Shown in pieces: positions 1 through 64,000 of a DNA stretch of 64,000 bases (positions are counted from its first letter, which is position 1; each line of letters opens with the position of its first letter). The notes under the pieces are model-generated. The model searched no databases. It was not told the DNA's origin and was given only the letters and a program-made list of their open reading frames with translations. This stretch comes from Leucobacter sp. OLIS6 (lineage in GTDB: Bacteria > Actinomycetota > Actinomycetes > Actinomycetales > Microbacteriaceae): NCBI RefSeq assembly GCF_002752355.1, contig NZ_MRAV01000016.1:1-64000 (forward strand), written 5' to 3'. Made by a program: the position numbers and the translations under genes.

Positions 1-19
1 AGATGTGTATAAGAGACAG
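1..19. other. Nextera/Tn5 mosaic-end adapter
   Basis: The first 19 bases, AGATGTGTATAAGAGACAG, are identical to the Tn5 mosaic end used in Illumina Nextera tagmentation adapters. This is sequencing adapter left at a contig end and not part of the genome. The junction at base 20 is therefore not a natural sequence context. Confidence 0.97.
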
Positions 20-203
20 GTTCGGCAGGTTGTCGGACATGATTCTCCTCGAGGAAGCTCGGAACTGTCGGACGGCATCCGGAACGGCCTCCCCATACCG
101 TCGAGCCTCTCGGGCTCAGACGCCGCTGGGACCACGATACCGCTCGGCCCGGTTTCCGGAACAGCGGGAATCCGTCCGGGCGGTCGACGGCCCGGTGGCC
201 CGC
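20..203. other. Non-coding stretch between adapter and tsaD
   Basis: No supported gene is seen. A six-base-pair GC hairpin (176-181 with 190-195, CCGGGC/GCCCGG) lies just past the tsaD stop. It could help end that transcript, but it has no U-tract. The sequence beside the adapter may be the end of a small insert, so continuity of this stretch is less certain than the rest. Confidence 0.4.
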
Positions 204-1325
204 TCAGCCGGCGACAGCCACCTGCACCTCGGTGACGGGCAGCGTCGAATCCGCGCCGAAGTCGAGGGTGGAGGGCGCGTGCCCAGCCGCGACCAGTTGG
301 GCCCCGAGCGAGGCGATCATGGCGCCGTTGTCGGTGCAGAGCGACAGCGGGGGCACGCGCAGCGTCACACCGGCGGCGTCCGCGCGCTCGGCGGCGAGCG
401 CGCGGACGCGGGCGTTCGCCGCGACGCCGCCGCCCAGCAGCAGCCGGGGAACGCCGAGGTCCCGGCACGCGGCGATCGCCTTCGCGGTGAGCACGTCGGC
501 GACGGCCTCGCGGAAGCTCGCGGCGACGTCGGCGACCGGCACCTCGTCGCCGGCGTCGCGCGTCCGCTCCACCCAGCGCGCGACCGAGGTCTTGAGTCCC
601 GAGAAGGAGAAGTCGTACCGGTGGCGCTCGAGGTCCGCGGGCTTGGTCAGTCCGCGCGGGAACCGGATCGCGTTCGGGTCGCCCTCGGCCGCCACGCGGT
701 CGATGTGCGGGCCGCCCGGGTAGGGCAGGCCGAGCAGGCGGGCGACCTTGTCGAAGGCTTCGCCCGCGGCGTCGTCGATGGTCTCGCCCAGCAGCTCGAC
801 CTCGCCGACGAGATCGCGGACCAGCAGGAGGGAGGTGTGACCGCCCGAGACCAGCAGCGCGACGGTCGGCAGTTCGAGCGCGCCGATCTCTCCGCCGCCC
901 ACGGGTCGCAGCCCCTCGCCCTGCAGCAGGTCGGCCCCGACGTGGCCGACGAGGTGGTTGACCGCGTAGAGCGGCTTGCCGAGCGCGAGGGCGAGGGACT
1001 TCGCCGCTGCGACCCCGACCATGAGCGCGCCGGCGAGACCGGGACCGCTCGTCACGGCGACGGCGTCGAGCTCGTCGAGCGAGATTCCGGCCTCGGCGAC
1101 CGCGCGCTCGATCGTCGGGCCGATGGCCTCGACGTGCGCACGCGCGGCGACCTCGGGCACGACACCGCCGAATCGAGCGTGCTCGTCCATGGAGGAGGCC
1201 ACGGCGTTGGCCAGCAGCGTGCGCCCGCGCACGATGCCCACGCCGGTCTCGTCGCAGCTCGTCTCGATGCCGAGCACCAGGGGCTCCGACTCCGGTCCGA
1301 TCGCTGCCGTTCCTTCGGCGCTCAT
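204..1325 (-). CDS. tsaD: tRNA N6-adenosine threonylcarbamoyltransferase TsaD
   Basis: TsaD transfers the threonylcarbamoyl group from threonylcarbamoyl-AMP to A37 of ANN-decoding tRNAs, working with TsaB and TsaE in the cytoplasm. The 373-residue protein has the ASKHA-fold start [12 protein letters not shown] and the iron-binding motif NHLVGHV of the Kae1/TsaD family, and [11 protein letters not shown] matches the nucleotide-binding region. The ATG at 1325 overlaps the rimI stop by four bases (ATGA), which supports this start over longer ones. It is the last gene of the seven-gene operon that starts at glmS. Confidence 0.96.
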
Positions 1326-1783
1326 CCGCGCGCTCCTTCGCTCAGTTCCAGTCGCATGACGATGGCGTCGACGCCCTCGGGCTGGTAGTACTTCGGCCGG
1401 ACACCGATCTCGACGAAGCCGAGGTCGGCGTAGAGGCGCTGCGCGACCGGGTTGTCCGCGCGCACCTCGAGGAACACCTCGCGCACACTGCGGCGGACCG
1501 CTTCGGCGAGGAGCTCGCGCATGAGCGCGCGCCCGTGACCGCCGCCGCGCGCCTCGGGCACCACGGCGATCGTCTGGATGTCGCCCTCCGAGCCGACCGT
1601 CAGGAGCCCCGCGTACCCGCGTATCGCATCGGTCGCCGGGTCCACGAGCGCGATGTAGTGACGGTGGTCGGCCGTCAGTTCCTCGCGCATCATCTCGCGG
1701 CTCCACGCCTCCCCCGCGAAGACATCGGCTTCGATGCGCCAGATGGCGTCGAGATCGGCTTCAGTGGCCGGGCGCAGGATCAT
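1322..1783 (-). CDS. rimI: Ribosomal-protein-alanine N-acetyltransferase RimI (GNAT)
   Basis: A 153-residue GNAT acetyltransferase; RimI acetylates the N-terminal alanine of S18 in enterobacteria. The acetyl-CoA loop is [10 protein letters not shown], after [10 protein letters not shown]. The [16 protein letters not shown] stretch is typical of RimI. It sits between tsaB and tsaD, the usual actinobacterial order, with four-base overlaps on both sides (ATGA at each junction), so translation is probably coupled. The substrate in this organism is not shown by the sequence. Confidence 0.92.
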
Positions 1784-2430
1784 GCGGAGACCCGCTTCTG
1801 GGCTCCCGGCTGCTTGATGTCCGGCTCGCGCAGGTAGAGGGGCCGCTCGGACTCGAAGGGACGCCCGGCGGCGAGCCGCAGCGCGGCCAGCCGGATCAGC
1901 GCCCCGCCGGGGATCCGCTCGGGCCAGATCTCGTGGGGCGCCTCGGCGTACTCCGCGCGGGCGACGAGGTGCGGATCCACGGAGCGCACCGGGAGCTCGG
2001 CCCAGTCGAGCCCCAAGTACTCGGTCACGAACAGCTCGCGGCGGCGTGCGTCCTGCACCACGCGGACCCCGGCCGCGGCGCCCCGGGAGAGCGCCTCGAA
2101 CGCGGCCGCCTCGTGCCCGTGCAGCGGCAGCAGCGGAACGCCGCGGCCGACCGCGAACGCCCGCGCGGCGGCGATCCCGACCCGCAGGCCCGTGAACGGG
2201 CCCGGGCCGATCCCGCAGACGACGCCCGCGATCCGGGACGGGTCGACGCCGCTCTCATCGAGCACGCGTTCGAGCAGCGGGCCCACGATCTCGGCGTGCC
2301 GCATGGGGTCGTCGCTCACCGCTTCGAACACGCGATCGCCGACGCCCAGCGCGACGCTCGTACCCAGCGAGGTATCGATCGCGAGCAGCGCCCGCTCGTG
2401 CGATTCGGGGACTCCGACTGCGCCGTTCAC
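1780..2430 (-). CDS. tsaB: tRNA t6A synthesis protein TsaB
   Basis: TsaB is the non-catalytic ASKHA-fold partner that dimerises with TsaD for t6A37 formation. The N-terminus ALLAIDTSLGTS and GIGPGPFTGLRVGIAAARA are diagnostic of the YeaZ/TsaB family. The start chosen is GTG at 2430, whose GTGA overlaps the tsaE stop. It gives 216 residues, normal for the family. Longer readings would begin inside tsaE. Confidence 0.94.
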   Translation of the reverse strand: MNGAVGVPESHERALLAIDTSLGTSVALGVGDRVFEAVSDDPMRHAEIVGPLLERVLDESGVDPSRIAGVVCGIGPGPFTGLRVGIAAARAFAVGRGVPLLPLHGHEAAAFEALSRGAAAGVRVVQDARRRELFVTEYLGLDWAELPVRSVDPHLVARAEYAEAPHEIWPERIPGGALIRLAALRLAAGRPFESERPLYLREPDIKQPGAQKRVSA

Positions 2431-2945
2431 CAGGCCGCCTCCGTCTGCCAGCGCGGTCCGACCGCGGTGATGGTCACTGTGCGGGGCTCCACGAGCGCCT
2501 CGGACCAATCGGGGTCCTCAGCATCGTCGCCGGCGCGCCCCTCGGGCCGCTCGATCACGACGTCCAGCCAGGAGTCGCGTTCGGCGTGCAAGCCGGCGCC
2601 CCACTCCGCGACGACGACCGAGCGTTCGAAGTCGAGATCCAGGTCGTCGAGCTCCTCGGCGTCGGCCAGCCGGTACGCGTCGACGTGCACGAGCGGCGGT
2701 CCGTCGACGAGCGACGGATGCGTGCGCGCGAGCACGAAGGTCGGGCTGGTCACCGGCCCGCGCACGCCGAGCCCCTCGCCGATCCCGCGGGTCAGCGTGG
2801 TCTTGCCGGCGCCGAGCGGGCCGGTCAGGATCAGCAGATCGCCCGCGCGAAGCCGCTCCCCCAGGCGCACGCCCAGCGCGTGCATCGCGTCGGGATCCAC
2901 GATCTCGAAGCGGCGCGATGCCGCTTCGGGTTCCACGCCGCTCAC
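2427..2945 (-). CDS. tsaE: tRNA t6A synthesis ATPase TsaE
   Basis: TsaE is the P-loop ATPase that resets the TsaB-TsaD complex during t6A synthesis. The 172-residue protein has the Walker A sequence GPLGAGKTTLTRGIG near residue 45, then TSPTFVLAR and HVDAYRL, all family hallmarks. GTG at 2945 overlaps the alr stop (GTGA), so it is translationally coupled to alr upstream and tsaB downstream. The C-terminus is about 20 residues longer than in E. coli. Confidence 0.94.
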   Translation of the reverse strand: MSGVEPEAASRRFEIVDPDAMHALGVRLGERLRAGDLLILTGPLGAGKTTLTRGIGEGLGVRGPVTSPTFVLARTHPSLVDGPPLVHVDAYRLADAEELDDLDLDFERSVVVAEWGAGLHAERDSWLDVVIERPEGRAGDDAEDPDWSEALVEPRTVTITAVGPRWQTEAAW

Positions 2946-4132
2946 GCGTCGCTCCGCACCGGATCGGCGGTCGCCCCGCCGGATCCGACGGCGGCTTCGG
3001 CCAGCGGTTCCTCGACCGGAACCCGGAGCACGCGGGGTCCGATGCCGACGATGATCTCGTAGTTGATGGTGCGCATGAGACCCGCCCAGATCTCGACCGG
3101 CGGAGCGCCCCGCTCGGGATCGCCGAACAGCACCACGGGCTCGCCGAGCTCGAGCCGCCCCGCGAGCGGGCCGACATCGACGATGAACTGGTCCATGCCG
3201 ATGCGGCCGACGATCGGGCGGTGCTCGCCCGCAACGGTCACCCAGGCCCCCGAGCCGTTCAGCGCCCGGGGCATGCCGTCCGCGTAACCCATCGGCACGA
3301 GCGCGAGGGTCGTGGCGGTCTCGCACACGTGGTTGTAGCCGTAGGACACGCCCGTACCCGCGGGCACCCCGCGCAGCGCGACGATCTCGGACTTCAGCGT
3401 CATCGCCGGGACGAGCCCGAGCTGGGCGGAGGTCCTGTCGGCGAGCGGGCTGAGGCCGTAGGCGGCGACACCGATCCGCACGGTGTCGTAGTGCAGGTGC
3501 GGCGACGACAGCGTGGCCGCGCTCGCGGCGAGGTGCCGCATCTCGGGTTCGATCCCGTGTGCGGCGAGCAGCGCGATCGCCTCGTCGAAGTTCGCGGCCT
3601 GGGCGCGGTCGGCGTCGGCACCGGCGTTCGCGAGGTGGCTGAAGATGCCCCGGACCGAGATCGTGCCCTCGGCGACCAGCTCGGCGGCACGGGCGAATAC
3701 GACGTCCCAGTCGCTCGGCTGGATCCCGTTGCGGCTCAGCCCCGTGTCGACCTTCAACTGCACCGTCGCCCGGAGACCGGCGGCGCGGGCCGCCTCGGCG
3801 ATGGCGTCGAGCTGGGCCAGGTTGTTCACGCCGAGCTCGATGCGCTGCTCGATGGCCGCGCCGAAGTCGGTTCGGGGGCCGTGCAGCCAGCACAGGAGCG
3901 GGACATCGACGCCGGCCTCGCGCAGCCGCAGCGACTCCTCCAGGTCGGCGGTCGCGAGCATGGTCGCCCCGCCGTCCATGGCCGCCTGTGCGATGATCGC
4001 GGCCCCGTGGCCGTAGCCGTCGGCCTTCACGACGACGATCACCTGTCCGCCGCTGAGCTCCTTGATGCGCCGCACGTTGTGCCGCACCGCGGGCAGGGAG
4101 ATCTCGGCGATCCGCATTCCGCCTGTTCTCAT
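2942..4132 (-). CDS. alr: Alanine racemase
   Basis: This PLP enzyme makes D-alanine for peptidoglycan. The 396-residue protein has the Schiff-base lysine in VVVKADGYGHG (about K36) and the second catalytic base tyrosine in GVSYGYN. ATG at 4132 starts four bases past the acpS stop, with GGAG eight bases upstream inside acpS. An internal ATG at 4117 is an alternative start. Its place between acpS and tsaE is conserved in Microbacteriaceae. Confidence 0.95.
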   Translation of the reverse strand: MRTGGMRIAEISLPAVRHNVRRIKELSGGQVIVVVKADGYGHGAAIIAQAAMDGGATMLATADLEESLRLREAGVDVPLLCWLHGPRTDFGAAIEQRIELGVNNLAQLDAIAEAARAAGLRATVQLKVDTGLSRNGIQPSDWDVVFARAAELVAEGTISVRGIFSHLANAGADADRAQAANFDEAIALLAAHGIEPEMRHLAASAATLSSPHLHYDTVRIGVAAYGLSPLADRTSAQLGLVPAMTLKSEIVALRGVPAGTGVSYGYNHVCETATTLALVPMGYADGMPRALNGSGAWVTVAGEHRPIVGRIGMDQFIVDVGPLAGRLELGEPVVLFGDPERGAPPVEIWAGLMRTINYEIIVGIGPRVLRVPVEEPLAEAAVGSGGATADPVRSDA

Positions 4133-4135
4133 GGC

Positions 4136-4543
4136 TTACGCTCCGTCCTGCTCGGTCTGTGCTTCGAGGCTACTGCCCGCTCCTGCGGCGTCACCGGTCT
4201 CGAGCACGACGAACGCGGTGGCCATGCCGCCGTCGTGCGTCATCGAGACGTGGGGCATGCCCGCCCCTCGCTCGCCGAGCACGCGGACGAGCGCGGTCGT
4301 CGCCGCGAACCCGGGCACCCGGTCTTCGCCGCGCACGATCGCGAGATCCTGCCAGCTGAGTCCGGCGTCGCCGCCGAGCGCCTTGATCAGCGCCTCCTTG
4401 GCCGCGAAACGTGCGGCCAGGGAGTGGAGCGCCAGCGCGCGCTCGGGCTCCGCGAAGAGCCGCGCCAGCAGCCGCGGAGTGCGTTCGATCTGCCGCTCGA
4501 AACGACCGATATCGACCGTGTCGACGCCGATCCCGATGATCAC
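4136..4543 (-). CDS. acpS: Holo-[acyl-carrier-protein] synthase AcpS
   Basis: AcpS attaches 4'-phosphopantetheine from CoA to acyl carrier protein. The 135-residue protein has both Mg/CoA signatures, GIGVDTVDIGRFE at the N-terminus and FAAKEALIKALG in the middle. The start GTG at 4543 shares one base with the glmS TAG stop, so the two are coupled. The C-terminal tail after AFVVLETG is short, Ala/Gly/Glu-rich and probably disordered. CoA supply is encoded next door by coaA. Confidence 0.93.
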   Translation of the reverse strand: MIIGIGVDTVDIGRFERQIERTPRLLARLFAEPERALALHSLAARFAAKEALIKALGGDAGLSWQDLAIVRGEDRVPGFAATTALVRVLGERGAGMPHVSMTHDGGMATAFVVLETGDAAGAGSSLEAQTEQDGA

Positions 4544-6408
4544 TACTCGACCGTCACCGACTTCGCGAGGTTGCGCGGCTGGTCGACGTCGAGGCCCTTG
4601 GCCGTCGAGAGCTCGAGCGCGAACCACTGCAGCGGGACGACCTGCAGCAGCGGCTCGAAGAGCGTGTCGGTCAGCGGGATCCGGATCACGTCGTCGGCGT
4701 AGGGCAGCACCGAGGTGTCGCCCTTCTCGACGATCGCGATGACGCGGGCGCCGCGCGCTCGGATCTCCTGGATGTTCGAGACGACCTTCGAGTGCATGAC
4801 GGGGGCCGTGCGCGGGCTCGGCACGAGCACGAACACCGGCTGGCCGTGATCGATGAGGGCGATCGGGCCGTGCTTGAGCTCGCCTGCGGCGAAGCCCTCG
4901 GCATGGATGTACGCGATCTCCTTGAGCTTGAGCGCGCCCTCGAGCGCCGTCGGGTACCCGACGTGGCGGCCGAGGAACAGCACCGAGCGGGTATCGGCCA
5001 TCCAGTGCGCGAGCTGCGCGATCTGCTCGTGGGTCTCGACGGCCTCGGCGACCTGCGCCGGCAGCGCGTCGAGCGCGGCGACCGCGCTCGCCTGCGCGTC
5101 GGCGGCGAGCGTGCCCCGCACACGACCGAGGTGCAGACCGATGAGGTACAGCGCCGTGATCTGCGCGACGAAGGCCTTGGTCGACGCGACCGCGACCTCG
5201 GGGCCCGCGTGCGTGTAGACCGCCGCGTCGGACTCCCGGGGGATCGTCGCGCTCTGCGTGTTGCAGACCGACACGGTGGTGACGCCGCGCTCGATGGCGT
5301 ACTTCACGGCCATCAGGGTGTCCATGGTCTCGCCCGACTGGCTCACCGAGATGAGCAGGGTGCCGTCGGTAAGGATCGGGTCGCGGTAGCGGAACTCGTG
5401 GCTGAGCTGCACCTCGACCGGGATCCGAGCCCACTGCTCGATCGCGTAGGCGCCGATCATGCCCGCGTAGGAGGCGGTGCCGCACGCGATGATGATGATG
5501 CGGTCGATCTCGCGCAGTCGATCGTCGCCGAGCTCCGTGAGCTCGGGAATCTCGACGGCGCCGTCGACCACGCGTCCGCGGATCGTGTTGCCGACCGCGT
5601 CGGGCTGCTCGGTGATCTCCTTCGCCATGAACGACGACCAGCCGCCCTTGTCGGCGGCCTCGGCGTCCCAGGCGACCTCGTACTCCTCGAATTCGACGGG
5701 CGCGCCCGAGAAATCGGTGATGCGCACCTCCTCGGGAGTGATGATCGCGATGTTGTCCTCGTCGACCGCGACCGCGCGGCGGGTCGAGCTGACGAAGGCC
5801 GCGACGTCGGAACCGAGGAAGTTCTCGCCGTCGCCGAGGCCGACCACCAGAGGAGAGTTGTGGCGCGCGGACACGACGACGCCCGGCTGATCCTGGTGCA
5901 TGGCGAGCAGGGTGAAGGTGCCGTGCAGGCGTCCGACGACCGCGCGGAACGCGGTCTCGAGGTCGGCGTCGCCCGTCTCGCGGCCCTTCGCGATCTCGTG
6001 CCCGAGCAGGGCCGCGACGACCTCGGTGTCGGTCTCGCTGAGCAGTTCGATGCCCGCGGCTTCGAGCTCGGCGCGGAGTTCGGCGAAGTTCTCGATGATC
6101 CCATTGTGGATCAGGGCGAGCTTGCCGTCGTCGCCCAGGTGCGGATGCGCGTTCACGTCGGTCGGGCCGCCGTGGGTCGCCCAGCGGGTGTGCCCGATGC
6201 CGGTGCCGGCCGCGGCCAGCGGATCGAGCTCGAGCAGTTCCTCGAGACGGGCGAGCTTGCCCGAGCGCTTGCGCACCGCGACCGCGCCCTCCGCGTCGAC
6301 GACGGCGACTCCGGCCGAGTCGTATCCGCGGTATTCGAGACGGCGCAAGCCGTTCAGCAGCACCTCAACGGTGTCGTTGGGGCCGACATATCCGACGATT
6401 CCACACAT
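4543..6408 (-). CDS. glmS: Glutamine-fructose-6-phosphate aminotransferase GlmS
   Basis: GlmS makes glucosamine-6-phosphate from fructose-6-phosphate and glutamine, the entry to UDP-GlcNAc; glmM for the next step is at 9321. The 621-residue protein starts MCGIVGYVG, so removal of Met exposes the nucleophilic Cys1 of the glutaminase domain. Two SIS domains follow (ACGTASYAG in the first) and the C-terminus ends QPRNLAKSVTVE as in the family. The ATG at 6408 is preferred over 6414 because Cys must be residue 2. A TAAACT -10 box ends seven bases upstream, so the message is probably leaderless. No glmS ribozyme is present. Confidence 0.96.
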   Translation of the reverse strand: MCGIVGYVGPNDTVEVLLNGLRRLEYRGYDSAGVAVVDAEGAVAVRKRSGKLARLEELLELDPLAAAGTGIGHTRWATHGGPTDVNAHPHLGDDGKLALIHNGIIENFAELRAELEAAGIELLSETDTEVVAALLGHEIAKGRETGDADLETAFRAVVGRLHGTFTLLAMHQDQPGVVVSARHNSPLVVGLGDGENFLGSDVAAFVSSTRRAVAVDEDNIAIITPEEVRITDFSGAPVEFEEYEVAWDAEAADKGGWSSFMAKEITEQPDAVGNTIRGRVVDGAVEIPELTELGDDRLREIDRIIIIACGTASYAGMIGAYAIEQWARIPVEVQLSHEFRYRDPILTDGTLLISVSQSGETMDTLMAVKYAIERGVTTVSVCNTQSATIPRESDAAVYTHAGPEVAVASTKAFVAQITALYLIGLHLGRVRGTLAADAQASAVAALDALPAQVAEAVETHEQIAQLAHWMADTRSVLFLGRHVGYPTALEGALKLKEIAYIHAEGFAAGELKHGPIALIDHGQPVFVLVPSPRTAPVMHSKVVSNIQEIRARGARVIAIVEKGDTSVLPYADDVIRIPLTDTLFEPLLQVVPLQWFALELSTAKGLDVDQPRNLAKSVTVE

Positions 6409-6415
6409 GCGCATC

Positions 6416-6423
6416 AGTTTAGT
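6416..6423. promoter_or_regulatory. Overlapping divergent -10 boxes of glmS and coaA
   Basis: AGTTTAGT contains a minus-strand -10 (TAAACT, 6421-6416) seven bases before the glmS ATG, and a plus-strand -10-like hexamer (TTTAGT, 6418-6423) six bases before an ATG at 6430. The only space between glmS and coaA is 32 bases, so both promoters must lie here. No good -35 is visible on either strand. Confidence 0.55.
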
Positions 6424-6429
6424 GGCACC

Positions 6430-6444
6430 ATGAGTGAACGATGA
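6430..6444 (+). CDS. Possible four-residue leader ORF before coaA
   Basis: ATG at 6430 opens a short frame encoding Met-Ser-Glu-Arg and then TGA. It starts where transcription from TTTAGT would begin, and its stop overlaps the coaA start as ATGA. It could be a leaderless mini-ORF that delivers ribosomes to coaA, or it may simply be chance. Confidence 0.25.
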
Positions 6445-7409
6445 CCGAGTTCAGCAGCGACACCCAGGCCCTGATCCGTCCCGACTTCTCATCCCCGTTC
6501 ATCGAGATCGGGCGAGAGGAGTGGGCGCGCCTCGCGGGCGAGACCCCCATGCCGCTCACCGAAGCGGAGATCGAGGCGTTCCGCGGCCTCGGCGAACCGC
6601 TCGACCTCCGCGAGGTCTCCGAGGTCTACCGTCCGCTCAGCCGGCTCCTCAACGAGTACGCGCAGGGCGTGCGCGAGGTGCATCGGCGTACGCGCGGTTT
6701 CCTGCACCGCGAGCAGGACCGCCCCTCCCCCTTCGTGCTCGGCATCGCGGGCTCCGTCGCCGTCGGGAAGTCGACCGTGGCAAGGATCCTGCGCGATCTG
6801 CTGGCGCGCTGGCCCGAGACCCCGCACGTGCAGCTCGTCACGACGGACGGGTTCCTCTACCCGAATGCGGAGCTCGAGCGTCGCGGGATCTCGCACCGCA
6901 AGGGCTTCCCCGAGTCCTACGACCGCCGCGCGCTCATGCGCTTCGTGTCGCAGGTGAAGGCCGGCATGCCCGAGGTCCGAGTGCCCCACTACAGCCACCT
7001 GATCTACGACATCGTGCCCGACGAGTACACGATCGTGCGCAACCCCGACATCCTCATCGTCGAGGGGCTCAACGTGCTGCAACCCCCGTCGAACGAGCGC
7101 CCGCTCGCGGTCTCCGACCTCTTCGACTTCTCGATCTACGTCGACGCGCGCACCTCCGACATCGAGCGCTGGTACCAGGATCGCTTCCTGAAGCTCAAGG
7201 ACGGTGCCTTCGCCGATCCGAGCTCGTACTTCCGCCGATTCGCCGGGCTCGACGAGGAGCAGGCCCGCGCGCTCGCGCACGAGTTCTGGAAGGGCATCAA
7301 CGAGCCCAACCTGGTCGAGAACATCCGCCCCACGCGCGCTCGCGCCTCGCTCGTGCTCCGCAAGGAGGCCGACCACCGCGTGCAGAAGGTGCTGCTCCGC
7401 AAGCTCTGA
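6441..7409 (+). CDS. coaA: Pantothenate kinase type I (CoaA)
   Basis: CoaA phosphorylates pantothenate, the first and controlling step of CoA synthesis. The 322-residue protein is a bacterial type I kinase with Walker [18 protein letters not shown] near residue 97, [10 protein letters not shown], and the C-terminal [14 protein letters not shown] typical of the family. No Shine-Dalgarno precedes the ATG at 6441. The nearby glmS-acpS operon uses CoA-derived groups, so the divergent arrangement may be functional. Confidence 0.95.
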
Positions 7410-7484
7410 GCGTTCGGGCCGTATCCGACCGTTCGGGATCCGCCTCGCCGGGCGCGCGACCAGGATCCGCCGAAGCGGGTGTTC

Positions 7485-7490
7485 TACACT
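7485..7490 (+). promoter_or_regulatory. -10 box TACACT, leaderless start
   Basis: TACACT ends seven bases before the ATG at 7498, which places the transcription start on or next to the initiation codon. No ribosome binding site precedes the gene, so a leaderless message is likely. No clear -35 was found. Confidence 0.5.
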
Positions 7491-7497
7491 TCCGGGC

Positions 7498-8679
7498 ATG
7501 ACTGCTCTCCGGCGTTCCCGTCGTGCCGCGGTCGCGACCCTGGCCGCGGCCCTCGTCCTCGCGGGCGCCCTCCCCGCGGTCGCGAACCCCGGTGACGAGA
7601 CCGCGGACGGCTATCCGACCTGGGACGAGGTCAACGCCGCGCGCGCATCCCAGAGCGCGAAGCAGGCGGAGTACGCGAAGCTGCAGCAGGCCCTGCAGCG
7701 CGCCCAGTCGGGCGCGGCCACGACCTCCGCGAAAGCCGTGGCGGCGTTCCGCACCGCGCAGCGCGCGGATCAGGATCTCGCGGACGCGACCGCGCGCGAG
7801 AAGCAGCTCCAGAGCCGGCTCGAGGCCGACCGGACCCGGCTGCAGAGCGACAGCGAGAGCCTCGGCCGCGTGGTCTCCTGGATGTACCGAGACGGCACCG
7901 GCCTCGCCAGTACCAGTCAGTTGATCACCGCCAAGGATCCCGCGGAGTTCATGTCGAAGCTCGACACCGCGCAGCAGGTGGCCGGCACCTGGAACACGCT
8001 CTCCGAGCGCGCCGCGGCGGCGGTCAACACCGAACAGAACCTGAAGGATCAGGCGACGTCGGCCAAGAAGGAGCGCGCTCGGCTCGCGGCGGAGGCGGAT
8101 CGGGCCTCGTCCGCGGCGTCCGCCGCGCAGGAACGCGCCGATGCCGCCGTCGACACGGCCAGCCGCAACACCACCACGGTGTACGCTCAGCTCGCCTCGC
8201 TCCGCGGCACCACCGCGAAGGTCGAGGAACGCTACCAGCTCGGGCTGCAGGTCGCCGAGCAGCAGCGCGAGGAGGAAGCGCGGCGGCAACAGCAGCAGGA
8301 GCAGAACGGCGGCAACGGTGGCGGCGGTGGCGGCGGCAACGTCAACCTCGGCGGCGGAGTCACCGTGGATCCCGCGGGAGCGCAGGCCTACGCGCGATCC
8401 GTCCTGCCCTCGTACGGCTGGGGCGGCGAGCAGTTCTCCTGCCTGGTCTCGCTCTGGAACGGCGAGTCCGACTGGCGCGCCGACGCGCTGAACCCGTCGA
8501 GCGGCGCCTACGGGATCCCCCAGGCGCTCCCCGCCGAGAAGATGGCCGCGGCCGGGGCCGACTGGCGCACCAACGGCGCGACCCAGGTCAACTGGGGCCT
8601 CGCCTACATCTCGGCCAGCTACGGCAGCCCGTGCAACGCCTGGAACACCTGGCAGTCGCGGAACCCGCACTGGTACTGA
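7498..8679 (+). CDS. Secreted coiled-coil protein with transglycosylase-like C-terminal domain
   Basis: A 393-residue exported protein, probably acting on the cell wall. Residues 1-34 form a Sec signal peptide (RRSRRAAV, hydrophobic core, then AVANPGDE). Residues about 45-255 are Ala/Gln/Arg-rich coiled coil, as in PcsB/RipA-type N-terminal regions. A Gln tract and a Gly/Asn linker follow (about 262-285). The last 95 residues resemble a lytic-transglycosylase-like domain, with SLWNGESDWRADALN supplying the expected Glu and AYGIPQALP following it. Catalytic activity is inferred, and the substrate is not shown. Confidence 0.8.
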   Translation: MTALRRSRRAAVATLAAALVLAGALPAVANPGDETADGYPTWDEVNAARASQSAKQAEYAKLQQALQRAQSGAATTSAKAVAAFRTAQRADQDLADATAREKQLQSRLEADRTRLQSDSESLGRVVSWMYRDGTGLASTSQLITAKDPAEFMSKLDTAQQVAGTWNTLSERAAAAVNTEQNLKDQATSAKKERARLAAEADRASSAASAAQERADAAVDTASRNTTTVYAQLASLRGTTAKVEERYQLGLQVAEQQREEEARRQQQQEQNGGNGGGGGGGNVNLGGGVTVDPAGAQAYARSVLPSYGWGGEQFSCLVSLWNGESDWRADALNPSSGAYGIPQALPAEKMAAAGADWRTNGATQVNWGLAYISASYGSPCNAWNTWQSRNPHWY

Positions 8680-8721
8680 GCAGACCTCCCCTGGCCGCTC
8701 GGGGCGCGAGACGAGGAGGTT

Positions 8722-8777
8722 CGGATCCCCGCGGAGGATCCGGGCCGCGAACTTCCCGCGCGCCGAAGCCGGCGCGC
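8722..8777. terminator. Two hairpins between convergent genes
   Basis: CGGATCC/GGATCCG pairs at 8722-8728 with 8736-8742, and GCGCGCC/GGCGCGC at 8758-8764 with 8771-8777. They lie between the convergent ends of the secreted protein gene and the DUF3995 gene, so they could serve both strands. Neither has a long U-tract. Confidence 0.5.
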
Positions 8778-8778
8778 C

Positions 8779-9225
8779 TCAGCCGTCTGCGTCGACCCGG
8801 CGCCGGCGCGCCCCGATGATCATGGCAGCGCCGAGCACTCCGCACAGCGGGCGGTAGAAGCGCCGATCCAGCTCGCGGAAGCGCTTACCGGCGGGCGGCA
8901 GCCCCAGCACCGCGAGCGCCGCATCGCCGCCGAACGCGGCCCGCGCCAGCAGCACGGCGCCGCCCGTGCGCCGCATCGCGACGGCGGCGCCGTTCTCGCC
9001 CAGCGCGCCGCCGGCGATCGCGCCCCCGACGAGCGCCGTCGCACCGACGACCGCGGTGGCCGCAGGGTCGGGCAGCGCCGCGGCGTTGCCCACGACCGAC
9101 TCGGCGAGTCGCTTGCGGTTCTTCGCGGGCCAAGATGATCCCGAGGCCCAGGAGAGGTGGAGGGCTCCGACCGCGGTCAGTCCCGTCCATGCGATGAGTC
9201 GTGCGAATCCCGTGAGAGCGCTCAT
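8779..9225 (-). CDS. DUF3995-family small membrane protein
   Basis: A 148-residue integral membrane protein with about four hydrophobic segments: one at the N-terminus (residues 5-25), two central (about 57-78 and 88-108) and one near the end. The N-terminal ALHLSWASGSSWP fits the DUF3995 pattern of His-x-x-Trp followed by a Gly/Trp turn. Function is unknown. It is a single gene with its own TAGGGT -10 box six bases before the ATG and is convergent with the secreted protein. Confidence 0.7.
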   Translation of the reverse strand: MSALTGFARLIAWTGLTAVGALHLSWASGSSWPAKNRKRLAESVVGNAAALPDPAATAVVGATALVGGAIAGGALGENGAAVAMRRTGGAVLLARAAFGGDAALAVLGLPPAGKRFRELDRRFYRPLCGVLGAAMIIGARRRRVDADG

Positions 9226-9231
9226 GCCACC

Positions 9232-9237
9232 ACCCTA
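9232..9237 (-). promoter_or_regulatory. -10 box TAGGGT, leaderless start
   Basis: TAGGGT on the minus strand ends six bases before the ATG at 9225, the spacing expected for a leaderless transcript. No Shine-Dalgarno precedes the gene. Confidence 0.5.
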
Positions 9238-9254
9238 TCCCCCGTCCGGAAACG

Positions 9255-9286
9255 CAGGAGGGCCCGGCTTCCGCCGGGCCCTCCTG
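9255..9286 (-). terminator. Rho-independent-like terminator after glmM
   Basis: A perfect 14-base-pair GC-rich stem (9255-9268 with 9273-9286) with a four-base loop follows the glmM stop. Only a short T-containing stretch (GCGTTTCC) follows it on the minus strand. It separates the rplM-rpsI-glmM unit from the DUF3995 gene. Confidence 0.75.
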
Positions 9287-9320
9287 TCGGGATGATGCGC
9301 GAGCATCAAATCGGGATCGT

Positions 9321-10670
9321 TCAGACCGCGAGGCGTTCCTTCACGACCGCCGCGAGATCGTCGGCGAGCTGCTGCGCCTGATCCACGTGCTCGGCCTCGA
9401 CCATGACGCGAACGACGGGCTCGGTGCCCGACGGGCGGAGCAGCACGCGCCCTTTGGTGCCCAGCACCATCTCGGCCTGCCGCACGGCCTGCTCGAGCAC
9501 GGCATCGCCGTGCACGCCCGTGCGATCGACGCCGCGCACGTTCACGAGCACCTGGGGGTACACGGTCATGCACTTCGCGAGCTCGGAGAGCGGCTTCCCG
9601 GTGCGCGCGATCTCGGCCGCGAGGTGCAGGCCGGTGAGGATCCCGTCGCCGGTCGTCGCGTGCTCGCTCATGATCACGTGCCCGGACTGCTCGCCTCCCA
9701 GCGAGTAGCCGTGGGCATTGATCGCCTCGAGCACGTAGCGATCGCCGACGCCGGTCTCGATCACGTCGATGCCGTTGTCGGACATCGCGAGCTTGAGCCC
9801 CAGGTTCGACATGACGGTGGCGACGAGCGTGTTCTGCTCGAGCTTGCCGCGGCCCGCCATCGAGAGCGCGAGGATCGCCATGATCCGATCGCCGTCGACG
9901 ACCGCGCCGTCGGCGTCGACCGCGAGGCAGCGGTCGGCGTCGCCGTCGTGGGCGATACCGAGATCGGCGCCCGTTGAGCGCACCGTCTCGATGAGCTGCT
10001 CGAGGTGGGTCGAGCCGATCCCGTCGTTGATGTTGAACCCGTCGGGATCGTTACCGATCACCGTGACCTTCGCACCCGCGTCCGAGAAGACCTCGGGCGA
10101 GATACCGGCCGCGGCTCCGTGCGCGCAGTCGAGCACCACGTGCAGACCGTCGAGGCGGACGCCCTCGAGCGTGCCGAGCAGATGGACCACGTAGCGGTCC
10201 TCGGCGTCGGCGAAGCGGCGGATGCGCCCGACCTCACGGCCGGTGGTACCGGCGTGGGGACGCTGCATCGCGGCCTCGATCTCGTCCTCGATCTCGTCGG
10301 CGAGCTTGCGCCCGCCCGCGGCGAAGAACTTGATCCCGTTATCGGGCGCGGGGTTGTGCGAGGCCGAGACCATGACGCCGAAGTCGGCACCGGTGTCGGC
10401 CACGAGGTACGCCGCCGCGGGGGTCGGGATGACTCCCGCGTCGAGCACGTCGACACCGGCCGATGCGAGGCCGGAGGCGACGGCCGCCGCGATGAACTCC
10501 CCGGAGACCCGGGGATCTCGCGCCACGATGGCCGTGGCGCGACGGCTCTCGGTGCGCGCATCGCGCCCGAGAACAAAGGCTGCAGACTGAGCGAGGCCCA
10601 GGGCCAGCTCGGCGGTCACATCGACCCCGGCCAGACCCCGGACCCCGTCCGTGCCAAACAGGCGACCCAT
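9321..10670 (-). CDS. glmM: Phosphoglucosamine mutase GlmM
   Basis: GlmM converts glucosamine-6-phosphate, made by GlmS, to glucosamine-1-phosphate for UDP-GlcNAc. The 449-residue protein has the phosphoserine loop VMVSASHNP (S104), the metal site HDGDADRCL and the phosphate-binding tail [19 protein letters not shown] seven bases before the ATG at 10670 supports the start. It lies 17 bases after rpsI, an actinobacterial arrangement that couples ribosomal-protein and wall-precursor expression. Confidence 0.96.
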
Positions 10671-10687
10671 TTCGGGACCTTCGGCGC

Positions 10688-11170
10688 TTAACGCTTCGAG
10701 TACTGAGGAGCCTTGCGGGCCTTCTTGAGACCGGCCTTCTTGCGCTCCTTGATTCGGGCGTCGCGGCTCAGGAAGCCGGCCTTCTTCAGGGTCGGGCGGT
10801 TGTGCTCGGCGTCGATCTCGTTGAGCGCGCGAGCGATCGCGAGGCGCAGCGCACCGGCCTGGCCCGAGGGGCCGCCGCCGACGATGCGGGCGATCACGTC
10901 GTACGAGCCGTTCAGCTCGAGCGCGGTGAACGGATCGGTGATCAGCTGCTGGTGCAGCTTGTTCGGGAAGTACTCGGCGAGGTCGCGACCGTTGACGGTC
11001 ATGGTTCCGGTGCCGGGAACGAGGCGCACGCGGGCGATGGCCTGCTTGCGGCGGCCGACGGCTGCACCGGGAACGGTGAGCGCGGGGCGCGGGGTGGAGG
11101 CGACGGCCTGCGAGGCCGGCGTCTCGGTGGTGTAGCTCTCGGGGGCCACGGTCTGCTCTGCAGTGGTCAC
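10688..11170 (-). CDS. rpsI: 30S ribosomal protein S9
   Basis: S9 sits in the 30S head and its C-terminal tail reaches the P-site tRNA; here the tail ends QYSKR, the conserved Ser-Lys-Arg. The 160-residue protein carries an extra N-terminal 35 residues rich in Thr, Ala and Glu before [12 protein letters not shown], common in actinobacteria. The start is GTG. It is cotranscribed with rplM 35 bases upstream. Confidence 0.96.
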
Positions 11171-11205
11171 AGTGTGATGTCCTTCTCTAAAACTCTGGTC
11201 CGCGA

Positions 11206-11652
11206 CTACTGCGCGACCTGGCCGATGGTGTAGGCGGTCGGCTGCTGGGCCGCGTGCGGGTGCTCGGCACCTGCGTAGACCTTCAGCTTGCGGAACTGGT
11301 CGCGGCCGAGCGAGTTCTTCGGGAGCATGCCGCGGATCGCCTTCTCGACGGCGCGCTCCGGGTTCTTCTCGAGCAGCTCGGTGTAGCTGACCGAACGGAG
11401 GCCGCCCGGGTAGCCCGAGTGGCGGTAGGCGCGCTTCTGAGCAGCCTTGTTCGCGGTCAGGACGACCTTGTCGGCGTTGATGATGATCACGTGATCGCCC
11501 ATGTCCATGTGGGGGGCGAAGGTGGTCTTGTGCTTGCCGCGGAGCAGAGCTGCGGCGTGCGAGGCGAGGCGGCCGAGGACCACGTCGGTGGCGTCGATGA
11601 CGAGCCAGTCGTGCTTCTGCTCAGCTGCCTTCGGCGAGTAAGTGCGAGTCAC
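11206..11652 (-). CDS. rplM: 50S ribosomal protein L13
   Basis: L13 is an early 50S assembly protein. The 148-residue sequence has [18 protein letters not shown] and [19 protein letters not shown], both highly conserved. The GTG start at 11652 has only a weak purine stretch upstream. A structured leader and an extended -10 promoter precede it. Downstream are rpsI and glmM. Confidence 0.96.
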
Positions 11653-11776
11653 TGTCGTGCTGCTTTCTGTCGAAATGGAGGTGTTCGTGGATCCCGCTCC
11701 GGACGGTTCGCGGCGTGCCGCGAGCCGGGAATGGAGGGCTCACATTCGGGCATGCGCTGCAGGCAGCGCGCACCAA
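11653..11776 (-). ncRNA. Structured rplM 5' leader
   Basis: About 124 bases lie between the predicted transcription start and rplM. Two stem-loops are visible: GCGCTG/CAGCGC (11754-11759 with 11764-11769) and TCGCGGC/GCCGCGA (11708-11714 with 11717-11723). L13 leaders regulate rplM-rpsI in Firmicutes; whether this one acts similarly is inference. Confidence 0.4.
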
Positions 11777-11782
11777 GGGTCT

Positions 11783-11791
11783 ACTTTAGCA
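11783..11791 (-). promoter_or_regulatory. Extended -10 promoter of rplM
   Basis: The minus strand reads TGCTAAAGT, an extended -10 (TGN-TANNNT) about 130 bases before rplM. No clear -35 is seen, which is acceptable for an extended -10 promoter. It lies just past the truA stop, making rplM-rpsI-glmM a separate transcription unit. Confidence 0.55.
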
Positions 11792-11817
11792 CAGGCCGCC
11801 GCTTCGAGCCCCTCGGA

Positions 11818-12651
11818 TCAGTCGAGCGCTTCCCGCCTCGCCCGCGTCTGCTCGGCGCGATCCGCGAGCAGGCCGGCCTCGGGGTACGCGATCTCCTCGA
11901 GCGAGAGCCCGTGCGCCGGCATCACCGTGAACCGGCTCGACCGCTCCCGCGCGTCCCGAAGGCGCACGAGCTCCGCCAGGTCCATGCGCCCGTGCCCGAC
12001 CGCGACCACAGCCCCGACCAGGGCTCGCACCATCGAGTGGCAGAACGCGTCCGCCTCGATCCGGGCGGCATAGGCGCCGTCCTCGGTCTCGCGCCACTCG
12101 AAGACGAGCAGATCGCGCACGGCGGTCGCGCCCTCCCGCGCCTTGCAGAAGGTCGTGAAGTCGTTCAGTCCGAGCAGTTCGTCGGCAGCCACCTGCATGG
12201 CCGCGAGATCCAGCTCCCGCGGGATCTCGGCCGTGTATCGCGCACTCAGCGGATCGCGCCGGGCGTTCGCGCCGCGCACCCGGTACTCGTAACGCCTGCG
12301 CAGCGCCGAGAATCGCGCATCGAAGCCCTCGGGTGCTTCGTGCACCGAGTGCACGACCAGATCCGGCGCGCTCCGGCGCAGTACCCCGTTGACCTTTCGG
12401 GTGCGCAGCCGTGAGTCCCCGCCCCACTTCGCGACCCCGGCTGCGTCGACGTCGAGGTGCGCCACCTGTCCGCGCGCGTGCACGCCCGCGTCGGTGCGGC
12501 CGCCGACCGTGAGGCGCACCGCGGCGGGTTCGACGTGCAGCAGCACCGCGATCGCGGACTCCAGCTCGGCCTGCGCGGTACGCAGCCCAGGCTGGGTGGC
12601 CCAACCGTGGAAATCGGTACCGTCGTAGGCGAGGTCGAGACGCAAACGCAT
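11818..12651 (-). CDS. truA: tRNA pseudouridine(38-40) synthase TruA
   Basis: TruA makes pseudouridine at positions 38-40 of tRNA anticodon arms. The 277-residue protein has the catalytic Asp in TVGGRTDAGVHARGQ and the C-terminal FCHSMVRALVGAVVAVG. The ATG at 12651 has no usable ribosome binding site. A CAGGAT hexamer ends six bases upstream, suggesting a leaderless message. It is read divergently from the O-acetyltransferase gene. Confidence 0.95.
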   Translation of the reverse strand: MRLRLDLAYDGTDFHGWATQPGLRTAQAELESAIAVLLHVEPAAVRLTVGGRTDAGVHARGQVAHLDVDAAGVAKWGGDSRLRTRKVNGVLRRSAPDLVVHSVHEAPEGFDARFSALRRRYEYRVRGANARRDPLSARYTAEIPRELDLAAMQVAADELLGLNDFTTFCKAREGATAVRDLLVFEWRETEDGAYAARIEADAFCHSMVRALVGAVVAVGHGRMDLAELVRLRDARERSSRFTVMPAHGLSLEEIAYPEAGLLADRAEQTRARREALD

Positions 12652-12657
12652 GCTCCG

Positions 12658-12663
12658 ATCCTG
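12658..12663 (-). promoter_or_regulatory. -10-like CAGGAT before truA
   Basis: CAGGAT on the minus strand ends six bases before the truA ATG, the same spacing as the TANNNT boxes of other genes here. The first base departs from consensus. Confidence 0.35.
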
Positions 12664-12770
12664 CCAGACGGATCACGCCGGGACCGCGCACGGACGGCTT
12701 GTCGGCGCCCTCGCGTAGACTGAGGGCGACTCCGTCGGGCGGCATCGGTCCGCCCGCCATCTCGGTATCG

Positions 12771-14651
12771 ATGACTGCACCACCTCCTGCCTCCGTTTCC
12801 GCGCGCCCCGGCGCGCGGCTCGGCGCTCCCCGCTCCAGCGGCTGGTTCGGCGGCCTCGACGGCCTCCGCGCGATCGCCGTCGCGCTGGTCGTCGTCTACC
12901 ATCTGTTCCCCGGCGTCCTGCGCGGCGGCTTCATCGGGGTCGATGTCTTCTTCGCCATCAGCGGCTTCCTCATCACCTCCCTCCTGCTGCGCGAGGCCGA
13001 CCGCAGCGGCACGATCCGCCTGGGCCGCTTCTGGCGCAGGCGAGCCAGACGACTGCTCCCCGCGCTCGGCGCGGCCCTGCTCATCTGCACCGCCGCGGCC
13101 CTCGCGGTCGGTCGTGACGCGCTCGTGGGCATCGGCGGGCAGCTCCTGGGCGCTGCGTTCTTCGTCAGCAACTGGGTCTACACCGCGACCGGGGTCGACT
13201 ACTTCGCCAAGGACGCGCCGGAGCTGTTCCGCAACACCTGGTCGCTCTCGATCGAGGAGCAGTTCTACGTCGTCCTGCCCCTCCTGCTGCTCCTGCTGCT
13301 CCGTCGGGCGAAGCGCAGCACCGCATTCGTGCTGCTGCTCGCCCTCGGGGCGGCCTCGGCGGTCTGGATGGCGGTGCTCGCGCTCACCGGCGCTCCCGCG
13401 ACGCGCGTCTACTTCGGCTCCGACACCCACGTCTTCGGCCTGCTGCTCGGGGCGGCTCTCGCACTGCGGATGTACCGGCCCGAACAGCTCGGCATCGTCG
13501 CGAGCGTACCCGGTCGCCCCGCGCAACTCCGCCTGCTCGCGATCTCGGGAGGCGGACTCGCGGTCCTGATCTGGCTCGCCTGCGTCCTGCGAGAGGGTTC
13601 CGTCGAGAGCTTCGCGGGCGGCATCCAGCTCGCCACAGCGGCCTCGCTCGCGGTGGTCGCCGCGGTCACCCGTCCCGGCGCCTGGCTCGGACGGGCGCTC
13701 GACGTCGCCCCGCTGCGCTGGATCGGCGCGCGTTCGTACGGCATCTACCTCTGGCACTGGCCAGTCTGGGTGCTCGGTGCCGAGCTGATGGGGCCGGAAG
13801 GCCGAACGGGCGCCGGAGTCTGGACGCTCGGCGTCGGGGTCCTGCTCATCACGGTCGCGTGCGCGACGCTCTCGTACCGGTACCTGGAGCTCCCGGTGCG
13901 GGCGCTCGGCCTGCGCCGTTCCTTCGGCCTGCTGCTCAGTCCTGCACAGGGCAGCTTACGTCGACGCCGGATCGCGTCCGCCGTCCTCGTGCTGCTGCTC
14001 CTGACCGTGCCCGCCGTCACGATCGCGGTCGCCACCGCCCCGAGCCGCAGCAGCTCCGCGGAAGCGATCCTGCGCGGACAGGAAGCCCTGCGGAAGAAGA
14101 AAGCGACTCCCCCGCCCGCTGCGGCCGCCTCGTCGAAGCCGGTCGGCGGCGACATCACGGCCGTCGGGGACTCGGTCATGCTCGCCAGTTCGCCCGAGCT
14201 CGAGACGCGATACCCGGGGATCTCCATCGACGCGGAGGTATCGCGCGGACTCGGTGCCGGTCTCGGCATCGTCGAGGATCTCGCGAAGCGCGGCGAGCTG
14301 CGGCGCGTGCTCGTCGTCGGCCTCGGAACCAACGGTCCCGTGCTCGACGACGACCTCGCCCGGTTGCGGACCGTCGCCGGCACCCGCCAGCTCGTGCTGG
14401 TCAACGCCCACGCGGACCGGGACTGGATCCCCGGCGTGAACGCGGACCTGCAGAAGTTCGCCGCGCAGCACCGCGGGGTCGTCGTCGCCGACTGGAACGC
14501 CGCGATCACGCCGCGACCGGAACTGCTGGCGGGCGACGGGATCCATCCGGAACCCGAGGGCGGTACCCGCTACGCGGACGCCGTGGCGAAGGCCGTCACC
14601 GCTCTGCAGCAACCCGACGAAGCGATCGGCTTCGGCGCACCGCGGCGATAG
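12771..14651 (+). CDS. OatA-type O-acetyltransferase (acyltransferase 3 plus SGNH domain)
   Basis: A 626-residue membrane enzyme of the OafA/YrhL/OatA group, likely O-acetylating peptidoglycan or a surface polysaccharide. Residues about 25-390 form the multi-spanning acyltransferase-3 domain, starting GLDGLRAIAVALVVVYHLFPG with catalytic-type His, then FFAISGFLIT and RNTWSLSIEEQFYVVLP. A last membrane helix and a charged linker lead to an extracellular SGNH-like domain from about residue 460, with AVGDSVM, GLGTNG and DGIHPEP supplying Ser, Asn, Asp and His. The ATG at 12771 gives the family's usual short N-terminus. Whether it confers lysozyme resistance is inference. Confidence 0.88.
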   Translation: MTAPPPASVSARPGARLGAPRSSGWFGGLDGLRAIAVALVVVYHLFPGVLRGGFIGVDVFFAISGFLITSLLLREADRSGTIRLGRFWRRRARRLLPALGAALLICTAAALAVGRDALVGIGGQLLGAAFFVSNWVYTATGVDYFAKDAPELFRNTWSLSIEEQFYVVLPLLLLLLLRRAKRSTAFVLLLALGAASAVWMAVLALTGAPATRVYFGSDTHVFGLLLGAALALRMYRPEQLGIVASVPGRPAQLRLLAISGGGLAVLIWLACVLREGSVESFAGGIQLATAASLAVVAAVTRPGAWLGRALDVAPLRWIGARSYGIYLWHWPVWVLGAELMGPEGRTGAGVWTLGVGVLLITVACATLSYRYLELPVRALGLRRSFGLLLSPAQGSLRRRRIASAVLVLLLLTVPAVTIAVATAPSRSSSAEAILRGQEALRKKKATPPPAAAASSKPVGGDITAVGDSVMLASSPELETRYPGISIDAEVSRGLGAGLGIVEDLAKRGELRRVLVVGLGTNGPVLDDDLARLRTVAGTRQLVLVNAHADRDWIPGVNADLQKFAAQHRGVVVADWNAAITPRPELLAGDGIHPEPEGGTRYADAVAKAVTALQQPDEAIGFGAPRR

Positions 14652-14718
14652 GTTCCGTCACCGGCCGGCCTCCCTGCGGTGTCGACCTGCCACGGGACTG
14701 ATTTCGAGCCCGGAAACA

Positions 14719-14758
14719 CGGAAGCGCCCCGCCGTGCGAACACGGCGGGGCGCTTCCG
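14719..14758. terminator. Terminator of the alpha operon (after rplQ)
   Basis: A perfect 18-base-pair stem (14719-14736 with 14741-14758) with a CGAA loop lies between the convergent ends of the O-acetyltransferase gene and rplQ. On the minus strand it is followed by TGTTTCC. It can act in both directions and marks the end of the long ribosomal-protein cluster. Confidence 0.85.
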
Positions 14759-14772
14759 AGAAGCAGAGGGCC

Positions 14773-15264
14773 TTACTCGGCCTTCTCCTCGGTTGCCTCG
14801 GCTGCGGGCGCCTCGGCCTCGACCTCAGCGGCCTCGGTCTCGGCGACCTCGGCAGCGGGCTCCTCGACCTTGGCGGCCTTCTTGGCGGCCTTCGGCTTCG
14901 GGTTGACGGGCTCGAGCACGAGCTCGATCACTGCGAGGGGAGCATTGTCGCCCTTGCGGAAACCGGTCTTGATGATGCGGGTGTAGCCGCCCTCGCGGTT
15001 CTCGACCTGCGGCGCGATCTCGGTGAAGAGCTCGTGAACGACCGACTTGTCGAGGATCTGACGCATCACGCGACGGCGAGCGTGCAGGTCGCCGCGCTTC
15101 GCGAAGGTGACCAGGCGCTCGGCGACCGGCTGCAGGCGCTTGGCCTTGGTCTCGGTCGTCTGGATCCGCTTGTGCTCGAAGAGCTGCGAAGCGAGCTGGT
15201 TGAGCATCAGGCGCTCGTGGGTGGGTCCGCCTCCGAGGCGGCGGCCCTTGGTGGGCTTAGGCAT
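14773..15264 (-). CDS. rplQ: 50S ribosomal protein L17
   Basis: L17 lines the outside of the 50S exit tunnel. The 163-residue protein starts [20 protein letters not shown]. The conserved core ends near residue 118. The last 45 residues are an actinobacterial-type tail of Ala, Glu, Lys and Val, acidic at the very end and probably disordered. It is the last gene of the S10-spc-alpha cluster, after rpoA. Confidence 0.96.
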
Positions 15265-15311
15265 TGGTTACTCCAGTGGAAAAATGAACGGTCGGGCGAA
15301 CGCCGGCCGAA

Positions 15312-16298
15312 TTAGTTGGCGTCGTCTTCGTAGCTGTAGAACTGCGCGCCGTCGAAACCGGGCACGGCGTCCTTCAGCGAGAGGCCCATCTCGGTGAGCT
15401 TGTCGCGCACCTCGAAGACGGACTTCTGACCGAAGTTGCGGATGTTCATGAGCTGCGCCTCGGAGAGAGCGACGAGCTCGCTGACGGTGTTGATCCCCTC
15501 GCGCTTGAGGCAGTTGTAGCTGCGCACCGAGAGATCGAGATCCTCGATCGGGATCGAGAGCTCCCCGTCGGAGACCGCGTCGACCGGCGCGGGGCCGATC
15601 TCGACGCCCTCGGCGGCGGTGTTGAGCTCGCGAGCCAGGCCGAACAGCTCCACCAGCGTCGAACCGGCCGACGCGATCGCGTCGCGCGGGCTGATCGCGG
15701 GCTTCGACTCGACATCGACCACGAGGCGGTCGAAGTCGGTGCGCTCACCGGCACGAGTCGCCTCGACGCGGTAGGTCACCTTGAGCACGGGCGAGTAGAT
15801 CGAGTCGACCGGAATACGGCCGACCTCGGCGTCCTCGTTGCGGTTCTGAGCCGCCGAGACGTAGCCGCGGCCACGCTCGATGGTCAGCTCGAGCTCGAAC
15901 TGAGCCGTGTCGCTGAGCGTCGCGATGACGAGCTCGGGGTTGTGCACCTCGACACCGGCCGGAGCCGAAATGTCTGCAGCGGTCACCTCGCCGGCGCCCG
16001 TCTTGCGGAGGTACGCCGTGATCGGCTCGTCGTGCTCGCTCGAGACGACGAGATCCTTGATGTTGAGGATGATCTCGGTGACGTCCTCGGTCACGCCGGG
16101 GATCGTCGTGAACTCGTGTGCAACGCCCTCGAAGCGCACGCTGGTCACAGCGGCACCCGGGATCGAGGACAGCAGGGTGCGACGCAGCGAGTTACCGAGC
16201 GTGTAGCCGAAGCCCGGCTCCAGGGGCTCGATGACGAAACGCGAACGGAACTCGGAGATGGAATCTTCAGTCAGAGTGGGTCGCTGTGCAATCAGCAC
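15312..16298 (-). CDS. rpoA: RNA polymerase alpha subunit
   Basis: RpoA dimerises to seed polymerase assembly and its C-terminal domain binds UP elements and activators. The 328-residue protein has the assembly domain with [20 protein letters not shown], and the helix-hairpin-helix C-terminal domain with [19 protein letters not shown]. The start is GTG at 16298 with AAAGGA ten bases upstream. rpsD, which precedes rpoA in many bacteria, is absent; two GC hairpins fill that gap. Confidence 0.97.
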
Positions 16299-16322
16299 TG
16301 TGTGTGGTCCTTTCGCTGGAGT

Positions 16323-16333
16323 CCGCTATATGA
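16323..16333 (-). repeat. 11-mer shared by the rpoA and rpoB leaders
   Basis: TCATATAGCGG (minus strand) lies 25 bases before the rpoA start and occurs again, identical and on the same strand, at 49283-49293 ahead of rpoB. Its function is unknown; TATAGC could be a weak -10. Confidence 0.5.
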
Positions 16334-16370
16334 CTCATGCGGGATCTGGTCTGAGCCAGGGGGATGGGGT

Positions 16371-16416
16371 GCCGCCCGTCGGGCGGCAGTCGCGCCGGCC
16401 GGAGCCGGCGCGACTG
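16371..16416 (-). terminator. Tandem hairpins between rpsK and rpoA
   Basis: A perfect 13-base-pair stem with CGGA loop (16387-16399 with 16404-16416) directly follows the rpsK stop. A second stem, GCCGCCC/GGGCGGC (16371-16377 with 16381-16387), follows. No U-tract is present, so this is more likely an attenuator or RNA-processing and stability element than a full terminator. Confidence 0.6.
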
Positions 16417-16421
16417 TCGGC

Positions 16422-16820
16422 TCAGACGCGGCGACGCTTCGGCGGACGGCAGCCGTTGTGCGTCTGCGGGGTCACGTCGTTGATCGACCCGACCTCGAGA
16501 CCGGCGGCCTGCAGCGAGCGGATCGCGGTCTCGCGACCCGAGCCCGGGCCCTTGACGAAAACGTCGACCTTCTTCATGCCGTGCTCCTGCGCCTTGCGGG
16601 CAGCGTTCTCGGCGGCGAGCTGTGCGGCGAAGGGCGTCGACTTGCGCGAGCCCTTGAAACCGACGCCACCCGAGGAGGCCCAGCTGATCACGGCACCGGT
16701 GGTGTCGGTGATCGAGACGATCGTGTTGTTGAAGGTCGACTTGATGTGGGCCTGACCCACGACGACGTTCTTCTTGTCCTTGCGACGCGGCTTACGAGCC
16801 GCGGACTTCGGTGCAGCCAT
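16422..16820 (-). CDS. rpsK: 30S ribosomal protein S11
   Basis: S11 forms part of the 30S platform near the mRNA exit. The 132-residue protein has [18 protein letters not shown] and [18 protein letters not shown], both conserved, and a basic C-terminus ending KRRRV. It lies 45 bases after rpsM and before rpoA. Confidence 0.96.
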
Positions 16821-16865
16821 TGACTGTTCTCCTGAAACCTATGTGTGTGGTCGCGCTGACCGGGA

Positions 16866-17234
16866 TTACTTCTTCTTACCGGCGACGGTGCGCTTCGGGC
16901 CCTTGCGGGTACGAGCGTTCGTCTTGGTGCGCTGACCGTGCACGGGCAGGCCCTTGCGGTGGCGGAGGCCCTGGTAGCTGCCGATCTCGACCTTGCGGCG
17001 GATGTCGGCGGCGACCTCGCGGCGGAGGTCGCCCTCAACCTTGTAGTTGCCCTCGATGTAGTCGCGGAGCAGGACGAGCTGATCGTCGCTGAGGTCCTTG
17101 ACGCGGATGTTGCCATCGATGCCGGTGTCGGCGAGGGTCTTGAGCGCGCGGGTGCGGCCCACGCCGTAGATGTACGTGAGTGCGATCTCAACGCGCTTTT
17201 CACGCGGGATGTCGACTCCTGCGAGACGTGCCAT
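16866..17234 (-). CDS. rpsM: 30S ribosomal protein S13
   Basis: S13 contacts tRNA and the 50S subunit from the 30S head. The start chosen, ATG at 17234, gives [19 protein letters not shown], the usual N-terminus, and 122 residues. A longer reading upstream lacks family similarity. The C-terminal tail is Lys/Arg-rich and contacts P-site tRNA. Confidence 0.96.
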
Positions 17235-17273
17235 TCTGGCTCTCCTTAGCGGAAGTGGAGGTGTGGTGCGCAT

Positions 17274-17308
17274 CGGGGGTTCGGGCCTCCGACCCGAGGT
17301 GTCCCCCG
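17274..17308 (-). other. Intercistronic hairpin between rpmJ and rpsM
   Basis: In the 222-base gap between rpmJ and rpsM, CGGGGG (17274-17279) pairs with CCCCCG (17303-17308), enclosing TCGGG/CCCGA (17281-17285 with 17293-17297). The rest of the gap holds no gene and no convincing promoter. Confidence 0.45.
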
Positions 17309-17456
17309 CACCGAAGCCGGCGTGCTGCCGACCGTCGTGCGAGATCTTCGATGCGCTTGTGGGTCCTCCTGCGAACCGGGTTCGGTCGCAGGATTCGTAT
17401 TCAGTTGCGTGTGATCGGGGCCTGGGACCCCGGAGCAGCCCTGCCGGGCGCCGGGA

Positions 17457-17570
17457 CTAGCCCTGGCGCTGCTTGTGGCGGGGGTTCTCGCAGATCACCA
17501 TGACGCGGCCGTGGCGACGGATCACGCGGCACTTGTCGCAGATCTTCTTGACGCTGGGCTTGACCTTCAT
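17457..17570 (-). CDS. rpmJ: 50S ribosomal protein L36
   Basis: A 37-residue protein, [18 protein letters not shown] and onward, ending KQRQG. It is the zinc-binding (C+) form of L36: Cys11, Cys14, Cys27 and His32 match the Zn ribbon. It lies between infA and rpsM, its normal place in the alpha operon. Confidence 0.95.
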
Positions 17571-17641
17571 GATGTTTCCTTTACGTGGTTCGCTGTCCTC
17601 GTGCTCGCGGGGTGCCGCGAGCCGTTACTTCGGAGCGATCC

Positions 17642-17863
17642 TCAGCGGTAGCGGTAGACGATCCGGCCGCGGGTCAGATCGTAGGGGGTCAGCTCAACGA
17701 CCACGCGATCCTCGGGGAGGATGCGGATGTAGTGCTGACGCATCTTGCCCGAGATGTGGGCGAGCACCTTGTGTCCGTTGGTCAGCTCAACGCGGAACAT
17801 CGCGTTGGGCAGAGCCTCGATCACCTGGCCCTCGATCTCGATGACGCCGTCTTTTTTGGCCAT
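17642..17863 (-). CDS. infA: Translation initiation factor IF-1
   Basis: IF-1 blocks the ribosomal A site during initiation. The start ATG at 17863 gives [20 protein letters not shown] and 73 residues, an OB-fold of standard length ending RGRIVYRYR. Upstream are its own promoter and a leader stem-loop, so infA probably begins a separate transcript covering rpmJ, rpsM, rpsK, rpoA and rplQ. Confidence 0.97.
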
Positions 17864-17912
17864 AGCCTCACTATCGCTTCGGTGGGTATTCACTCGTCTT
17901 GCGAATGCCGAA

Positions 17913-17953
17913 CGCCTCGTTCAAACCCTCGGATGAGAACACGAAACGAGGCG
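17913..17953 (-). promoter_or_regulatory. Stem-loop in the infA leader
   Basis: CGCCTCGTT (17913-17921) pairs with AACGAGGCG (17945-17953), nine base pairs with a 23-base loop, inside the roughly 100-base leader between the infA promoter and start codon. Function is unknown. Confidence 0.45.
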
Positions 17954-17970
17954 CAAGGCACCAAAGAGAA

Positions 17971-17999
17971 ATCCTAACCGAACTCGCCCGGGATCACAA
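17971..17999 (-). promoter_or_regulatory. infA promoter
   Basis: On the minus strand, TTGTGA (17999-17994) and TAGGAT (17976-17971) are separated by exactly 17 bases, a good sigma-70-type promoter. The predicted start is near 17964, giving a leader of about 100 bases. Confidence 0.75.
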
Positions 18000-18035
18000 G
18001 CGAATCAGCGTGTCGGCTTGACGCCCGTCGACCGG

Positions 18036-18875
18036 CTACGGGATGGGGACGGGCGTGACACCGAGCGGCTCGAGGCCGGCGGCCCCGCCGTCCTCGGCGG
18101 TGAGCACCCAGATGCCGCCCGGGTGCACCGCGACGGAGTGCTCCCACTGCGCGCTGAGCGATCCGTCGGCGATGGTCACCGTCCAGTCGTCGTCCTGCAC
18201 GATCGTGTCGATGCCGCCGGCGGAGATGATCGGTTCGATCGCGACGACGAGTCCGGGCCGGACCTCGGGCCCCTTGCGGGAGACCGGCACGTTGAAGACG
18301 GGCGGGTCCTCGTGCATGCGACGTCCGATGCCGTGCCCGATGTAGTCCTCGAGCACGCCGTAGTCGCTGTGCTTGCGCACGTAGCTCGAGACGGCGTCGC
18401 CGATCTCGTTCACGTGCTTCGCGCTGGCGAGCCGGGCGATGCCCCGCCACATGGCCTGCTCGGTCACGTGGCTCAGCTTCTCGATCTCGGACGTGTGGTC
18501 GGGCCGTGTCGGGTCGGGCAGCGCGACCGTGATGGCCGCGTCGCTGTTCCAGCCGCCCAGGACGGCGCCCACGTCGAGCGAGACGATGTCGCCGGGCTCG
18601 AGCGCATGGTCGGTCGGGATGCCGTGCACCACGTGCTCGTTCAGGTTCGCGCAGATCGTGTGCCGGTAGCCGGGCTCCAGCATGAAGTTGGGCGCTCCCC
18701 CGAGCGAGCGGATCGCGTCCTCGGCGATCGCGTCGAGCTCGAGCAGCGTGATCCCGGGCCGCACAGCCTCGCGCATCGCCCGCAGCGCAGCCGCAGCGGC
18801 AAGGCCGGGCTCGCGCATCAGGCGCAGCTGCGCGGGCGACTTGTAGATCGAACGGCGCAGGATCCCACGACTCAC
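18036..18875 (-). CDS. map: Type I methionine aminopeptidase
   Basis: Map removes the N-terminal Met from new proteins. The 279-residue enzyme has all metal ligands in place: [16 protein letters not shown], the His in [13 protein letters not shown], and the Glu residues in AIEPII and QWEHSVAVH. It lacks the N-terminal SH3-like zinc extension of some actinobacterial Map2 proteins. GTG at 18875 overlaps the adk stop (GTGA). Confidence 0.96.
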
Positions 18876-19474
18876 TTGACGGCGCTCAGCTTCCCGTCGA
18901 GAGCATCGGCGATGCGCGAGGAGACCTCGTCGATGCCGCCGAGGCCGTCGACCGCGACGAGGATGCCCCGGGCCGAGAAGAGTTCGATGAGCGGAGCCGT
19001 CTGGGCCGCATAGACCTCCTGGCGGTGCCGGATCACCTCTTCGGTGTCGTCTGAGCGTCCTTCGACGGCCGCGCGCTTGAGCAGGCGGGCGACGACCTCT
19101 TCGGTGTCGGCCTCGAGGAGCACGACGGCGTCGAGCGCCGCGCCCTGCGCGTCGAGCACGGCGTCGAGCGCGTGCACCTGGTCGACCGTGCGCGGGTAGC
19201 CGTCGAGCAGGAACCCGTTCGCCGCGTCGCTCTGGCCGAGCCGATCCGCGACGATCTCGTTGGTGAGCTCGTCGGGCACCAGCTCGCCGGCCTCGATGAT
19301 GGCCTGGACGCGCTTGCCGAGTTCGGTGCCGCCCTTGATGTTCGCGCGGAAGATGTCTCCGGTGGAGATCGCCGGCACACCGTAGCGCTCGACGATGCGC
19401 TGGGCCTGCGTGCCCTTGCCCGCTCCGGGAGGACCGACGATGAGCAGTCGGGCGATGGGATGGGATTCGGTCAC
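18872..19474 (-). CDS. adk: Adenylate kinase
   Basis: Adk balances AMP, ADP and ATP. The 200-residue protein has the P-loop [12 protein letters not shown] and [12 protein letters not shown]. Like mycobacterial enzymes it is the short form: the LID is only a brief loop around [11 protein letters not shown], with no zinc cysteines. GTG at 19474 overlaps the secY stop by four bases. Confidence 0.96.
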
Positions 19475-20790
19475 TTGAGGAGCCCTTCGTAGTGCCGCTG
19501 CTGCAGCTGGGCGTCGATCTGCTTGACGGTCTCAAGGCCGACGCCGACGATGATGAGGATCGAGGATCCGCCGAACGGGAAGTTCTGGTTCGCGCCGAAG
19601 AACGACAGTGCGATGAGCGGGATCAGTGCGATGAGGCCGATGTAGAGGGAGCCTGCGCTGGTGATGCGGTTCAGCACGTAGTTCAGGTACTCGGCGGTCG
19701 GACGGCCCGCGCGGATGCCCGGGATGAAGCCGCCGTACTTCTTCATGTTGTCCGCGACCTCCTCCGGGTTGAAGGTGATCTGCACGTAGAAGAACGTGAA
19801 GCCGATCACGAGGAGGAAGAAGACCAGCATGTAGAGCGGCTGATCGCCCTGCACGAGGTTGTTCGAGATCCAGACGACCCAGGGCTTCGGCTCTTCGCCG
19901 ATGCCGGGCTGGTTGAACTGCGCGATCAGCATCGGCAGGTACAGGATCGCGGACGCGAAGATGACCGGGATCACGCCCGCCATGTTCACCTTGATGGGGA
20001 TGTAGGTGCTCGATCCGCCATAGGTGCGACGCCCGACGACGCGCTTGGCGTACTGCACGGGGATACGACGCTGCGACTGCTCGACGAACACGACCGCGGC
20101 GACCACGACGAGCCCGACCCCGAGCACCAGGAAGAAGACCTCCCAGCCCTTGGCCTGCTTGATCGCCCAGAGCGAGTTCGGGAACTGCGCCGCGATCGAG
20201 GTGAAGATGAGGAGCGACATGCCGTTGCCGATGCCGCGCTCGGTGATGAGCTCGCCGAACCACATGATGAGGCCGGTACCGGCGGTCAGGGTCAGGATCA
20301 TGATGAGCACGGCCCACCACTCCTGCGAGACGAGGTTCTGGCAGGCCTGGTTCGCCGAAGCGCCGAACAGCAGGCCCGACCGCGCGACGGTGACGAGCGT
20401 GGTCGACTGCAGGATCGCCAGCGCGATGGTCAGGTAGCGCGTGTACTGGGTGAGCTTGGCCTGACCGGCCTGGCCCTCCTTGTGCAGCGCCTCGAAGTGC
20501 GGGATGACGACGCGGAGCAGCTGCGTGATGATCGAAGCGGTGATGTACGGCATGATGCCGAGCGCGAAGATCGACAGCTGCAGCAGCGCTCCACCGCTGA
20601 ACATGTTGATCATCTCGTAGAGCCCCGAGGTGCCCTGGTTCGCCGCGAGGCAGGCCTGGACGTTGCTGTAGCTCACGAAGGGTGCCGGCACGAAGGAGCC
20701 GACGCGGAACAGGGCGACGATGGCGAGCGTGAAGAGGATCTTCCGCCGCAGATCGGGCGTCCGGAAGATCCGGCCGATGGCGCTGAACAA
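19471..20790 (-). CDS. secY: Protein translocase subunit SecY
   Basis: SecY is the ten-helix channel of the Sec translocon. I place the start at TTG 20790 because AGGAGG lies seven bases upstream (20803-20798) and the protein then begins [17 protein letters not shown], as in relatives (439 residues). A GTG at 20832 would add 14 residues but has no ribosome binding site. MNGVNNxxx-like pore and loop features such as [15 protein letters not shown] helices are present as [13 protein letters not shown] terminator-like hairpin separates it from rplO. Confidence 0.94.
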
Positions 20791-20886
20791 AACCTTGCCT
20801 CCTGAGGGCGTCGTCGAGGGCTTCGCCGTCACGACGAGAACCGATACTCCAGCCTACACGTGACGTGCAAGTCGGGAAAATACGAA

Positions 20887-20929
20887 CGGGGGCGGAAGGC
20901 TTCGACTGCGTCGAAGTCCCCCGCCCCCG
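20887..20929 (-). terminator. Terminator-like hairpin between rplO and secY
   Basis: CGGGGGCGG (20887-20895) pairs with CCGCCCCCG (20921-20929), enclosing CTTCGAC/GTCGAAG (20900-20906 with 20910-20916). On the minus strand it is followed by TTCGTATTTTCCC, a partial U-tract. It is the most terminator-like structure inside the cluster and would reduce read-through from rplO into secY. Confidence 0.65.
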
Positions 20930-20959
20930 GGCGCCGTGCCGACCCGAAGGTCGACGGAC

Positions 20960-21421
20960 TTACTTGATCTCGCCGCCGGCGGCAACGATCTTCTGCTCAG
21001 CGGAGCCGGAGACCTTGTCGACCGAAACGGTGAGCTTCACCTGGATGTCGCCGTCGCCCAGGACCTTGACCGGCTGGTTCTTGCGAACCGCGCCCTTGGC
21101 CACGAGATCCTCGACGGTGACGTCGCCACCCTTCGGGTAGAGCTCTGCGAGCTTCGCGAGGTTGACGACCTGGTACTCGGTGCGGAACGGGTTCTTGAAC
21201 CCGCGCAGCTTCGGAGTGCGCATGTGCAGCGGCATCTGCCCACCCTCGAAGCCGGCCTTCACCTGGTAGCGGGCCTTGGTGCCCTTGGTGCCGCGGCCAG
21301 CGGTCTTACCCTTGGACGCCTCACCACGACCCACGCGGGTCTTGGCCTTCTTGGAACCGGCTGCCGGGCGCAGGTGGTGCGCCTTGAGCACGTCGCCGCG
21401 CTCTTCGTTCTTCTCGGTCAT
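20960..21421 (-). CDS. rplO: 50S ribosomal protein L15
   Basis: L15 is a late 50S assembly protein. The 153-residue sequence has the basic, Gly-rich N-terminal arm ([20 protein letters not shown]) and [21 protein letters not shown] at 21421 overlaps the rpmD stop as ATGA, so translation is coupled. Confidence 0.96.
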
Positions 21422-21606
21422 GCGTCGATCTCCTCAACCTCGACCAGGTGAGCGACCGCGCGGATGTAGCCGCGGTTGGCCTGGGTGTCCTCACGAACGA
21501 CCGACTGGCCGATCTTGCGGAGACCGAGGCTGCGCAGCGTATCGCGCTGGTTCTGCTTCTCGCTGATAACGGACTTCGTCTGCGTAATCTTCAGGCTCTT
21601 CGCCAT
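21418..21606 (-). CDS. rpmD: 50S ribosomal protein L30
   Basis: A 62-residue L30, starting [20 protein letters not shown], with the [13 protein letters not shown] core. The ATG at 21606 shares one base with the rpsE stop (TAATG), and its stop overlaps rplO. Confidence 0.95.
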
Positions 21607-22313
21607 TACGCACCTGCCTTCGCCTTGGCGGCAGCGTCGGCCGCGGCCTTCGCCTCGGCGCGCACGATGCGGGCCGGAGCGACGCGGTCGAAGTCGAGAC
21701 CGCGGCGAGCTGCGACGGAGCGGGGCTCCTCGAGCTGCTGCAGCGCCTCGACGGTCGCGTGCACGATGTTCAGAGTGTTCGAGGAACCGAGCGACTTGCT
21801 CAGCACATCGTGGATACCGGCGCACTCGAGCACGGCGCGGACGGGGCCACCAGCGATAACACCGGTACCGGCAGCGGCCGGGCGGAGCAGCACGACGCCG
21901 GCAGCGGCCTCGCCCTGCACCGGGTGCGGGATGGTGTTGCCGACGCGGGGAACGCGGAAGAAGTTCTTCTTGGCCTCCTCGACACCCTTGGAGATGGCGA
22001 GAGGCACCTCCTTCGCCTTGCCGTAGCCGACACCGACGGTGCCGTTGCCATCGCCCACCACGACGAGCGCGGTGAAGCTGAAGCGACGGCCGCCCTTGAC
22101 GACCTTCGAAACGCGGTTGATGGTGACGACGCGCTCGAGGAACTGGCTCTCGTTGCGGTCGCGGCCGCCGCGCTCGCCACGGGTGCCGCGGTCGCGGCTC
22201 CCCCGGCGCTGCTCGCGGGGCTCGTTGCGGTGATCGGTGGCCGGGGCCTCAGCAGTCTGAGTCTCAGCCTGCGCCTCTGCGGACACTTCCTGCTCCTTCG
22301 TTTCGTTGCTCAC
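21606..22313 (-). CDS. rpsE: 30S ribosomal protein S5
   Basis: S5 helps decoding accuracy and mRNA unwinding. The 235-residue protein has the double-stranded-RNA-binding-like N domain ([19 protein letters not shown], which includes the spectinomycin-site loop in wild-type form) and [18 protein letters not shown] 60-residue N-terminal extension of Glu, Gln, Arg and Thr, actinobacterial in style, is likely disordered. GTG at 22313 overlaps the rplR stop. Confidence 0.96.
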
Positions 22314-22684
22314 AGCGTCAGACCTGCCTCACGGGCGCCGTCAGCGATTGCTGCGACACGGCCTGCGTACTTGCTGCCGCCACGGTCGAAGACGACTGCC
22401 TCGACACCGGCGCTCTTCGCGCGCTCGGCGACGAGCTCGCCGACGCGGCGAGCCTTGGCGGTCTTGTCGCCCTCGAACGAGCGGAGGTCCGCCTCCATCG
22501 TCGACGCCGAAGCCACGGTGTGGCCCTTCGAGTCGTCGACGACCTGGACGAACACGTGACGCGACGAGCGGGTAACGACGAGACGGGGGCGGACCTCCGT
22601 GCCGACGATCTTCTTGCGCAGGCGGGTGTGGCGGCGGATACGCGCAGCCGAACGGCCCTTGGCCCGGGAAATACTAGCGGCCAT
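22310..22684 (-). CDS. rplR: 50S ribosomal protein L18
   Basis: L18 binds 5S rRNA in the central protuberance. The 124-residue protein has [20 protein letters not shown] and [20 protein letters not shown]. It is two bases past rplF and overlaps rpsE. Confidence 0.95.
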
Positions 22685-22686
22685 GG

Positions 22687-23223
22687 TTACTTACCAGCCT
22701 TTCCTGCCTTGCGACGGACGTTCTCGCCCGCGTAGCGGATGCCCTTGCCCTTGTAGGGCTCCGGCTTCTTCAGCTTGCGGATGTTGGCAGCGGCCTCGCC
22801 GACAGCCTGCTTCGAGATACCGCTCACGGTGATCTTGGTGTTGCCCTCGACGGACAGCGTGATGCCCTCGGGAGCCTCGACGTTGACCGGGTGCGAGAAG
22901 CCGAGCGCGAGCTCGAGGCCGGCGCCCTTCTGCTGCACGCGGTAGCCGGTGCCGACGACCTCGAGCTGCTTGGAGTAGCCCTCGGTCACGCCGACGATGT
23001 CGTTGTTGATGAGGGTGCGGGTCAGGCCGTGGAGCGCACGCGAGTCGCGCTCGTCATCGGGCCGGGTCACCAGCACCTGGCCGTCCTCCAGCGCAACGCG
23101 GATGGGCTCGGCGACGACGAGCGTCAGCTCGCCCTTCGGGCCCTTGACCGTGACCGTCTGGCCGTCGATCGAGACGTTGACACTGCCGGGAACGGCAATG
23201 GGAAGCTTTCCAATACGTGACAT
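22687..23223 (-). CDS. rplF: 50S ribosomal protein L6
   Basis: L6 lies near the sarcin-ricin loop. The 178-residue protein is standard, starting [12 protein letters not shown] and ending with the [13 protein letters not shown] motif and a basic tail. It is seven bases after rpsH. Confidence 0.96.
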
Positions 23224-23230
23224 GTCGGAA

Positions 23231-23629
23231 TTACCACACGTAGGCGAGAACTTCTCCGCCCACGCCCTTCTGCTCGGCCTCGCGGTCCGTGAGGAGCCCC
23301 GAGGAGGTGGACAGGATCGCGATGCCGAGGCCGCCGAGCACGCTCGGGATCTCGGTGGAGCGCGCGTACACCCGGAGGCCGGGCTTGGAGACGCGCTTGA
23401 TGCCCTCGATGGAGCGCTCGCGGTTGCTGCCGTACTTCAGCGACAGGGTCAGGGTGGTGCCGACGCGGGCGTCCTCGACCTTCCAATCCGCGATGTAGCC
23501 CTCGCGCTTGAGGATCTCCGCGATCCGCTCCTTCAGCTTGGAGCCGGGGAGCGACACGTCGTCATGGTGCGCAGAGTTTGCGTTGCGCAGCCGGGTCAGC
23601 ATATCTGCGACCGGATCAGTCATCGTCAT
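23231..23629 (-). CDS. rpsH: 30S ribosomal protein S8
   Basis: S8 is a primary 16S rRNA binder. The start at ATG 23629 ([19 protein letters not shown], 132 residues) follows a GAAGAG purine stretch. The C-terminus [11 protein letters not shown] is the family signature. The preceding 116-base gap is where rpsN lies in Mycobacterium or Streptomyces; here it holds only hairpins. Confidence 0.96.
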
Positions 23630-23699
23630 GAGTGACTCTTCTTTCTCGCCTGGTATCGCGCAGCCGGACACGGCTGGCGACCTGGGTGACGCGGCGAAG

Positions 23700-23720
23700 G
23701 TGCCCCGGAGACCGGGGCAC
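23700..23720 (-). other. Hairpin between rplE and rpsH
   Basis: GTGCCCCGG (23700-23708) and CCGGGGCAC (23712-23720) form a perfect nine-base-pair stem with an AGA loop. A smaller CAGCCG/CGGCTG stem follows in the same 116-base gap. There is no U-tract. Confidence 0.5.
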
Positions 23721-23745
23721 CCGCGCCACTTGGACTATTCAGTTG

Positions 23746-24312
23746 TTATTCGGCCTTGAACGGGAAGCCGAGCGCCTTGAGCAGCGCACGACCCTCGTCG
23801 TCGGTCTTCGCGGTGGTCACGACGGTGATGTCGAAACCACGCACCCGATCGATCTTATCCTGATCGATCTCGTGGAACACACTCTGCTCGGTCAGACCGA
23901 AGGTGTAGTTGCCGTTCCCGTCGAACTGCTTGGGCGACAGGCCGCGGAAATCGCGGATGCGCGGCAGTGCGAGGTTGACCAGACGGTCCAGGAACTCCCA
24001 CGCGCGGTCACCGCGGAGGGTGACGTGCGCGCCGATGGCCTGGCCCTCGCGCAGCTTGAACTGAGCGATGGACTTGCGGGCGGTCGTGACCTTCGGCTTC
24101 TGGCCGGTGATCTTGATGAGGTCCGCGATTGCGCCCTCGATCACCTTGCTGTCGCGAGCTGCCTCGCCGACGCCGGTGTTCACGACGACCTTGACCAGGC
24201 CGGGAACCTGCATGACGTTCTCGAACTGGAACTCCTCGCGGAGCGCCGGAACGATCTCGGCACGGTACTTCTGCTTGAGGCGCGGCTGGATCTTCGTTGC
24301 CGTCTCAGACAT
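23746..24312 (-). CDS. rplE: 50S ribosomal protein L5
   Basis: L5 binds 5S rRNA and contacts P-site tRNA. The 188-residue protein has GITGQKP-type [17 protein letters not shown] and the conserved [12 protein letters not shown] segment. ATG at 24312 shares its first base with the rplX stop. Confidence 0.95.
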
Positions 24313-24674
24313 CAGAGGTCCTTCCCAGACTTCTTGGCGAAGCGGACGCGGACGGTCTTCTTCTTGCCGCCCTTCTCCACCTCTTCGGTGCGGAAACCGA
24401 CTCGGGTCGGCTTCTTGGTCTCGGGATCGACGATCGCGACGTTCGAGATGTGGATCGGGGCCTCGACGGTCTCGATCCCTCCCTCGTTGGTGCCGCGAGC
24501 CGACTGGCCCTGCTTCACGTGCTTGGTGACGTAGTTGACGCCCTCGACGACCACACGGTCGGTCTCGGTCAGGACCGCGATGACGTGACCCTGCTTGCCC
24601 TTGTAGCCACCGCGCTCCTGCGACGGGCCCGAGATGACCTCGACGAGGTCACCCTTCTTGATCTTGCTAGCCAT
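24312..24674 (-). CDS. rplX: 50S ribosomal protein L24
   Basis: L24 starts 50S assembly. The 120-residue protein has an N-terminal KOW motif ([20 protein letters not shown]) and ends with a Lys-rich tail. It lies three bases after rplN. Confidence 0.95.
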
Positions 24675-24677
24675 GGA

Positions 24678-25046
24678 CTAGATCACCTCCGGTGCGAGCG
24701 AGACGATCTTCATGAACCGCTTGTCGCGAAGCTCGCGACCGACGGGTCCGAAGATACGGGTGCCGCGGGGCTCCCCGTCGGCCTTGAGGATGACGGCGGC
24801 GTTCTCGTCGAACTTGATGTACGAACCGTCGGCACGACGGGTCGCCTTCTTCGCACGAACGACAACAGCCTTGACGACGTCGCCCTTCTTCACGTTGCCG
24901 CCCGGGATCGCGTCCTTGACGGTCGCGACGATGGTGTCCCCGAGGCCGGCGTAGCGGCGGCTCGAACCACCGAGCACGCGGATGGTGAGCAGCTCCTTGG
25001 CGCCGGTGTTATCGGCAACCTTGAGCCTGGATTCCTGCTGAATCAC
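24678..25046 (-). CDS. rplN: 50S ribosomal protein L14
   Basis: L14 lies at the intersubunit face and is the binding site of RsfS. The 122-residue protein starts [20 protein letters not shown] and is standard in length. No promoter is visible in the 31 bases before it, so the spc genes are read from the S10 promoter. Confidence 0.96.
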
Positions 25047-25077
25047 TTCTTACTCCTTACTCAGTAAGCCCGAGGGC

Positions 25078-25350
25078 TTACTTCGCCTTCTCGAGGATCT
25101 CGACGAGGCGCCAGCGCTTCGAGGCGCTCAGCGGACGGGTCTCGTGGATGAGCACGAGATCGCCGATGCCTGCGGTGTTCTGCTCGTCGTGGGCCTTGAC
25201 CTTCGACGAACGGCGCAGGACCTTGCCGTAGAGCGGGTGCTTCACGCGATCCTCGACCTCGACGACGATGGTCTTGTCCATCTTGTCGCTGACGACGTAG
25301 CCGCGGCGGGCCTTACGGTAGCCGCGCTGTTCCTTCTCGACCTCAGCCAT
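25078..25350 (-). CDS. rpsQ: 30S ribosomal protein S17
   Basis: An OB-fold 30S assembly protein of 90 residues with [20 protein letters not shown] and [19 protein letters not shown]. It starts two bases after the rpmC stop. Confidence 0.95.
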
Positions 25351-25352
25351 TA

Positions 25353-25661
25353 TTAGGCCTCCTTCGTCTCAGCGGCGGCGTCCGCCTGCTCGGTCTTCTT
25401 GCTGCTCTTCTTCGCCTTCGCGGGAGCCGCGGGAGCGGGCGTGGCCCGGATCCCGAGCTCGCGCTCGCGGAGCACGGTGTAGATGCGCGCGATGTCGCGC
25501 TTCACCTGACGCACGCGCCCGTGGCTCTCGAGCTGGCCGGTGGCCGACTGGAACCGCAGGTTGAACAGCTCCGCCTTGGCCTTCTTGAGCTCCTCAGCCA
25601 GACGCTCGTCCTCGAAGGTGTCGAGCTCGCTGATGACCAGTTCCTTGCTTCCGATCGCCAT
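25353..25661 (-). CDS. rpmC: 50S ribosomal protein L29
   Basis: L29 sits by the exit tunnel near the SRP and trigger-factor site. The conserved core ([20 protein letters not shown]) spans about 75 residues. The full 102 residues include an extra Ala/Pro/Lys/Glu tail, longer than the usual 60-75. The ATG shares one base with the rplP stop. Confidence 0.94.
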
Positions 25662-26080
25662 TACGCGTCGCCCTCCTCGCGCTTGATAATCCGAGCCTTG
25701 AGCGGCAGCTTGTGGATGGCGCGGGTGAGCGCCTCACGAGCGAGCTGCTCATCAACACCAGCGACCTCGAAGAGGACGCGGCCGGGCTTGACGTTTGCGA
25801 CCCACCACTCGGGCGAGCCCTTACCGGAACCCATGCGGGTTTCCGCGGGCTTCTTCGTCAGGGGACGATCCGGGTAGATGTTGATCCACACCTTGCCGCC
25901 ACGCTTGATATGGCGGGTCATGGCGATACGGGCCGACTCGATCTGGCGGTTCGTCACGTACGCGGGGGTGAGGGCCTGGATGCCGAACTCACCGAACGCG
26001 ACCGTGTTGCCGCCCTTCGAACGACCGCTGCGCCCCGGGTGGTGCTGCTTGCGGTACTTGACTCGACGGGGAATCAGCAT
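25661..26080 (-). CDS. rplP: 50S ribosomal protein L16
   Basis: L16 helps form the A-site region of the 50S subunit. The 139-residue protein starts [20 protein letters not shown] and has [19 protein letters not shown], both strongly conserved. Confidence 0.96.
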
Positions 26081-26082
26081 GC

Positions 26083-26844
26083 TTACTTCTCCGCTCCTGC
26101 TGCGACGGGCGCAGCCTCGGTCTGCGCGCCACGGGGCGCGCGACGGCGGTCATCGCGGCGGTCGCGCGACGGCTTCTGGGCCGCCTGCTCGCGAGCGAGT
26201 TCCTTGTTCGTGAGGTCACCCTTGTAGATCCAGACCTTCACGCCGATACGGCCGAAGGTGGTCTTCGCCTCGTAGAAGCCGTAGTCGATGTTCGCGCGAA
26301 GGGTGTGCAGCGGCACGCGACCCTCGCGGTAGAACTCCGAACGGCTCATCTCGGCGCCGCCGAGACGGCCGGAGACCTGGATACGGATGCCCTTGGCGCC
26401 GGCGCGCTGAGCGCCCTGCAGACCCTTGCGCATCGCGCGGCGGAACGCCACGCGAGCAGCGAGCTGCTCGGCGATGCCCTGCGCGACGAGCTGAGCATCG
26501 GCCTCGGGGTTCTTGACCTCGAGGATGTTCAGCTGGATCTGCTTGCCGGTGAGCTTCTCGAGCTCGGCGCGGATGCGCTCCGCCTCGGCGCCGCGGCGGC
26601 CGATGACGATGCCCGGGCGAGCCGAGTGGATGTCCACGCGGACGCGGTCACGGGTGCGCTCGATCTCGACGCGGGAAACGCCAGCGCGGTCCAGCTGCTC
26701 GGTCAGGTGCTTGCGGATGCGGATGTCCTCTGCGAGGTAGTCCGCGTACCGCTGACCCGGCTTGGTCGAATCCGAGAACCAGCGCGAGACGTGGTCGGTC
26801 GTGATCCCGAGGCGGAAGCCGTAGGGATGAATCTTCTGGCCCAT
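26083..26844 (-). CDS. rpsC: 30S ribosomal protein S3
   Basis: S3 lines the mRNA entry tunnel. The 253-residue protein has a KH domain with [18 protein letters not shown] and the C-terminal VWIYKGDL. Beyond residue 210 is a basic, Ala/Arg-rich actinobacterial extension. Confidence 0.96.
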
Positions 26845-27228
26845 TTACTTGGCTCCCTTCTTCGCGGTCACGAGCTCATCGGCGGTCTGAAGCACGACCG
26901 TGATGTGGCTGGTGCGCTTGTTGATGCGGAACGCGCGGCCCTGGGCCCGCGGACGGAACCGCTTCAGCGTGGCGCCCTCGTCGACGAATGCACGAGCGAT
27001 GACCAGCTCGTCCTCGTTGAGACGAAGGTTCTCGTTGTCGGCCTTCACGCGAGCGTTCGCGATCGCCGAGGCGACGAGCTTGAAAATCGGCTCCGATGCT
27101 GCCTGCGGGGCGAACTTCAGGATGGCCAGGGCCTCCTGCGCGTTCTTGCCGCGGATCAGGTCAACAACACGACGGGCCTTCTGGGGGGTGATGCGGATAT
27201 GACGCACGCGTGCGATCGACTCCACCAT
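26845..27228 (-). CDS. rplV: 50S ribosomal protein L22
   Basis: L22 has a loop reaching into the exit tunnel. The 127-residue protein has [20 protein letters not shown] and the beta-hairpin [20 protein letters not shown]. It abuts rpsC directly. Confidence 0.96.
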
Positions 27229-27254
27229 TTCTCTTCCTCCTTCACGTCACCGCG

Positions 27255-27536
27255 TTAGCGGCGACGGCCCTTCTTGTCGTCCTTCACGTGACCACGGAAG
27301 GTGCGGGTCGGGGCGAACTCGCCCAGCTTGTGACCGACCATGGTCTCGGTGACGAACACCGGGATGTGCTTGCGACCGTCGTGCACCGCGATGGTGTGAC
27401 CCAGCATGGCCGGGATGATCATCGAGCGGCGCGACCAGGTCTTGATCACGTTCTTGGTGCCAGCTTCGTTCTGCGAAACCACCTTGCCGAGCAGGTGGTT
27501 GTCGACGAAGGGGCCCTTCTTGAGACTACGAGGCAT
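27255..27536 (-). CDS. rpsS: 30S ribosomal protein S19
   Basis: S19 is in the 30S head with S13. The 93-residue protein starts [16 protein letters not shown] and has the [20 protein letters not shown] signature. Confidence 0.96.
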
Positions 27537-27560
27537 CTTCTACTCTCTCCTACCTGCCGA

Positions 27561-28394
27561 CTAGTGCTTACCGCGGGGACGGCGACGAACGATGAGCTTG
27601 TCGCTTTCCTTGTTGGGACGGCGCGTACGGCCTTCCTTCTGACCCCAGGGGCTGACCGGGTGACGACCACCCGAGGTACGGCCCTCGCCACCACCGTGGG
27701 GGTGGTCGACCGGGTTCATGACGACACCGCGGACGGTCGGGCGGACGCCCTTCCAACGCATACGGCCGGCCTTGCCCCAGTTGATGTTCGACTGCTCGGC
27801 GTTGCCCACCTCGCCGACGGTCGCGCGGCAGCGCACGTCGACGTTGCGGATCTCGCCCGAGGGCAGACGCAGCTGGGCGTAGGGGCCGTCCTTCGCCACG
27901 AGGCGAACCGACGAACCTGCGGAACGCGCGAGCTTCGCGCCCCCGCCCGGCTTCAGCTCGATCGCGTGGATCACGGTACCGGTCGGGATGTTGCGCAGCG
28001 GCAGGTTGTTGCCGGGCTTGATATCGGCGGCCGGACCCGACTCGACGATGTCGCCCTGCTTCAGCTTGTTCGGTGCGATGATGTAGCGCTTGGTGCCGTC
28101 CTCGAAGTGGAGGAGCGCGATGCGAGCCGTACGGTTGGGGTCGTACTCGATGTGAGCGACCTTCGCGTTCACGCCGTCCTTGTCGTTCCGACGGAAGTCG
28201 ATGACGCGGTACTGGCGCTTGTGGCCACCACCGATGTGGCGGGTGGTGATGCGGCCCTGGTTGTTGCGGCCACCGGTCTTCGGCAGCGGACGGAGCAGCG
28301 ACTTCTCGGGGGTCGAACGCGTGATCTCAGCGAAATCGGCGACGCTCGAACCGCGACGACCGGGGGTCGTCGGCTTGTACTTACGAATAGCCAT
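27561..28394 (-). CDS. rplB: 50S ribosomal protein L2
   Basis: L2 is needed for subunit joining and peptidyl transferase assembly. The 277-residue protein contains [18 protein letters not shown], with the conserved His of the active-site region, and ends in the usual basic tail. Confidence 0.97.
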
Positions 28395-28420
28395 GTGTGT
28401 CTTCTCTCTTCGCTTCCGAG

Positions 28421-28720
28421 CTACAGCGCAGCCGTGAAGATGTCGATGGAGCCCGACTTCAGGGTGACGATGGCGCGCTTGGTGTCCTTGCGCTTGCCCA
28501 TGCCGAACTTGGTCCGGCGCGTCTTGCCCTTGCGGTTGAGCGTGTTGATCTTGTCGACCTTCACCCCGAAGACCTGCTCGATGGCGAGCTTGATCTCGGT
28601 CTTGTTGGCCGTCGGCTGCACCTCGAAGGTGTACTGTCCGTTGGCGTCGATGAGCCCGTAGCTCTTCTCCGAGACGATCGGTCGGATGATGACGTCGTGC
28701 ACGTTCTTGTTCAGGCTCAC
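28421..28720 (-). CDS. rplW: 50S ribosomal protein L23
   Basis: L23 is the docking site of trigger factor and SRP. The 99-residue protein has [12 protein letters not shown] and [19 protein letters not shown]. The start overlaps the rplD stop by four bases. Confidence 0.95.
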
Positions 28721-29370
28721 TTCGAGACCTCCTCAGCGGCGCGTCCGTCGACGAATGCGTCGTAGGCGCCCTTGGTGAAGACGAGATCGTCGCTGACGAC
28801 CACGTCGTAGGCGTTGAGCTGATCCCAGGCGATGACGTGAACGCCGGGCAGGTTGCGGACGCTCAGCACGGTGAGCTCGTCGTCGCGGCCGATGACCACG
28901 AGAACGCGCTTGCCGGGGGCGACGTTCGCGAGGAACTCGCGAGCGGCCTTGGTGCTGGGCTTGTCTGCGATGCCGAACGACTCGACAACGTGCAGGCGGT
29001 TCGCACGAGCGCGGTCCGAGAGGAGGCCGCGGATTGCTGCCGCGATCATCTTCTTGGGGGTGCGCTGCGAGTAATCGCGCGGCACGGGGCCGTGCACGAC
29101 GCCGCCGCCGCGGTGCTCAGGAGCGCGGACCGAACCCTGACGAGCGCGGCCGGTGCCCTTCTGCTTGAACGGCTTGACGCCCGAACCGGAGACCTCGCCG
29201 CGGTTCTTGGTCTTGTGCGTCCCCTGGCGTCGAGCAGCGAGCTGCGCGGTGACGACCTGGTGGATCAGCGGGACGTTGGTCTCGGCGCCGAAGAGCGACT
29301 CGGGCAGCGAGACCTCGCCGGCCTTCTTGCCCTTCGCGTCGAGCACCTGGAGCTTGGTTGCGGTAGCCAT
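28717..29370 (-). CDS. rplD: 50S ribosomal protein L4
   Basis: L4 reaches into the exit tunnel and in E. coli represses the S10 operon. The 217-residue protein has the tunnel loop region [20 protein letters not shown] and [15 protein letters not shown]. An L4-type feedback site could be the leader before rpsJ, but this is not shown. Confidence 0.96.
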
Positions 29371-29373
29371 GAA

Positions 29374-30030
29374 CTACGCCCCCTTCACAGCGTTGCGAAC
29401 GAATACGAGACGGCCGCGCGCACCGGGAACGGCACCCTTGATCAGGATGAGACCCTTCTCGGCGTCGACCGCGTGCACGGTGAGGTTCTGCACGGTGACG
29501 CGCTCGCCACCCATGCGACCGGCCATGCGCTGGCCCTTGAACACGCGACCGGGGGTCGCGGCGCCGCCGATCGAACCCGGCTTGCGGTGGTTACGGTGTG
29601 CGCCGTGCGAAGCCGAGACGCCGGAGAAGTTGTGACGCTTCATGACGCCGGCGAAGCCCTTGCCCTTCGAGGTGCCGACGACGTCGATCTTCTGACCGGC
29701 CTCGAAGGTGCCATCGATGGTGAGCTCCTGGCCCAGCGAGTAGTCGGCTGCGTCCGCGGTGCGCACCTCGGTGAGGTGGCGACGCGGGGTGACGCCGGCC
29801 TTCGCGAAGTGGCCAGCGGTGGGCTGGTTCACCTTGCGGGGATCGATCTGCCCGGCGGCGATCTGCACGGCGCTGTAGCCGTCGACCTCAGCGGTGCGGA
29901 TCTGGGTGACCACGTTGGGGGCCACCTCGATCACGGTGACGGGAACGACCTTGCCGTTCTCGTCCCAGACCTGCGTCATGCCGAGCTTGGTGCCCAGGAG
30001 ACCCTTGACGTTGCGATTCAGATGCGACAT
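29374..30030 (-). CDS. rplC: 50S ribosomal protein L3
   Basis: L3 is an assembly initiator close to the peptidyl transferase centre. The 218-residue protein has [18 protein letters not shown] and the central loop [18 protein letters not shown]. It is three bases upstream of rplD. Confidence 0.96.
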
Positions 30031-30044
30031 TCTCAGATCCCCCC

Positions 30045-30353
30045 TTAGAGCTTGATCTCGATGTTGACATCGGCCGGAAGGTCGAGACGCATGAGCGAAT
30101 CGACGGCCTTGGGAGTGGGATCGACGATGTCGATCAGGCGCTTGTGCGTGCGCTTCTCGAAGTGCTCGCGGCTGTCCTTGTACTTGTGCGGCGAACGGAT
30201 CACTGCGATCACGTTCTTCTCCGTCGGGAGCGGCACGGGGCCGATAACGGTCGCGCCTGCACGGGTGACCGTGTCGACGATCTTGCGCGCGGAGCTGTCG
30301 ATGACCTCGTGGTCATACGACTTCAGTCGAATGCGGATCTTCTGTCCCGCCAT
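30045..30353 (-). CDS. rpsJ: 30S ribosomal protein S10
   Basis: First gene of the S10 operon; S10 (NusE) also joins NusB in antitermination. The 102-residue protein has [20 protein letters not shown] and [16 protein letters not shown]. It is preceded by a long structured leader and a promoter. Confidence 0.97.
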
Positions 30354-30639
30354 GTGACTCTCTACTTTCTACTTGCGTCGTACCGCGCCGCCTCTCGGCT
30401 GCGCGGCATTGGACGTCTTGCGTACCAGCGCCCTGGCACCCCGATCTGAACGAACGAATGCTGGGTCTCTGTTCACCTGTCAAAGCCCGCACACATGCGA
30501 AGACGGCCGGACTCTCGTCTGGCCGACGTGCGACATGCGGGCTGGTGTTCGCTCCCCGCGGCCTCACCGGACCCGCGGCTGACCGCGGTGGTGATGCACT
30601 GCCTGGCAGTGATCCCCGCACAGGCGGGGAATGCTGAAC
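30354..30639 (-). ncRNA. Structured leader of the S10 operon
   Basis: About 286 untranslated bases lie between the predicted start and rpsJ. The clearest fold pairs AGCCCGCA/TGCGGGCT (30484-30491 with 30536-30543) around an inner stem (30504-30511 with 30518-30525, one mismatch on the minus strand). A CCCCGC/GCGGGG hairpin is at 30614-30629. No open reading frame in it looks real. An autoregulatory role is inferred by analogy only. Confidence 0.45.
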
Positions 30640-30645
30640 CTGTCT

Positions 30646-30675
30646 ATTCTCGCACGGGGTTCACGCATCGTGCAA
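30646..30675 (-). promoter_or_regulatory. Candidate S10 operon promoter
   Basis: On the minus strand TTGCAC (30675-30670) and GAGAAT (30651-30646) are 18 bases apart. The -35 is good and the -10 matches four of six positions. It is the best pair in the 380-base gap. Confidence 0.5.
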
Positions 30676-30684
30676 CCCGGGCGT

Positions 30685-30716
30685 GTCGCGGCTCGGGATC
30701 GCGTTCGAGCCGCGAC
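30685..30716 (-). terminator. Terminator after the sugar-phosphate transferase gene
   Basis: A perfect 11-base-pair stem, GTCGCGGCTCG (30685-30695) with CGAGCCGCGAC (30706-30716), and a ten-base loop. It lies just after the 30736 stop and before the S10 promoter. No U-tract follows. Confidence 0.6.
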
Positions 30717-30735
30717 GCGAAGACCTGACCTCGGG

Positions 30736-31824
30736 CTAGGCGCGGGCGGGGAGGAGGCGCGGCAGTGCCAGGTAGACGAGGAGGACGAGGAGTCCGCCGG
30801 CGAAGAGCAGGAGCGCTCCGCCGAGTCCGACGAACAGCGATCCCAGGCCGAGGAGGGAGGTGAGCAGCGTGCACCCTGCGGCGAGCAGCGACGCCTGCAG
30901 GTGCGAGTAGCCCCGCTGCTCGATCCGCTGGTAGGTGTGCTCCTTATGCGGCTCGTCCCAGCGCTTGCCCTCGCGGACCCGCTTCACGAGCGTGACCCCC
31001 ACGTCACCGAAGGTGATCACCATCGGACCGATGGTGGCGAGCAGCGGCACGCCGGAGAGCAGTGCGGCGAAGCTCGTGATCGCGACCGCACCGCCGAGCA
31101 GGTAGCTGCCGACGTCGCCGAGGAACGCGCCCGGCTTCGTGAGGTTCCACGGGAGGAAGCCGGCGAAGCCGGCGGCGAGCACGAGGCCCGCCAGCACCAG
31201 CCAGCCGAGCCCCGTCATCCACCCTGCCGCCGCGAAGGCGAGACCGGCGATGACCCCGTGCAGACCGCTGATCCCGTTCAGACCGTCGACGAAGTTGGCG
31301 ACGTTGATGTAGCCAGAGACGAACAGCATCGCGTAGAGCAGCAGGAGGATCGCGCTCCACCACTCGAGCTGGAGCGGTACCGCCGCACTGCCGTTGACCC
31401 AGCCGAAGCTCGCGCCCGGCAGCGGAGGGCGCGATGCGAGCAGCAGCAGCACACCGGGCCCCGCCAGGGCGATCAGGATGAGCCAGATGCTCCGCGCGCG
31501 CACGCTCACCCCGTGGAGGTCCTCTCCGAGGCCGAGAATCCCGGCCGCGAGCGAGGCAAGCACGATGACCAGCAGCAGGTCCCAGCGGTCGCCGAATGAA
31601 CGACCGCCTCGGAGCAGCACCACACCGAGCAAGCCCCCGACGAGCATCGCGATGAGCACCGCCAGACCGAGACCGCGCAGCACGGGACGCGAGTGCGAGG
31701 AGCGTTCGTTCGGGACGTCCATGATCCCGAGCCGGACCAGAAGCGGGCGCACCGCGAACGGCAGCAGCAGGCTCAGCAGCAGCGTGGTGCCGGCGACGAG
31801 CGTTGCGGCGAGGGCGGGGCTCAC
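30736..31824 (-). CDS. Polyprenyl-phosphate sugar-1-phosphate transferase (MraY/WecA family)
   Basis: A 362-residue membrane enzyme that would load a sugar-1-phosphate from a UDP-sugar onto undecaprenyl or decaprenyl phosphate. About ten helices are visible. NVANFVDGLNGISGLHG contains the catalytic Asp-x-x-N signature, and FLPWNLTKPGAFLGDVGS the second cytosolic motif; HKEHTYQRIEQRGYSH matches the WecA-side His motif. GTG at 31824 overlaps the dehydratase gene stop (GTGA). It is WecA-like rather than MraY because it is outside the division cluster and paired with a CapD-type enzyme. The sugar is unknown. Confidence 0.85.
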   Translation of the reverse strand: MSPALAATLVAGTTLLLSLLLPFAVRPLLVRLGIMDVPNERSSHSRPVLRGLGLAVLIAMLVGGLLGVVLLRGGRSFGDRWDLLLVIVLASLAAGILGLGEDLHGVSVRARSIWLILIALAGPGVLLLLASRPPLPGASFGWVNGSAAVPLQLEWWSAILLLLYAMLFVSGYINVANFVDGLNGISGLHGVIAGLAFAAAGWMTGLGWLVLAGLVLAAGFAGFLPWNLTKPGAFLGDVGSYLLGGAVAITSFAALLSGVPLLATIGPMVITFGDVGVTLVKRVREGKRWDEPHKEHTYQRIEQRGYSHLQASLLAAGCTLLTSLLGLGSLFVGLGGALLLFAGGLLVLLVYLALPRLLPARA

Positions 31825-33620
31825 CGGACGCGCTCCTCGGCCTCGTCGGTGAGGTCCAGGCGCGCCACCCAACCGTCGTGGTCGAGCCGGTCGGGTGCGA
31901 GGACGTCGACGTGCGCGTGCGAGATCTTCGGGTGGAAGGGGCGCTCGTCGCCCTCGCCCAGGGCGACCAGTTCCTCGTGCAGCTTCTCGCCGTGCCGGAG
32001 CCCGGTGAAGACGATCTCGATCGGCTTGCCCGACTGAGCGATCATGCGCTGCGCGACGTCGAGGATCCGCACCGGCTCGCCCATGTCGAGGATCAGCACC
32101 TCGCCCGGGCGACCGATGCCGCCCGCCTGGACCACCAGTTGGCAGGCCTCGGGGATCGTCATGAAGAAGCGTGTGACATCGGGATGGGTCACGGTGACCG
32201 GTCCGCCGGACTCGATGAGCGCCGCGAAAGTGGGGAGCATGGACCCCCGGCTGCCGATCACATTGCCGAAGCGAACCGAGAGGTACCGCTCCCCCGTCTC
32301 CTGCGCCATCCAGGCGGTCAGCTTCTCGGCGACGCGCTTCGAATGCCCGAGCACGCTCGTCGGATTCGCCGCCTTGTCGGTCGAGATGTTGACGAAGGTG
32401 TCCACACCGACCGCTTGCGCGGCGCGCAGCACGTTGAGCGTGCCCTGGACATTGGTCTTCCACGCCTCTTCGGGGTACTGCTCCAGCATCGGGAGGTGCT
32501 TCAGCGCCGCCGCGTGGAACACCACCTCGGGCTTCCGCTCGGCGAAGATCTGCTGCAGCGCATCCGCGTCACGGATATCGGCGAGTACCACATCACGGGT
32601 ATCGAGCAGCCCGTGCCCGCTGATCGACAGCTGCGCCGTCTGCAGAGCGGTTTCGTCCCGATCGAGCAGGATCAGCTCACGCGGCGCGAACCGGGCCAGC
32701 TGCCGCGAGAGCTCGGACCCGATCGATCCTCCGGCACCGGTCACGAGCACGACGCGATCCTGCAGGTACTCGGCGATGGACGCCATCTCGAGGCGGACGG
32801 GGTGCCGACCGATCAGATCCTCGATGGAGATGTCGCGCACGTCCGAGATGGCGGAGGCGTTCTGCAGGAGCTGCTCGAGCGAGGGAAGCACCATGACCCT
32901 GATGCCGATTCGATCCGCGGCCTCGTCGATGCGTCGGAGCAGGGAGGCATCGGCATCGCCGATGCAGACCATGATCGCCGTCGCGCCCGTCTCCTCCACC
33001 ACGCGGGCCAGATCGCCGAAGCCGCCGTGCACGCGCACGCCGCGCACCTCGTGGTTGCGCTTCTCGACGTCGTCGTCGAGGAAGCCTACGGGGAGCAGCG
33101 CCGACTCCGCGTCGGTCAGCAGTCGCTTGGCCGTCTGGGCGCCGAGGTAGCCGGAGCCGTACAGCAGCACCCGCTCGGCGCTGCGTCCGGGCTTCGCCCG
33201 TTGTTCGGCGCCGAGCCGTTTCAGATAGCGCAGCACGCCCATGACGCTGAACGCGATAGGTGCGGCGATGATCATCGTGCTGCGCGGGATTCCGTTGGAG
33301 TAGCCGATCAGGTACGCGAACAGCCAGGCGATCACCGTGACCGCGGTGATCTCGAGCACGACGGCACGCACCTCGTCGAAGCCGCCGATCTCGTACCGCG
33401 AACGGTAGAGCCAGAACACCCAGCCCCCGATGAGCTGCAGCACCCAGGTGAAGAGGATCAGCAGCGGAGTGGAACCCCAGTGGATCCGCGACAGGTCGAA
33501 GTCGAACCGGAGCACGAGCGCAGCGAGGATGCCAACCGCCCAGGCGAGGCAGTCCCCCAGGTAGAGCAGGCCGTACTGCTTCAGGAAGTGCGCGACGCGT
33601 TGGGTGGCAGTGAGCGGCAC
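31821..33620 (-). CDS. CapD/FlaA1-type nucleoside-diphosphate-sugar dehydratase
   Basis: A 599-residue membrane-anchored short-chain dehydrogenase of the PglF/WbpM/CapD family, probably a UDP-GlcNAc 4,6-dehydratase. Four N-terminal membrane helices (about residues 15-125) lead to a CoA-binding-like Rossmann domain (LLYGSGYLGAQTAKRLL), then the catalytic domain with LVTGAGGSIGSELSRQLA, FHAAALKHLPMLE and VNISTDKAANPTSVLG. The usual Tyr of the catalytic triad is replaced by Met-like residues in this family, here after SKRVAEKL. The start GTG at 33620 follows GAAGGGG. It is coupled to the sugar-1-phosphate transferase, suggesting both serve one glycan. Confidence 0.88.
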   Translation of the reverse strand: MPLTATQRVAHFLKQYGLLYLGDCLAWAVGILAALVLRFDFDLSRIHWGSTPLLILFTWVLQLIGGWVFWLYRSRYEIGGFDEVRAVVLEITAVTVIAWLFAYLIGYSNGIPRSTMIIAAPIAFSVMGVLRYLKRLGAEQRAKPGRSAERVLLYGSGYLGAQTAKRLLTDAESALLPVGFLDDDVEKRNHEVRGVRVHGGFGDLARVVEETGATAIMVCIGDADASLLRRIDEAADRIGIRVMVLPSLEQLLQNASAISDVRDISIEDLIGRHPVRLEMASIAEYLQDRVVLVTGAGGSIGSELSRQLARFAPRELILLDRDETALQTAQLSISGHGLLDTRDVVLADIRDADALQQIFAERKPEVVFHAAALKHLPMLEQYPEEAWKTNVQGTLNVLRAAQAVGVDTFVNISTDKAANPTSVLGHSKRVAEKLTAWMAQETGERYLSVRFGNVIGSRGSMLPTFAALIESGGPVTVTHPDVTRFFMTIPEACQLVVQAGGIGRPGEVLILDMGEPVRILDVAQRMIAQSGKPIEIVFTGLRHGEKLHEELVALGEGDERPFHPKISHAHVDVLAPDRLDHDGWVARLDLTDEAEERVR

Positions 33621-33772
33621 TTCGCCCCCTTCTCGATCGGACGGTCTGCGGTCCGGGCGGGCCCCGGAGTCCATTACGAGGATAGCGGCCCGGCCCTGCC
33701 GCACCCGCTGCGACGCCCCACCGAGCGGCTTCGCACCGCAGGGCCGAGGGCGGGATTCGTCGATGGGCCAGC

Positions 33773-33778
33773 ATTATC
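33773..33778 (-). promoter_or_regulatory. Candidate -10 (GATAAT) for the glycan gene pair
   Basis: GATAAT on the minus strand matches five of six consensus bases and lies about 150 bases before the GTG at 33620. No good -35 is seen. The 33621-33915 interval holds no gene. Confidence 0.4.
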
Positions 33779-33915
33779 CTGCGGATCCCCTGAGAATACT
33801 CGGAGTGTTTCCAAGCGAATCCTCGGACAGAATGAGCGCGTGAGGTGTCCGCCTCACACCGGATCCAGCGCCGCGGGAGGGACCGCGGTCGCGGACATCG
33901 TTCGGAGGACGTGAC

Positions 33916-34131
33916 ATGGGTATCGAGGATCTCGGCAAGCAGGCCGGAGAGTTCATCAAGGGCAACGCCGACAAGATCAACGAGGCGCTGCACAGCGAGC
34001 AGGCCGAAGGCATCAGCGACAAGGTGCTCGACGGCGCCGCCGATCTGGCGAACAAGGTCACCGGCGGGCGCTTCGAGGAGCAGGTCGAGGACGTGCGCTC
34101 GAACGTCGACAAGCAGGTCGGCAACGAGTAG
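33916..34131 (+). CDS. MT0933-like antitoxin family protein
   Basis: A 71-residue acidic, helical protein starting MGIEDLGKQAGEFIKGNADK, with repeated Lys/Asp/Val heptads and TGGRFEEQVEDV. This resembles the MT0933_antitox family of small actinobacterial proteins. GGAGG precedes the ATG. No toxin-like gene is next to it, so a toxin-antitoxin role is doubtful; abundant stress proteins share this composition. Confidence 0.65.
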   Translation: MGIEDLGKQAGEFIKGNADKINEALHSEQAEGISDKVLDGAADLANKVTGGRFEEQVEDVRSNVDKQVGNE

Positions 34132-34160
34132 CCCCGCCCGGGCGTCGCACGACGCCCCGG

Positions 34161-34204
34161 AATGCAGAACCCTCGTAGGACTCCTCCTGCGGGGGTTCTG
34201 CGTT
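34161..34204 (+). terminator. Strong terminator after the antitoxin-like gene
   Basis: AATGCAGAACCCTCGTAGGA (34161-34180) pairs with TCCTGCGGGGGTTCTGCGTT (34185-34204), about 20 base pairs with wobbles and a CTCC loop, followed by CC. It lies between convergent genes and may serve both. Confidence 0.8.
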
Positions 34205-34239
34205 CCGGCACCGGCGCGTCCGCACCGGCTACCGGAGTG

Positions 34240-34542
34240 TCAGGAATTGCGTCGCGCGCGCTCCGCGAGGAAATCACGGGCGCTGAAGCGATGCTCACGA
34301 TGACCGTAGTCGTCGGCCGTGATGCCCTGCAGCAGCACCCCGGCGTCGACGTCGAGCGCACTCGCGACCCGGACGAGCGTCTCGACCGAGGGGCTCTGCG
34401 CACCCCGCTCGAGCTTGCCCAGCGTTGCCGCGTCGATCTCGGCGAGCGCACTGAGGTCTTCGATCGTGAGCCCGAGCTTCTGCCGGGCGGCGCGCACGCG
34501 CGCGCCGATCTTCTCTGCGGCAAGAACCTTCCTGGGGGACAT
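34240..34542 (-). CDS. XRE-family helix-turn-helix regulator
   Basis: A 100-residue Cro/C1-type DNA-binding protein. The HTH spans about residues 12-66: RVRAARQKLGLTIEDLSALA, then LGKLERGAQSPSVETLVRVA. The last 25 residues are charged and carry no recognisable domain. ATG at 34542 is chosen; a CAGGCT hexamer ends six bases upstream, and an upstream TTG at 34572 has no ribosome binding site. Target unknown. It is convergent with the antitoxin-like gene and follows tuf on the same strand after a terminator. Confidence 0.8.
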   Translation of the reverse strand: MSPRKVLAAEKIGARVRAARQKLGLTIEDLSALAEIDAATLGKLERGAQSPSVETLVRVASALDVDAGVLLQGITADDYGHREHRFSARDFLAERARRNS

Positions 34543-34548
34543 GCTCCC

Positions 34549-34554
34549 AGCCTG
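34549..34554 (-). promoter_or_regulatory. -10-like CAGGCT before the XRE gene
   Basis: CAGGCT ends six bases before the ATG at 34542, matching the leaderless spacing seen elsewhere, although the first base is not T. Confidence 0.3.
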
Positions 34555-34670
34555 ATCGCCCCGGATACTCAAGACCAGAGCACACTCACTCTGTGCGCTT
34601 CCTCACGACGCGTGTGCACATCAGGTGTTTGCGCCCGATGTGGGCGACAAGATGCGGACCCGGAAAACGA

Positions 34671-34704
34671 CAGCGGGGCCGCACCCGAAGGTGCGGCCCC
34701 GCTG
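34671..34704 (-). terminator. Rho-independent terminator of tuf
   Basis: A perfect 15-base-pair GC stem (34671-34685 with 34690-34704), CGAA loop, followed on the minus strand by CGTTTTCC. It closes the rpsL-rpsG-fusA-tuf operon. Confidence 0.9.
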
Positions 34705-34720
34705 CAGGATCGAGTAATGC

Positions 34721-35914
34721 TTACTCGACGACCTTGGTCACCGTGCCGGCGCCGACGGTGCGGCCACCCTCACGGATCGCGAAGCCGAGGCCCTCCTCCA
34801 TAGCGATCGGCTGGATCAGCTCGACCGACATGTCGGTGGTGTCGCCGGGCATAACCATCGGCTTGTCCTCGGGCAGGGTGATGACACCGGTCACGTCAGT
34901 CGTACGGAAGTAGAACTGCGGACGGTAGTTCGTCTCGAACGGGTTGTGGCGGCCGCCCTCTTCCTTCTTCAGGATGTAGGCGGTGCCCTCGAACTTGGTG
35001 TGCGGGGTGATCGAACCCGGCTTCACGACGACCTGGCCGCGCTCGACATCCTCGCGCTTGGTGCCGCGGAGCAGCAGGCCACAGTTCTCGCCTGCCCACG
35101 CCTCGTCGAGCTGCTTGTGGAACATCTCGATACCGGTGACGGTGGTCTTCTGCGTCGGACGCAGACCCACGATCTCGACCTCGCTGTTGATGGCGAGGGT
35201 ACCGCGCTCGGCGCGGCCGGTGACGACGGTTCCACGACCGGTGATGGTGAAGACGTCCTCGACGGGCATGAGGAACGGCTTGTCCTTGTCACGCACCGGA
35301 TCGGGGATGCTGCTGTCGACAGCCTCCATGAGCTCGAGGATGGAGTTGACCCACTTCTCGTTGCCCTGCAGAGCCTCGTAGCCCGAGACGCGCACGACCG
35401 GCGCGTTGTCGCCGTCGAAGCCGTTCTTGGAGAGCTCCTCGCGGACCTCCATCTCGACGAGCTCGAGGATCTCCTCGTCGTCGACCATGTCGCTCTTGTT
35501 CAGCGCGACGAGCAGGTAGGGAACGCCGACCTGCTTGGCGAGGAGGATGTGCTCCTTGGTCTGAGCCATCATGCCGTCGGTCGCCGCGACCACGAGGATC
35601 GCGCCGTCCATCTGAGCAGCACCGGTGATCATGTTCTTGATGTAGTCGGCGTGGCCCGGTGCATCAACGTGCGCGTAGTGGCGCTTCTCGGTCTCGTACT
35701 CGACGTGCGAGATGTTGATGGTGATGCCGCGCTGGCGCTCCTCGGGAGCCGAGTCGATCGTGTCGAAGTCGCGCTGGACGTTCACGTCAGACGGGAACTT
35801 GTCAGCAAGAGTCTTCGAGATCGCCGCGGTAAGAGTGGTCTTACCGTGATCGACGTGACCGATGGTTCCGATGTTCACGTGCGGCTTGGTCCGCTCGAAC
35901 TTGGCCTTCGCCAC
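34721..35914 (-). CDS. tuf: Elongation factor Tu
   Basis: EF-Tu carries aminoacyl-tRNA to the ribosome. The 397-residue protein has [24 protein letters not shown] [13 protein letters not shown] with an Ala instead of the usual Cys, and NKSDMVD. The start is GTG at 35914, with GAGGAGG six bases upstream. It is the only tuf in the window and ends the str operon. Confidence 0.97.
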
Positions 35915-35947
35915 TATGGTCCTCCTCAGGACGTTGAGTACCGCTTC

Positions 35948-35995
35948 CCTCCGAAGGTTTCGGAGGTCACGAGTACGGGGTGTGTACCTATGTTA
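35948..35995 (-). promoter_or_regulatory. Possible tuf promoter and leader hairpin
   Basis: In the fusA-tuf gap, TAACAT (35995-35990) is a TANNNT -10 candidate without a clear -35. It is followed by a hairpin, CCTCCGAA/TTCGGAGG (35948-35955 with 35959-35966). A separate tuf promoter would explain the high EF-Tu level, but this is weakly supported. Confidence 0.3.
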
Positions 35996-36032
35996 CAAGC
36001 TCGCGCCGTGAAGATCGACCCGAGCGTTCCGA

Positions 36033-36055
36033 CGGTGGGGCTCAGCACCCCACCG
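36033..36055 (-). other. Hairpin between fusA and tuf
   Basis: CGGTGGGG (36033-36040) pairs with CCCCACCG (36048-36055), directly after the fusA stop. There is no U-tract, so attenuation or RNA processing is more likely than termination. Confidence 0.5.
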
Positions 36056-36066
36056 CCGGGTGGGCG

Positions 36067-38187
36067 TTACTCGCCCTTAGCCTTCTGAACGATTTCTTCG
36101 GCCACGGCCTTCGGCACCTCGGAGTAGGAGTCGAAGGTCATCGAGAACACCGCACGACCGCTGGTCTTCGACCGCAGATCGCCGATGTACCCGAACATCT
36201 CGGAGAGCGGAACGAGCGCGCGGATGACCTTGACGCCCGATGCATCCTCCATGGACTGGATCTGACCGCGACGCGAGTTCAGGTCGCCGATCACGTCGCC
36301 CATGTACTCCTCGGGAGTACGCACCTCGACCGCCATGAGCGGCTCGAGCAGCACGGGCTGCGCCATACGAGCGGCCTCCTTGAAGGCCATCGAACCGGCG
36401 ATCTTGAACGCCATCTCCGAGGAGTCGACGTCGTGGTACGCGCCGTCGAGCAGCGTCGCCTTGACCCCCACGACGGGGAAGCCGGCGAGGATGCCGTACT
36501 GCATCGCGTCCTGGATACCGGCGTCGACCGACGGGATGTACTCGCGAGGCACGCGACCACCGGTCACCTTGTCCTCGAACTCGTACAGCTTGTCGCCCGC
36601 GTCCTCGCCGACGAGCGGAGCCAGCGCGATCTGCACCTTCGCGAACTGACCGGAACCACCGGTCTGCTTCTTGTGGGTGTAGTCGTACTTCTCGACCGTG
36701 CGACGGATGGTCTCGCGGTAGGCCACCTGGGGCTTGCCCACGTTGGCCTCGACCTTGAACTCGCGCTTCATGCGGTCCACGAGGATGTCGAGGTGGAGCT
36801 CGCCCATGCCCGCGATGACGGTCTGGCCGGTCTCGGCGTTCAGGCTCACGCGGAAGGTCGGATCCTCCTCGGCGAGCTTCTGGATCGCGGTCGACAGCTT
36901 CTCCTGGTCGCCCTTGGTCTTCGGCTCGATGGCCACCTCGATCACGGGCTCCGGGAAGGTCATCGACTCGAGCACGACCTGGTTCGCCGGGTCGCTGAGG
37001 GTGTCACCGGTGGTGGTGTCCTTCAGACCGATCACGGCGTAGATGTTGCCGGCGGTCAGGTTGTCGACCGGCATCTCCTTGTTGGCGTGCATCTGGAAGA
37101 TCTTGCCGATGCGCTCCTTCTTGCCCTTGGTCGAGTTGATGACCTGGGCACCCGAGTCGAGCTGACCCGAGTAGACGCGCACGTAGGTGAGGCGGCCGAA
37201 GAAGGGGTGCACGGCGACCTTGAAGGCGAGCGCCGAGAACGGCTGGTCCGCCGCGGGCAGACGCTCGATGACGATCGACTCGTCGCGCGGATCGTGCGCC
37301 TCGATGGCACCCACGTCGAGCGGGTTCGGCAGGAAGTCCACGACCGCGTCGAGCATCGGCTGGATGCCGCGGTTCTTGAACGCCGAGCCGCAGTACACGG
37401 GGTAGATCTCGTTGTTCACGACGAGCTTGCGGATGCCGGTCTTGAGCTCCTCGATCGAGATCTCCTCGCCGCCGAAGAACTTCTCGAGCAGCGCGTCGTC
37501 GGTCTCGGCGACGGTCTCGACGAGCTTCGCGCGGTACTCCTCGGCCTTGGCCTGGAGGTCGGCGGGGATCTCCTGGGTCTCGTAGGCAGCGCCCAGGGTC
37601 ACGTCGCCCTTGGCGTCGCCCTCCCAGACGAATGCCTTCATCGAGAGCAGGTCGACGACGCCGATGAAGTCGCTCTCGGCGCCGATGGGCAGCTGCATCA
37701 CGAGCGGCTTGGCACCGAGACGGCTGACGATGGTGTCGACCGTGAAGTAGAAGTCGGCACCCATCTTGTCCATCTTGTTGACGAAGCAGATGCGGGGGAC
37801 GCCGTACTTGTCGGCCTGACGCCACACGGTCTCGGACTGGGGCTCGACGCCCTCCTTGCCGTCGAAGACGGCGACGGCGCCGTCGAGGACGCGGAGCGAA
37901 CGCTCCACCTCGACGGTGAAGTCCACGTGACCCGGGGTGTCGATGATGTTGATCTGGTTCTTGTTCCAGAAGCAGGTCACGGCGGCCGACGTGATCGTGA
38001 TGCCGCGCTCCTTCTCCTGCTCCATCCAGTCGGTCGTCGAGGCGCCGTCGTGGGTCTCGCCCAGCTTGTGGTTGACACCCGTGTAGAACAGGATGCGCTC
38101 GGTGGTGGTGGTCTTGCCGGCATCGATGTGCGCCATGATGCCGATATTGCGGACCTTGCTCAGGTCCGTGAGCACGTCTTGTGCCAC
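36067..38187 (-). CDS. fusA: Elongation factor G
   Basis: EF-G is the translocation GTPase. The 706-residue protein has [19 protein letters not shown], the switch region [29 protein letters not shown] and [10 protein letters not shown], then domains II-V of normal length. The start is GTG at 38187 after GGAGGAG. It is 114 bases after rpsG, a gap filled with two hairpins. Confidence 0.97.
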
Positions 38188-38235
38188 AGGTGTCTCCTCC
38201 GGGTGGGGGTGGTGGTCTTCGGGAAGTTTCCGGAT

Positions 38236-38288
38236 CGCGGGCTCAGGCCCGCGGGGCCGGGGCGGGTCGCGATCGGCGACCCGCCCCG
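38236..38288 (-). terminator. Tandem hairpins between rpsG and fusA
   Basis: A perfect 13-base-pair stem (38258-38270 with 38276-38288) directly after the rpsG stop is followed by CGCGGGC/GCCCGCG (38236-38242 with 38247-38253). No U-tract follows. The layout copies that between rpsK and rpoA. Confidence 0.6.
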
Positions 38289-38301
38289 AGCCGGATGGCT
38301 G

Positions 38302-38772
38302 CTACCAGCGGTAGTGAGCGAACGCGCGGTTCGACTCGGCCATCTTGTGCGTGTCCTCACGGCGCTTGACCGCGGCACCGAGGCCGTTCGAAGCGTCGAG
38401 GATCTCGTTGGTGAGGCGCTCGGTCATGGTGTTCTCACGACGAGCCTTGGCGTAGCTGGTCAGCCAGCGCAGCGCGAGCGTGTTCGCGCGGTGCGGCTTG
38501 ACCTCGACGGGCACCTGGTAGGTGGAACCGCCGACGCGGCGCGAACGGACCTCGAGGGTGGGGCGCACGTTGTCGAGCGCCTTCTTGAGAACCGTCACCG
38601 CGTCCTGGCCGGACTTCTCGGCGACCTTCTCGAGCGCACCGTAAACGATGCGCTCGGCGAGGCCCTTCTTGCCGTCCAGGAGGATCTTGTTGACGAGCTG
38701 GCTCACCACGGGCGAGCCGTACACCGGATCGGCGACGACGGGGCGCTTCGGAGCAGGTCCCTTACGAGGCAT
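38302..38772 (-). CDS. rpsG: 30S ribosomal protein S7
   Basis: S7 organises the 30S head and the E-site. The 156-residue protein starts [20 protein letters not shown] and has the conserved [18 protein letters not shown]. The ATG shares one base with the rpsL stop. Confidence 0.96.
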
Positions 38773-39143
38773 TACTTCACCTTCTTTGCACCGTAGCGGC
38801 TACGAGCCTGCTGGCGATCCTTGACCGCCTGCGTGTCGAGCGCGCCGCGCACGATCTTGTAGCGGACACCGGGGAGGTCCTTGACACGACCGCCGCGCAC
38901 GAGCACCATCGAGTGCTCCTGCAGGTTGTGGCCCTCACCGGGGATGTAGGCCGTGACCTCGGTTCCGTTGGAGAGCTTCACACGAGCGACCTTACGCATC
39001 GCCGAGTTCGGCTTCTTCGGGGTGGTGGTGTACACACGGGTGCACACACCGCGCTGCTGAGGGTTCGCCTTCAGAGCGGGCGCCTTGGTCTTCGAGACCT
39101 TCGGCGTCCGGCCCTTGCGAACCAGCTGCTGAATAGTAGGCAC
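38772..39143 (-). CDS. rpsL: 30S ribosomal protein S12
   Basis: S12 monitors decoding. The 123-residue protein has [19 protein letters not shown] and [13 protein letters not shown], with the lysines equivalent to E. coli K43 and K88 intact, so no streptomycin-resistance change is visible. The start is GTG at 39143 with AGGAG upstream. It leads the str operon with a leader of about 200 bases. Confidence 0.97.
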
Positions 39144-39353
39144 TGATTCTCCTATTTGCTCCTGCACGGTGACAGGAATGCTTACATGAACAAGCATGCG
39201 CAGAGGCTCTCGCGACCGCTGACCTGCTGCCGCTCGCGCGACGGGTGCAGGTATGCCGTGGGGGTTCCGCCGGGGCGGATGACCCAAGATGCCCTCCCCC
39301 GACAGCCGCCGAGACCAGGCACGGCAAAAATCGGTGGAACACACCAAGGCTCA

Positions 39354-39383
39354 ACTATACGCGCCGAGGAGCGCGAAACGCAA
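39354..39383 (-). promoter_or_regulatory. str operon promoter
   Basis: On the minus strand TTGCGT (39383-39378) and TATAGT (39359-39354) are 18 bases apart, the best -10 box in the window. The start is predicted near 39347, giving rpsL a leader of about 204 bases. The leader (39144-39347) holds no supported gene. Confidence 0.8.
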
Positions 39384-39407
39384 GGGATCGCGCAGGCTTC
39401 CGGTACC

Positions 39408-40049
39408 CTACTGCGGCGGTTCGAGGTGCCGGCTCAGCTCGGCCAGCAGCGCCTGCACCTGAGGCTCGACGAAGCGCTGGACCGCGGTCTCGATGCGCGG
39501 GCGGTGGCCCACCAGGGCGAAGCAGAGACTCTGACCGGTGTCGACCGCGCAGCGATCGGCGAGTTCGATCTCCCGGCGGAGCCGCTGCTTCTCCTCCGAG
39601 CTCAGCGGCGGTCGCGGAAGCGGCTGCTCGGGCCGGCTCTGTTCCGCGAGCTCGACCATGGTAAACAGGAAGGGCTGCCCGGCGTCCTCGGGTTCGGGGT
39701 CCGGGTCGACGCCTTCGTACTCCGGTTCGAGTCCAGCGACGGGGTCGAAGCCGCCGGATTTCCAGAGCTCGTCGCCATCGAGCTCTGCCCGCAGGGCGGG
39801 GAGCTCCTTCGTGGTGAACTCGTCGACGGTGCGGTCGATGATGCGCTGCATCCGCATGTTCAGCGCGTGCGCGACCTGGTGGGGGACGTCCGCGGTGAGA
39901 CCGGCCGACGCCAGGATCGGGGATCCCATGCAGCGACGGCAGATGCGGGAACGGGCGCGCTGGCTTCCCGGCTGCCAGCTCGGCAGCCACCTCAGCCAGG
40001 CATCGACCGCGGCCGATACCCGGTCTTCGAGGTTCTCTCCGGTCGCCAT
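39408..40049 (-). CDS. Conserved protein of unknown function
   Basis: A 213-residue soluble, acidic protein that I do not recognise. It begins MATGENLEDRVSAAVDAWLR and has a Cys pair in SRICRRCMGSPIL, a long central helical region (HALNMRMQRIIDRTVDEFTT), a Pro/Glu/Asp-rich linker and a charged C-terminal helix. ATG at 40049 has GGAG upstream; GTG at 40055, overlapping the preceding stop, is the alternative. It is the last gene of a three-gene unit below rpoC. No terminator is seen before the str promoter. Confidence 0.6.
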   Translation of the reverse strand: MATGENLEDRVSAAVDAWLRWLPSWQPGSQRARSRICRRCMGSPILASAGLTADVPHQVAHALNMRMQRIIDRTVDEFTTKELPALRAELDGDELWKSGGFDPVAGLEPEYEGVDPDPEPEDAGQPFLFTMVELAEQSRPEQPLPRPPLSSEEKQRLRREIELADRCAVDTGQSLCFALVGHRPRIETAVQRFVEPQVQALLAELSRHLEPPQ

Positions 40050-40051
40050 GC

Positions 40052-40540
40052 TCACTCCGCCCCGCCGTCGTCGTGCCGCTCCCAGGGCCACTTCGGCGCC
40101 GCACGATCAGTGTAGACGCGACGCGCCAGCACCGCCCAGAAGAGCAGCGAGACGAGCACCCAGATCACGGCGAGCACGCCGGCGAACGGGCTCGCGAACG
40201 TGTCCGCGAGCGGCATTCCGACGATCAGGCCGCCCAGGGACCAGGTGAGGTAGGAGAGACCGCCGGCGGTGAGGATCAGGTCCCATGAGGGGATCTTGCG
40301 CCCGCGCAGCAGCACGATCGCCGCACGCCAGAGCAACCAGCCCAGCAGCGCGAGCGCCAACATCACGAGCAGCGGAGCCGCCGGCATCGGCACGCCGGAG
40401 CCGCTCACCGGCTCACGATCCAGCGCCAGGGCGAGGCCGCCCCACGCCGCGACCAGCAGGGCCACGGCGGTGATCAGCGTCGCGGCGAGAAGGCCGCCCA
40501 CGTAGCCGCGGGTGACGCCGCGCCGGACGCCGTCGTTCAC
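40052..40540 (-). CDS. Small membrane protein of unknown function
   Basis: A 162-residue protein with about four membrane helices: residues 14-34, 48-68, 85-105 and 115-135. It ends in a charged tail PKWPWERHDDGGAE. GTG at 40540 overlaps the stop of the gene before it (GTGA), so the two are coupled. No family was recognised. It probably works with the larger membrane protein upstream. Confidence 0.65.
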   Translation of the reverse strand: MNDGVRRGVTRGYVGGLLAATLITAVALLVAAWGGLALALDREPVSGSGVPMPAAPLLVMLALALLGWLLWRAAIVLLRGRKIPSWDLILTAGGLSYLTWSLGGLIVGMPLADTFASPFAGVLAVIWVLVSLLFWAVLARRVYTDRAAPKWPWERHDDGGAE

Positions 40541-41544
40541 GGCTTCGCGGTCCGCGATTCCTCGAGCGCGGCTTCGTACTCTTCGATCGCAGCGCGGTTG
40601 CGCGCGGTCACCCGTCGACCGCGGCTGCCGATCCACGCCCCGAACCAGACCGTGGCCTCACGGGCGACGAGCGCCGCAGCGAGAGCGGGGACCGAGAAGC
40701 CGAGCGAACGGACGAGCTCGACCGGGTTCCAGCCCGGATCGCCGACGGGCTGCTGCCACAGCGGGCCCTGCACCGTGAAGCTCGAGTCGAGCACGAGACG
40801 CAGCCCGACGACCGTGGCGGCCCAGACCAGCAGCGCCACGAAGAATCCGCCCAGGACGTAGGCCCACCATCCGGCGCGACCCACCACCAGCACCACGATG
40901 ACGAGGCCGATGAAGAACGCCGCGGTCGCCGCGATGAAGGCCCACGACGTCAGCAACGGCACCAGGCCCTCGGAGAAGTAGGTCGACGGCGGGAAACTGG
41001 GAGCGATCCAGAGCGCGAGCACACCGGCGTAGACGAGCGCGAACCCGACGGTGGCGACGAGCGCGATCAGCACGCCGGCTCCGCGGTTGCCGCGGATCTC
41101 GGGAGGCATCGGGGTCTGCACGTAGAGCGCGGCCATCGGGTGGTCCGCACTGATGCGGATCTCGCCGTCCTGCTCGGGGCCGAGATCGCTCAGGTCCGAT
41201 ACCTCGGTCTTCGAAGCCGCTGCCGAGGGCAGCTCGTCGACGGACGGAGCGATGACGGGGCGGGGCTCGGGGCGCTCCAGATCGAGTTGGGTGTCGACGA
41301 GCGAGGCCTCGCGGCGGTGCTCGGCCTCGGCATCGGCCTCGGCGGCAGGGTCCGCCACGAGGGCTGCGGAGGACTCCCCCGCCTCCGCATCCGTGCCGGT
41401 TCCGACCTCGATCGGTGCCGCGTCGGAAACGGCGGCCGCGCCGCCCTCGTTCGCTCGCGCGACCGCGGCATCGACCTCTGCGGGGCTGGTCTCGGTCTCT
41501 TCGACGGGCGAACCGGCAGGCAGGTTCTCGCGCTCTTCGCTCAT
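40537..41544 (-). CDS. Membrane protein with acidic disordered N-terminus
   Basis: A 335-residue protein. Residues 1-160 are Ala/Glu/Asp/Ser-rich with no predicted fold; residues about 160-310 hold four membrane helices (VLIALVATVGFALVYAGVLA, then FIAATAAFFIGLVIVVLVVG and two more); the end is basic and helical. Start ATG 41544 gives MSEERENLPAG. No known family is apparent. It starts a three-gene unit after the rpoC terminator. Coupling with the next gene suggests a membrane complex. Confidence 0.65.
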   Translation of the reverse strand: MSEERENLPAGSPVEETETSPAEVDAAVARANEGGAAAVSDAAPIEVGTGTDAEAGESSAALVADPAAEADAEAEHRREASLVDTQLDLERPEPRPVIAPSVDELPSAAASKTEVSDLSDLGPEQDGEIRISADHPMAALYVQTPMPPEIRGNRGAGVLIALVATVGFALVYAGVLALWIAPSFPPSTYFSEGLVPLLTSWAFIAATAAFFIGLVIVVLVVGRAGWWAYVLGGFFVALLVWAATVVGLRLVLDSSFTVQGPLWQQPVGDPGWNPVELVRSLGFSVPALAAALVAREATVWFGAWIGSRGRRVTARNRAAIEEYEAALEESRTAKP

Positions 41545-41582
41545 CGCTGCACCTCTCAATCGCGGCCCGCCGAGCGGGCGGG

Positions 41583-41611
41583 ATCCGAACATGATCGTGG
41601 CAAATGTACAA
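41583..41611 (-). promoter_or_regulatory. Candidate promoter of the membrane-protein unit
   Basis: TTGTAC (41611-41606) and TCGGAT (41588-41583) lie 17 bases apart on the minus strand, about 40 bases before the ATG at 41544. The -10 is weak. Confidence 0.35.
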
Positions 41612-41656
41612 GACCGCACCGACATCGCCGCGTTCCCGCGCGGCGGTGCGGAAAAA

Positions 41657-41694
41657 CGGAACGGGCGCCCACCCGAAGGTGGACGCCCGTTCCG
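41657..41694 (-). terminator. Rho-independent terminator of rpoBC
   Basis: A 17-position stem with a single mismatch (41657-41673 with 41678-41694) and CGAA loop follows the rpoC stop and is followed on the minus strand by TTTTTCCGC. Confidence 0.9.
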
Positions 41695-41708
41695 ATGGGG
41701 CTCAGCGC

Positions 41709-45602
<3,894 letters not shown>

Positions 45603-45651
45603 AATGTTCTCCTTGAGAATCTGAAAAACGTATCTTGTGGGATCGGCCGGC

Positions 45652-45671
45652 GCCCCGCCCGCAGGCGGGGC
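45652..45671 (-). other. Hairpin between rpoB and rpoC
   Basis: GCCCCGCC (45652-45659) pairs with GGCGGGGC (45664-45671), eight base pairs with a CGCA loop. There is no adjacent U-tract. Confidence 0.45.
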
Positions 45672-45682
45672 CGCCGATCAGC

Positions 45683-49180
<3,498 letters not shown>

Positions 49181-49282
49181 GGAAACTACCTCCGTGGGCC
49201 CCGTCGGGCCGGTTGACCAGGTCTCATTTGTGAGTCGCTTCGGAACACGCGGTGAGGCGCTCGAACTGGAGCTGACGGCCAA

Positions 49283-49293
49283 CCGCTATATGA
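49283..49293 (-). repeat. Second copy of the rpoA/rpoB leader 11-mer
   Basis: TCATATAGCGG (minus strand) in the rpoB leader, 103 bases before the start codon, identical to 16323-16333 before rpoA. Confidence 0.5.
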
Positions 49294-49324
49294 AGGCAGA
49301 CTAGTGTCCGAAGTGCAACTATCG

Positions 49325-49353
49325 ACTCTAACCGATATGCACGCGCCTGTCCA
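49325..49353 (-). promoter_or_regulatory. rpoB promoter
   Basis: TGGACA (49353-49348, five of six -35 bases) and TAGAGT (49330-49325) are 17 bases apart on the minus strand. The start is near 49318 and the leader about 138 bases. Confidence 0.8.
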
Positions 49354-49415
49354 GCACTGTTTTTGTGCGGCTCATCGGGAGCAAATCGGCCCCCTCGGAT
49401 GTCGGTCGGATCGCA

Positions 49416-49421
49416 TACGCT
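49416..49421 (+). promoter_or_regulatory. Candidate -10 (TACGCT) of the YbjN-Hsp90-TPR operon
   Basis: TACGCT lies 52 bases before the ATG at 49473. No -35 is convincing. It is the only TANNNT near the gene on the plus strand and is divergent from the rpoB promoter. Confidence 0.4.
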
Positions 49422-49472
49422 GAATCCGACGCCGTTCCCCCTTCGGCGCACCACCGACCGAAAGGATCTCCC

Positions 49473-49964
49473 ATGGGCTTCTTCACCAAGGAACAGACCC
49501 CCGCTGCCGGCGGCGGAGCGCTCGCTCCGCTCTCCAAGGACCGCGTCAAGCACGCCCTCGAGAACGCCGGCTGGCAGTACCGGGTCGATTCCGACGGAGA
49601 CATCGGAGGCGGCTGGGAGAACGGCTTCTTCTACTTCTTCGTGAACGGCGAGAAGCAGGAGCTCTTCTGCGTGCGCGGCACCTGGTACGGCGAGCTCAGC
49701 CAGGCCGAGTTCGAGCGCGCGCTCGTCGCCTGCAACACCTGGAACACCGAGAAGCTCTGGCCGAAGACCTACGCCCGCCCCGACGACGAGGGCAAGGTGC
49801 GCGTGCACTGCGAGCTCAACGTCGACTACGAGCACGGCCTCACCGACGAGCAGCTCACGCAGCACCTGCTCTGCGTGATCAACACGGGCGGCGCCTTCTT
49901 CGAGTCGCTCAACGAGCAGTTCCCCGAGGCAGCGGCGGCGGTCGCCGCGCGCAGCGCCGAGTAG
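49473..49964 (+). CDS. YbjN-domain protein
   Basis: A 163-residue cytoplasmic protein of the YbjN / type III secretion chaperone-like fold. The pattern DRVKHALENAGWQYRVDSDG, then FFYFFVNGEKQELFCVRGTW and a C-terminal HGLTDEQLTQHLLCVINTGG with FESLNEQFPEA, is typical of actinobacterial YbjN proteins. GAAAGGA precedes the ATG. It leads a three-gene operon with Hsp90 and a TPR protein, 54 bases ahead of the Hsp90 gene. Such folds bind other proteins, so an adaptor role is plausible but not shown. Confidence 0.8.
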   Translation: MGFFTKEQTPAAGGGALAPLSKDRVKHALENAGWQYRVDSDGDIGGGWENGFFYFFVNGEKQELFCVRGTWYGELSQAEFERALVACNTWNTEKLWPKTYARPDDEGKVRVHCELNVDYEHGLTDEQLTQHLLCVINTGGAFFESLNEQFPEAAAAVAARSAE

Positions 49965-50018
49965 GCGAGCGCCAGAGCCTCCCCCCGACCGCTCAGCTCC
50001 CCTTCTCAGAAAGACCGC

Positions 50019-51845
50019 ATGTCCGAACGCTTCCAGGTCGACCTCACCGGCATGGTCGACCTGCTGTCCCGTCACCTGTACTCGGGACCGCAGGTCTTCG
50101 TGCGCGAACTGCTGCAGAACGCCGTCGACGCGCTCACTGCACGACGCGAGCTCGATCCGTCCGCTCCTGCGACGGTCCGGATCACGACCGGCACCGACCC
50201 GGCCGGCCGGGCGACGCTCAGCGTCGTCGACACCGGCATCGGACTGACCGCGGCCGAGGCCGCCGAGCTGCTCGCGACCATTGGCCGGTCCTCGAAGCGC
50301 GACGCGGACCTGGGGCTCGGCCGTTCGGAGTTCATCGGACAGTTCGGCATCGGCATGCTCGCGGCGTTCATGGTGGCGGACGAGATCGAGGTCCGCTCGC
50401 GATCGGCACGGCCCGGTGCCGTGCCGATCCGGTGGACCGGTCGGGCCGACGGCACCTTCGACGTCGAGGAGCTGGGCGGTGCGGAGGTCGAGGTCGGCAC
50501 CGCGGTCCGCCTGACCGCACGCAGCGACGCCCGGCACTGGCTCGCGAACCGCACCGTCGTCGACCTCGCGACCGAGTACGGCGGGTTCCTGCCGTTCGAC
50601 GTCGCCGTCGAGGTGCCGGTCGAGGGCGTCGGCCCCCTCTGGCAGCGGATCACCGCGCCCGAGCTGCCCTGGCGCGCGGAGTACCCCGTGCCCGGCGAGC
50701 GCGAGCGCGCGCTGGATCGGGCCTGCGAGTCGCTCTTCGGGTTCACGCCGCTCGGCCGCATCGACCTCGATCTGCCGGTCGCCGGCGTCAGCGGCGTCGC
50801 CTTCATCCTTCCGCAGGCGGTGTCCCCCGGCAGCGGCCAGCACCGCGTCTACACGAAGCGCATGCTCCTCGGTTCGCGCGTCGACCGGATCCTGCCCGAC
50901 TGGGCGTTCTTCACCCGCGCCGTCATCGACGCCGAAGGGCTCTCGCCGACGGCGTCGCGCGAGCAGCTGCACGACGATGAGGTGCTCCAGGCCGCCCGCG
51001 AAGCACTCGGCACCCAGATCATCGCCTGGGCCGCGCGCACGCTGACCAGCGGATCGCGGCTGGCCGCCGATTTCATCCGGACCCATCACCTCGCGCTGCG
51101 CGCGCTCGCGGTCACCGAGCCCGACATGCTCGAGCTCGTAGCGCGCGTGCTCCCCTTCGAGACCACCGACGGCCCCCTCACACTCGCCCAGGTCGCGGAA
51201 CGCGGCGAGGTCGTCTACTCGACCACCACGGAGTCGTTCCGACGCGTCGCCACCGTCGCGCGCGCTCAGGGGCTCGTGGTGGTCAACGCGGGCTACGTCT
51301 ACGACCTCGACCTGCTGCAGCAGCTGGCCGGGCGGCCCGGCTGGAAGGTGCGCGAGCTCTCGAACGCCGACCTCGTGCACGTGCTCCGCGTGCCCGATCT
51401 CGAGCGCGAGCTGGAGGTCGCCGACGCCGTCGCCCGTTCGCGGGACCTGCTCGAGAGCGCCGACTGCGACGTCATCGTGCGCAGCTTCGAGCCGTCGGCC
51501 GTCCCCGCCATGCTCCTCCGCGATTCCGCCGGCGAGCAGCGCCGCGACCTCGACCGCGAGCGCTCGGCGGCCCCCGGGCTCTGGAGCGGCCTCCTCGACG
51601 CGTTCTCCGATCCCGAGGTCAGCACCCGTACGCGCACCCTCGTGCTCAACGACGACTCGGCGGTGGTCCGCAGGCTCCTGGCGGCCCCGGTCGGCGGCGT
51701 GTTCGACGCCGGACTCAACTCCCTCTACCTCTCGGCGGTGATGCTGGCCGGCGACGGCCTGCACTCGGCCGAAGCCGTCGCCCTCGGCGATGCGCTGAGC
51801 GTGCTGCTCGACGCGTCGCTCGGCGGCGATCCCGACACCGCCTGA
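50019..51845 (+). CDS. Divergent Hsp90-family ATPase
   Basis: A 608-residue Hsp90/HtpG homologue. The GHKL ATPase is intact: RELLQNAVDAL (E30, N34, D37), DTGIGL (D71), IGRSSKR and FIGQFGIGMLAAFMVADEIE (105 onward), then VEVGTAVRLTARS as the last nucleotide motif. Residues about 220-400 fit the middle domain (LFGFTPLGRIDLDLPV). The C-terminal region differs strongly from HtpG and there is no MEEVD. AGAAAG precedes the ATG. Its place between YbjN and TPR genes is unlike htpG, which usually stands alone. Its clients are unknown. Confidence 0.88.
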   Translation: MSERFQVDLTGMVDLLSRHLYSGPQVFVRELLQNAVDALTARRELDPSAPATVRITTGTDPAGRATLSVVDTGIGLTAAEAAELLATIGRSSKRDADLGLGRSEFIGQFGIGMLAAFMVADEIEVRSRSARPGAVPIRWTGRADGTFDVEELGGAEVEVGTAVRLTARSDARHWLANRTVVDLATEYGGFLPFDVAVEVPVEGVGPLWQRITAPELPWRAEYPVPGERERALDRACESLFGFTPLGRIDLDLPVAGVSGVAFILPQAVSPGSGQHRVYTKRMLLGSRVDRILPDWAFFTRAVIDAEGLSPTASREQLHDDEVLQAAREALGTQIIAWAARTLTSGSRLAADFIRTHHLALRALAVTEPDMLELVARVLPFETTDGPLTLAQVAERGEVVYSTTTESFRRVATVARAQGLVVVNAGYVYDLDLLQQLAGRPGWKVRELSNADLVHVLRVPDLERELEVADAVARSRDLLESADCDVIVRSFEPSAVPAMLLRDSAGEQRRDLDRERSAAPGLWSGLLDAFSDPEVSTRTRTLVLNDDSAVVRRLLAAPVGGVFDAGLNSLYLSAVMLAGDGLHSAEAVALGDALSVLLDASLGGDPDTA

Positions 51846-51870
51846 CCGGGCACCCGAGAAAGGAACTCCG

Positions 51871-53859
51871 TTGGCCAAGGACATCGACCACGAACTCCGC
51901 ACCCTCCGCCGCCTCCCCTACGGGGTCGCCCGCACCTCGGCCACCGAGGCCCTGGTCCGCCGGCTCGAGACCGACGGCCCCGAGCGCCAGCTGCCCCAGG
52001 CCCTGCTCGATCTCGTCGAGGCCTACACCTTCGCGAACCTGGGTAAGCAGGGCTTCGTCGCCTTCGCCCGCACGCTCCGCCTCTGGGACTCGCGCCCCGA
52101 GCTGTTCGACGAGGCCGACGAGCGCAACCTGTTCTGGGAGTTCAAGTGGATCGCGGGCGACCTGCCCGACTACCCCGAGATCACGGCGGAGCAGGCCGAC
52201 GCGTTCCTCGCCGACATGTCCCACCGCTTCGCGGTCGCGGGCAAGGGCGGCTCCTCCGTGCGCATGTCGCGCTTCCGCTGGGCCTGGCACACCGGCAGCG
52301 CCGACATGGAGCAGGCGCGCATCGACTGGATGACGGGCGAACGGGACGAGCTCGAGGACTGCGCGACCTGCACCATCGGACAGCAGACCGACTACTTCAC
52401 CGAGCTCGGCCGCTACGAGGAGGCCGTGGCGATCGGCAGGACCTCGACCGGCACCTGCAATCTCGAGCCCACCCGCACCATGCACGCGCTGGCGCTCGCC
52501 GCGCTGCGCGCGGGCGACGCGGAGCTCGCCACCCGCAGCTATCGCCGGGCGGTCGCCACGTACTCGAGCGCCGAGGGCAGCGATTTCGCCCCCGCCCACG
52601 GCCAGGCCTTCGAGCTCCTCGCCATCGGCGGCGCGCTCGATCGAGCGCTGCAGCAGCTGCGCACCGACACGGGCCGCCTGCTGCTCGATGCCTCTACCCC
52701 GCTCTTCCGGCTCCGGTTCCTGCTCGGAGTTCTCTCGGGGCTCTCGGCGAACCTCGACCGGAGCGAGCTCCCCACTGGGCTCAGCACCCCCGCCGCCCCG
52801 ACCCTCGGTGAGCTCCACGCATGGGTGCGCGCCGAGACGGAGGCGCTGGCGGCGCAGTTCGACCGCCGCAACGGCACCGGCTACTACGCCGACCAGGTCG
52901 CCCGGGCGCTCGGCAGCCGGCGCACCGAGCACGAGCTGCTGCTCGGCCGCCTCGGCGATCCCTCCCCCGAGGCGTCCGACGAGGACTCCGACGCTCCGTC
53001 CGACGCGCCGACCGAGGCCGTCGGCGATAGCGGGGACCCGGGCCGACCGGACGTCGGCGACCTTCCGGACGATTCCCGACCGGAACCCGCGAACGCCGAC
53101 GAGGCGTACGCCCGAGCCGAGACCCAGGCCGGCATGCGCGCGTATCTGACCGCGTCCGACGACTACGCGCTCGCGGCGACGTTCGCACAGGCCGAGGGCC
53201 GGCTCGAGTTCGCCGGGATCTGCTGGGCCGAGGCAGCGAAGGCCGCGGAGCTCGCCGGCGATGCGAGCGCGGCGCACGAGCGCTACACCGCCGCACTCCC
53301 CCGTCTGGAGGCCGCCGGCTCCGAGGCCGCCCTGATCGCGCAGGTGCTCGTCGGCTGGGCCCCCGTCGCGGCGCAGGTCGCGGACTTCACCGAGCTCGTC
53401 GCGCGCCTGCGCGCGGCTCTGGCACGCACCGAGGAGCACGCTCCCGAGCCCGCGCTGACCGAGGAGCTCACCGAGAGCCGCCGGATCGAGCACCTGCTGA
53501 CCCTGGCCACGCTGCGCGACACGCTCGCACGGAGCCTCGGTGCCGCGGGAACCGCGACCCGGGCGGATGCGCCCGAGCACGCCGAGGCGGTCTCGGCCGC
53601 GCAGCGCGCCGGCGAGGAGTTCGCCCAGACCGGCCGGATCTCGGACGCCGCCCACGCGTTCTGGCTCGCGGGGCGGTTGCAGCGCTCGGCCGGTGACACC
53701 ACGGGCGCCATCTGGTCGCTCGAGTCGGCCTTCGAGGGATTCACGGTCGCGCGCCAGACGAACGAGCGGGCCCACGCGGCCGGCGAGCTCATCGAGGTGC
53801 TGCGCGAGACCGGGCAGAGCGACCGTGCCGACGCGGTGATCGCCGAGCTCGGAGCGTAG
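51871..53859 (+). CDS. TPR-like helical repeat protein
   Basis: A 662-residue all-helical protein with TPR-like repeats in two blocks, residues about 165-350 and 410-655 (for example YFTELGRYEEAVAIGRTS and EFAGICWAEAAKAAELAGDA). An acidic Asp/Ser/Pro linker (361-409) joins them. No signal peptide or catalytic motif is seen; there is a single CATC at 164-167. The start is TTG at 51871 with AAAGGA upstream, 25 bases after the Hsp90 gene. TPR proteins are classic Hsp90 co-chaperones in eukaryotes, so partnership with the adjacent Hsp90 is a reasonable inference. Confidence 0.8.
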   Translation: MAKDIDHELRTLRRLPYGVARTSATEALVRRLETDGPERQLPQALLDLVEAYTFANLGKQGFVAFARTLRLWDSRPELFDEADERNLFWEFKWIAGDLPDYPEITAEQADAFLADMSHRFAVAGKGGSSVRMSRFRWAWHTGSADMEQARIDWMTGERDELEDCATCTIGQQTDYFTELGRYEEAVAIGRTSTGTCNLEPTRTMHALALAALRAGDAELATRSYRRAVATYSSAEGSDFAPAHGQAFELLAIGGALDRALQQLRTDTGRLLLDASTPLFRLRFLLGVLSGLSANLDRSELPTGLSTPAAPTLGELHAWVRAETEALAAQFDRRNGTGYYADQVARALGSRRTEHELLLGRLGDPSPEASDEDSDAPSDAPTEAVGDSGDPGRPDVGDLPDDSRPEPANADEAYARAETQAGMRAYLTASDDYALAATFAQAEGRLEFAGICWAEAAKAAELAGDASAAHERYTAALPRLEAAGSEAALIAQVLVGWAPVAAQVADFTELVARLRAALARTEEHAPEPALTEELTESRRIEHLLTLATLRDTLARSLGAAGTATRADAPEHAEAVSAAQRAGEEFAQTGRISDAAHAFWLAGRLQRSAGDTTGAIWSLESAFEGFTVARQTNERAHAAGELIEVLRETGQSDRADAVIAELGA

Positions 53860-53930
53860 CCCGCCGAACCGCTGGCCGCCGGGCGGGCCGGCTCTGCGCC
53901 GCCGCCCAGGATCCGCCGTTCCCGCGTCGT

Positions 53931-53936
53931 TAGGGT
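53931..53936 (+). promoter_or_regulatory. -10 box TAGGGT, leaderless start of PAP2 gene
   Basis: TAGGGT ends six bases before the ATG at 53943. No Shine-Dalgarno is present. Confidence 0.5.
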
Positions 53937-53942
53937 GTGGGG

Positions 53943-54599
53943 ATGATCGAGGCACGGAGCCCGCGAGCGCGGGGCATCAGCGGCAGCGCGATCGCGTGCG
54001 CCTGGCTCGCCATCGCGGTGGTCGTCGCCTTCGGCGTGTACCTGCTGGTCAGCGGAGGCGGCCCCACGCCCGTCGACACGGCCTGGCACGATGCGATCGG
54101 GGCGGAGCGCGGCGGCTTCGCCGCGGTCCTCGCGACCGACCTCGCCGGCATCGGCGGCTGGATCGGGGTCACCACCTGCGGGCTCATCGCGTGCGCCGGG
54201 CTCTTCGCCGCGCGCCGGCCGCGCGACGCCGGGATCCTGATTACCTCGCTCGTGGTCGGCGTCGCGGCCTCCCAACTGCTGAAGTTCGTCATCGGACGCC
54301 AGCGTCCCGCAGACATGCTGATCCACGCGGCCGGATCCTCGTACCCGTCGGGGCACTCCCTCTCGGCGGCGACCCTGGCGGTCGCGATCGCGATCGTCCT
54401 GGCGCGCACCGCGCCGCCGACGATCGCGAAGCTGCTCTTCGCGGCCGCGGCGTTCTGGGTCCTGCTCATGATGTGGAGCCGCACCGCCCTGCACGTGCAC
54501 TGGCTCACCGACACCATCGGCGGTGCGCTGCTCGGCACCGCCGTCGCGATCCTGTCGGCGGCCGCCTGGCAGCGGCGGGAGCGTAGGATCGACGCATGA
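53943..54599 (+). CDS. PAP2-family membrane phosphatase
   Basis: A 218-residue membrane protein with about six helices, a type 2 phosphatidic-acid-phosphatase-like enzyme probably acting on lipid or polyprenyl phosphates. All three motifs are present: KFVIGRQRPAD, SYPSGHSLSAA and SRTALHVHWLTD. A GTG at 53937 in the same frame is the alternative start. The stop overlaps the glutaredoxin ATG (ATGA). Confidence 0.88.
   Translation: MIEARSPRARGISGSAIACAWLAIAVVVAFGVYLLVSGGGPTPVDTAWHDAIGAERGGFAAVLATDLAGIGGWIGVTTCGLIACAGLFAARRPRDAGILITSLVVGVAASQLLKFVIGRQRPADMLIHAAGSSYPSGHSLSAATLAVAIAIVLARTAPPTIAKLLFAAAAFWVLLMMWSRTALHVHWLTDTIGGALLGTAVAILSAAAWQRRERRIDA
54584..54589 (+). promoter_or_regulatory. -10 box TAGGAT inside the PAP2 gene, before the glutaredoxin gene
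   Basis: TAGGAT ends six bases before the glutaredoxin ATG at 54596, although the gene also overlaps the PAP2 stop. It may give an extra leaderless message. Confidence 0.4.
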
Positions 54600-54886
54600 G
54601 CGATTCCACCGCATCCGCTTCCGCAGCACCCCAGATCCGCGTCTTCGGCGCCGACTGGTGCGGCGATTGCCGACGCGCCAAGCGCGTGCTGAACGACCTC
54701 GAGGTGCCGTTCGAGTGGATCGACCTGGTCGAGGATCCGGCCGCCGCCGACGTGGCGCGCGATATCAGCGGACGCACGAACATCCCGGTCGTGACGTTCC
54801 CCGACGGCACCCACCAGGTCGAGCCGAGCGACGGGGACCTGCGTTCCAAGCTCACCGAGCTCGGCCTCGCCGCTCGCACCGCGTGA
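54596..54886 (+). CDS. Glutaredoxin/mycoredoxin-like protein
   Basis: A 96-residue thioredoxin-fold protein with the dithiol site GADWCGDCRRAKRVL and the cis-Pro motif TNIPVVTFPDG. Mycoredoxin-1 reduces mycothiol mixed disulfides with a CGYC site; this CGDC site is a variant, so the partner thiol is inferred. The ATG overlaps the PAP2 stop and its own stop overlaps the next gene (GTGA). Confidence 0.85.
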   Translation: MSDSTASASAAPQIRVFGADWCGDCRRAKRVLNDLEVPFEWIDLVEDPAAADVARDISGRTNIPVVTFPDGTHQVEPSDGDLRSKLTELGLAARTA

Positions 54887-55743
54887 GCGAGCAGCCCGCC
54901 CGGTCCCGCGTCCTGTCCTCCGGGCTGATCGCCGAGATCGAGGACGACCGCTTCGTGCCCGGCGCCGTGCAACTGGTGGTCGACGGCACTCCGCAGTCGC
55001 ACGTGAACCTCGACGACCCGTCGGACCTGTTCTTCGAGTACATCCGTCGCATCGGCCACGTCATCGACCTGTTCCGTCCGAGCGGCTCCCCCATCTCGGC
55101 GCTGCACCTCGGGGGCGGCGCCTTCACCCTGCCGCGCTACGTCGAAGCCACCCGCCCCGGCAGCCGTCAGCAGGTCATCGAGATCGAGGACGCGCTCGTG
55201 GATCTGGTGCGCGAGCACGCGCCGCTGCCGAAGCGCGCGAGCATCCGAGTGCGGCGCGGCGACGCCCGCGCGGTGCTCGCGAAGCTCCCCGCCGGCATGC
55301 AGGGCGCGATGGACCTCGTGGTCGTCGACATCTTCGCGGGCGCCCGGACGCCCGCGCACGTGTCCAGCCTCGAGTTCTACGACCTCGTGCGCCTGCTGCT
55401 CGCCCCCGACGGGCTCGTGGTGCTCAACGCCGCGGACGGCACCGGGCTGCCCTTCGTCCGCGGTCAGGCTGCGACGCTCGCCGCCCGCTTCGCGAACGTG
55501 GTCGCCGTGGCCGAGCCGCAGGTGCTGAAGGGCCGACGTTTCGGCAACGTCGTGCTGATCGCGTCGAACGGCGACGTGAGCGAGCTGGACTGGCTGCCGC
55601 GCCTGCTGGCCGGCGGGCCGCACCCGGCGCGCATGCTGGAGGGCGCAGAGCTCTCGGAGCTCATCCGGGGCACCTCGCCCGTGACCGATGCGACGGCCGT
55701 GGACTCCCCCGCCCCGGCGCGCGAACTGTTCGGCCGTGGCTGA
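54883..55743 (+). CDS. Spermidine-synthase-like methyltransferase-fold protein
   Basis: A 286-residue protein of the aminopropyltransferase/SAM-methyltransferase fold. ALHLGGGAFTLPRYV is the glycine-rich cofactor loop, VIEIEDALVDL the acidic ribose-binding strand and VVDIFAGARTP the catalytic-region strand. Spermidine synthesis is not certain, because the first domain is short and no speD-like gene is nearby; many actinobacteria have such orphans. GTG at 54883 overlaps the glutaredoxin stop. Confidence 0.75.
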   Translation: MSEQPARSRVLSSGLIAEIEDDRFVPGAVQLVVDGTPQSHVNLDDPSDLFFEYIRRIGHVIDLFRPSGSPISALHLGGGAFTLPRYVEATRPGSRQQVIEIEDALVDLVREHAPLPKRASIRVRRGDARAVLAKLPAGMQGAMDLVVVDIFAGARTPAHVSSLEFYDLVRLLLAPDGLVVLNAADGTGLPFVRGQAATLAARFANVVAVAEPQVLKGRRFGNVVLIASNGDVSELDWLPRLLAGGPHPARMLEGAELSELIRGTSPVTDATAVDSPAPARELFGRG

Positions 55744-56203
55744 CCTCGAGCGCGTCCGCGTGTGGGCTGATGCGCTCATCCGCATGCATCTGGATCACCG
55801 GGCCTGGAGCTTCGGCTTCGACCACGCGCGGCGCCGCGCGGGCCTGTGCGACTACACGAACCGGCGCATCACCGTGTCGAGGCACCTCGCGGCGAAGTTC
55901 GATGACGACGAGATCCACCAGGTGCTGCTGCACGAGGTGGCGCACGCGATGGCCGGCCCCTCGGCCGGCCACGGCCCGAAGTGGCGTGCGGTCGCGGCGG
56001 GTATCGGCTACGTCGGTGGACGGACGCACGACGGCGAGATCGCGCACGAGCTGGCGCCGTGGGTGGGCACCTGCCCCGCCGGGCACGAGCACTTCCGGTT
56101 CCGCAAGCCGACCCGGGTGTCGTCCTGCGCGCGCTGCGCGCGGGGGTTCCGCCCGGAGCACACGATCAGCTGGCGGCGACGCGAGGACGCCCAGCGGGAC
56201 TGA
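55736..56203 (+). CDS. SprT-like zinc metalloprotease-domain protein
   Basis: A 155-residue SprT-like protein. The HExxH zinc site is LLHEVAHAMAG with the further His in GHGPKWRAVA. A C-terminal zinc ribbon is suggested by GTCPAGHEHFRF and SSCARCARGF. Start GTG 55736 overlaps the preceding gene by eight bases. Eukaryotic Spartan relatives cut DNA-protein crosslinks; the role here is unknown. Confidence 0.85.
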   Translation: MADLERVRVWADALIRMHLDHRAWSFGFDHARRRAGLCDYTNRRITVSRHLAAKFDDDEIHQVLLHEVAHAMAGPSAGHGPKWRAVAAGIGYVGGRTHDGEIAHELAPWVGTCPAGHEHFRFRKPTRVSSCARCARGFRPEHTISWRRREDAQRD

Positions 56204-56266
56204 CCCCCTGGCCCCGGCGCCCGGTGGGACCGGCCGGCGCGCGGCGGGATCGGCCGCGCCGTCGCC

Positions 56267-56323
56267 GCGGCCGCCGGTTCAGCGGCCGCCGGTTCAGCAG
56301 CCGGCGGTTCAGCAGCCGACGGT
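56267..56323. repeat. 15-base tandem repeat at the end of the DUF4916 gene
   Basis: Units GCGGCCGCCGGTTCA (56267-56281), an identical copy (56282-56296), GCAGCCGGCGGTTCA (56297-56311) and a partial degenerate copy form the repeat. On the minus strand each full unit places a TGA in the reading frame of the DUF4916 gene, so three stop codons follow one another. Confidence 0.85.
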
Positions 56324-56887
56324 GGCGAGCACCTGGCGCAGCAGCCGGCCGCGCCCGCCGACCAGCTCGGCGAGGGTCTCGGGCGCGAGCGCCTCCTCGG
56401 GCGACATCCAGGTCACCTCGAGCGCGTCCTGGCGCGGCGTGCAGCTGCCCGTCACCGGCACCACGTAGACCAGCGACACCGCGTGCTGGCGTTCATCGAC
56501 GTAGGGGGTGAGCCCGGGCAGGGGGAAGTACTCGGCCACCTGAGCGGGTACCGGGGCCGCCGGGATCAGCGGGAAGGCCATGTGGCCGAGGTCGTTCTCG
56601 AGGTGCCGGAACAGCGCGTCCCGCAGCGCCTCGTCCTTGCGGACCCGGCCCGACACGAGCGCCCGGGTCATGCCGCCGTCGGCGGTGCCGCGCAGCAGCA
56701 GACCGACCTCGGTGACGCGCCCGAGGCCGTCGACGCGCACGGGGACCGCTTCGACGTAGACGACCGGCACCCGGCCGCGCACGAACGAGAGTTCGTCGTC
56801 GCTGAGCCAGCCGCTGCCGTCCGGGCCGAACTGCGGACGGTCCTCGGGGTCCTGCGGTTCCGGCAGCTCGGCGGTGTCGATGCTCAT
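56309..56887 (-). CDS. DUF4916 / Nudix-like protein
   Basis: A 192-residue protein of the actinobacterial DUF4916 family, related to Nudix hydrolases: LSDDELSFVRGRVPVVYVEA, then GLLLRGTADGGMTRALVSGR and RDALFRHLENDLG in the Nudix-box region, which lacks the full REx2EExGU motif. Hydrolase activity is therefore doubtful. ATG at 56887 gives MSIDTAELPEPQDPE; a CAGAAT hexamer lies seven bases upstream. The C-terminus ends within a 15-base tandem repeat. Confidence 0.75.
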   Translation of the reverse strand: MSIDTAELPEPQDPEDRPQFGPDGSGWLSDDELSFVRGRVPVVYVEAVPVRVDGLGRVTEVGLLLRGTADGGMTRALVSGRVRKDEALRDALFRHLENDLGHMAFPLIPAAPVPAQVAEYFPLPGLTPYVDERQHAVSLVYVVPVTGSCTPRQDALEVTWMSPEEALAPETLAELVGGRGRLLRQVLATVGC

Positions 56888-56894
56888 GCGGCCC

Positions 56895-56900
56895 ATTCTG
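56895..56900 (-). promoter_or_regulatory. -10-like CAGAAT before the DUF4916 gene
   Basis: CAGAAT ends seven bases before the ATG at 56887, leaderless spacing. Confidence 0.35.
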
Positions 56901-56970
56901 CCCGACTCCGCTCGGGAACGCGCCGCGCCGGGAGGATTCGGCACACCGCGGAGCGCCGGCGGTTTCGAAC

Positions 56971-56976
56971 TACGCT
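56971..56976 (+). promoter_or_regulatory. -10 box TACGCT, leaderless start of esterase gene
   Basis: TACGCT ends six bases before the ATG at 56983. No ribosome binding site precedes the gene. Confidence 0.5.
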
Positions 56977-56982
56977 GGACCC

Positions 56983-57753
56983 ATGGCAGAGCTGCAGATC
57001 GACCCGGCCCGCGTTCGATGGGCCGTCGACGGTGCGCCGGCGTCCGAAGCGGATGCGCTCGCCGCGCTGGCCGACCGCCCCTTGCTCGTGCTCATGCACG
57101 GCTACGGATCCTTCGAGGGCGACTTGATCGAGCTCGCCCCGTTCCTGCCGTCGGCCGTCTGCGCCTCGCCGCGCGCGCCGCTGGTCGCCCCCGCTCCCGT
57201 CGAGAACGGCTACGCCTGGTTCCCGCTGTCGTTCGGCGCGCAGGGTCTCGCTCACGATCCGACGCCCGACCGGTTCGAGGGTACGGCGCCCCACGCCGCG
57301 GCAGTCGCCGCGCTCGCCTGGATCGACGGCGTCGTCGAGCGCGCGATGGACGCCGGGGCAGAGCGCCGTCCGGCCGTCGCGCTGCTCGGGTTCTCGCAGG
57401 GCGGCGCGATGGTCACGTCGTTGCTGCGGCTGCGTCCCGGAGGCTTCGCCGCCGGTGCGATCTGCTCGGGCTTCGTCCCCGCCGGCGCCTGCGACGGGGA
57501 TCGGGAGCTCGCCGCCGCGCGCCCGCCGGTCTTCTGGGGCCGCGACGTGCAGGACCCCGTGATCGATGCCGCCCGCATCGCACGCACCGCCGAATGGCTG
57601 CCCGAGCACACCTCGCTGGTGTACCGGGAGTACACCGGGATCCTGCACGGCATCGGTCGCGACGAGCTCGATGACATCGCCGCGTTCCTCAGGCCGCTCC
57701 TCGCAGACGAGCGCGCCTCCGCGGCGAGCGCCGACGGGGCGGATCGGCGATGA
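56983..57753 (+). CDS. Phospholipase/carboxylesterase-family alpha/beta hydrolase
   Basis: A 256-residue alpha/beta hydrolase of the carboxylesterase/thioesterase group. LLVLMHGYGSFEGD is the oxyanion-hole start, LLGFSQGGAMV has the nucleophile serine, and the Asp in GRDVQDPVI and the His in ILHGIGRDEL complete the triad. Substrate unknown. It begins a plus-strand run in which the stops of this gene, GntR and DinB each overlap the next ATG. Confidence 0.88.
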   Translation: MAELQIDPARVRWAVDGAPASEADALAALADRPLLVLMHGYGSFEGDLIELAPFLPSAVCASPRAPLVAPAPVENGYAWFPLSFGAQGLAHDPTPDRFEGTAPHAAAVAALAWIDGVVERAMDAGAERRPAVALLGFSQGGAMVTSLLRLRPGGFAAGAICSGFVPAGACDGDRELAAARPPVFWGRDVQDPVIDAARIARTAEWLPEHTSLVYREYTGILHGIGRDELDDIAAFLRPLLADERASAASADGADRR

Positions 57754-58469
57754 GCGCGGACGCTCCGGCCGGTCCCCGCGACAAGACCAGGCGGGTCTAC
57801 GACCACGTGATGGAGCGGATCGTGGCGGGCGATTTCGCCGCGGGCGACCCGATCCACATCGGCACGCTCGCGGGCGAGACCGGCGTCAGTCTGATCCCGG
57901 TCCGCGAGGCGCTGCGCCGCCTGGAGTCCGAGGGGCTCGTCGAGTTCGAGTTCCACCGCGGCGCCCGGGTGGCCGAGCTCGGCGCCGAGGGGTACCGCGA
58001 CGTGATGCAGACGCAGGCCGTGCTCGAGGGGCTCGCCGTATCGCTCTCGGCGCCGTTGCTGACGGCGGAGGACCTCGAGCGGGCTCGGGAGCTCAACGCG
58101 CTGATGGATGCGGCGCACGGGCGCGGCGACTTCCACGCCTACAACGAGGCCAGCCTCGAGTTCCACGGTCTCCTGCAGTCGCGCTGCCCCAATCACTACC
58201 TGCGCGACACGCTGCAGCGCGGGCAGCTGCGTGTGGCGGCCATGCGGGCCTCGGTGGTCGGGTACCGCGGGGAGATCAGCGAGCGGCTCTCGCACGAGCA
58301 CACCGAGCTGGTCGACCGGATCGCCGCGGGCGCGCCCGCCGAGGAGATCGAGGCGCTCATGCGCGCGCACCGCACGGGAACGCTCGCGCACGACTCCGCC
58401 GGGATCGCGGAGCGCGCCGCGGGCGCGGGTTCCGCGGTGTCGGAGGTCGACTCTAGGCTGAGGGCATGA
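57750..58469 (+). CDS. GntR-family (FadR-type) transcriptional regulator
   Basis: A 239-residue regulator with an N-terminal winged helix (KTRRVYDHVMERIVAGDFAA and LIPVREALRRLESEGLVEF) and a C-terminal FCD ligand domain with GEISERLSHEHTELVDRIAA. Effector unknown. It overlaps the esterase gene by four bases and DinB by four bases, so it may control this operon. Confidence 0.9.
   Translation: MSADAPAGPRDKTRRVYDHVMERIVAGDFAAGDPIHIGTLAGETGVSLIPVREALRRLESEGLVEFEFHRGARVAELGAEGYRDVMQTQAVLEGLAVSLSAPLLTAEDLERARELNALMDAAHGRGDFHAYNEASLEFHGLLQSRCPNHYLRDTLQRGQLRVAAMRASVVGYRGEISERLSHEHTELVDRIAAGAPAEEIEALMRAHRTGTLAHDSAGIAERAAGAGSAVSEVDSRLRA
58454..58459 (+). promoter_or_regulatory. -10 box TAGGCT inside the GntR gene, before DinB
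   Basis: TAGGCT ends six bases before the DinB ATG at 58466, which also overlaps the GntR stop. It may give a separate leaderless message. Confidence 0.4.
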
Positions 58470-59074
58470 CCGCATCCGAGAAGGACCTGCTCCGCGTCAA
58501 GCTCGACGAGGTGCGCAGCGCACTGCTGTGGAAGCTCGACGGGCTGGGCGAGTACGAGCTGCGTCGTCCCATGACCCCGACGGGCACCAACCTGCTCGGA
58601 CTCGTGAAGCACACGGCGAGTGTCGAGCTCGACTACTTCGGGCTGGTCTTCGGCCGACCGTCGGGCGTCGCGCTCCCCTGGTTCGCCGACGATGCCGAGC
58701 CGAACGCCGACATGTGGGTGCCCGCCGACCAGACGAGCACCGAGATCATCGCGCTGTCCCGCACGGCCGCCGAACGTACCGCCGCGACCATCGACGCGCT
58801 CGACCTGGACGCCGAGGGCACAGTGCCGTGGTGGACCCGCAACCCGGTCACGCTCCGGCAGATCATCGTCCACGTGACCGCCGAGTATGCGCGTCATGCC
58901 GGCCACGCCGACATCGTGCGCGAGCTCGTCGACGGTTCGGCGGGCATGCGCCCCGATGCGACGAACCTGCCGGCGGTGGACGACGAGTGGCTGGCCGACT
59001 ACCGGCAGCGGCTCGAGGCCGCGGCGCACGAGGCGGCCCGGCGCAGCGGGGCCCGTGCGAGGATCGACGCATGA
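58466..59074 (+). CDS. DinB-family (DUF664) protein
   Basis: A 202-residue four-helix-bundle protein of the DinB/DUF664 family, some members of which are mycothiol-dependent metal enzymes. The metal His candidates are in NLLGLVKHTASVELDY and IVHVTAEYARHAGHAD. Start ATG 58466; the stop overlaps the next gene. The actual reaction is not known. Confidence 0.85.
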   Translation: MTASEKDLLRVKLDEVRSALLWKLDGLGEYELRRPMTPTGTNLLGLVKHTASVELDYFGLVFGRPSGVALPWFADDAEPNADMWVPADQTSTEIIALSRTAAERTAATIDALDLDAEGTVPWWTRNPVTLRQIIVHVTAEYARHAGHADIVRELVDGSAGMRPDATNLPAVDDEWLADYRQRLEAAAHEAARRSGARARIDA

Positions 59075-59895
59075 CCCGTGTGCTGCTCGCGCAGGTGGCG
59101 AGCCCCGACGACGAATCGCAGGCGGACCGCATCGCGCGCGTCGAGCAGCTGCTGCTGCGCGAGGCCCCCGGCACCGACCTCGTCGTGCTCCCCGAGCTGT
59201 GGAGCGCCGGCTATTTCTCGTTCGACGCGTACGCCGATCGCGCCGAATCGCTCGACGGCCCGACGGTGGCCATGGGCCGCCGCGTCGCCCGCGCTACGGG
59301 AGCCGCGGTGCACCTCGGCAGCATCGTCGAACGCGACGGCAGCGGCCGGCTGTTCAACACCGCCGTGCTGCTCGACCGCGACGGGCGCATCACGCAGACC
59401 TACCGCAAGATCCACGTCTTCGGCTACCGCTCGCTCGAAGCCGAGCTGCTGACGCCGGGCGATCGCCTGAGCGTCACGAGCAGCCCCGTCGGAGCGCTCG
59501 CCAGCACCACCTGCTACGACCTCCGGTTCCCCGGGCTCTGGCAGCAGATCAGCTCGCGCGGCGCCGAGAGCGTCGTGGTGCCGGCGGCCTGGCCCGCCGC
59601 GCGGCGCGAGCACTGGCAGCTGCTCACGCGCGCCCGCGCGGTCGAGCACCAGCTGTTCGTCATCGCGGTCAACGCGTGCGGCACGCAGCGCGGCGTCGAG
59701 CTCGGCGGCGGCAGCCGGGTCGTCGATCCGTCGGGTCTCGTGCTCGCCGAGTGCGGCGACGGCGAGCAGCTGCTCGGCGTCGACATCGATCCTGCACGCG
59801 TCGCCGAGGTGCGCGCGGAGTTCCCCGTCATCGCCGACCGGCTCGTCGACTATGCGGGGCTCGCCGCGGACGCGGGGGCCGAGCCCGAAGGCTAG
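59071..59895 (+). CDS. Carbon-nitrogen hydrolase (nitrilase superfamily)
   Basis: A 274-residue amidase-type enzyme. The Glu-Lys-Cys triad is in VVLPELWSAGYF, TQTYRKIHVFGYR and ASTTCYDLRFPGLW. The subgroup resembles omega-amidase/YafV-like enzymes. Its start overlaps the DinB stop, and its TAG stop shares the CTAG palindrome (59892-59895) with the stop of the convergent fusion gene. Confidence 0.88.
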   Translation: MTRVLLAQVASPDDESQADRIARVEQLLLREAPGTDLVVLPELWSAGYFSFDAYADRAESLDGPTVAMGRRVARATGAAVHLGSIVERDGSGRLFNTAVLLDRDGRITQTYRKIHVFGYRSLEAELLTPGDRLSVTSSPVGALASTTCYDLRFPGLWQQISSRGAESVVVPAAWPAARREHWQLLTRARAVEHQLFVIAVNACGTQRGVELGGGSRVVDPSGLVLAECGDGEQLLGVDIDPARVAEVRAEFPVIADRLVDYAGLAADAGAEPEG

Positions 59896-62831
59896 GCCTC
59901 CAGCTCGCCCAGCACGGCGTCGAGCGCGGCGACGAACACGTCGGCCTCGGCGACCGTGAGGGTCATGGGCGGCTTCACCTTCAGCACGTTCTGCCGTTCG
60001 GAGGTCGCCTGCATGATGATCCCGTGATCGAGCAGCCGCTCGCAGACCCGAGCGGTCTCCTGCTGCGCGGGCTCCAGGGTCTCGTGGTCGCGCACCAGCT
60101 CCACGCCGAGGTAGAGCCCGCTGCCGTGCACCCGGCCGATCAGGCTGCGCCGGGCGGCCAGTTCCTCGATCCGCGCGCGCAGGTGCGCACCGACGACGGC
60201 CGCGTTCCGCTGCAGTCCCTCCTCGCGGATCACGTCGAGCACCGCGGACGCGGCGACCGCGCTCGCGGGGGCTCCGGCCGCCGATGAGAAGAACATGCCC
60301 TCGTCGCGCAGCGCGTCGACGATCTCGCGTCGGGCGATCACCGCTCCCACCGGGTAGGCGTTGCCGGCCGCCTTCGCGACCGCGATGATGTCGGGGACCG
60401 CGCCCTGCAGCTCGGACCCCCAGAATGCGCCGCCCAGGCGGCCGTACCCGACCTGCACCTCGTCGGCGATCGCGAGCCCGCCGCTCGCGCGGATCGCGTC
60501 GTATGCGGCCGCCAGGTACCCCTCGGGCGGCATCACGCCCCCGGCGTTGCCGAGCACCGGCTCGCAGATGAAGGCCGCGGCCGGGCGGCCCTCGGCTCCG
60601 AGCCGTTCGGCGGCCTCGCCCACCTGCGCGGCATAGGCCGCTCCCGCTCCCGCGCCCCGGTGCGGGCCGCGATAGTCGTTCGGCGCGTCCACGAGGTGGA
60701 CCCACTCGGGTCGGGATGCGAGCGCCGACGGGTTGTCGAAGGCCGAGGTGCTGACGGCGTCCGCGGCCATGGTCCAGCCGTGGTAGCCCTCGCGGGCCGC
60801 GATGAGGTCGCGCCGACCGGTGGCCGCCTGCGCGAGGCGGATCGCGAGGTCGACCGCCTCGGAGCCGCTGTTGACGGGGATCACCGTGTCGAGCGAGGGA
60901 TCCGGCGCGTGCGCGAGCAGCTTCTCGGCGAAGTCGGCGTAGGCCTCGTAGAGGAATCGGGAGTTGGTGTTGAGCAGGTGCAGCTGTCGCCCGACCGCAT
61001 CGGCGAGGCGGGGGTGCGCGTGCCCGATCGCCGTCACGTTGTTGACGAGGTCCAGGTACGCGCGGCCCCGGGTGTCGACGAGCAGGGTGTTCCACCCGCG
61101 TTCGAACTGGGGCGGGTCGAGGTAATACCGTTCTGCGGCGCCGCCCATGGCGTGCTCGCGGCGACGCTGCTCGTCGCGCAGTTCGCAGGTGGGATCCGGC
61201 ACTGCGACGAGGCCCAGCAGCGCCGAGGGATCGGCGGCGCCCTCCGGCGCGTACTCGTCGAGCGCACCCGCGAAGAGCGGTGCGGGAGCCGCATCGAGCA
61301 TGCGGCGCGCGACCACGAGCCGGCCGAGGCCCGAGGCGTGCGTTCCGACGCGTCCGAGCTCCGCCCCCGCGGGGACCGGGCCTGAGCCCGACCGGGGCGC
61401 CGCGGGATCGATCCCCTCGATGCGCAGCACCACGCCGTCGGCGCTCAGCTCCGCGAACCCGGCCCCCGTCTCGATGCGTCCGGCGAACGGGGCGGTCACC
61501 GTCGCCCCGGGCCGGATCCAGAGCTCCACGCAGCGGGAGCGGGTGTCGGCGGGTCGGCTGACATCGGCCGAGACCCGGCTCAGGCGGGCCTCGCCGAAGC
61601 GCATGACCGCGACGGGCGCGGCCGCGAGCGCTTCGCGGGCGAGCTCCTGCTCGATCCCGGGATCGGTCCAGCGCCCGCGGTCGAGCGTCTCACTCCGGAT
61701 CCCGAGGTCGATGATCCGCGCGCGGTCGAGCCCGGGCACCAGATCCCGGTAGACCAGGCCGGCCCGGTGGGTGAGCCCCGCGGCCAGGCGCAGCTGCGCC
61801 TCGACCGGGTGGGGATCGAGCGCGGCGGCCCGCTCGAACACCCGCCACTCGTGCTCGAGGCGCTCGCGCGCGTACGCATTGTCGGGATCGATGCGGATCT
61901 GGCTCCACCCGCTGACCGCGAGCACGGCGCCGCGGAGCGTGACGAGGGGCCAGAGCGCGGCGAGCTCGGCGTCGGTCAGCGGCTCCTCGCACGCCGCCGC
62001 GAATCCGCGCACGGCGCGGGCCGCGGCCGCGAGGCTGCCCGTGCGTCCCAGCACGTCGGCAACGAGCACGGCGAGTTCGGCGATGCGCCAGGAGCGCGCG
62101 GCATCGCCCAGGTCGATGACCCACAGCGCTCCTGCGGCATCGATCATGATGTTGTCGCTCGTGAGATCCCCGTGGATCAGCTGGGCGCGCAGCTGCGGGC
62201 GCACGGCGTCGAGCCGTTCCAGCGCCCCGTCGACCGCGCGACGGCACGCATCACGCCGGTCCTCGGGCAGGTCTCCGATGAGCCGCTCGACCACCGCCGC
62301 CGCGTTGCCGAGCTCCCACTGGTGGCTGCGCCGTGCCGCGGGATGCTCGACGGCGGCCAGCGCGTTCGCGACGCGCCCCGCCAGGGCTCCGAGCTCCTCG
62401 GCACGGGCCCCGTCGATCTCGTGGCGCTCGGCCAGCGCGGTTCCCCGCACGGTCTCGTAGGCGAGCACACGGGACTCCTCGCCCTCGCGGTCCGCGATCG
62501 CGAGGGACCGCGATCCCGAAGCCGCTGCGAGGATCCACGGAGTCCGCACCCCGGCCTCGCGCAGCGCGTCGGAGACCCGGATCTGGAGCGAGACCTCGGC
62601 CTCGGTCACCGTGGGGTGGACGACCTTCAGCAGGATGCTCGCGTCGCTCGCAGAATCGCCGATCAGGAAGTTGCGGTCCTGCTGGCTGCCCAGTTCGCCG
62701 AGCGTACCCGTCGCACCGAATTCGGCCTCCGCGATGCGCGCGACCTCGGCGAGGTCCGGTTCCGGGCGCCGGAGCAGCCATTCCTCCCGCAGCGCATCAC
62801 CCATCGATCCCACTCCATTCAATCTGGTCAT
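59892..62831 (-). CDS. Fusion of hydroxylysine-kinase-like, M23-like and class III aminotransferase domains
   Basis: A 979-residue three-part protein. Residues about 25-330 are an aminoglycoside-phosphotransferase-fold kinase: LIHGDLTSDNIMID (H220, D222, N227) and VIDLGDAARSW (D240), related to human hydroxylysine kinase. Residues about 400-540 look like an M23/lipoyl-type beta domain with VTAPFAGRIETG. Residues about 560-979 are a class III PLP enzyme: GHAHPRLADAVGRQ, IADEVQVGYGRLGG and AKAAGNAYPVGAV with the Schiff-base lysine at about K820, close to ethanolamine-phosphate phospho-lyase/PHYKPL. Kinase and phospho-lyase could act in sequence on an amino alcohol. ATG 62831 is listed; ATG 62804 has a better GGAG site. 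It is divergent from an Lrp regulator. Confidence 0.85.
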   Translation of the reverse strand: MTRLNGVGSMGDALREEWLLRRPEPDLAEVARIAEAEFGATGTLGELGSQQDRNFLIGDSASDASILLKVVHPTVTEAEVSLQIRVSDALREAGVRTPWILAAASGSRSLAIADREGEESRVLAYETVRGTALAERHEIDGARAEELGALAGRVANALAAVEHPAARRSHQWELGNAAAVVERLIGDLPEDRRDACRRAVDGALERLDAVRPQLRAQLIHGDLTSDNIMIDAAGALWVIDLGDAARSWRIAELAVLVADVLGRTGSLAAAARAVRGFAAACEEPLTDAELAALWPLVTLRGAVLAVSGWSQIRIDPDNAYARERLEHEWRVFERAAALDPHPVEAQLRLAAGLTHRAGLVYRDLVPGLDRARIIDLGIRSETLDRGRWTDPGIEQELAREALAAAPVAVMRFGEARLSRVSADVSRPADTRSRCVELWIRPGATVTAPFAGRIETGAGFAELSADGVVLRIEGIDPAAPRSGSGPVPAGAELGRVGTHASGLGRLVVARRMLDAAPAPLFAGALDEYAPEGAADPSALLGLVAVPDPTCELRDEQRRREHAMGGAAERYYLDPPQFERGWNTLLVDTRGRAYLDLVNNVTAIGHAHPRLADAVGRQLHLLNTNSRFLYEAYADFAEKLLAHAPDPSLDTVIPVNSGSEAVDLAIRLAQAATGRRDLIAAREGYHGWTMAADAVSTSAFDNPSALASRPEWVHLVDAPNDYRGPHRGAGAGAAYAAQVGEAAERLGAEGRPAAAFICEPVLGNAGGVMPPEGYLAAAYDAIRASGGLAIADEVQVGYGRLGGAFWGSELQGAVPDIIAVAKAAGNAYPVGAVIARREIVDALRDEGMFFSSAAGAPASAVAASAVLDVIREEGLQRNAAVVGAHLRARIEELAARRSLIGRVHGSGLYLGVELVRDHETLEPAQQETARVCERLLDHGIIMQATSERQNVLKVKPPMTLTVAEADVFVAALDAVLGELEA

Positions 62832-62889
62832 CTTTCATTACCAGTAAAAGCATATCAGTGAGCTTTCATTCTCGATACACTGGTCAGTG
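62832..62889. promoter_or_regulatory. Divergent control region between the fusion gene and lrp-type gene
   Basis: The AT-richest stretch in the window. CTTTCATT occurs twice in direct orientation (62832-62839 and 62863-62870), 31 bases or about three helical turns apart. TACACT (62876-62881) is a plus-strand -10 candidate, overlapped by the palindrome CACTGGTCAGTG (62878-62889). These could be Lrp operators; this is an inference. Confidence 0.5.
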
Positions 62890-62915
62890 TTCACCCGAGA
62901 CTCCACGGAGGCCCC

Positions 62916-63389
62916 ATGCACGACGCACCGCACGACACCCCGGATGCTCTCGACGACATCGATCGCGCCCTACTGACCGCGCTGCAGGAGGACGGCCGCC
63001 TCGGCTACGCGGAGCTCGGGCAGCTCGTCGGACTCACCGCCGGGGGCGCCCGCAAGCGGGTCATGCGGCTCGAGGAACGCGGCACCCTGCAGATCGTCGG
63101 CGTCACGAACCCGCTCCGACTCGGATACCGCAGCATGGCGATGGTCGGGGTCGTCGCCGACGGCGATCTCGAGGTCGTCGCCGAGGCGCTGAGCGAGATC
63201 GAGAACGTCATCTACGTCGTGCTGGCCGCCGGGCGCTACGACCTGCTCGTCGAGGTCATCGCCGAGGACCAGGAGGCGCTGTTCGAGCTCATCAACCGAC
63301 GCATCCGCCCCACCCCCGGGGTCTCCCGCGCCGAGACCTTCACCTACTACGGCATCCGCACCCACCGCTTCGGCTGGGGCGCCCGCTAG
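62916..63389 (+). CDS. Lrp/AsnC-family transcriptional regulator
   Basis: A 157-residue regulator. The N-terminal HTH (LDDIDRALLTALQEDGRLGY and LGQLVGLTAGGARKRVMRLE) is followed by an RAM/AsnC-type ligand domain with VIYVVLAAGRYDLLVEVIAE. GGAGG lies eight bases before the ATG at 62916. Divergent placement suggests it controls the kinase-aminotransferase fusion and itself in response to an amino compound. Confidence 0.9.
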   Translation: MHDAPHDTPDALDDIDRALLTALQEDGRLGYAELGQLVGLTAGGARKRVMRLEERGTLQIVGVTNPLRLGYRSMAMVGVVADGDLEVVAEALSEIENVIYVVLAAGRYDLLVEVIAEDQEALFELINRRIRPTPGVSRAETFTYYGIRTHRFGWGAR

Positions 63390-63412
63390 CCCCACCCTCT
63401 TCAACCGAAGAA

Positions 63413-63445
63413 CCCCGGTGCCCGCCTGATGGGCGAGCACCGGGG
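63413..63445. terminator. Bidirectional terminator between lrp-type gene and sortase
   Basis: CCCCGGTGC (63413-63421) and GCACCGGGG (63437-63445) form a nine-base-pair stem with a further inner CGCC/GGCG pairing, between convergent genes. U-tracts are absent. Confidence 0.7.
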
Positions 63446-63494
63446 ACGGACCGGGACGGGCTGGTTCGGGGGACGAGGACTCGTCCCGATCCGA

Positions 63495-64000
63495 CTACTC
63501 AGAGCGCTCGCGCGAGCGAATGTGACGCGTTTCGGCGCGCGATTTCGAGATCGGCCTGCCGGCCCACCGCAGGTAGGCAACCGCGAGCAGGATCGCGCCG
63601 ATCATCGCCGGGATCCACCAGGGGAAATGCGGCACCGCGGAGGGCTTGCCCGCTGCCTCGACGTCCGCGGGCGGCGTCGGGGTGATCCGTTCACCCGTGA
63701 CGAGGATCCGGTGCGAGTTCACTCCGAGCGGGGTGCAGGTGATGAGCGTGACGAGGTCCTCGCCCGCGACCTGATGCAGCGTCTCAGTGTCCTCCGGCGC
63801 CACCACGGTGACGTCCTTCACGCGGTAGGTGAGCACCTCGCCGAAGGTCTCGATCGTGAAGGTGTCGCCGGTCCTCACCCGATCCAGATTCGTGAACATC
63901 TCAGCACTGGCGAGCCCCCGATGGCCAGTGATGACGGATCGGGTGCTCGCGCCGCCGACCGGCAGCGAGGTCCCCTCGAGGTGTCCGAGCCCGCGCAGCA
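63495..64000 (-). CDS. Class C sortase (N-terminal part missing, runs off the window)
   Basis: The last 167 residues of a pilus-type class C sortase. The frame is open to base 64000 and its first visible residues read GLGHLEGTSLPVGGASTRSV. The catalytic His is in VITGHRGL, the Cys in TLITCTPLG and the Arg in NSHRILVTG. A C-terminal membrane helix (WWIPAMIGAILLAVAYLRW) and basic tail end the protein, as in class C enzymes. Class C sortases polymerise pilins, so pilin genes with LPxTG motifs are expected beyond the edge. Truncation is by the window, not a mutation. Confidence 0.92.
   Translation of the reverse strand, partial: LRGLGHLEGTSLPVGGASTRSVITGHRGLASAEMFTNLDRVRTGDTFTIETFGEVLTYRVKDVTVVAPEDTETLHQVAGEDLVTLITCTPLGVNSHRILVTGERITPTPPADVEAAGKPSAVPHFPWWIPAMIGAILLAVAYLRWAGRPISKSRAETRHIRSRERSE

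Follow-up and report, generated by a model that had tools for sequence, protein, structure and literature searches.

A candidate bacterial Hsp90–TPR system: an Hsp90 paralog with a near-obligate TPR partner gene, joined by a YbjN-family gene in one actinobacterial clade

The locus

Do three adjacent genes of a Leucobacter genome, encoding a YbjN-family protein, an Hsp90 and a long helical-repeat protein, belong to one system, and which of them form its core? We address this question starting from the window, that is, the whole stretch of 64,000 nucleotides of Leucobacter sp. OLIS6 (NZ_MRAV01000016.1) that was analysed. A preliminary description of this DNA, made from the sequence alone, reported a three-gene run with its coordinates and intergenic gaps, all of which we confirmed:

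49473..49964, + strand: YbjN-family protein (PF10722), 163 aa, probable lineage-specific third member
50019..51845, + strand: Hsp90, 608 aa, of the NF010683 type and not HtpG, with complete N-M-C architecture
50106..50120, + strand: part of the Bergerat ATP site, Hsp90 E30 to N34, both invariant in 43 rows
50958..50960, + strand: Hsp90 middle-domain R314, invariant in 43 rows
51871..53859, + strand: TPR/helical-repeat protein, 662 aa, constant Hsp90 partner (52/53 linkage; model pLDDT 93.3)
51871..52926, + strand: N-terminal MalT-like helical domain of the TPR protein, residues 1-352, shared with the 320-353-aa Firmicutes partners
52357..52470, + strand: TPR protein motif D163-C164-x2-C167 ... 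C196-x2-E199-P200 (C164, C167, C196 and P200 in 99/99 rows of alignment A4)
52927..53085, + strand: acidic linker of the TPR protein, residues 353-405, partly disordered in the model
53086..53856, + strand: C-terminal TPR superhelix of the TPR protein, residues 406-662

The genes lie on one strand, separated by 54 bases (YbjN to Hsp90) and 25 bases (Hsp90 to TPR). They are flanked by rpoB, which runs on the opposite strand, and by a PAP2-like gene (both identifications made by eye); among the loci compared, these and the other flank genes of the window were found at L062 only. Neither a CIRCE-like nor a HAIR-like site was found in the window at up to three mismatches, and a promoter and terminator scan returned one promoter-like and one terminator-like match, neither of them useful.

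A complete Hsp90 that is not HtpG

The Hsp90 is matched by NF010683 ('HSP90 family protein', PRK14083; NCBIfam) at 682.9 bits over residues 1-603, against a cut-off of 455, and scores 163.5 bits with the HtpG equivalog NF003555, under the cut-off of 371. Profile and fold comparisons match it over its full length, with N-terminal, middle and C-terminal domains all present. Residues E30, N34, D71, G75, G107, F109, G110, G112 and R314 are present and invariant across 43 aligned rows; we assume for the first eight their usual roles in the Hsp90 ATP site, and take E30 to be the catalytic glutamate of RELxxN and R314 the arginine of the middle-domain SRE motif. The protein thus models as a complete Hsp90 with its ATP site intact, bearing out the intact Bergerat site of the preliminary description; the divergent C-terminal half proposed there gives way to an ordinary Hsp90 fold in both profile and fold matches. 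It ends in LDASLGGDPDTA (final residues GGDPDTA), and MEEVD is absent.

A search of the same genome with PF00183 found no Hsp90 besides that of the window and no HtpG, and a search with PF00012 found DnaK. The second, canonical htpG that the preliminary description proposed to look for is therefore not found, and its suggestion of a client set distinct from that of HtpG is moot in this Leucobacter host because no HtpG was found there. Both kinds of Hsp90 coexist in other actinobacterial genomes (for example, G081 and G249).

Linkage of Hsp90 and the TPR gene across Actinobacteria

Applying the NF010683 cut-off to a class-wide draw of 394 genomes, our own included, we found the family at 53 places in 46 genomes. 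At 52 of the 53, a gene of the TPR family lies 3' of the Hsp90 gene on the same strand, at a distance of 20-120 bases by model ends; at the remaining place (G381), the next gene encodes a 328-aa protein scoring 27.3 with TPR_2, for which the cut-off is 27. Looked at from the other side, 52 of 59 TPR places in this draw are linked to an NF010683-type Hsp90. The 7 unlinked places, one of which is another segment of a gene already counted as linked, count against our best reading, and this tally covers the five best first-look candidates per genome, with unlinked copies perhaps undercounted. A contig scan with the TPR alignment yielded 65 loci, with Hsp90 present at 65/65, always on the same strand. 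In a phylum-wide draw (396 genomes), 10 of the 11 NF010683-type loci that were fetched had the TPR neighbour, compared with 0/18 HtpG control loci, which reach 666-873 bases downstream; the 10 downstream ORFs scanned from these 18 loci included none with a TPR model match. Chance adjacency is ruled out by the 52/53 versus 0/18 counts.

The neighbourhood search across Actinobacteria that the preliminary description proposed thus reveals linkage of the Hsp90 and TPR genes (52/53) that is wider than had been guessed, reaching two Firmicutes; conserved linkage, the absence of which would have spoken against the idea, is clearly present, and the full trio is conserved in one clade. We also looked for a further core gene: the 25 largest groups of flank genes included none that was general across the non-Streptomyces loci. 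The 23 Streptomyces-type loci share one common neighbourhood. Separately, Corynebacterium stercoris carries a duplicated module with a single Hsp90 (YbjN-TPR-YbjN-Hsp90-TPR; L088, 3375-10194), and three partial Hsp90 loci were seen on viral contigs.

The trio within Leucobacter

A genus survey of 60 genomes, including our own and 36 same-genus relatives, placed NF010683 above cut-off in 17, namely, our own and 16 of the 36 relatives. In all 17, the Hsp90 gene has YbjN immediately before it and the TPR gene immediately after it, on the same strand, although in one (G026) the contig stops inside the TPR gene. Leucobacter coleopterorum (G023, L082; C1:1281702-1285880) has the full trio with Hsp90 in four pieces and the TPR gene in two, so that either the copy is decaying or the sequence is poor; the same could hold for G709, in two pieces, and G626, with one TGA. 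One genome (G010) has a fragment of Hsp90 only, on a 3.3-kb contig, and weak NF010683 matches occur in G011 (24.5 bits) and G032 (21.1 bits). Among the 36 relatives we found neither a TPR protein without Hsp90 nor an HtpG-strength match to NF010683. In three other Leucobacter loci (L176, L177 and L178, from G028, G016 and G019), a module-like YbjN stands alone, with Hsp90 and TPR not found in 10.5 kb, among neighbours that include malate synthase, PTS, ArsP-like and antiporter genes.

The trio stays together in at least four distinct Leucobacter neighbourhoods, and in the Hsp90 tree described below, the copy from Rhodococcus triatomae pairs with that of Leucobacter celer at 100/100, nested inside the Leucobacter rows. 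Together, these observations suggest that the trio travels as a movable unit. For the two Rhodococcus copies, the nearest Leucobacter by identity agrees only loosely among the three proteins.

Related pairs in other phyla

In Listeria, the Hsp90 gene is followed by two tandem genes for TPR proteins of 324 and 320 aa, and in Paenibacillus by a single one of about 350 aa. All these partners are matched by our HMM of the TPR N-terminal domain, among whose 27 training rows they are themselves included; tblastn with the window TPR protein also finds the Listeria partner (E 8e-6). At one Listeria locus (L147, 9870-10616), an SMI1/KNR4-family gene follows the Hsp90-TPR-TPR run. We take lmo0942 to be the Listeria copy of this Hsp90, which fits the fri neighbour seen at the locus. 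In the available portions of two Listeria papers, lmo0942 is mentioned and not studied (PMC3534079, PMC10393277).

Ten plasmid records covered at least 80% of the Hsp90, and in all eight that were examined a TPR or TPR-like gene lies downstream, directly in seven and after a gene for a 232-aa protein in Pseudanabaena. The Pseudanabaena Hsp90-like protein (L151, 5213-9314) is 877 aa long, of which some 240 fall outside the Hsp90 part; the 232-aa protein has a segment that by eye resembles one in it, and immediately upstream, on the opposite strand, there is a TIR-domain gene.

More distant Hsp90 homologs in P. aeruginosa, Xanthomonas and Salmonella score 277-293 bits, under the NF010683 cut-off, and have a TPR-like partner of 764-774 aa with Pfam TPR matches that are likewise under cut-off. 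The same gamma-type pair occurs in E. coli SE15 (L184, 7001-11144) as an Hsp90-like protein, annotated as an ATP-binding protein, and an unnamed 768-aa TPR-like protein, between fdhD and a YiiG-family gene beside frvR; it is found in 245 of 5,426 E. coli genomes, each match covering at least 80% of the two-gene query. Profile comparison of the gamma-proteobacterial partner with the actinobacterial TPR family gave E 1.3e-4 at a probability of 53%. For a Nonomuraea relative of the gamma-proteobacterial partner, Hsp90 was not detected within 4 kb, which counts against our best reading.

An Hsp90 lineage split from HtpG

In the Hsp90 tree, 41 TPR-linked rows, comprising 36 with the C-x2-C family and 5 with other helical partners, are split from 18 HtpG rows at 100/100; several branches are long, and the deeper order is unsure. 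Chen et al. (2006) recognise three groups of bacterial HTPG (A, B and C); in the text available, their results assign copies from the Actinobacteria, the Firmicutes and the gamma-proteobacteria to A and C, a phylum spread that their discussion words more loosely, and give two HTPG genes for S. coelicolor (PMC1525184). Given the split from HtpG and the match of phyla to group C, the window Hsp90 probably belongs to that group, the reference sequences of which lie outside our tree. According to a figure legend in Press et al. (2013), hsp90B and hsp90C were ignored throughout that genome-scale co-evolution analysis (PMC3708813).

Anatomy of the TPR protein

The window TPR protein passed no Pfam or NCBIfam cut-off. 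Its model (pLDDT 93.3) is a superhelix of paired antiparallel helices, as in the TPR fold, and its N-terminal half is similar to domain III of MalT, a regulator. The 662-residue helical-repeat protein with an acidic linker, as it had been described initially, thus stands: the linker has 17 D/E and 3 K/R among 53 residues, with pLDDT <50 at residues 361-374, 376-378 and 383-388. The two halves differ in conservation. Counted over the 95 rows (of 99) in which both are present, the N half has 49 positions out of 352 with at least 95% conservation and the C half 18 out of 257; mean pairwise identity is 53% versus 44%. The first ~350 residues are the part that the partners share.

Within this part lies a C-x2-C...C motif: C164, C167, C196 and P200 occur in 99/99 rows, and the same four residues are invariant in a 16-row alignment that includes Streptomyces, Listeria and Paenibacillus. 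In the model, C-x2-C opens one helix and the third cysteine, 29 residues on, lies in the loop behind the next, short helix, an arrangement that suggests a metal or redox site.

Hsp90 and TPR distances correlate at r = 0.963 (780 pairs), as shared descent alone would also produce. An attempt to match domains to partners by distance correlation used 40 rows, those of the window and of 39 of the 42 non-Streptomyces loci, leaving out L078, L082 and L085; there, Hsp90 went with the N half and YbjN with the C half, but the match was dropped as not robust: without Rothia, the YbjN result was reversed (1/500 subsamples) and the Hsp90 result weakened (346/500), so neither trend is used here.

YbjN, a clade-specific member

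The window YbjN is matched by PF10722 at 82 bits (Pfam gathering cut-off 22), and the sole PDB sequence matches lie at E 0.86-0.87. By HMM, 41 of the 42 non-Streptomyces loci have a YbjN gene upstream of the Hsp90 gene in the same orientation, the exception being Canibacter (L085), compared with 0/23 Streptomyces-type loci; none was detected at the Listeria, Paenibacillus or G313 loci. The conserved YbjN-Hsp90-TPR module of the preliminary description therefore needs to be split: the Hsp90–TPR couple holds, whereas YbjN is not core, and on our best reading of its distribution would be a lineage-specific third subunit added in one clade. Overall, the initial linkage observation proved stronger than stated, and the parts that fell away were YbjN as a core member and the divergent C-terminal half.

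Natural TPR-YbjN fusions exist in P0117 and P0248, in both of which YbjN comes after the N half, and in P0120 and G260, and TPR and YbjN also occur without this Hsp90 in Actinomyces oris (13 kb read) and in G260, which counts against our best reading. The A. oris locus (L155, 4055-8892) encodes two YbjN-like proteins and a 1011-aa C-x2-C TPR protein, with Hsp90 not found in 13 kb, and is possibly an Hsp90-free version of the module. Considering the Hsp90-TPR linkage, the fusions and the Hsp90-free combinations together, the TPR protein looks like a hub, accompanied by Hsp90 nearly always and by YbjN in one clade. The only paper found to name both YbjN and Hsp90 was the AmyR paper.

Discussion

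That the Hsp90 and the TPR protein act in one process appears close to certain from their genomic association. The alternative, that adjacency reflects operon history alone with no joint action, is very improbable: the linkage is 52/53 over many genera, the trio stays together in different neighbourhoods, the pair recurs in more than one phylum, and TPR-YbjN fusions exist. As to what this process is, our main reading, to which we assign a probability of roughly 60%, is that an ancient Hsp90 paralog has in the TPR protein a dedicated partner, which would act as its co-chaperone or client adaptor. We infer physical binding, delivery of clients and a division of labour between domains: the Hsp90 of the NF010683 lineage would cycle as an ATP-driven clamp, the conserved MalT-like N-terminal domain of the TPR protein would dock on it by a route other than MEEVD, and the variable C-terminal TPR array would recruit clients or further factors, making a two-protein Hsp90 machine with YbjN as a third subunit in one clade.

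The relationship could also run the other way, with the TPR protein (together with YbjN) as the end product and the Hsp90 as its private maturation chaperone; the TPR protein might then be, for example, a redox- or metal-sensing regulator or scaffold acting through C-x2-C...C. The invariant cysteines fit this account, as do the similarity of the N half to MalT domain III and the TPR proteins without Hsp90 nearby, at 7/59 places and in A. oris. However, the minimal Listeria and Paenibacillus forms (320-353 aa) show helical repeats only, and the window protein has no matched enzymatic or DNA-binding domain; we regard the private-client account as rather unlikely and prefer the co-chaperone or adaptor role. 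Less probable still is a conflict or anti-phage module in which Hsp90 would set a threshold or act as a switch and the TPR protein would do the sensing. The trio is patchy in the genus, occupies several genomic sites and has apparently moved between families, the Hsp90 ATPase region weakly matches the TmtA and REase_II models (PADLOC 2.0.0; 27.3 bits at best), and DefensePredictor figure legends name TPR and HATPase domains in validated or predicted systems (PMC13092281, in the parts available). Yet neither YbjN nor the TPR protein matches a PADLOC 2.0.0 model at E ≤ 1, the loci have no constant effector gene, the 23 Streptomyces-type loci keep their one neighbourhood, and all 245 of the 245 E. 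coli matches are chromosomal, the one inspected adjoining fdhD and frv genes; a term search of the Aravind-group survey of chaperone-based conflict systems found no mention of Hsp90 (PMC7159879).

For the co-chaperone or adaptor reading, the wider picture toward which we lean slightly, on comparative grounds, is that of a widespread and so far unrecognised bacterial Hsp90-TPR system, composed of a group C Hsp90 and a near-obligate C-x2-C...C TPR partner, with YbjN added in one actinobacterial clade. The cysteine site could perhaps be a zinc site or redox switch, and YbjN is perhaps secretion-chaperone-like. We found no description of an Hsp90-TPR pairing of this kind, in a literature search that most subscription papers lay outside. 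If the picture is true, Hsp90-TPR teamwork arose outside eukaryotes without the MEEVD signal, and some bacteria would own a dedicated Hsp90 helper, a trait usually credited only to eukaryote-like cells. The near-invariant TPR partner would give the group C paralog a first concrete, testable function, and TPR genes so far without a name, in Streptomyces, Listeria and Paenibacillus and at a greater distance in E. coli, would become candidates for one system. It would also provide an independent second case of an Hsp90 working with a TPR protein, and so help to tell which aspects of Hsp90 regulation hold generally.

Comparison with known systems

HtpG (NF003555) shares the fold and the ATP-site residues of the window Hsp90 and aligns with it end to end, but it forms a separate clade, and its loci lack the TPR neighbour (0/18). 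The NF010683 family was named from sequence, and in the text available from Chen et al. the TPR partner does not appear (PMC1525184). According to the accessible part of one source, orthologs of Hop, Aha1 or p23 are not apparent in eubacteria (PMC8082187). Relative to the YbjN/AmyR family, which the window YbjN joins through PF10722, the peculiarity here is its tie to, and sometimes fusion with, a TPR protein beside Hsp90. Eukaryotic TPR co-chaperones feature a three-repeat clamp domain, whereas the N half of the partner described here is MalT-like. In the eukaryotic system, MEEVD on Hsp90 recruits these co-chaperones, whereas the window Hsp90 has no MEEVD, a difference that counts against our best reading. 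The analogy to eukaryotic Hsp90 and its partners Hop, FKBP51/52 and PP5 is accordingly one of how the two might work: in both, an Hsp90 is paired with a TPR protein.
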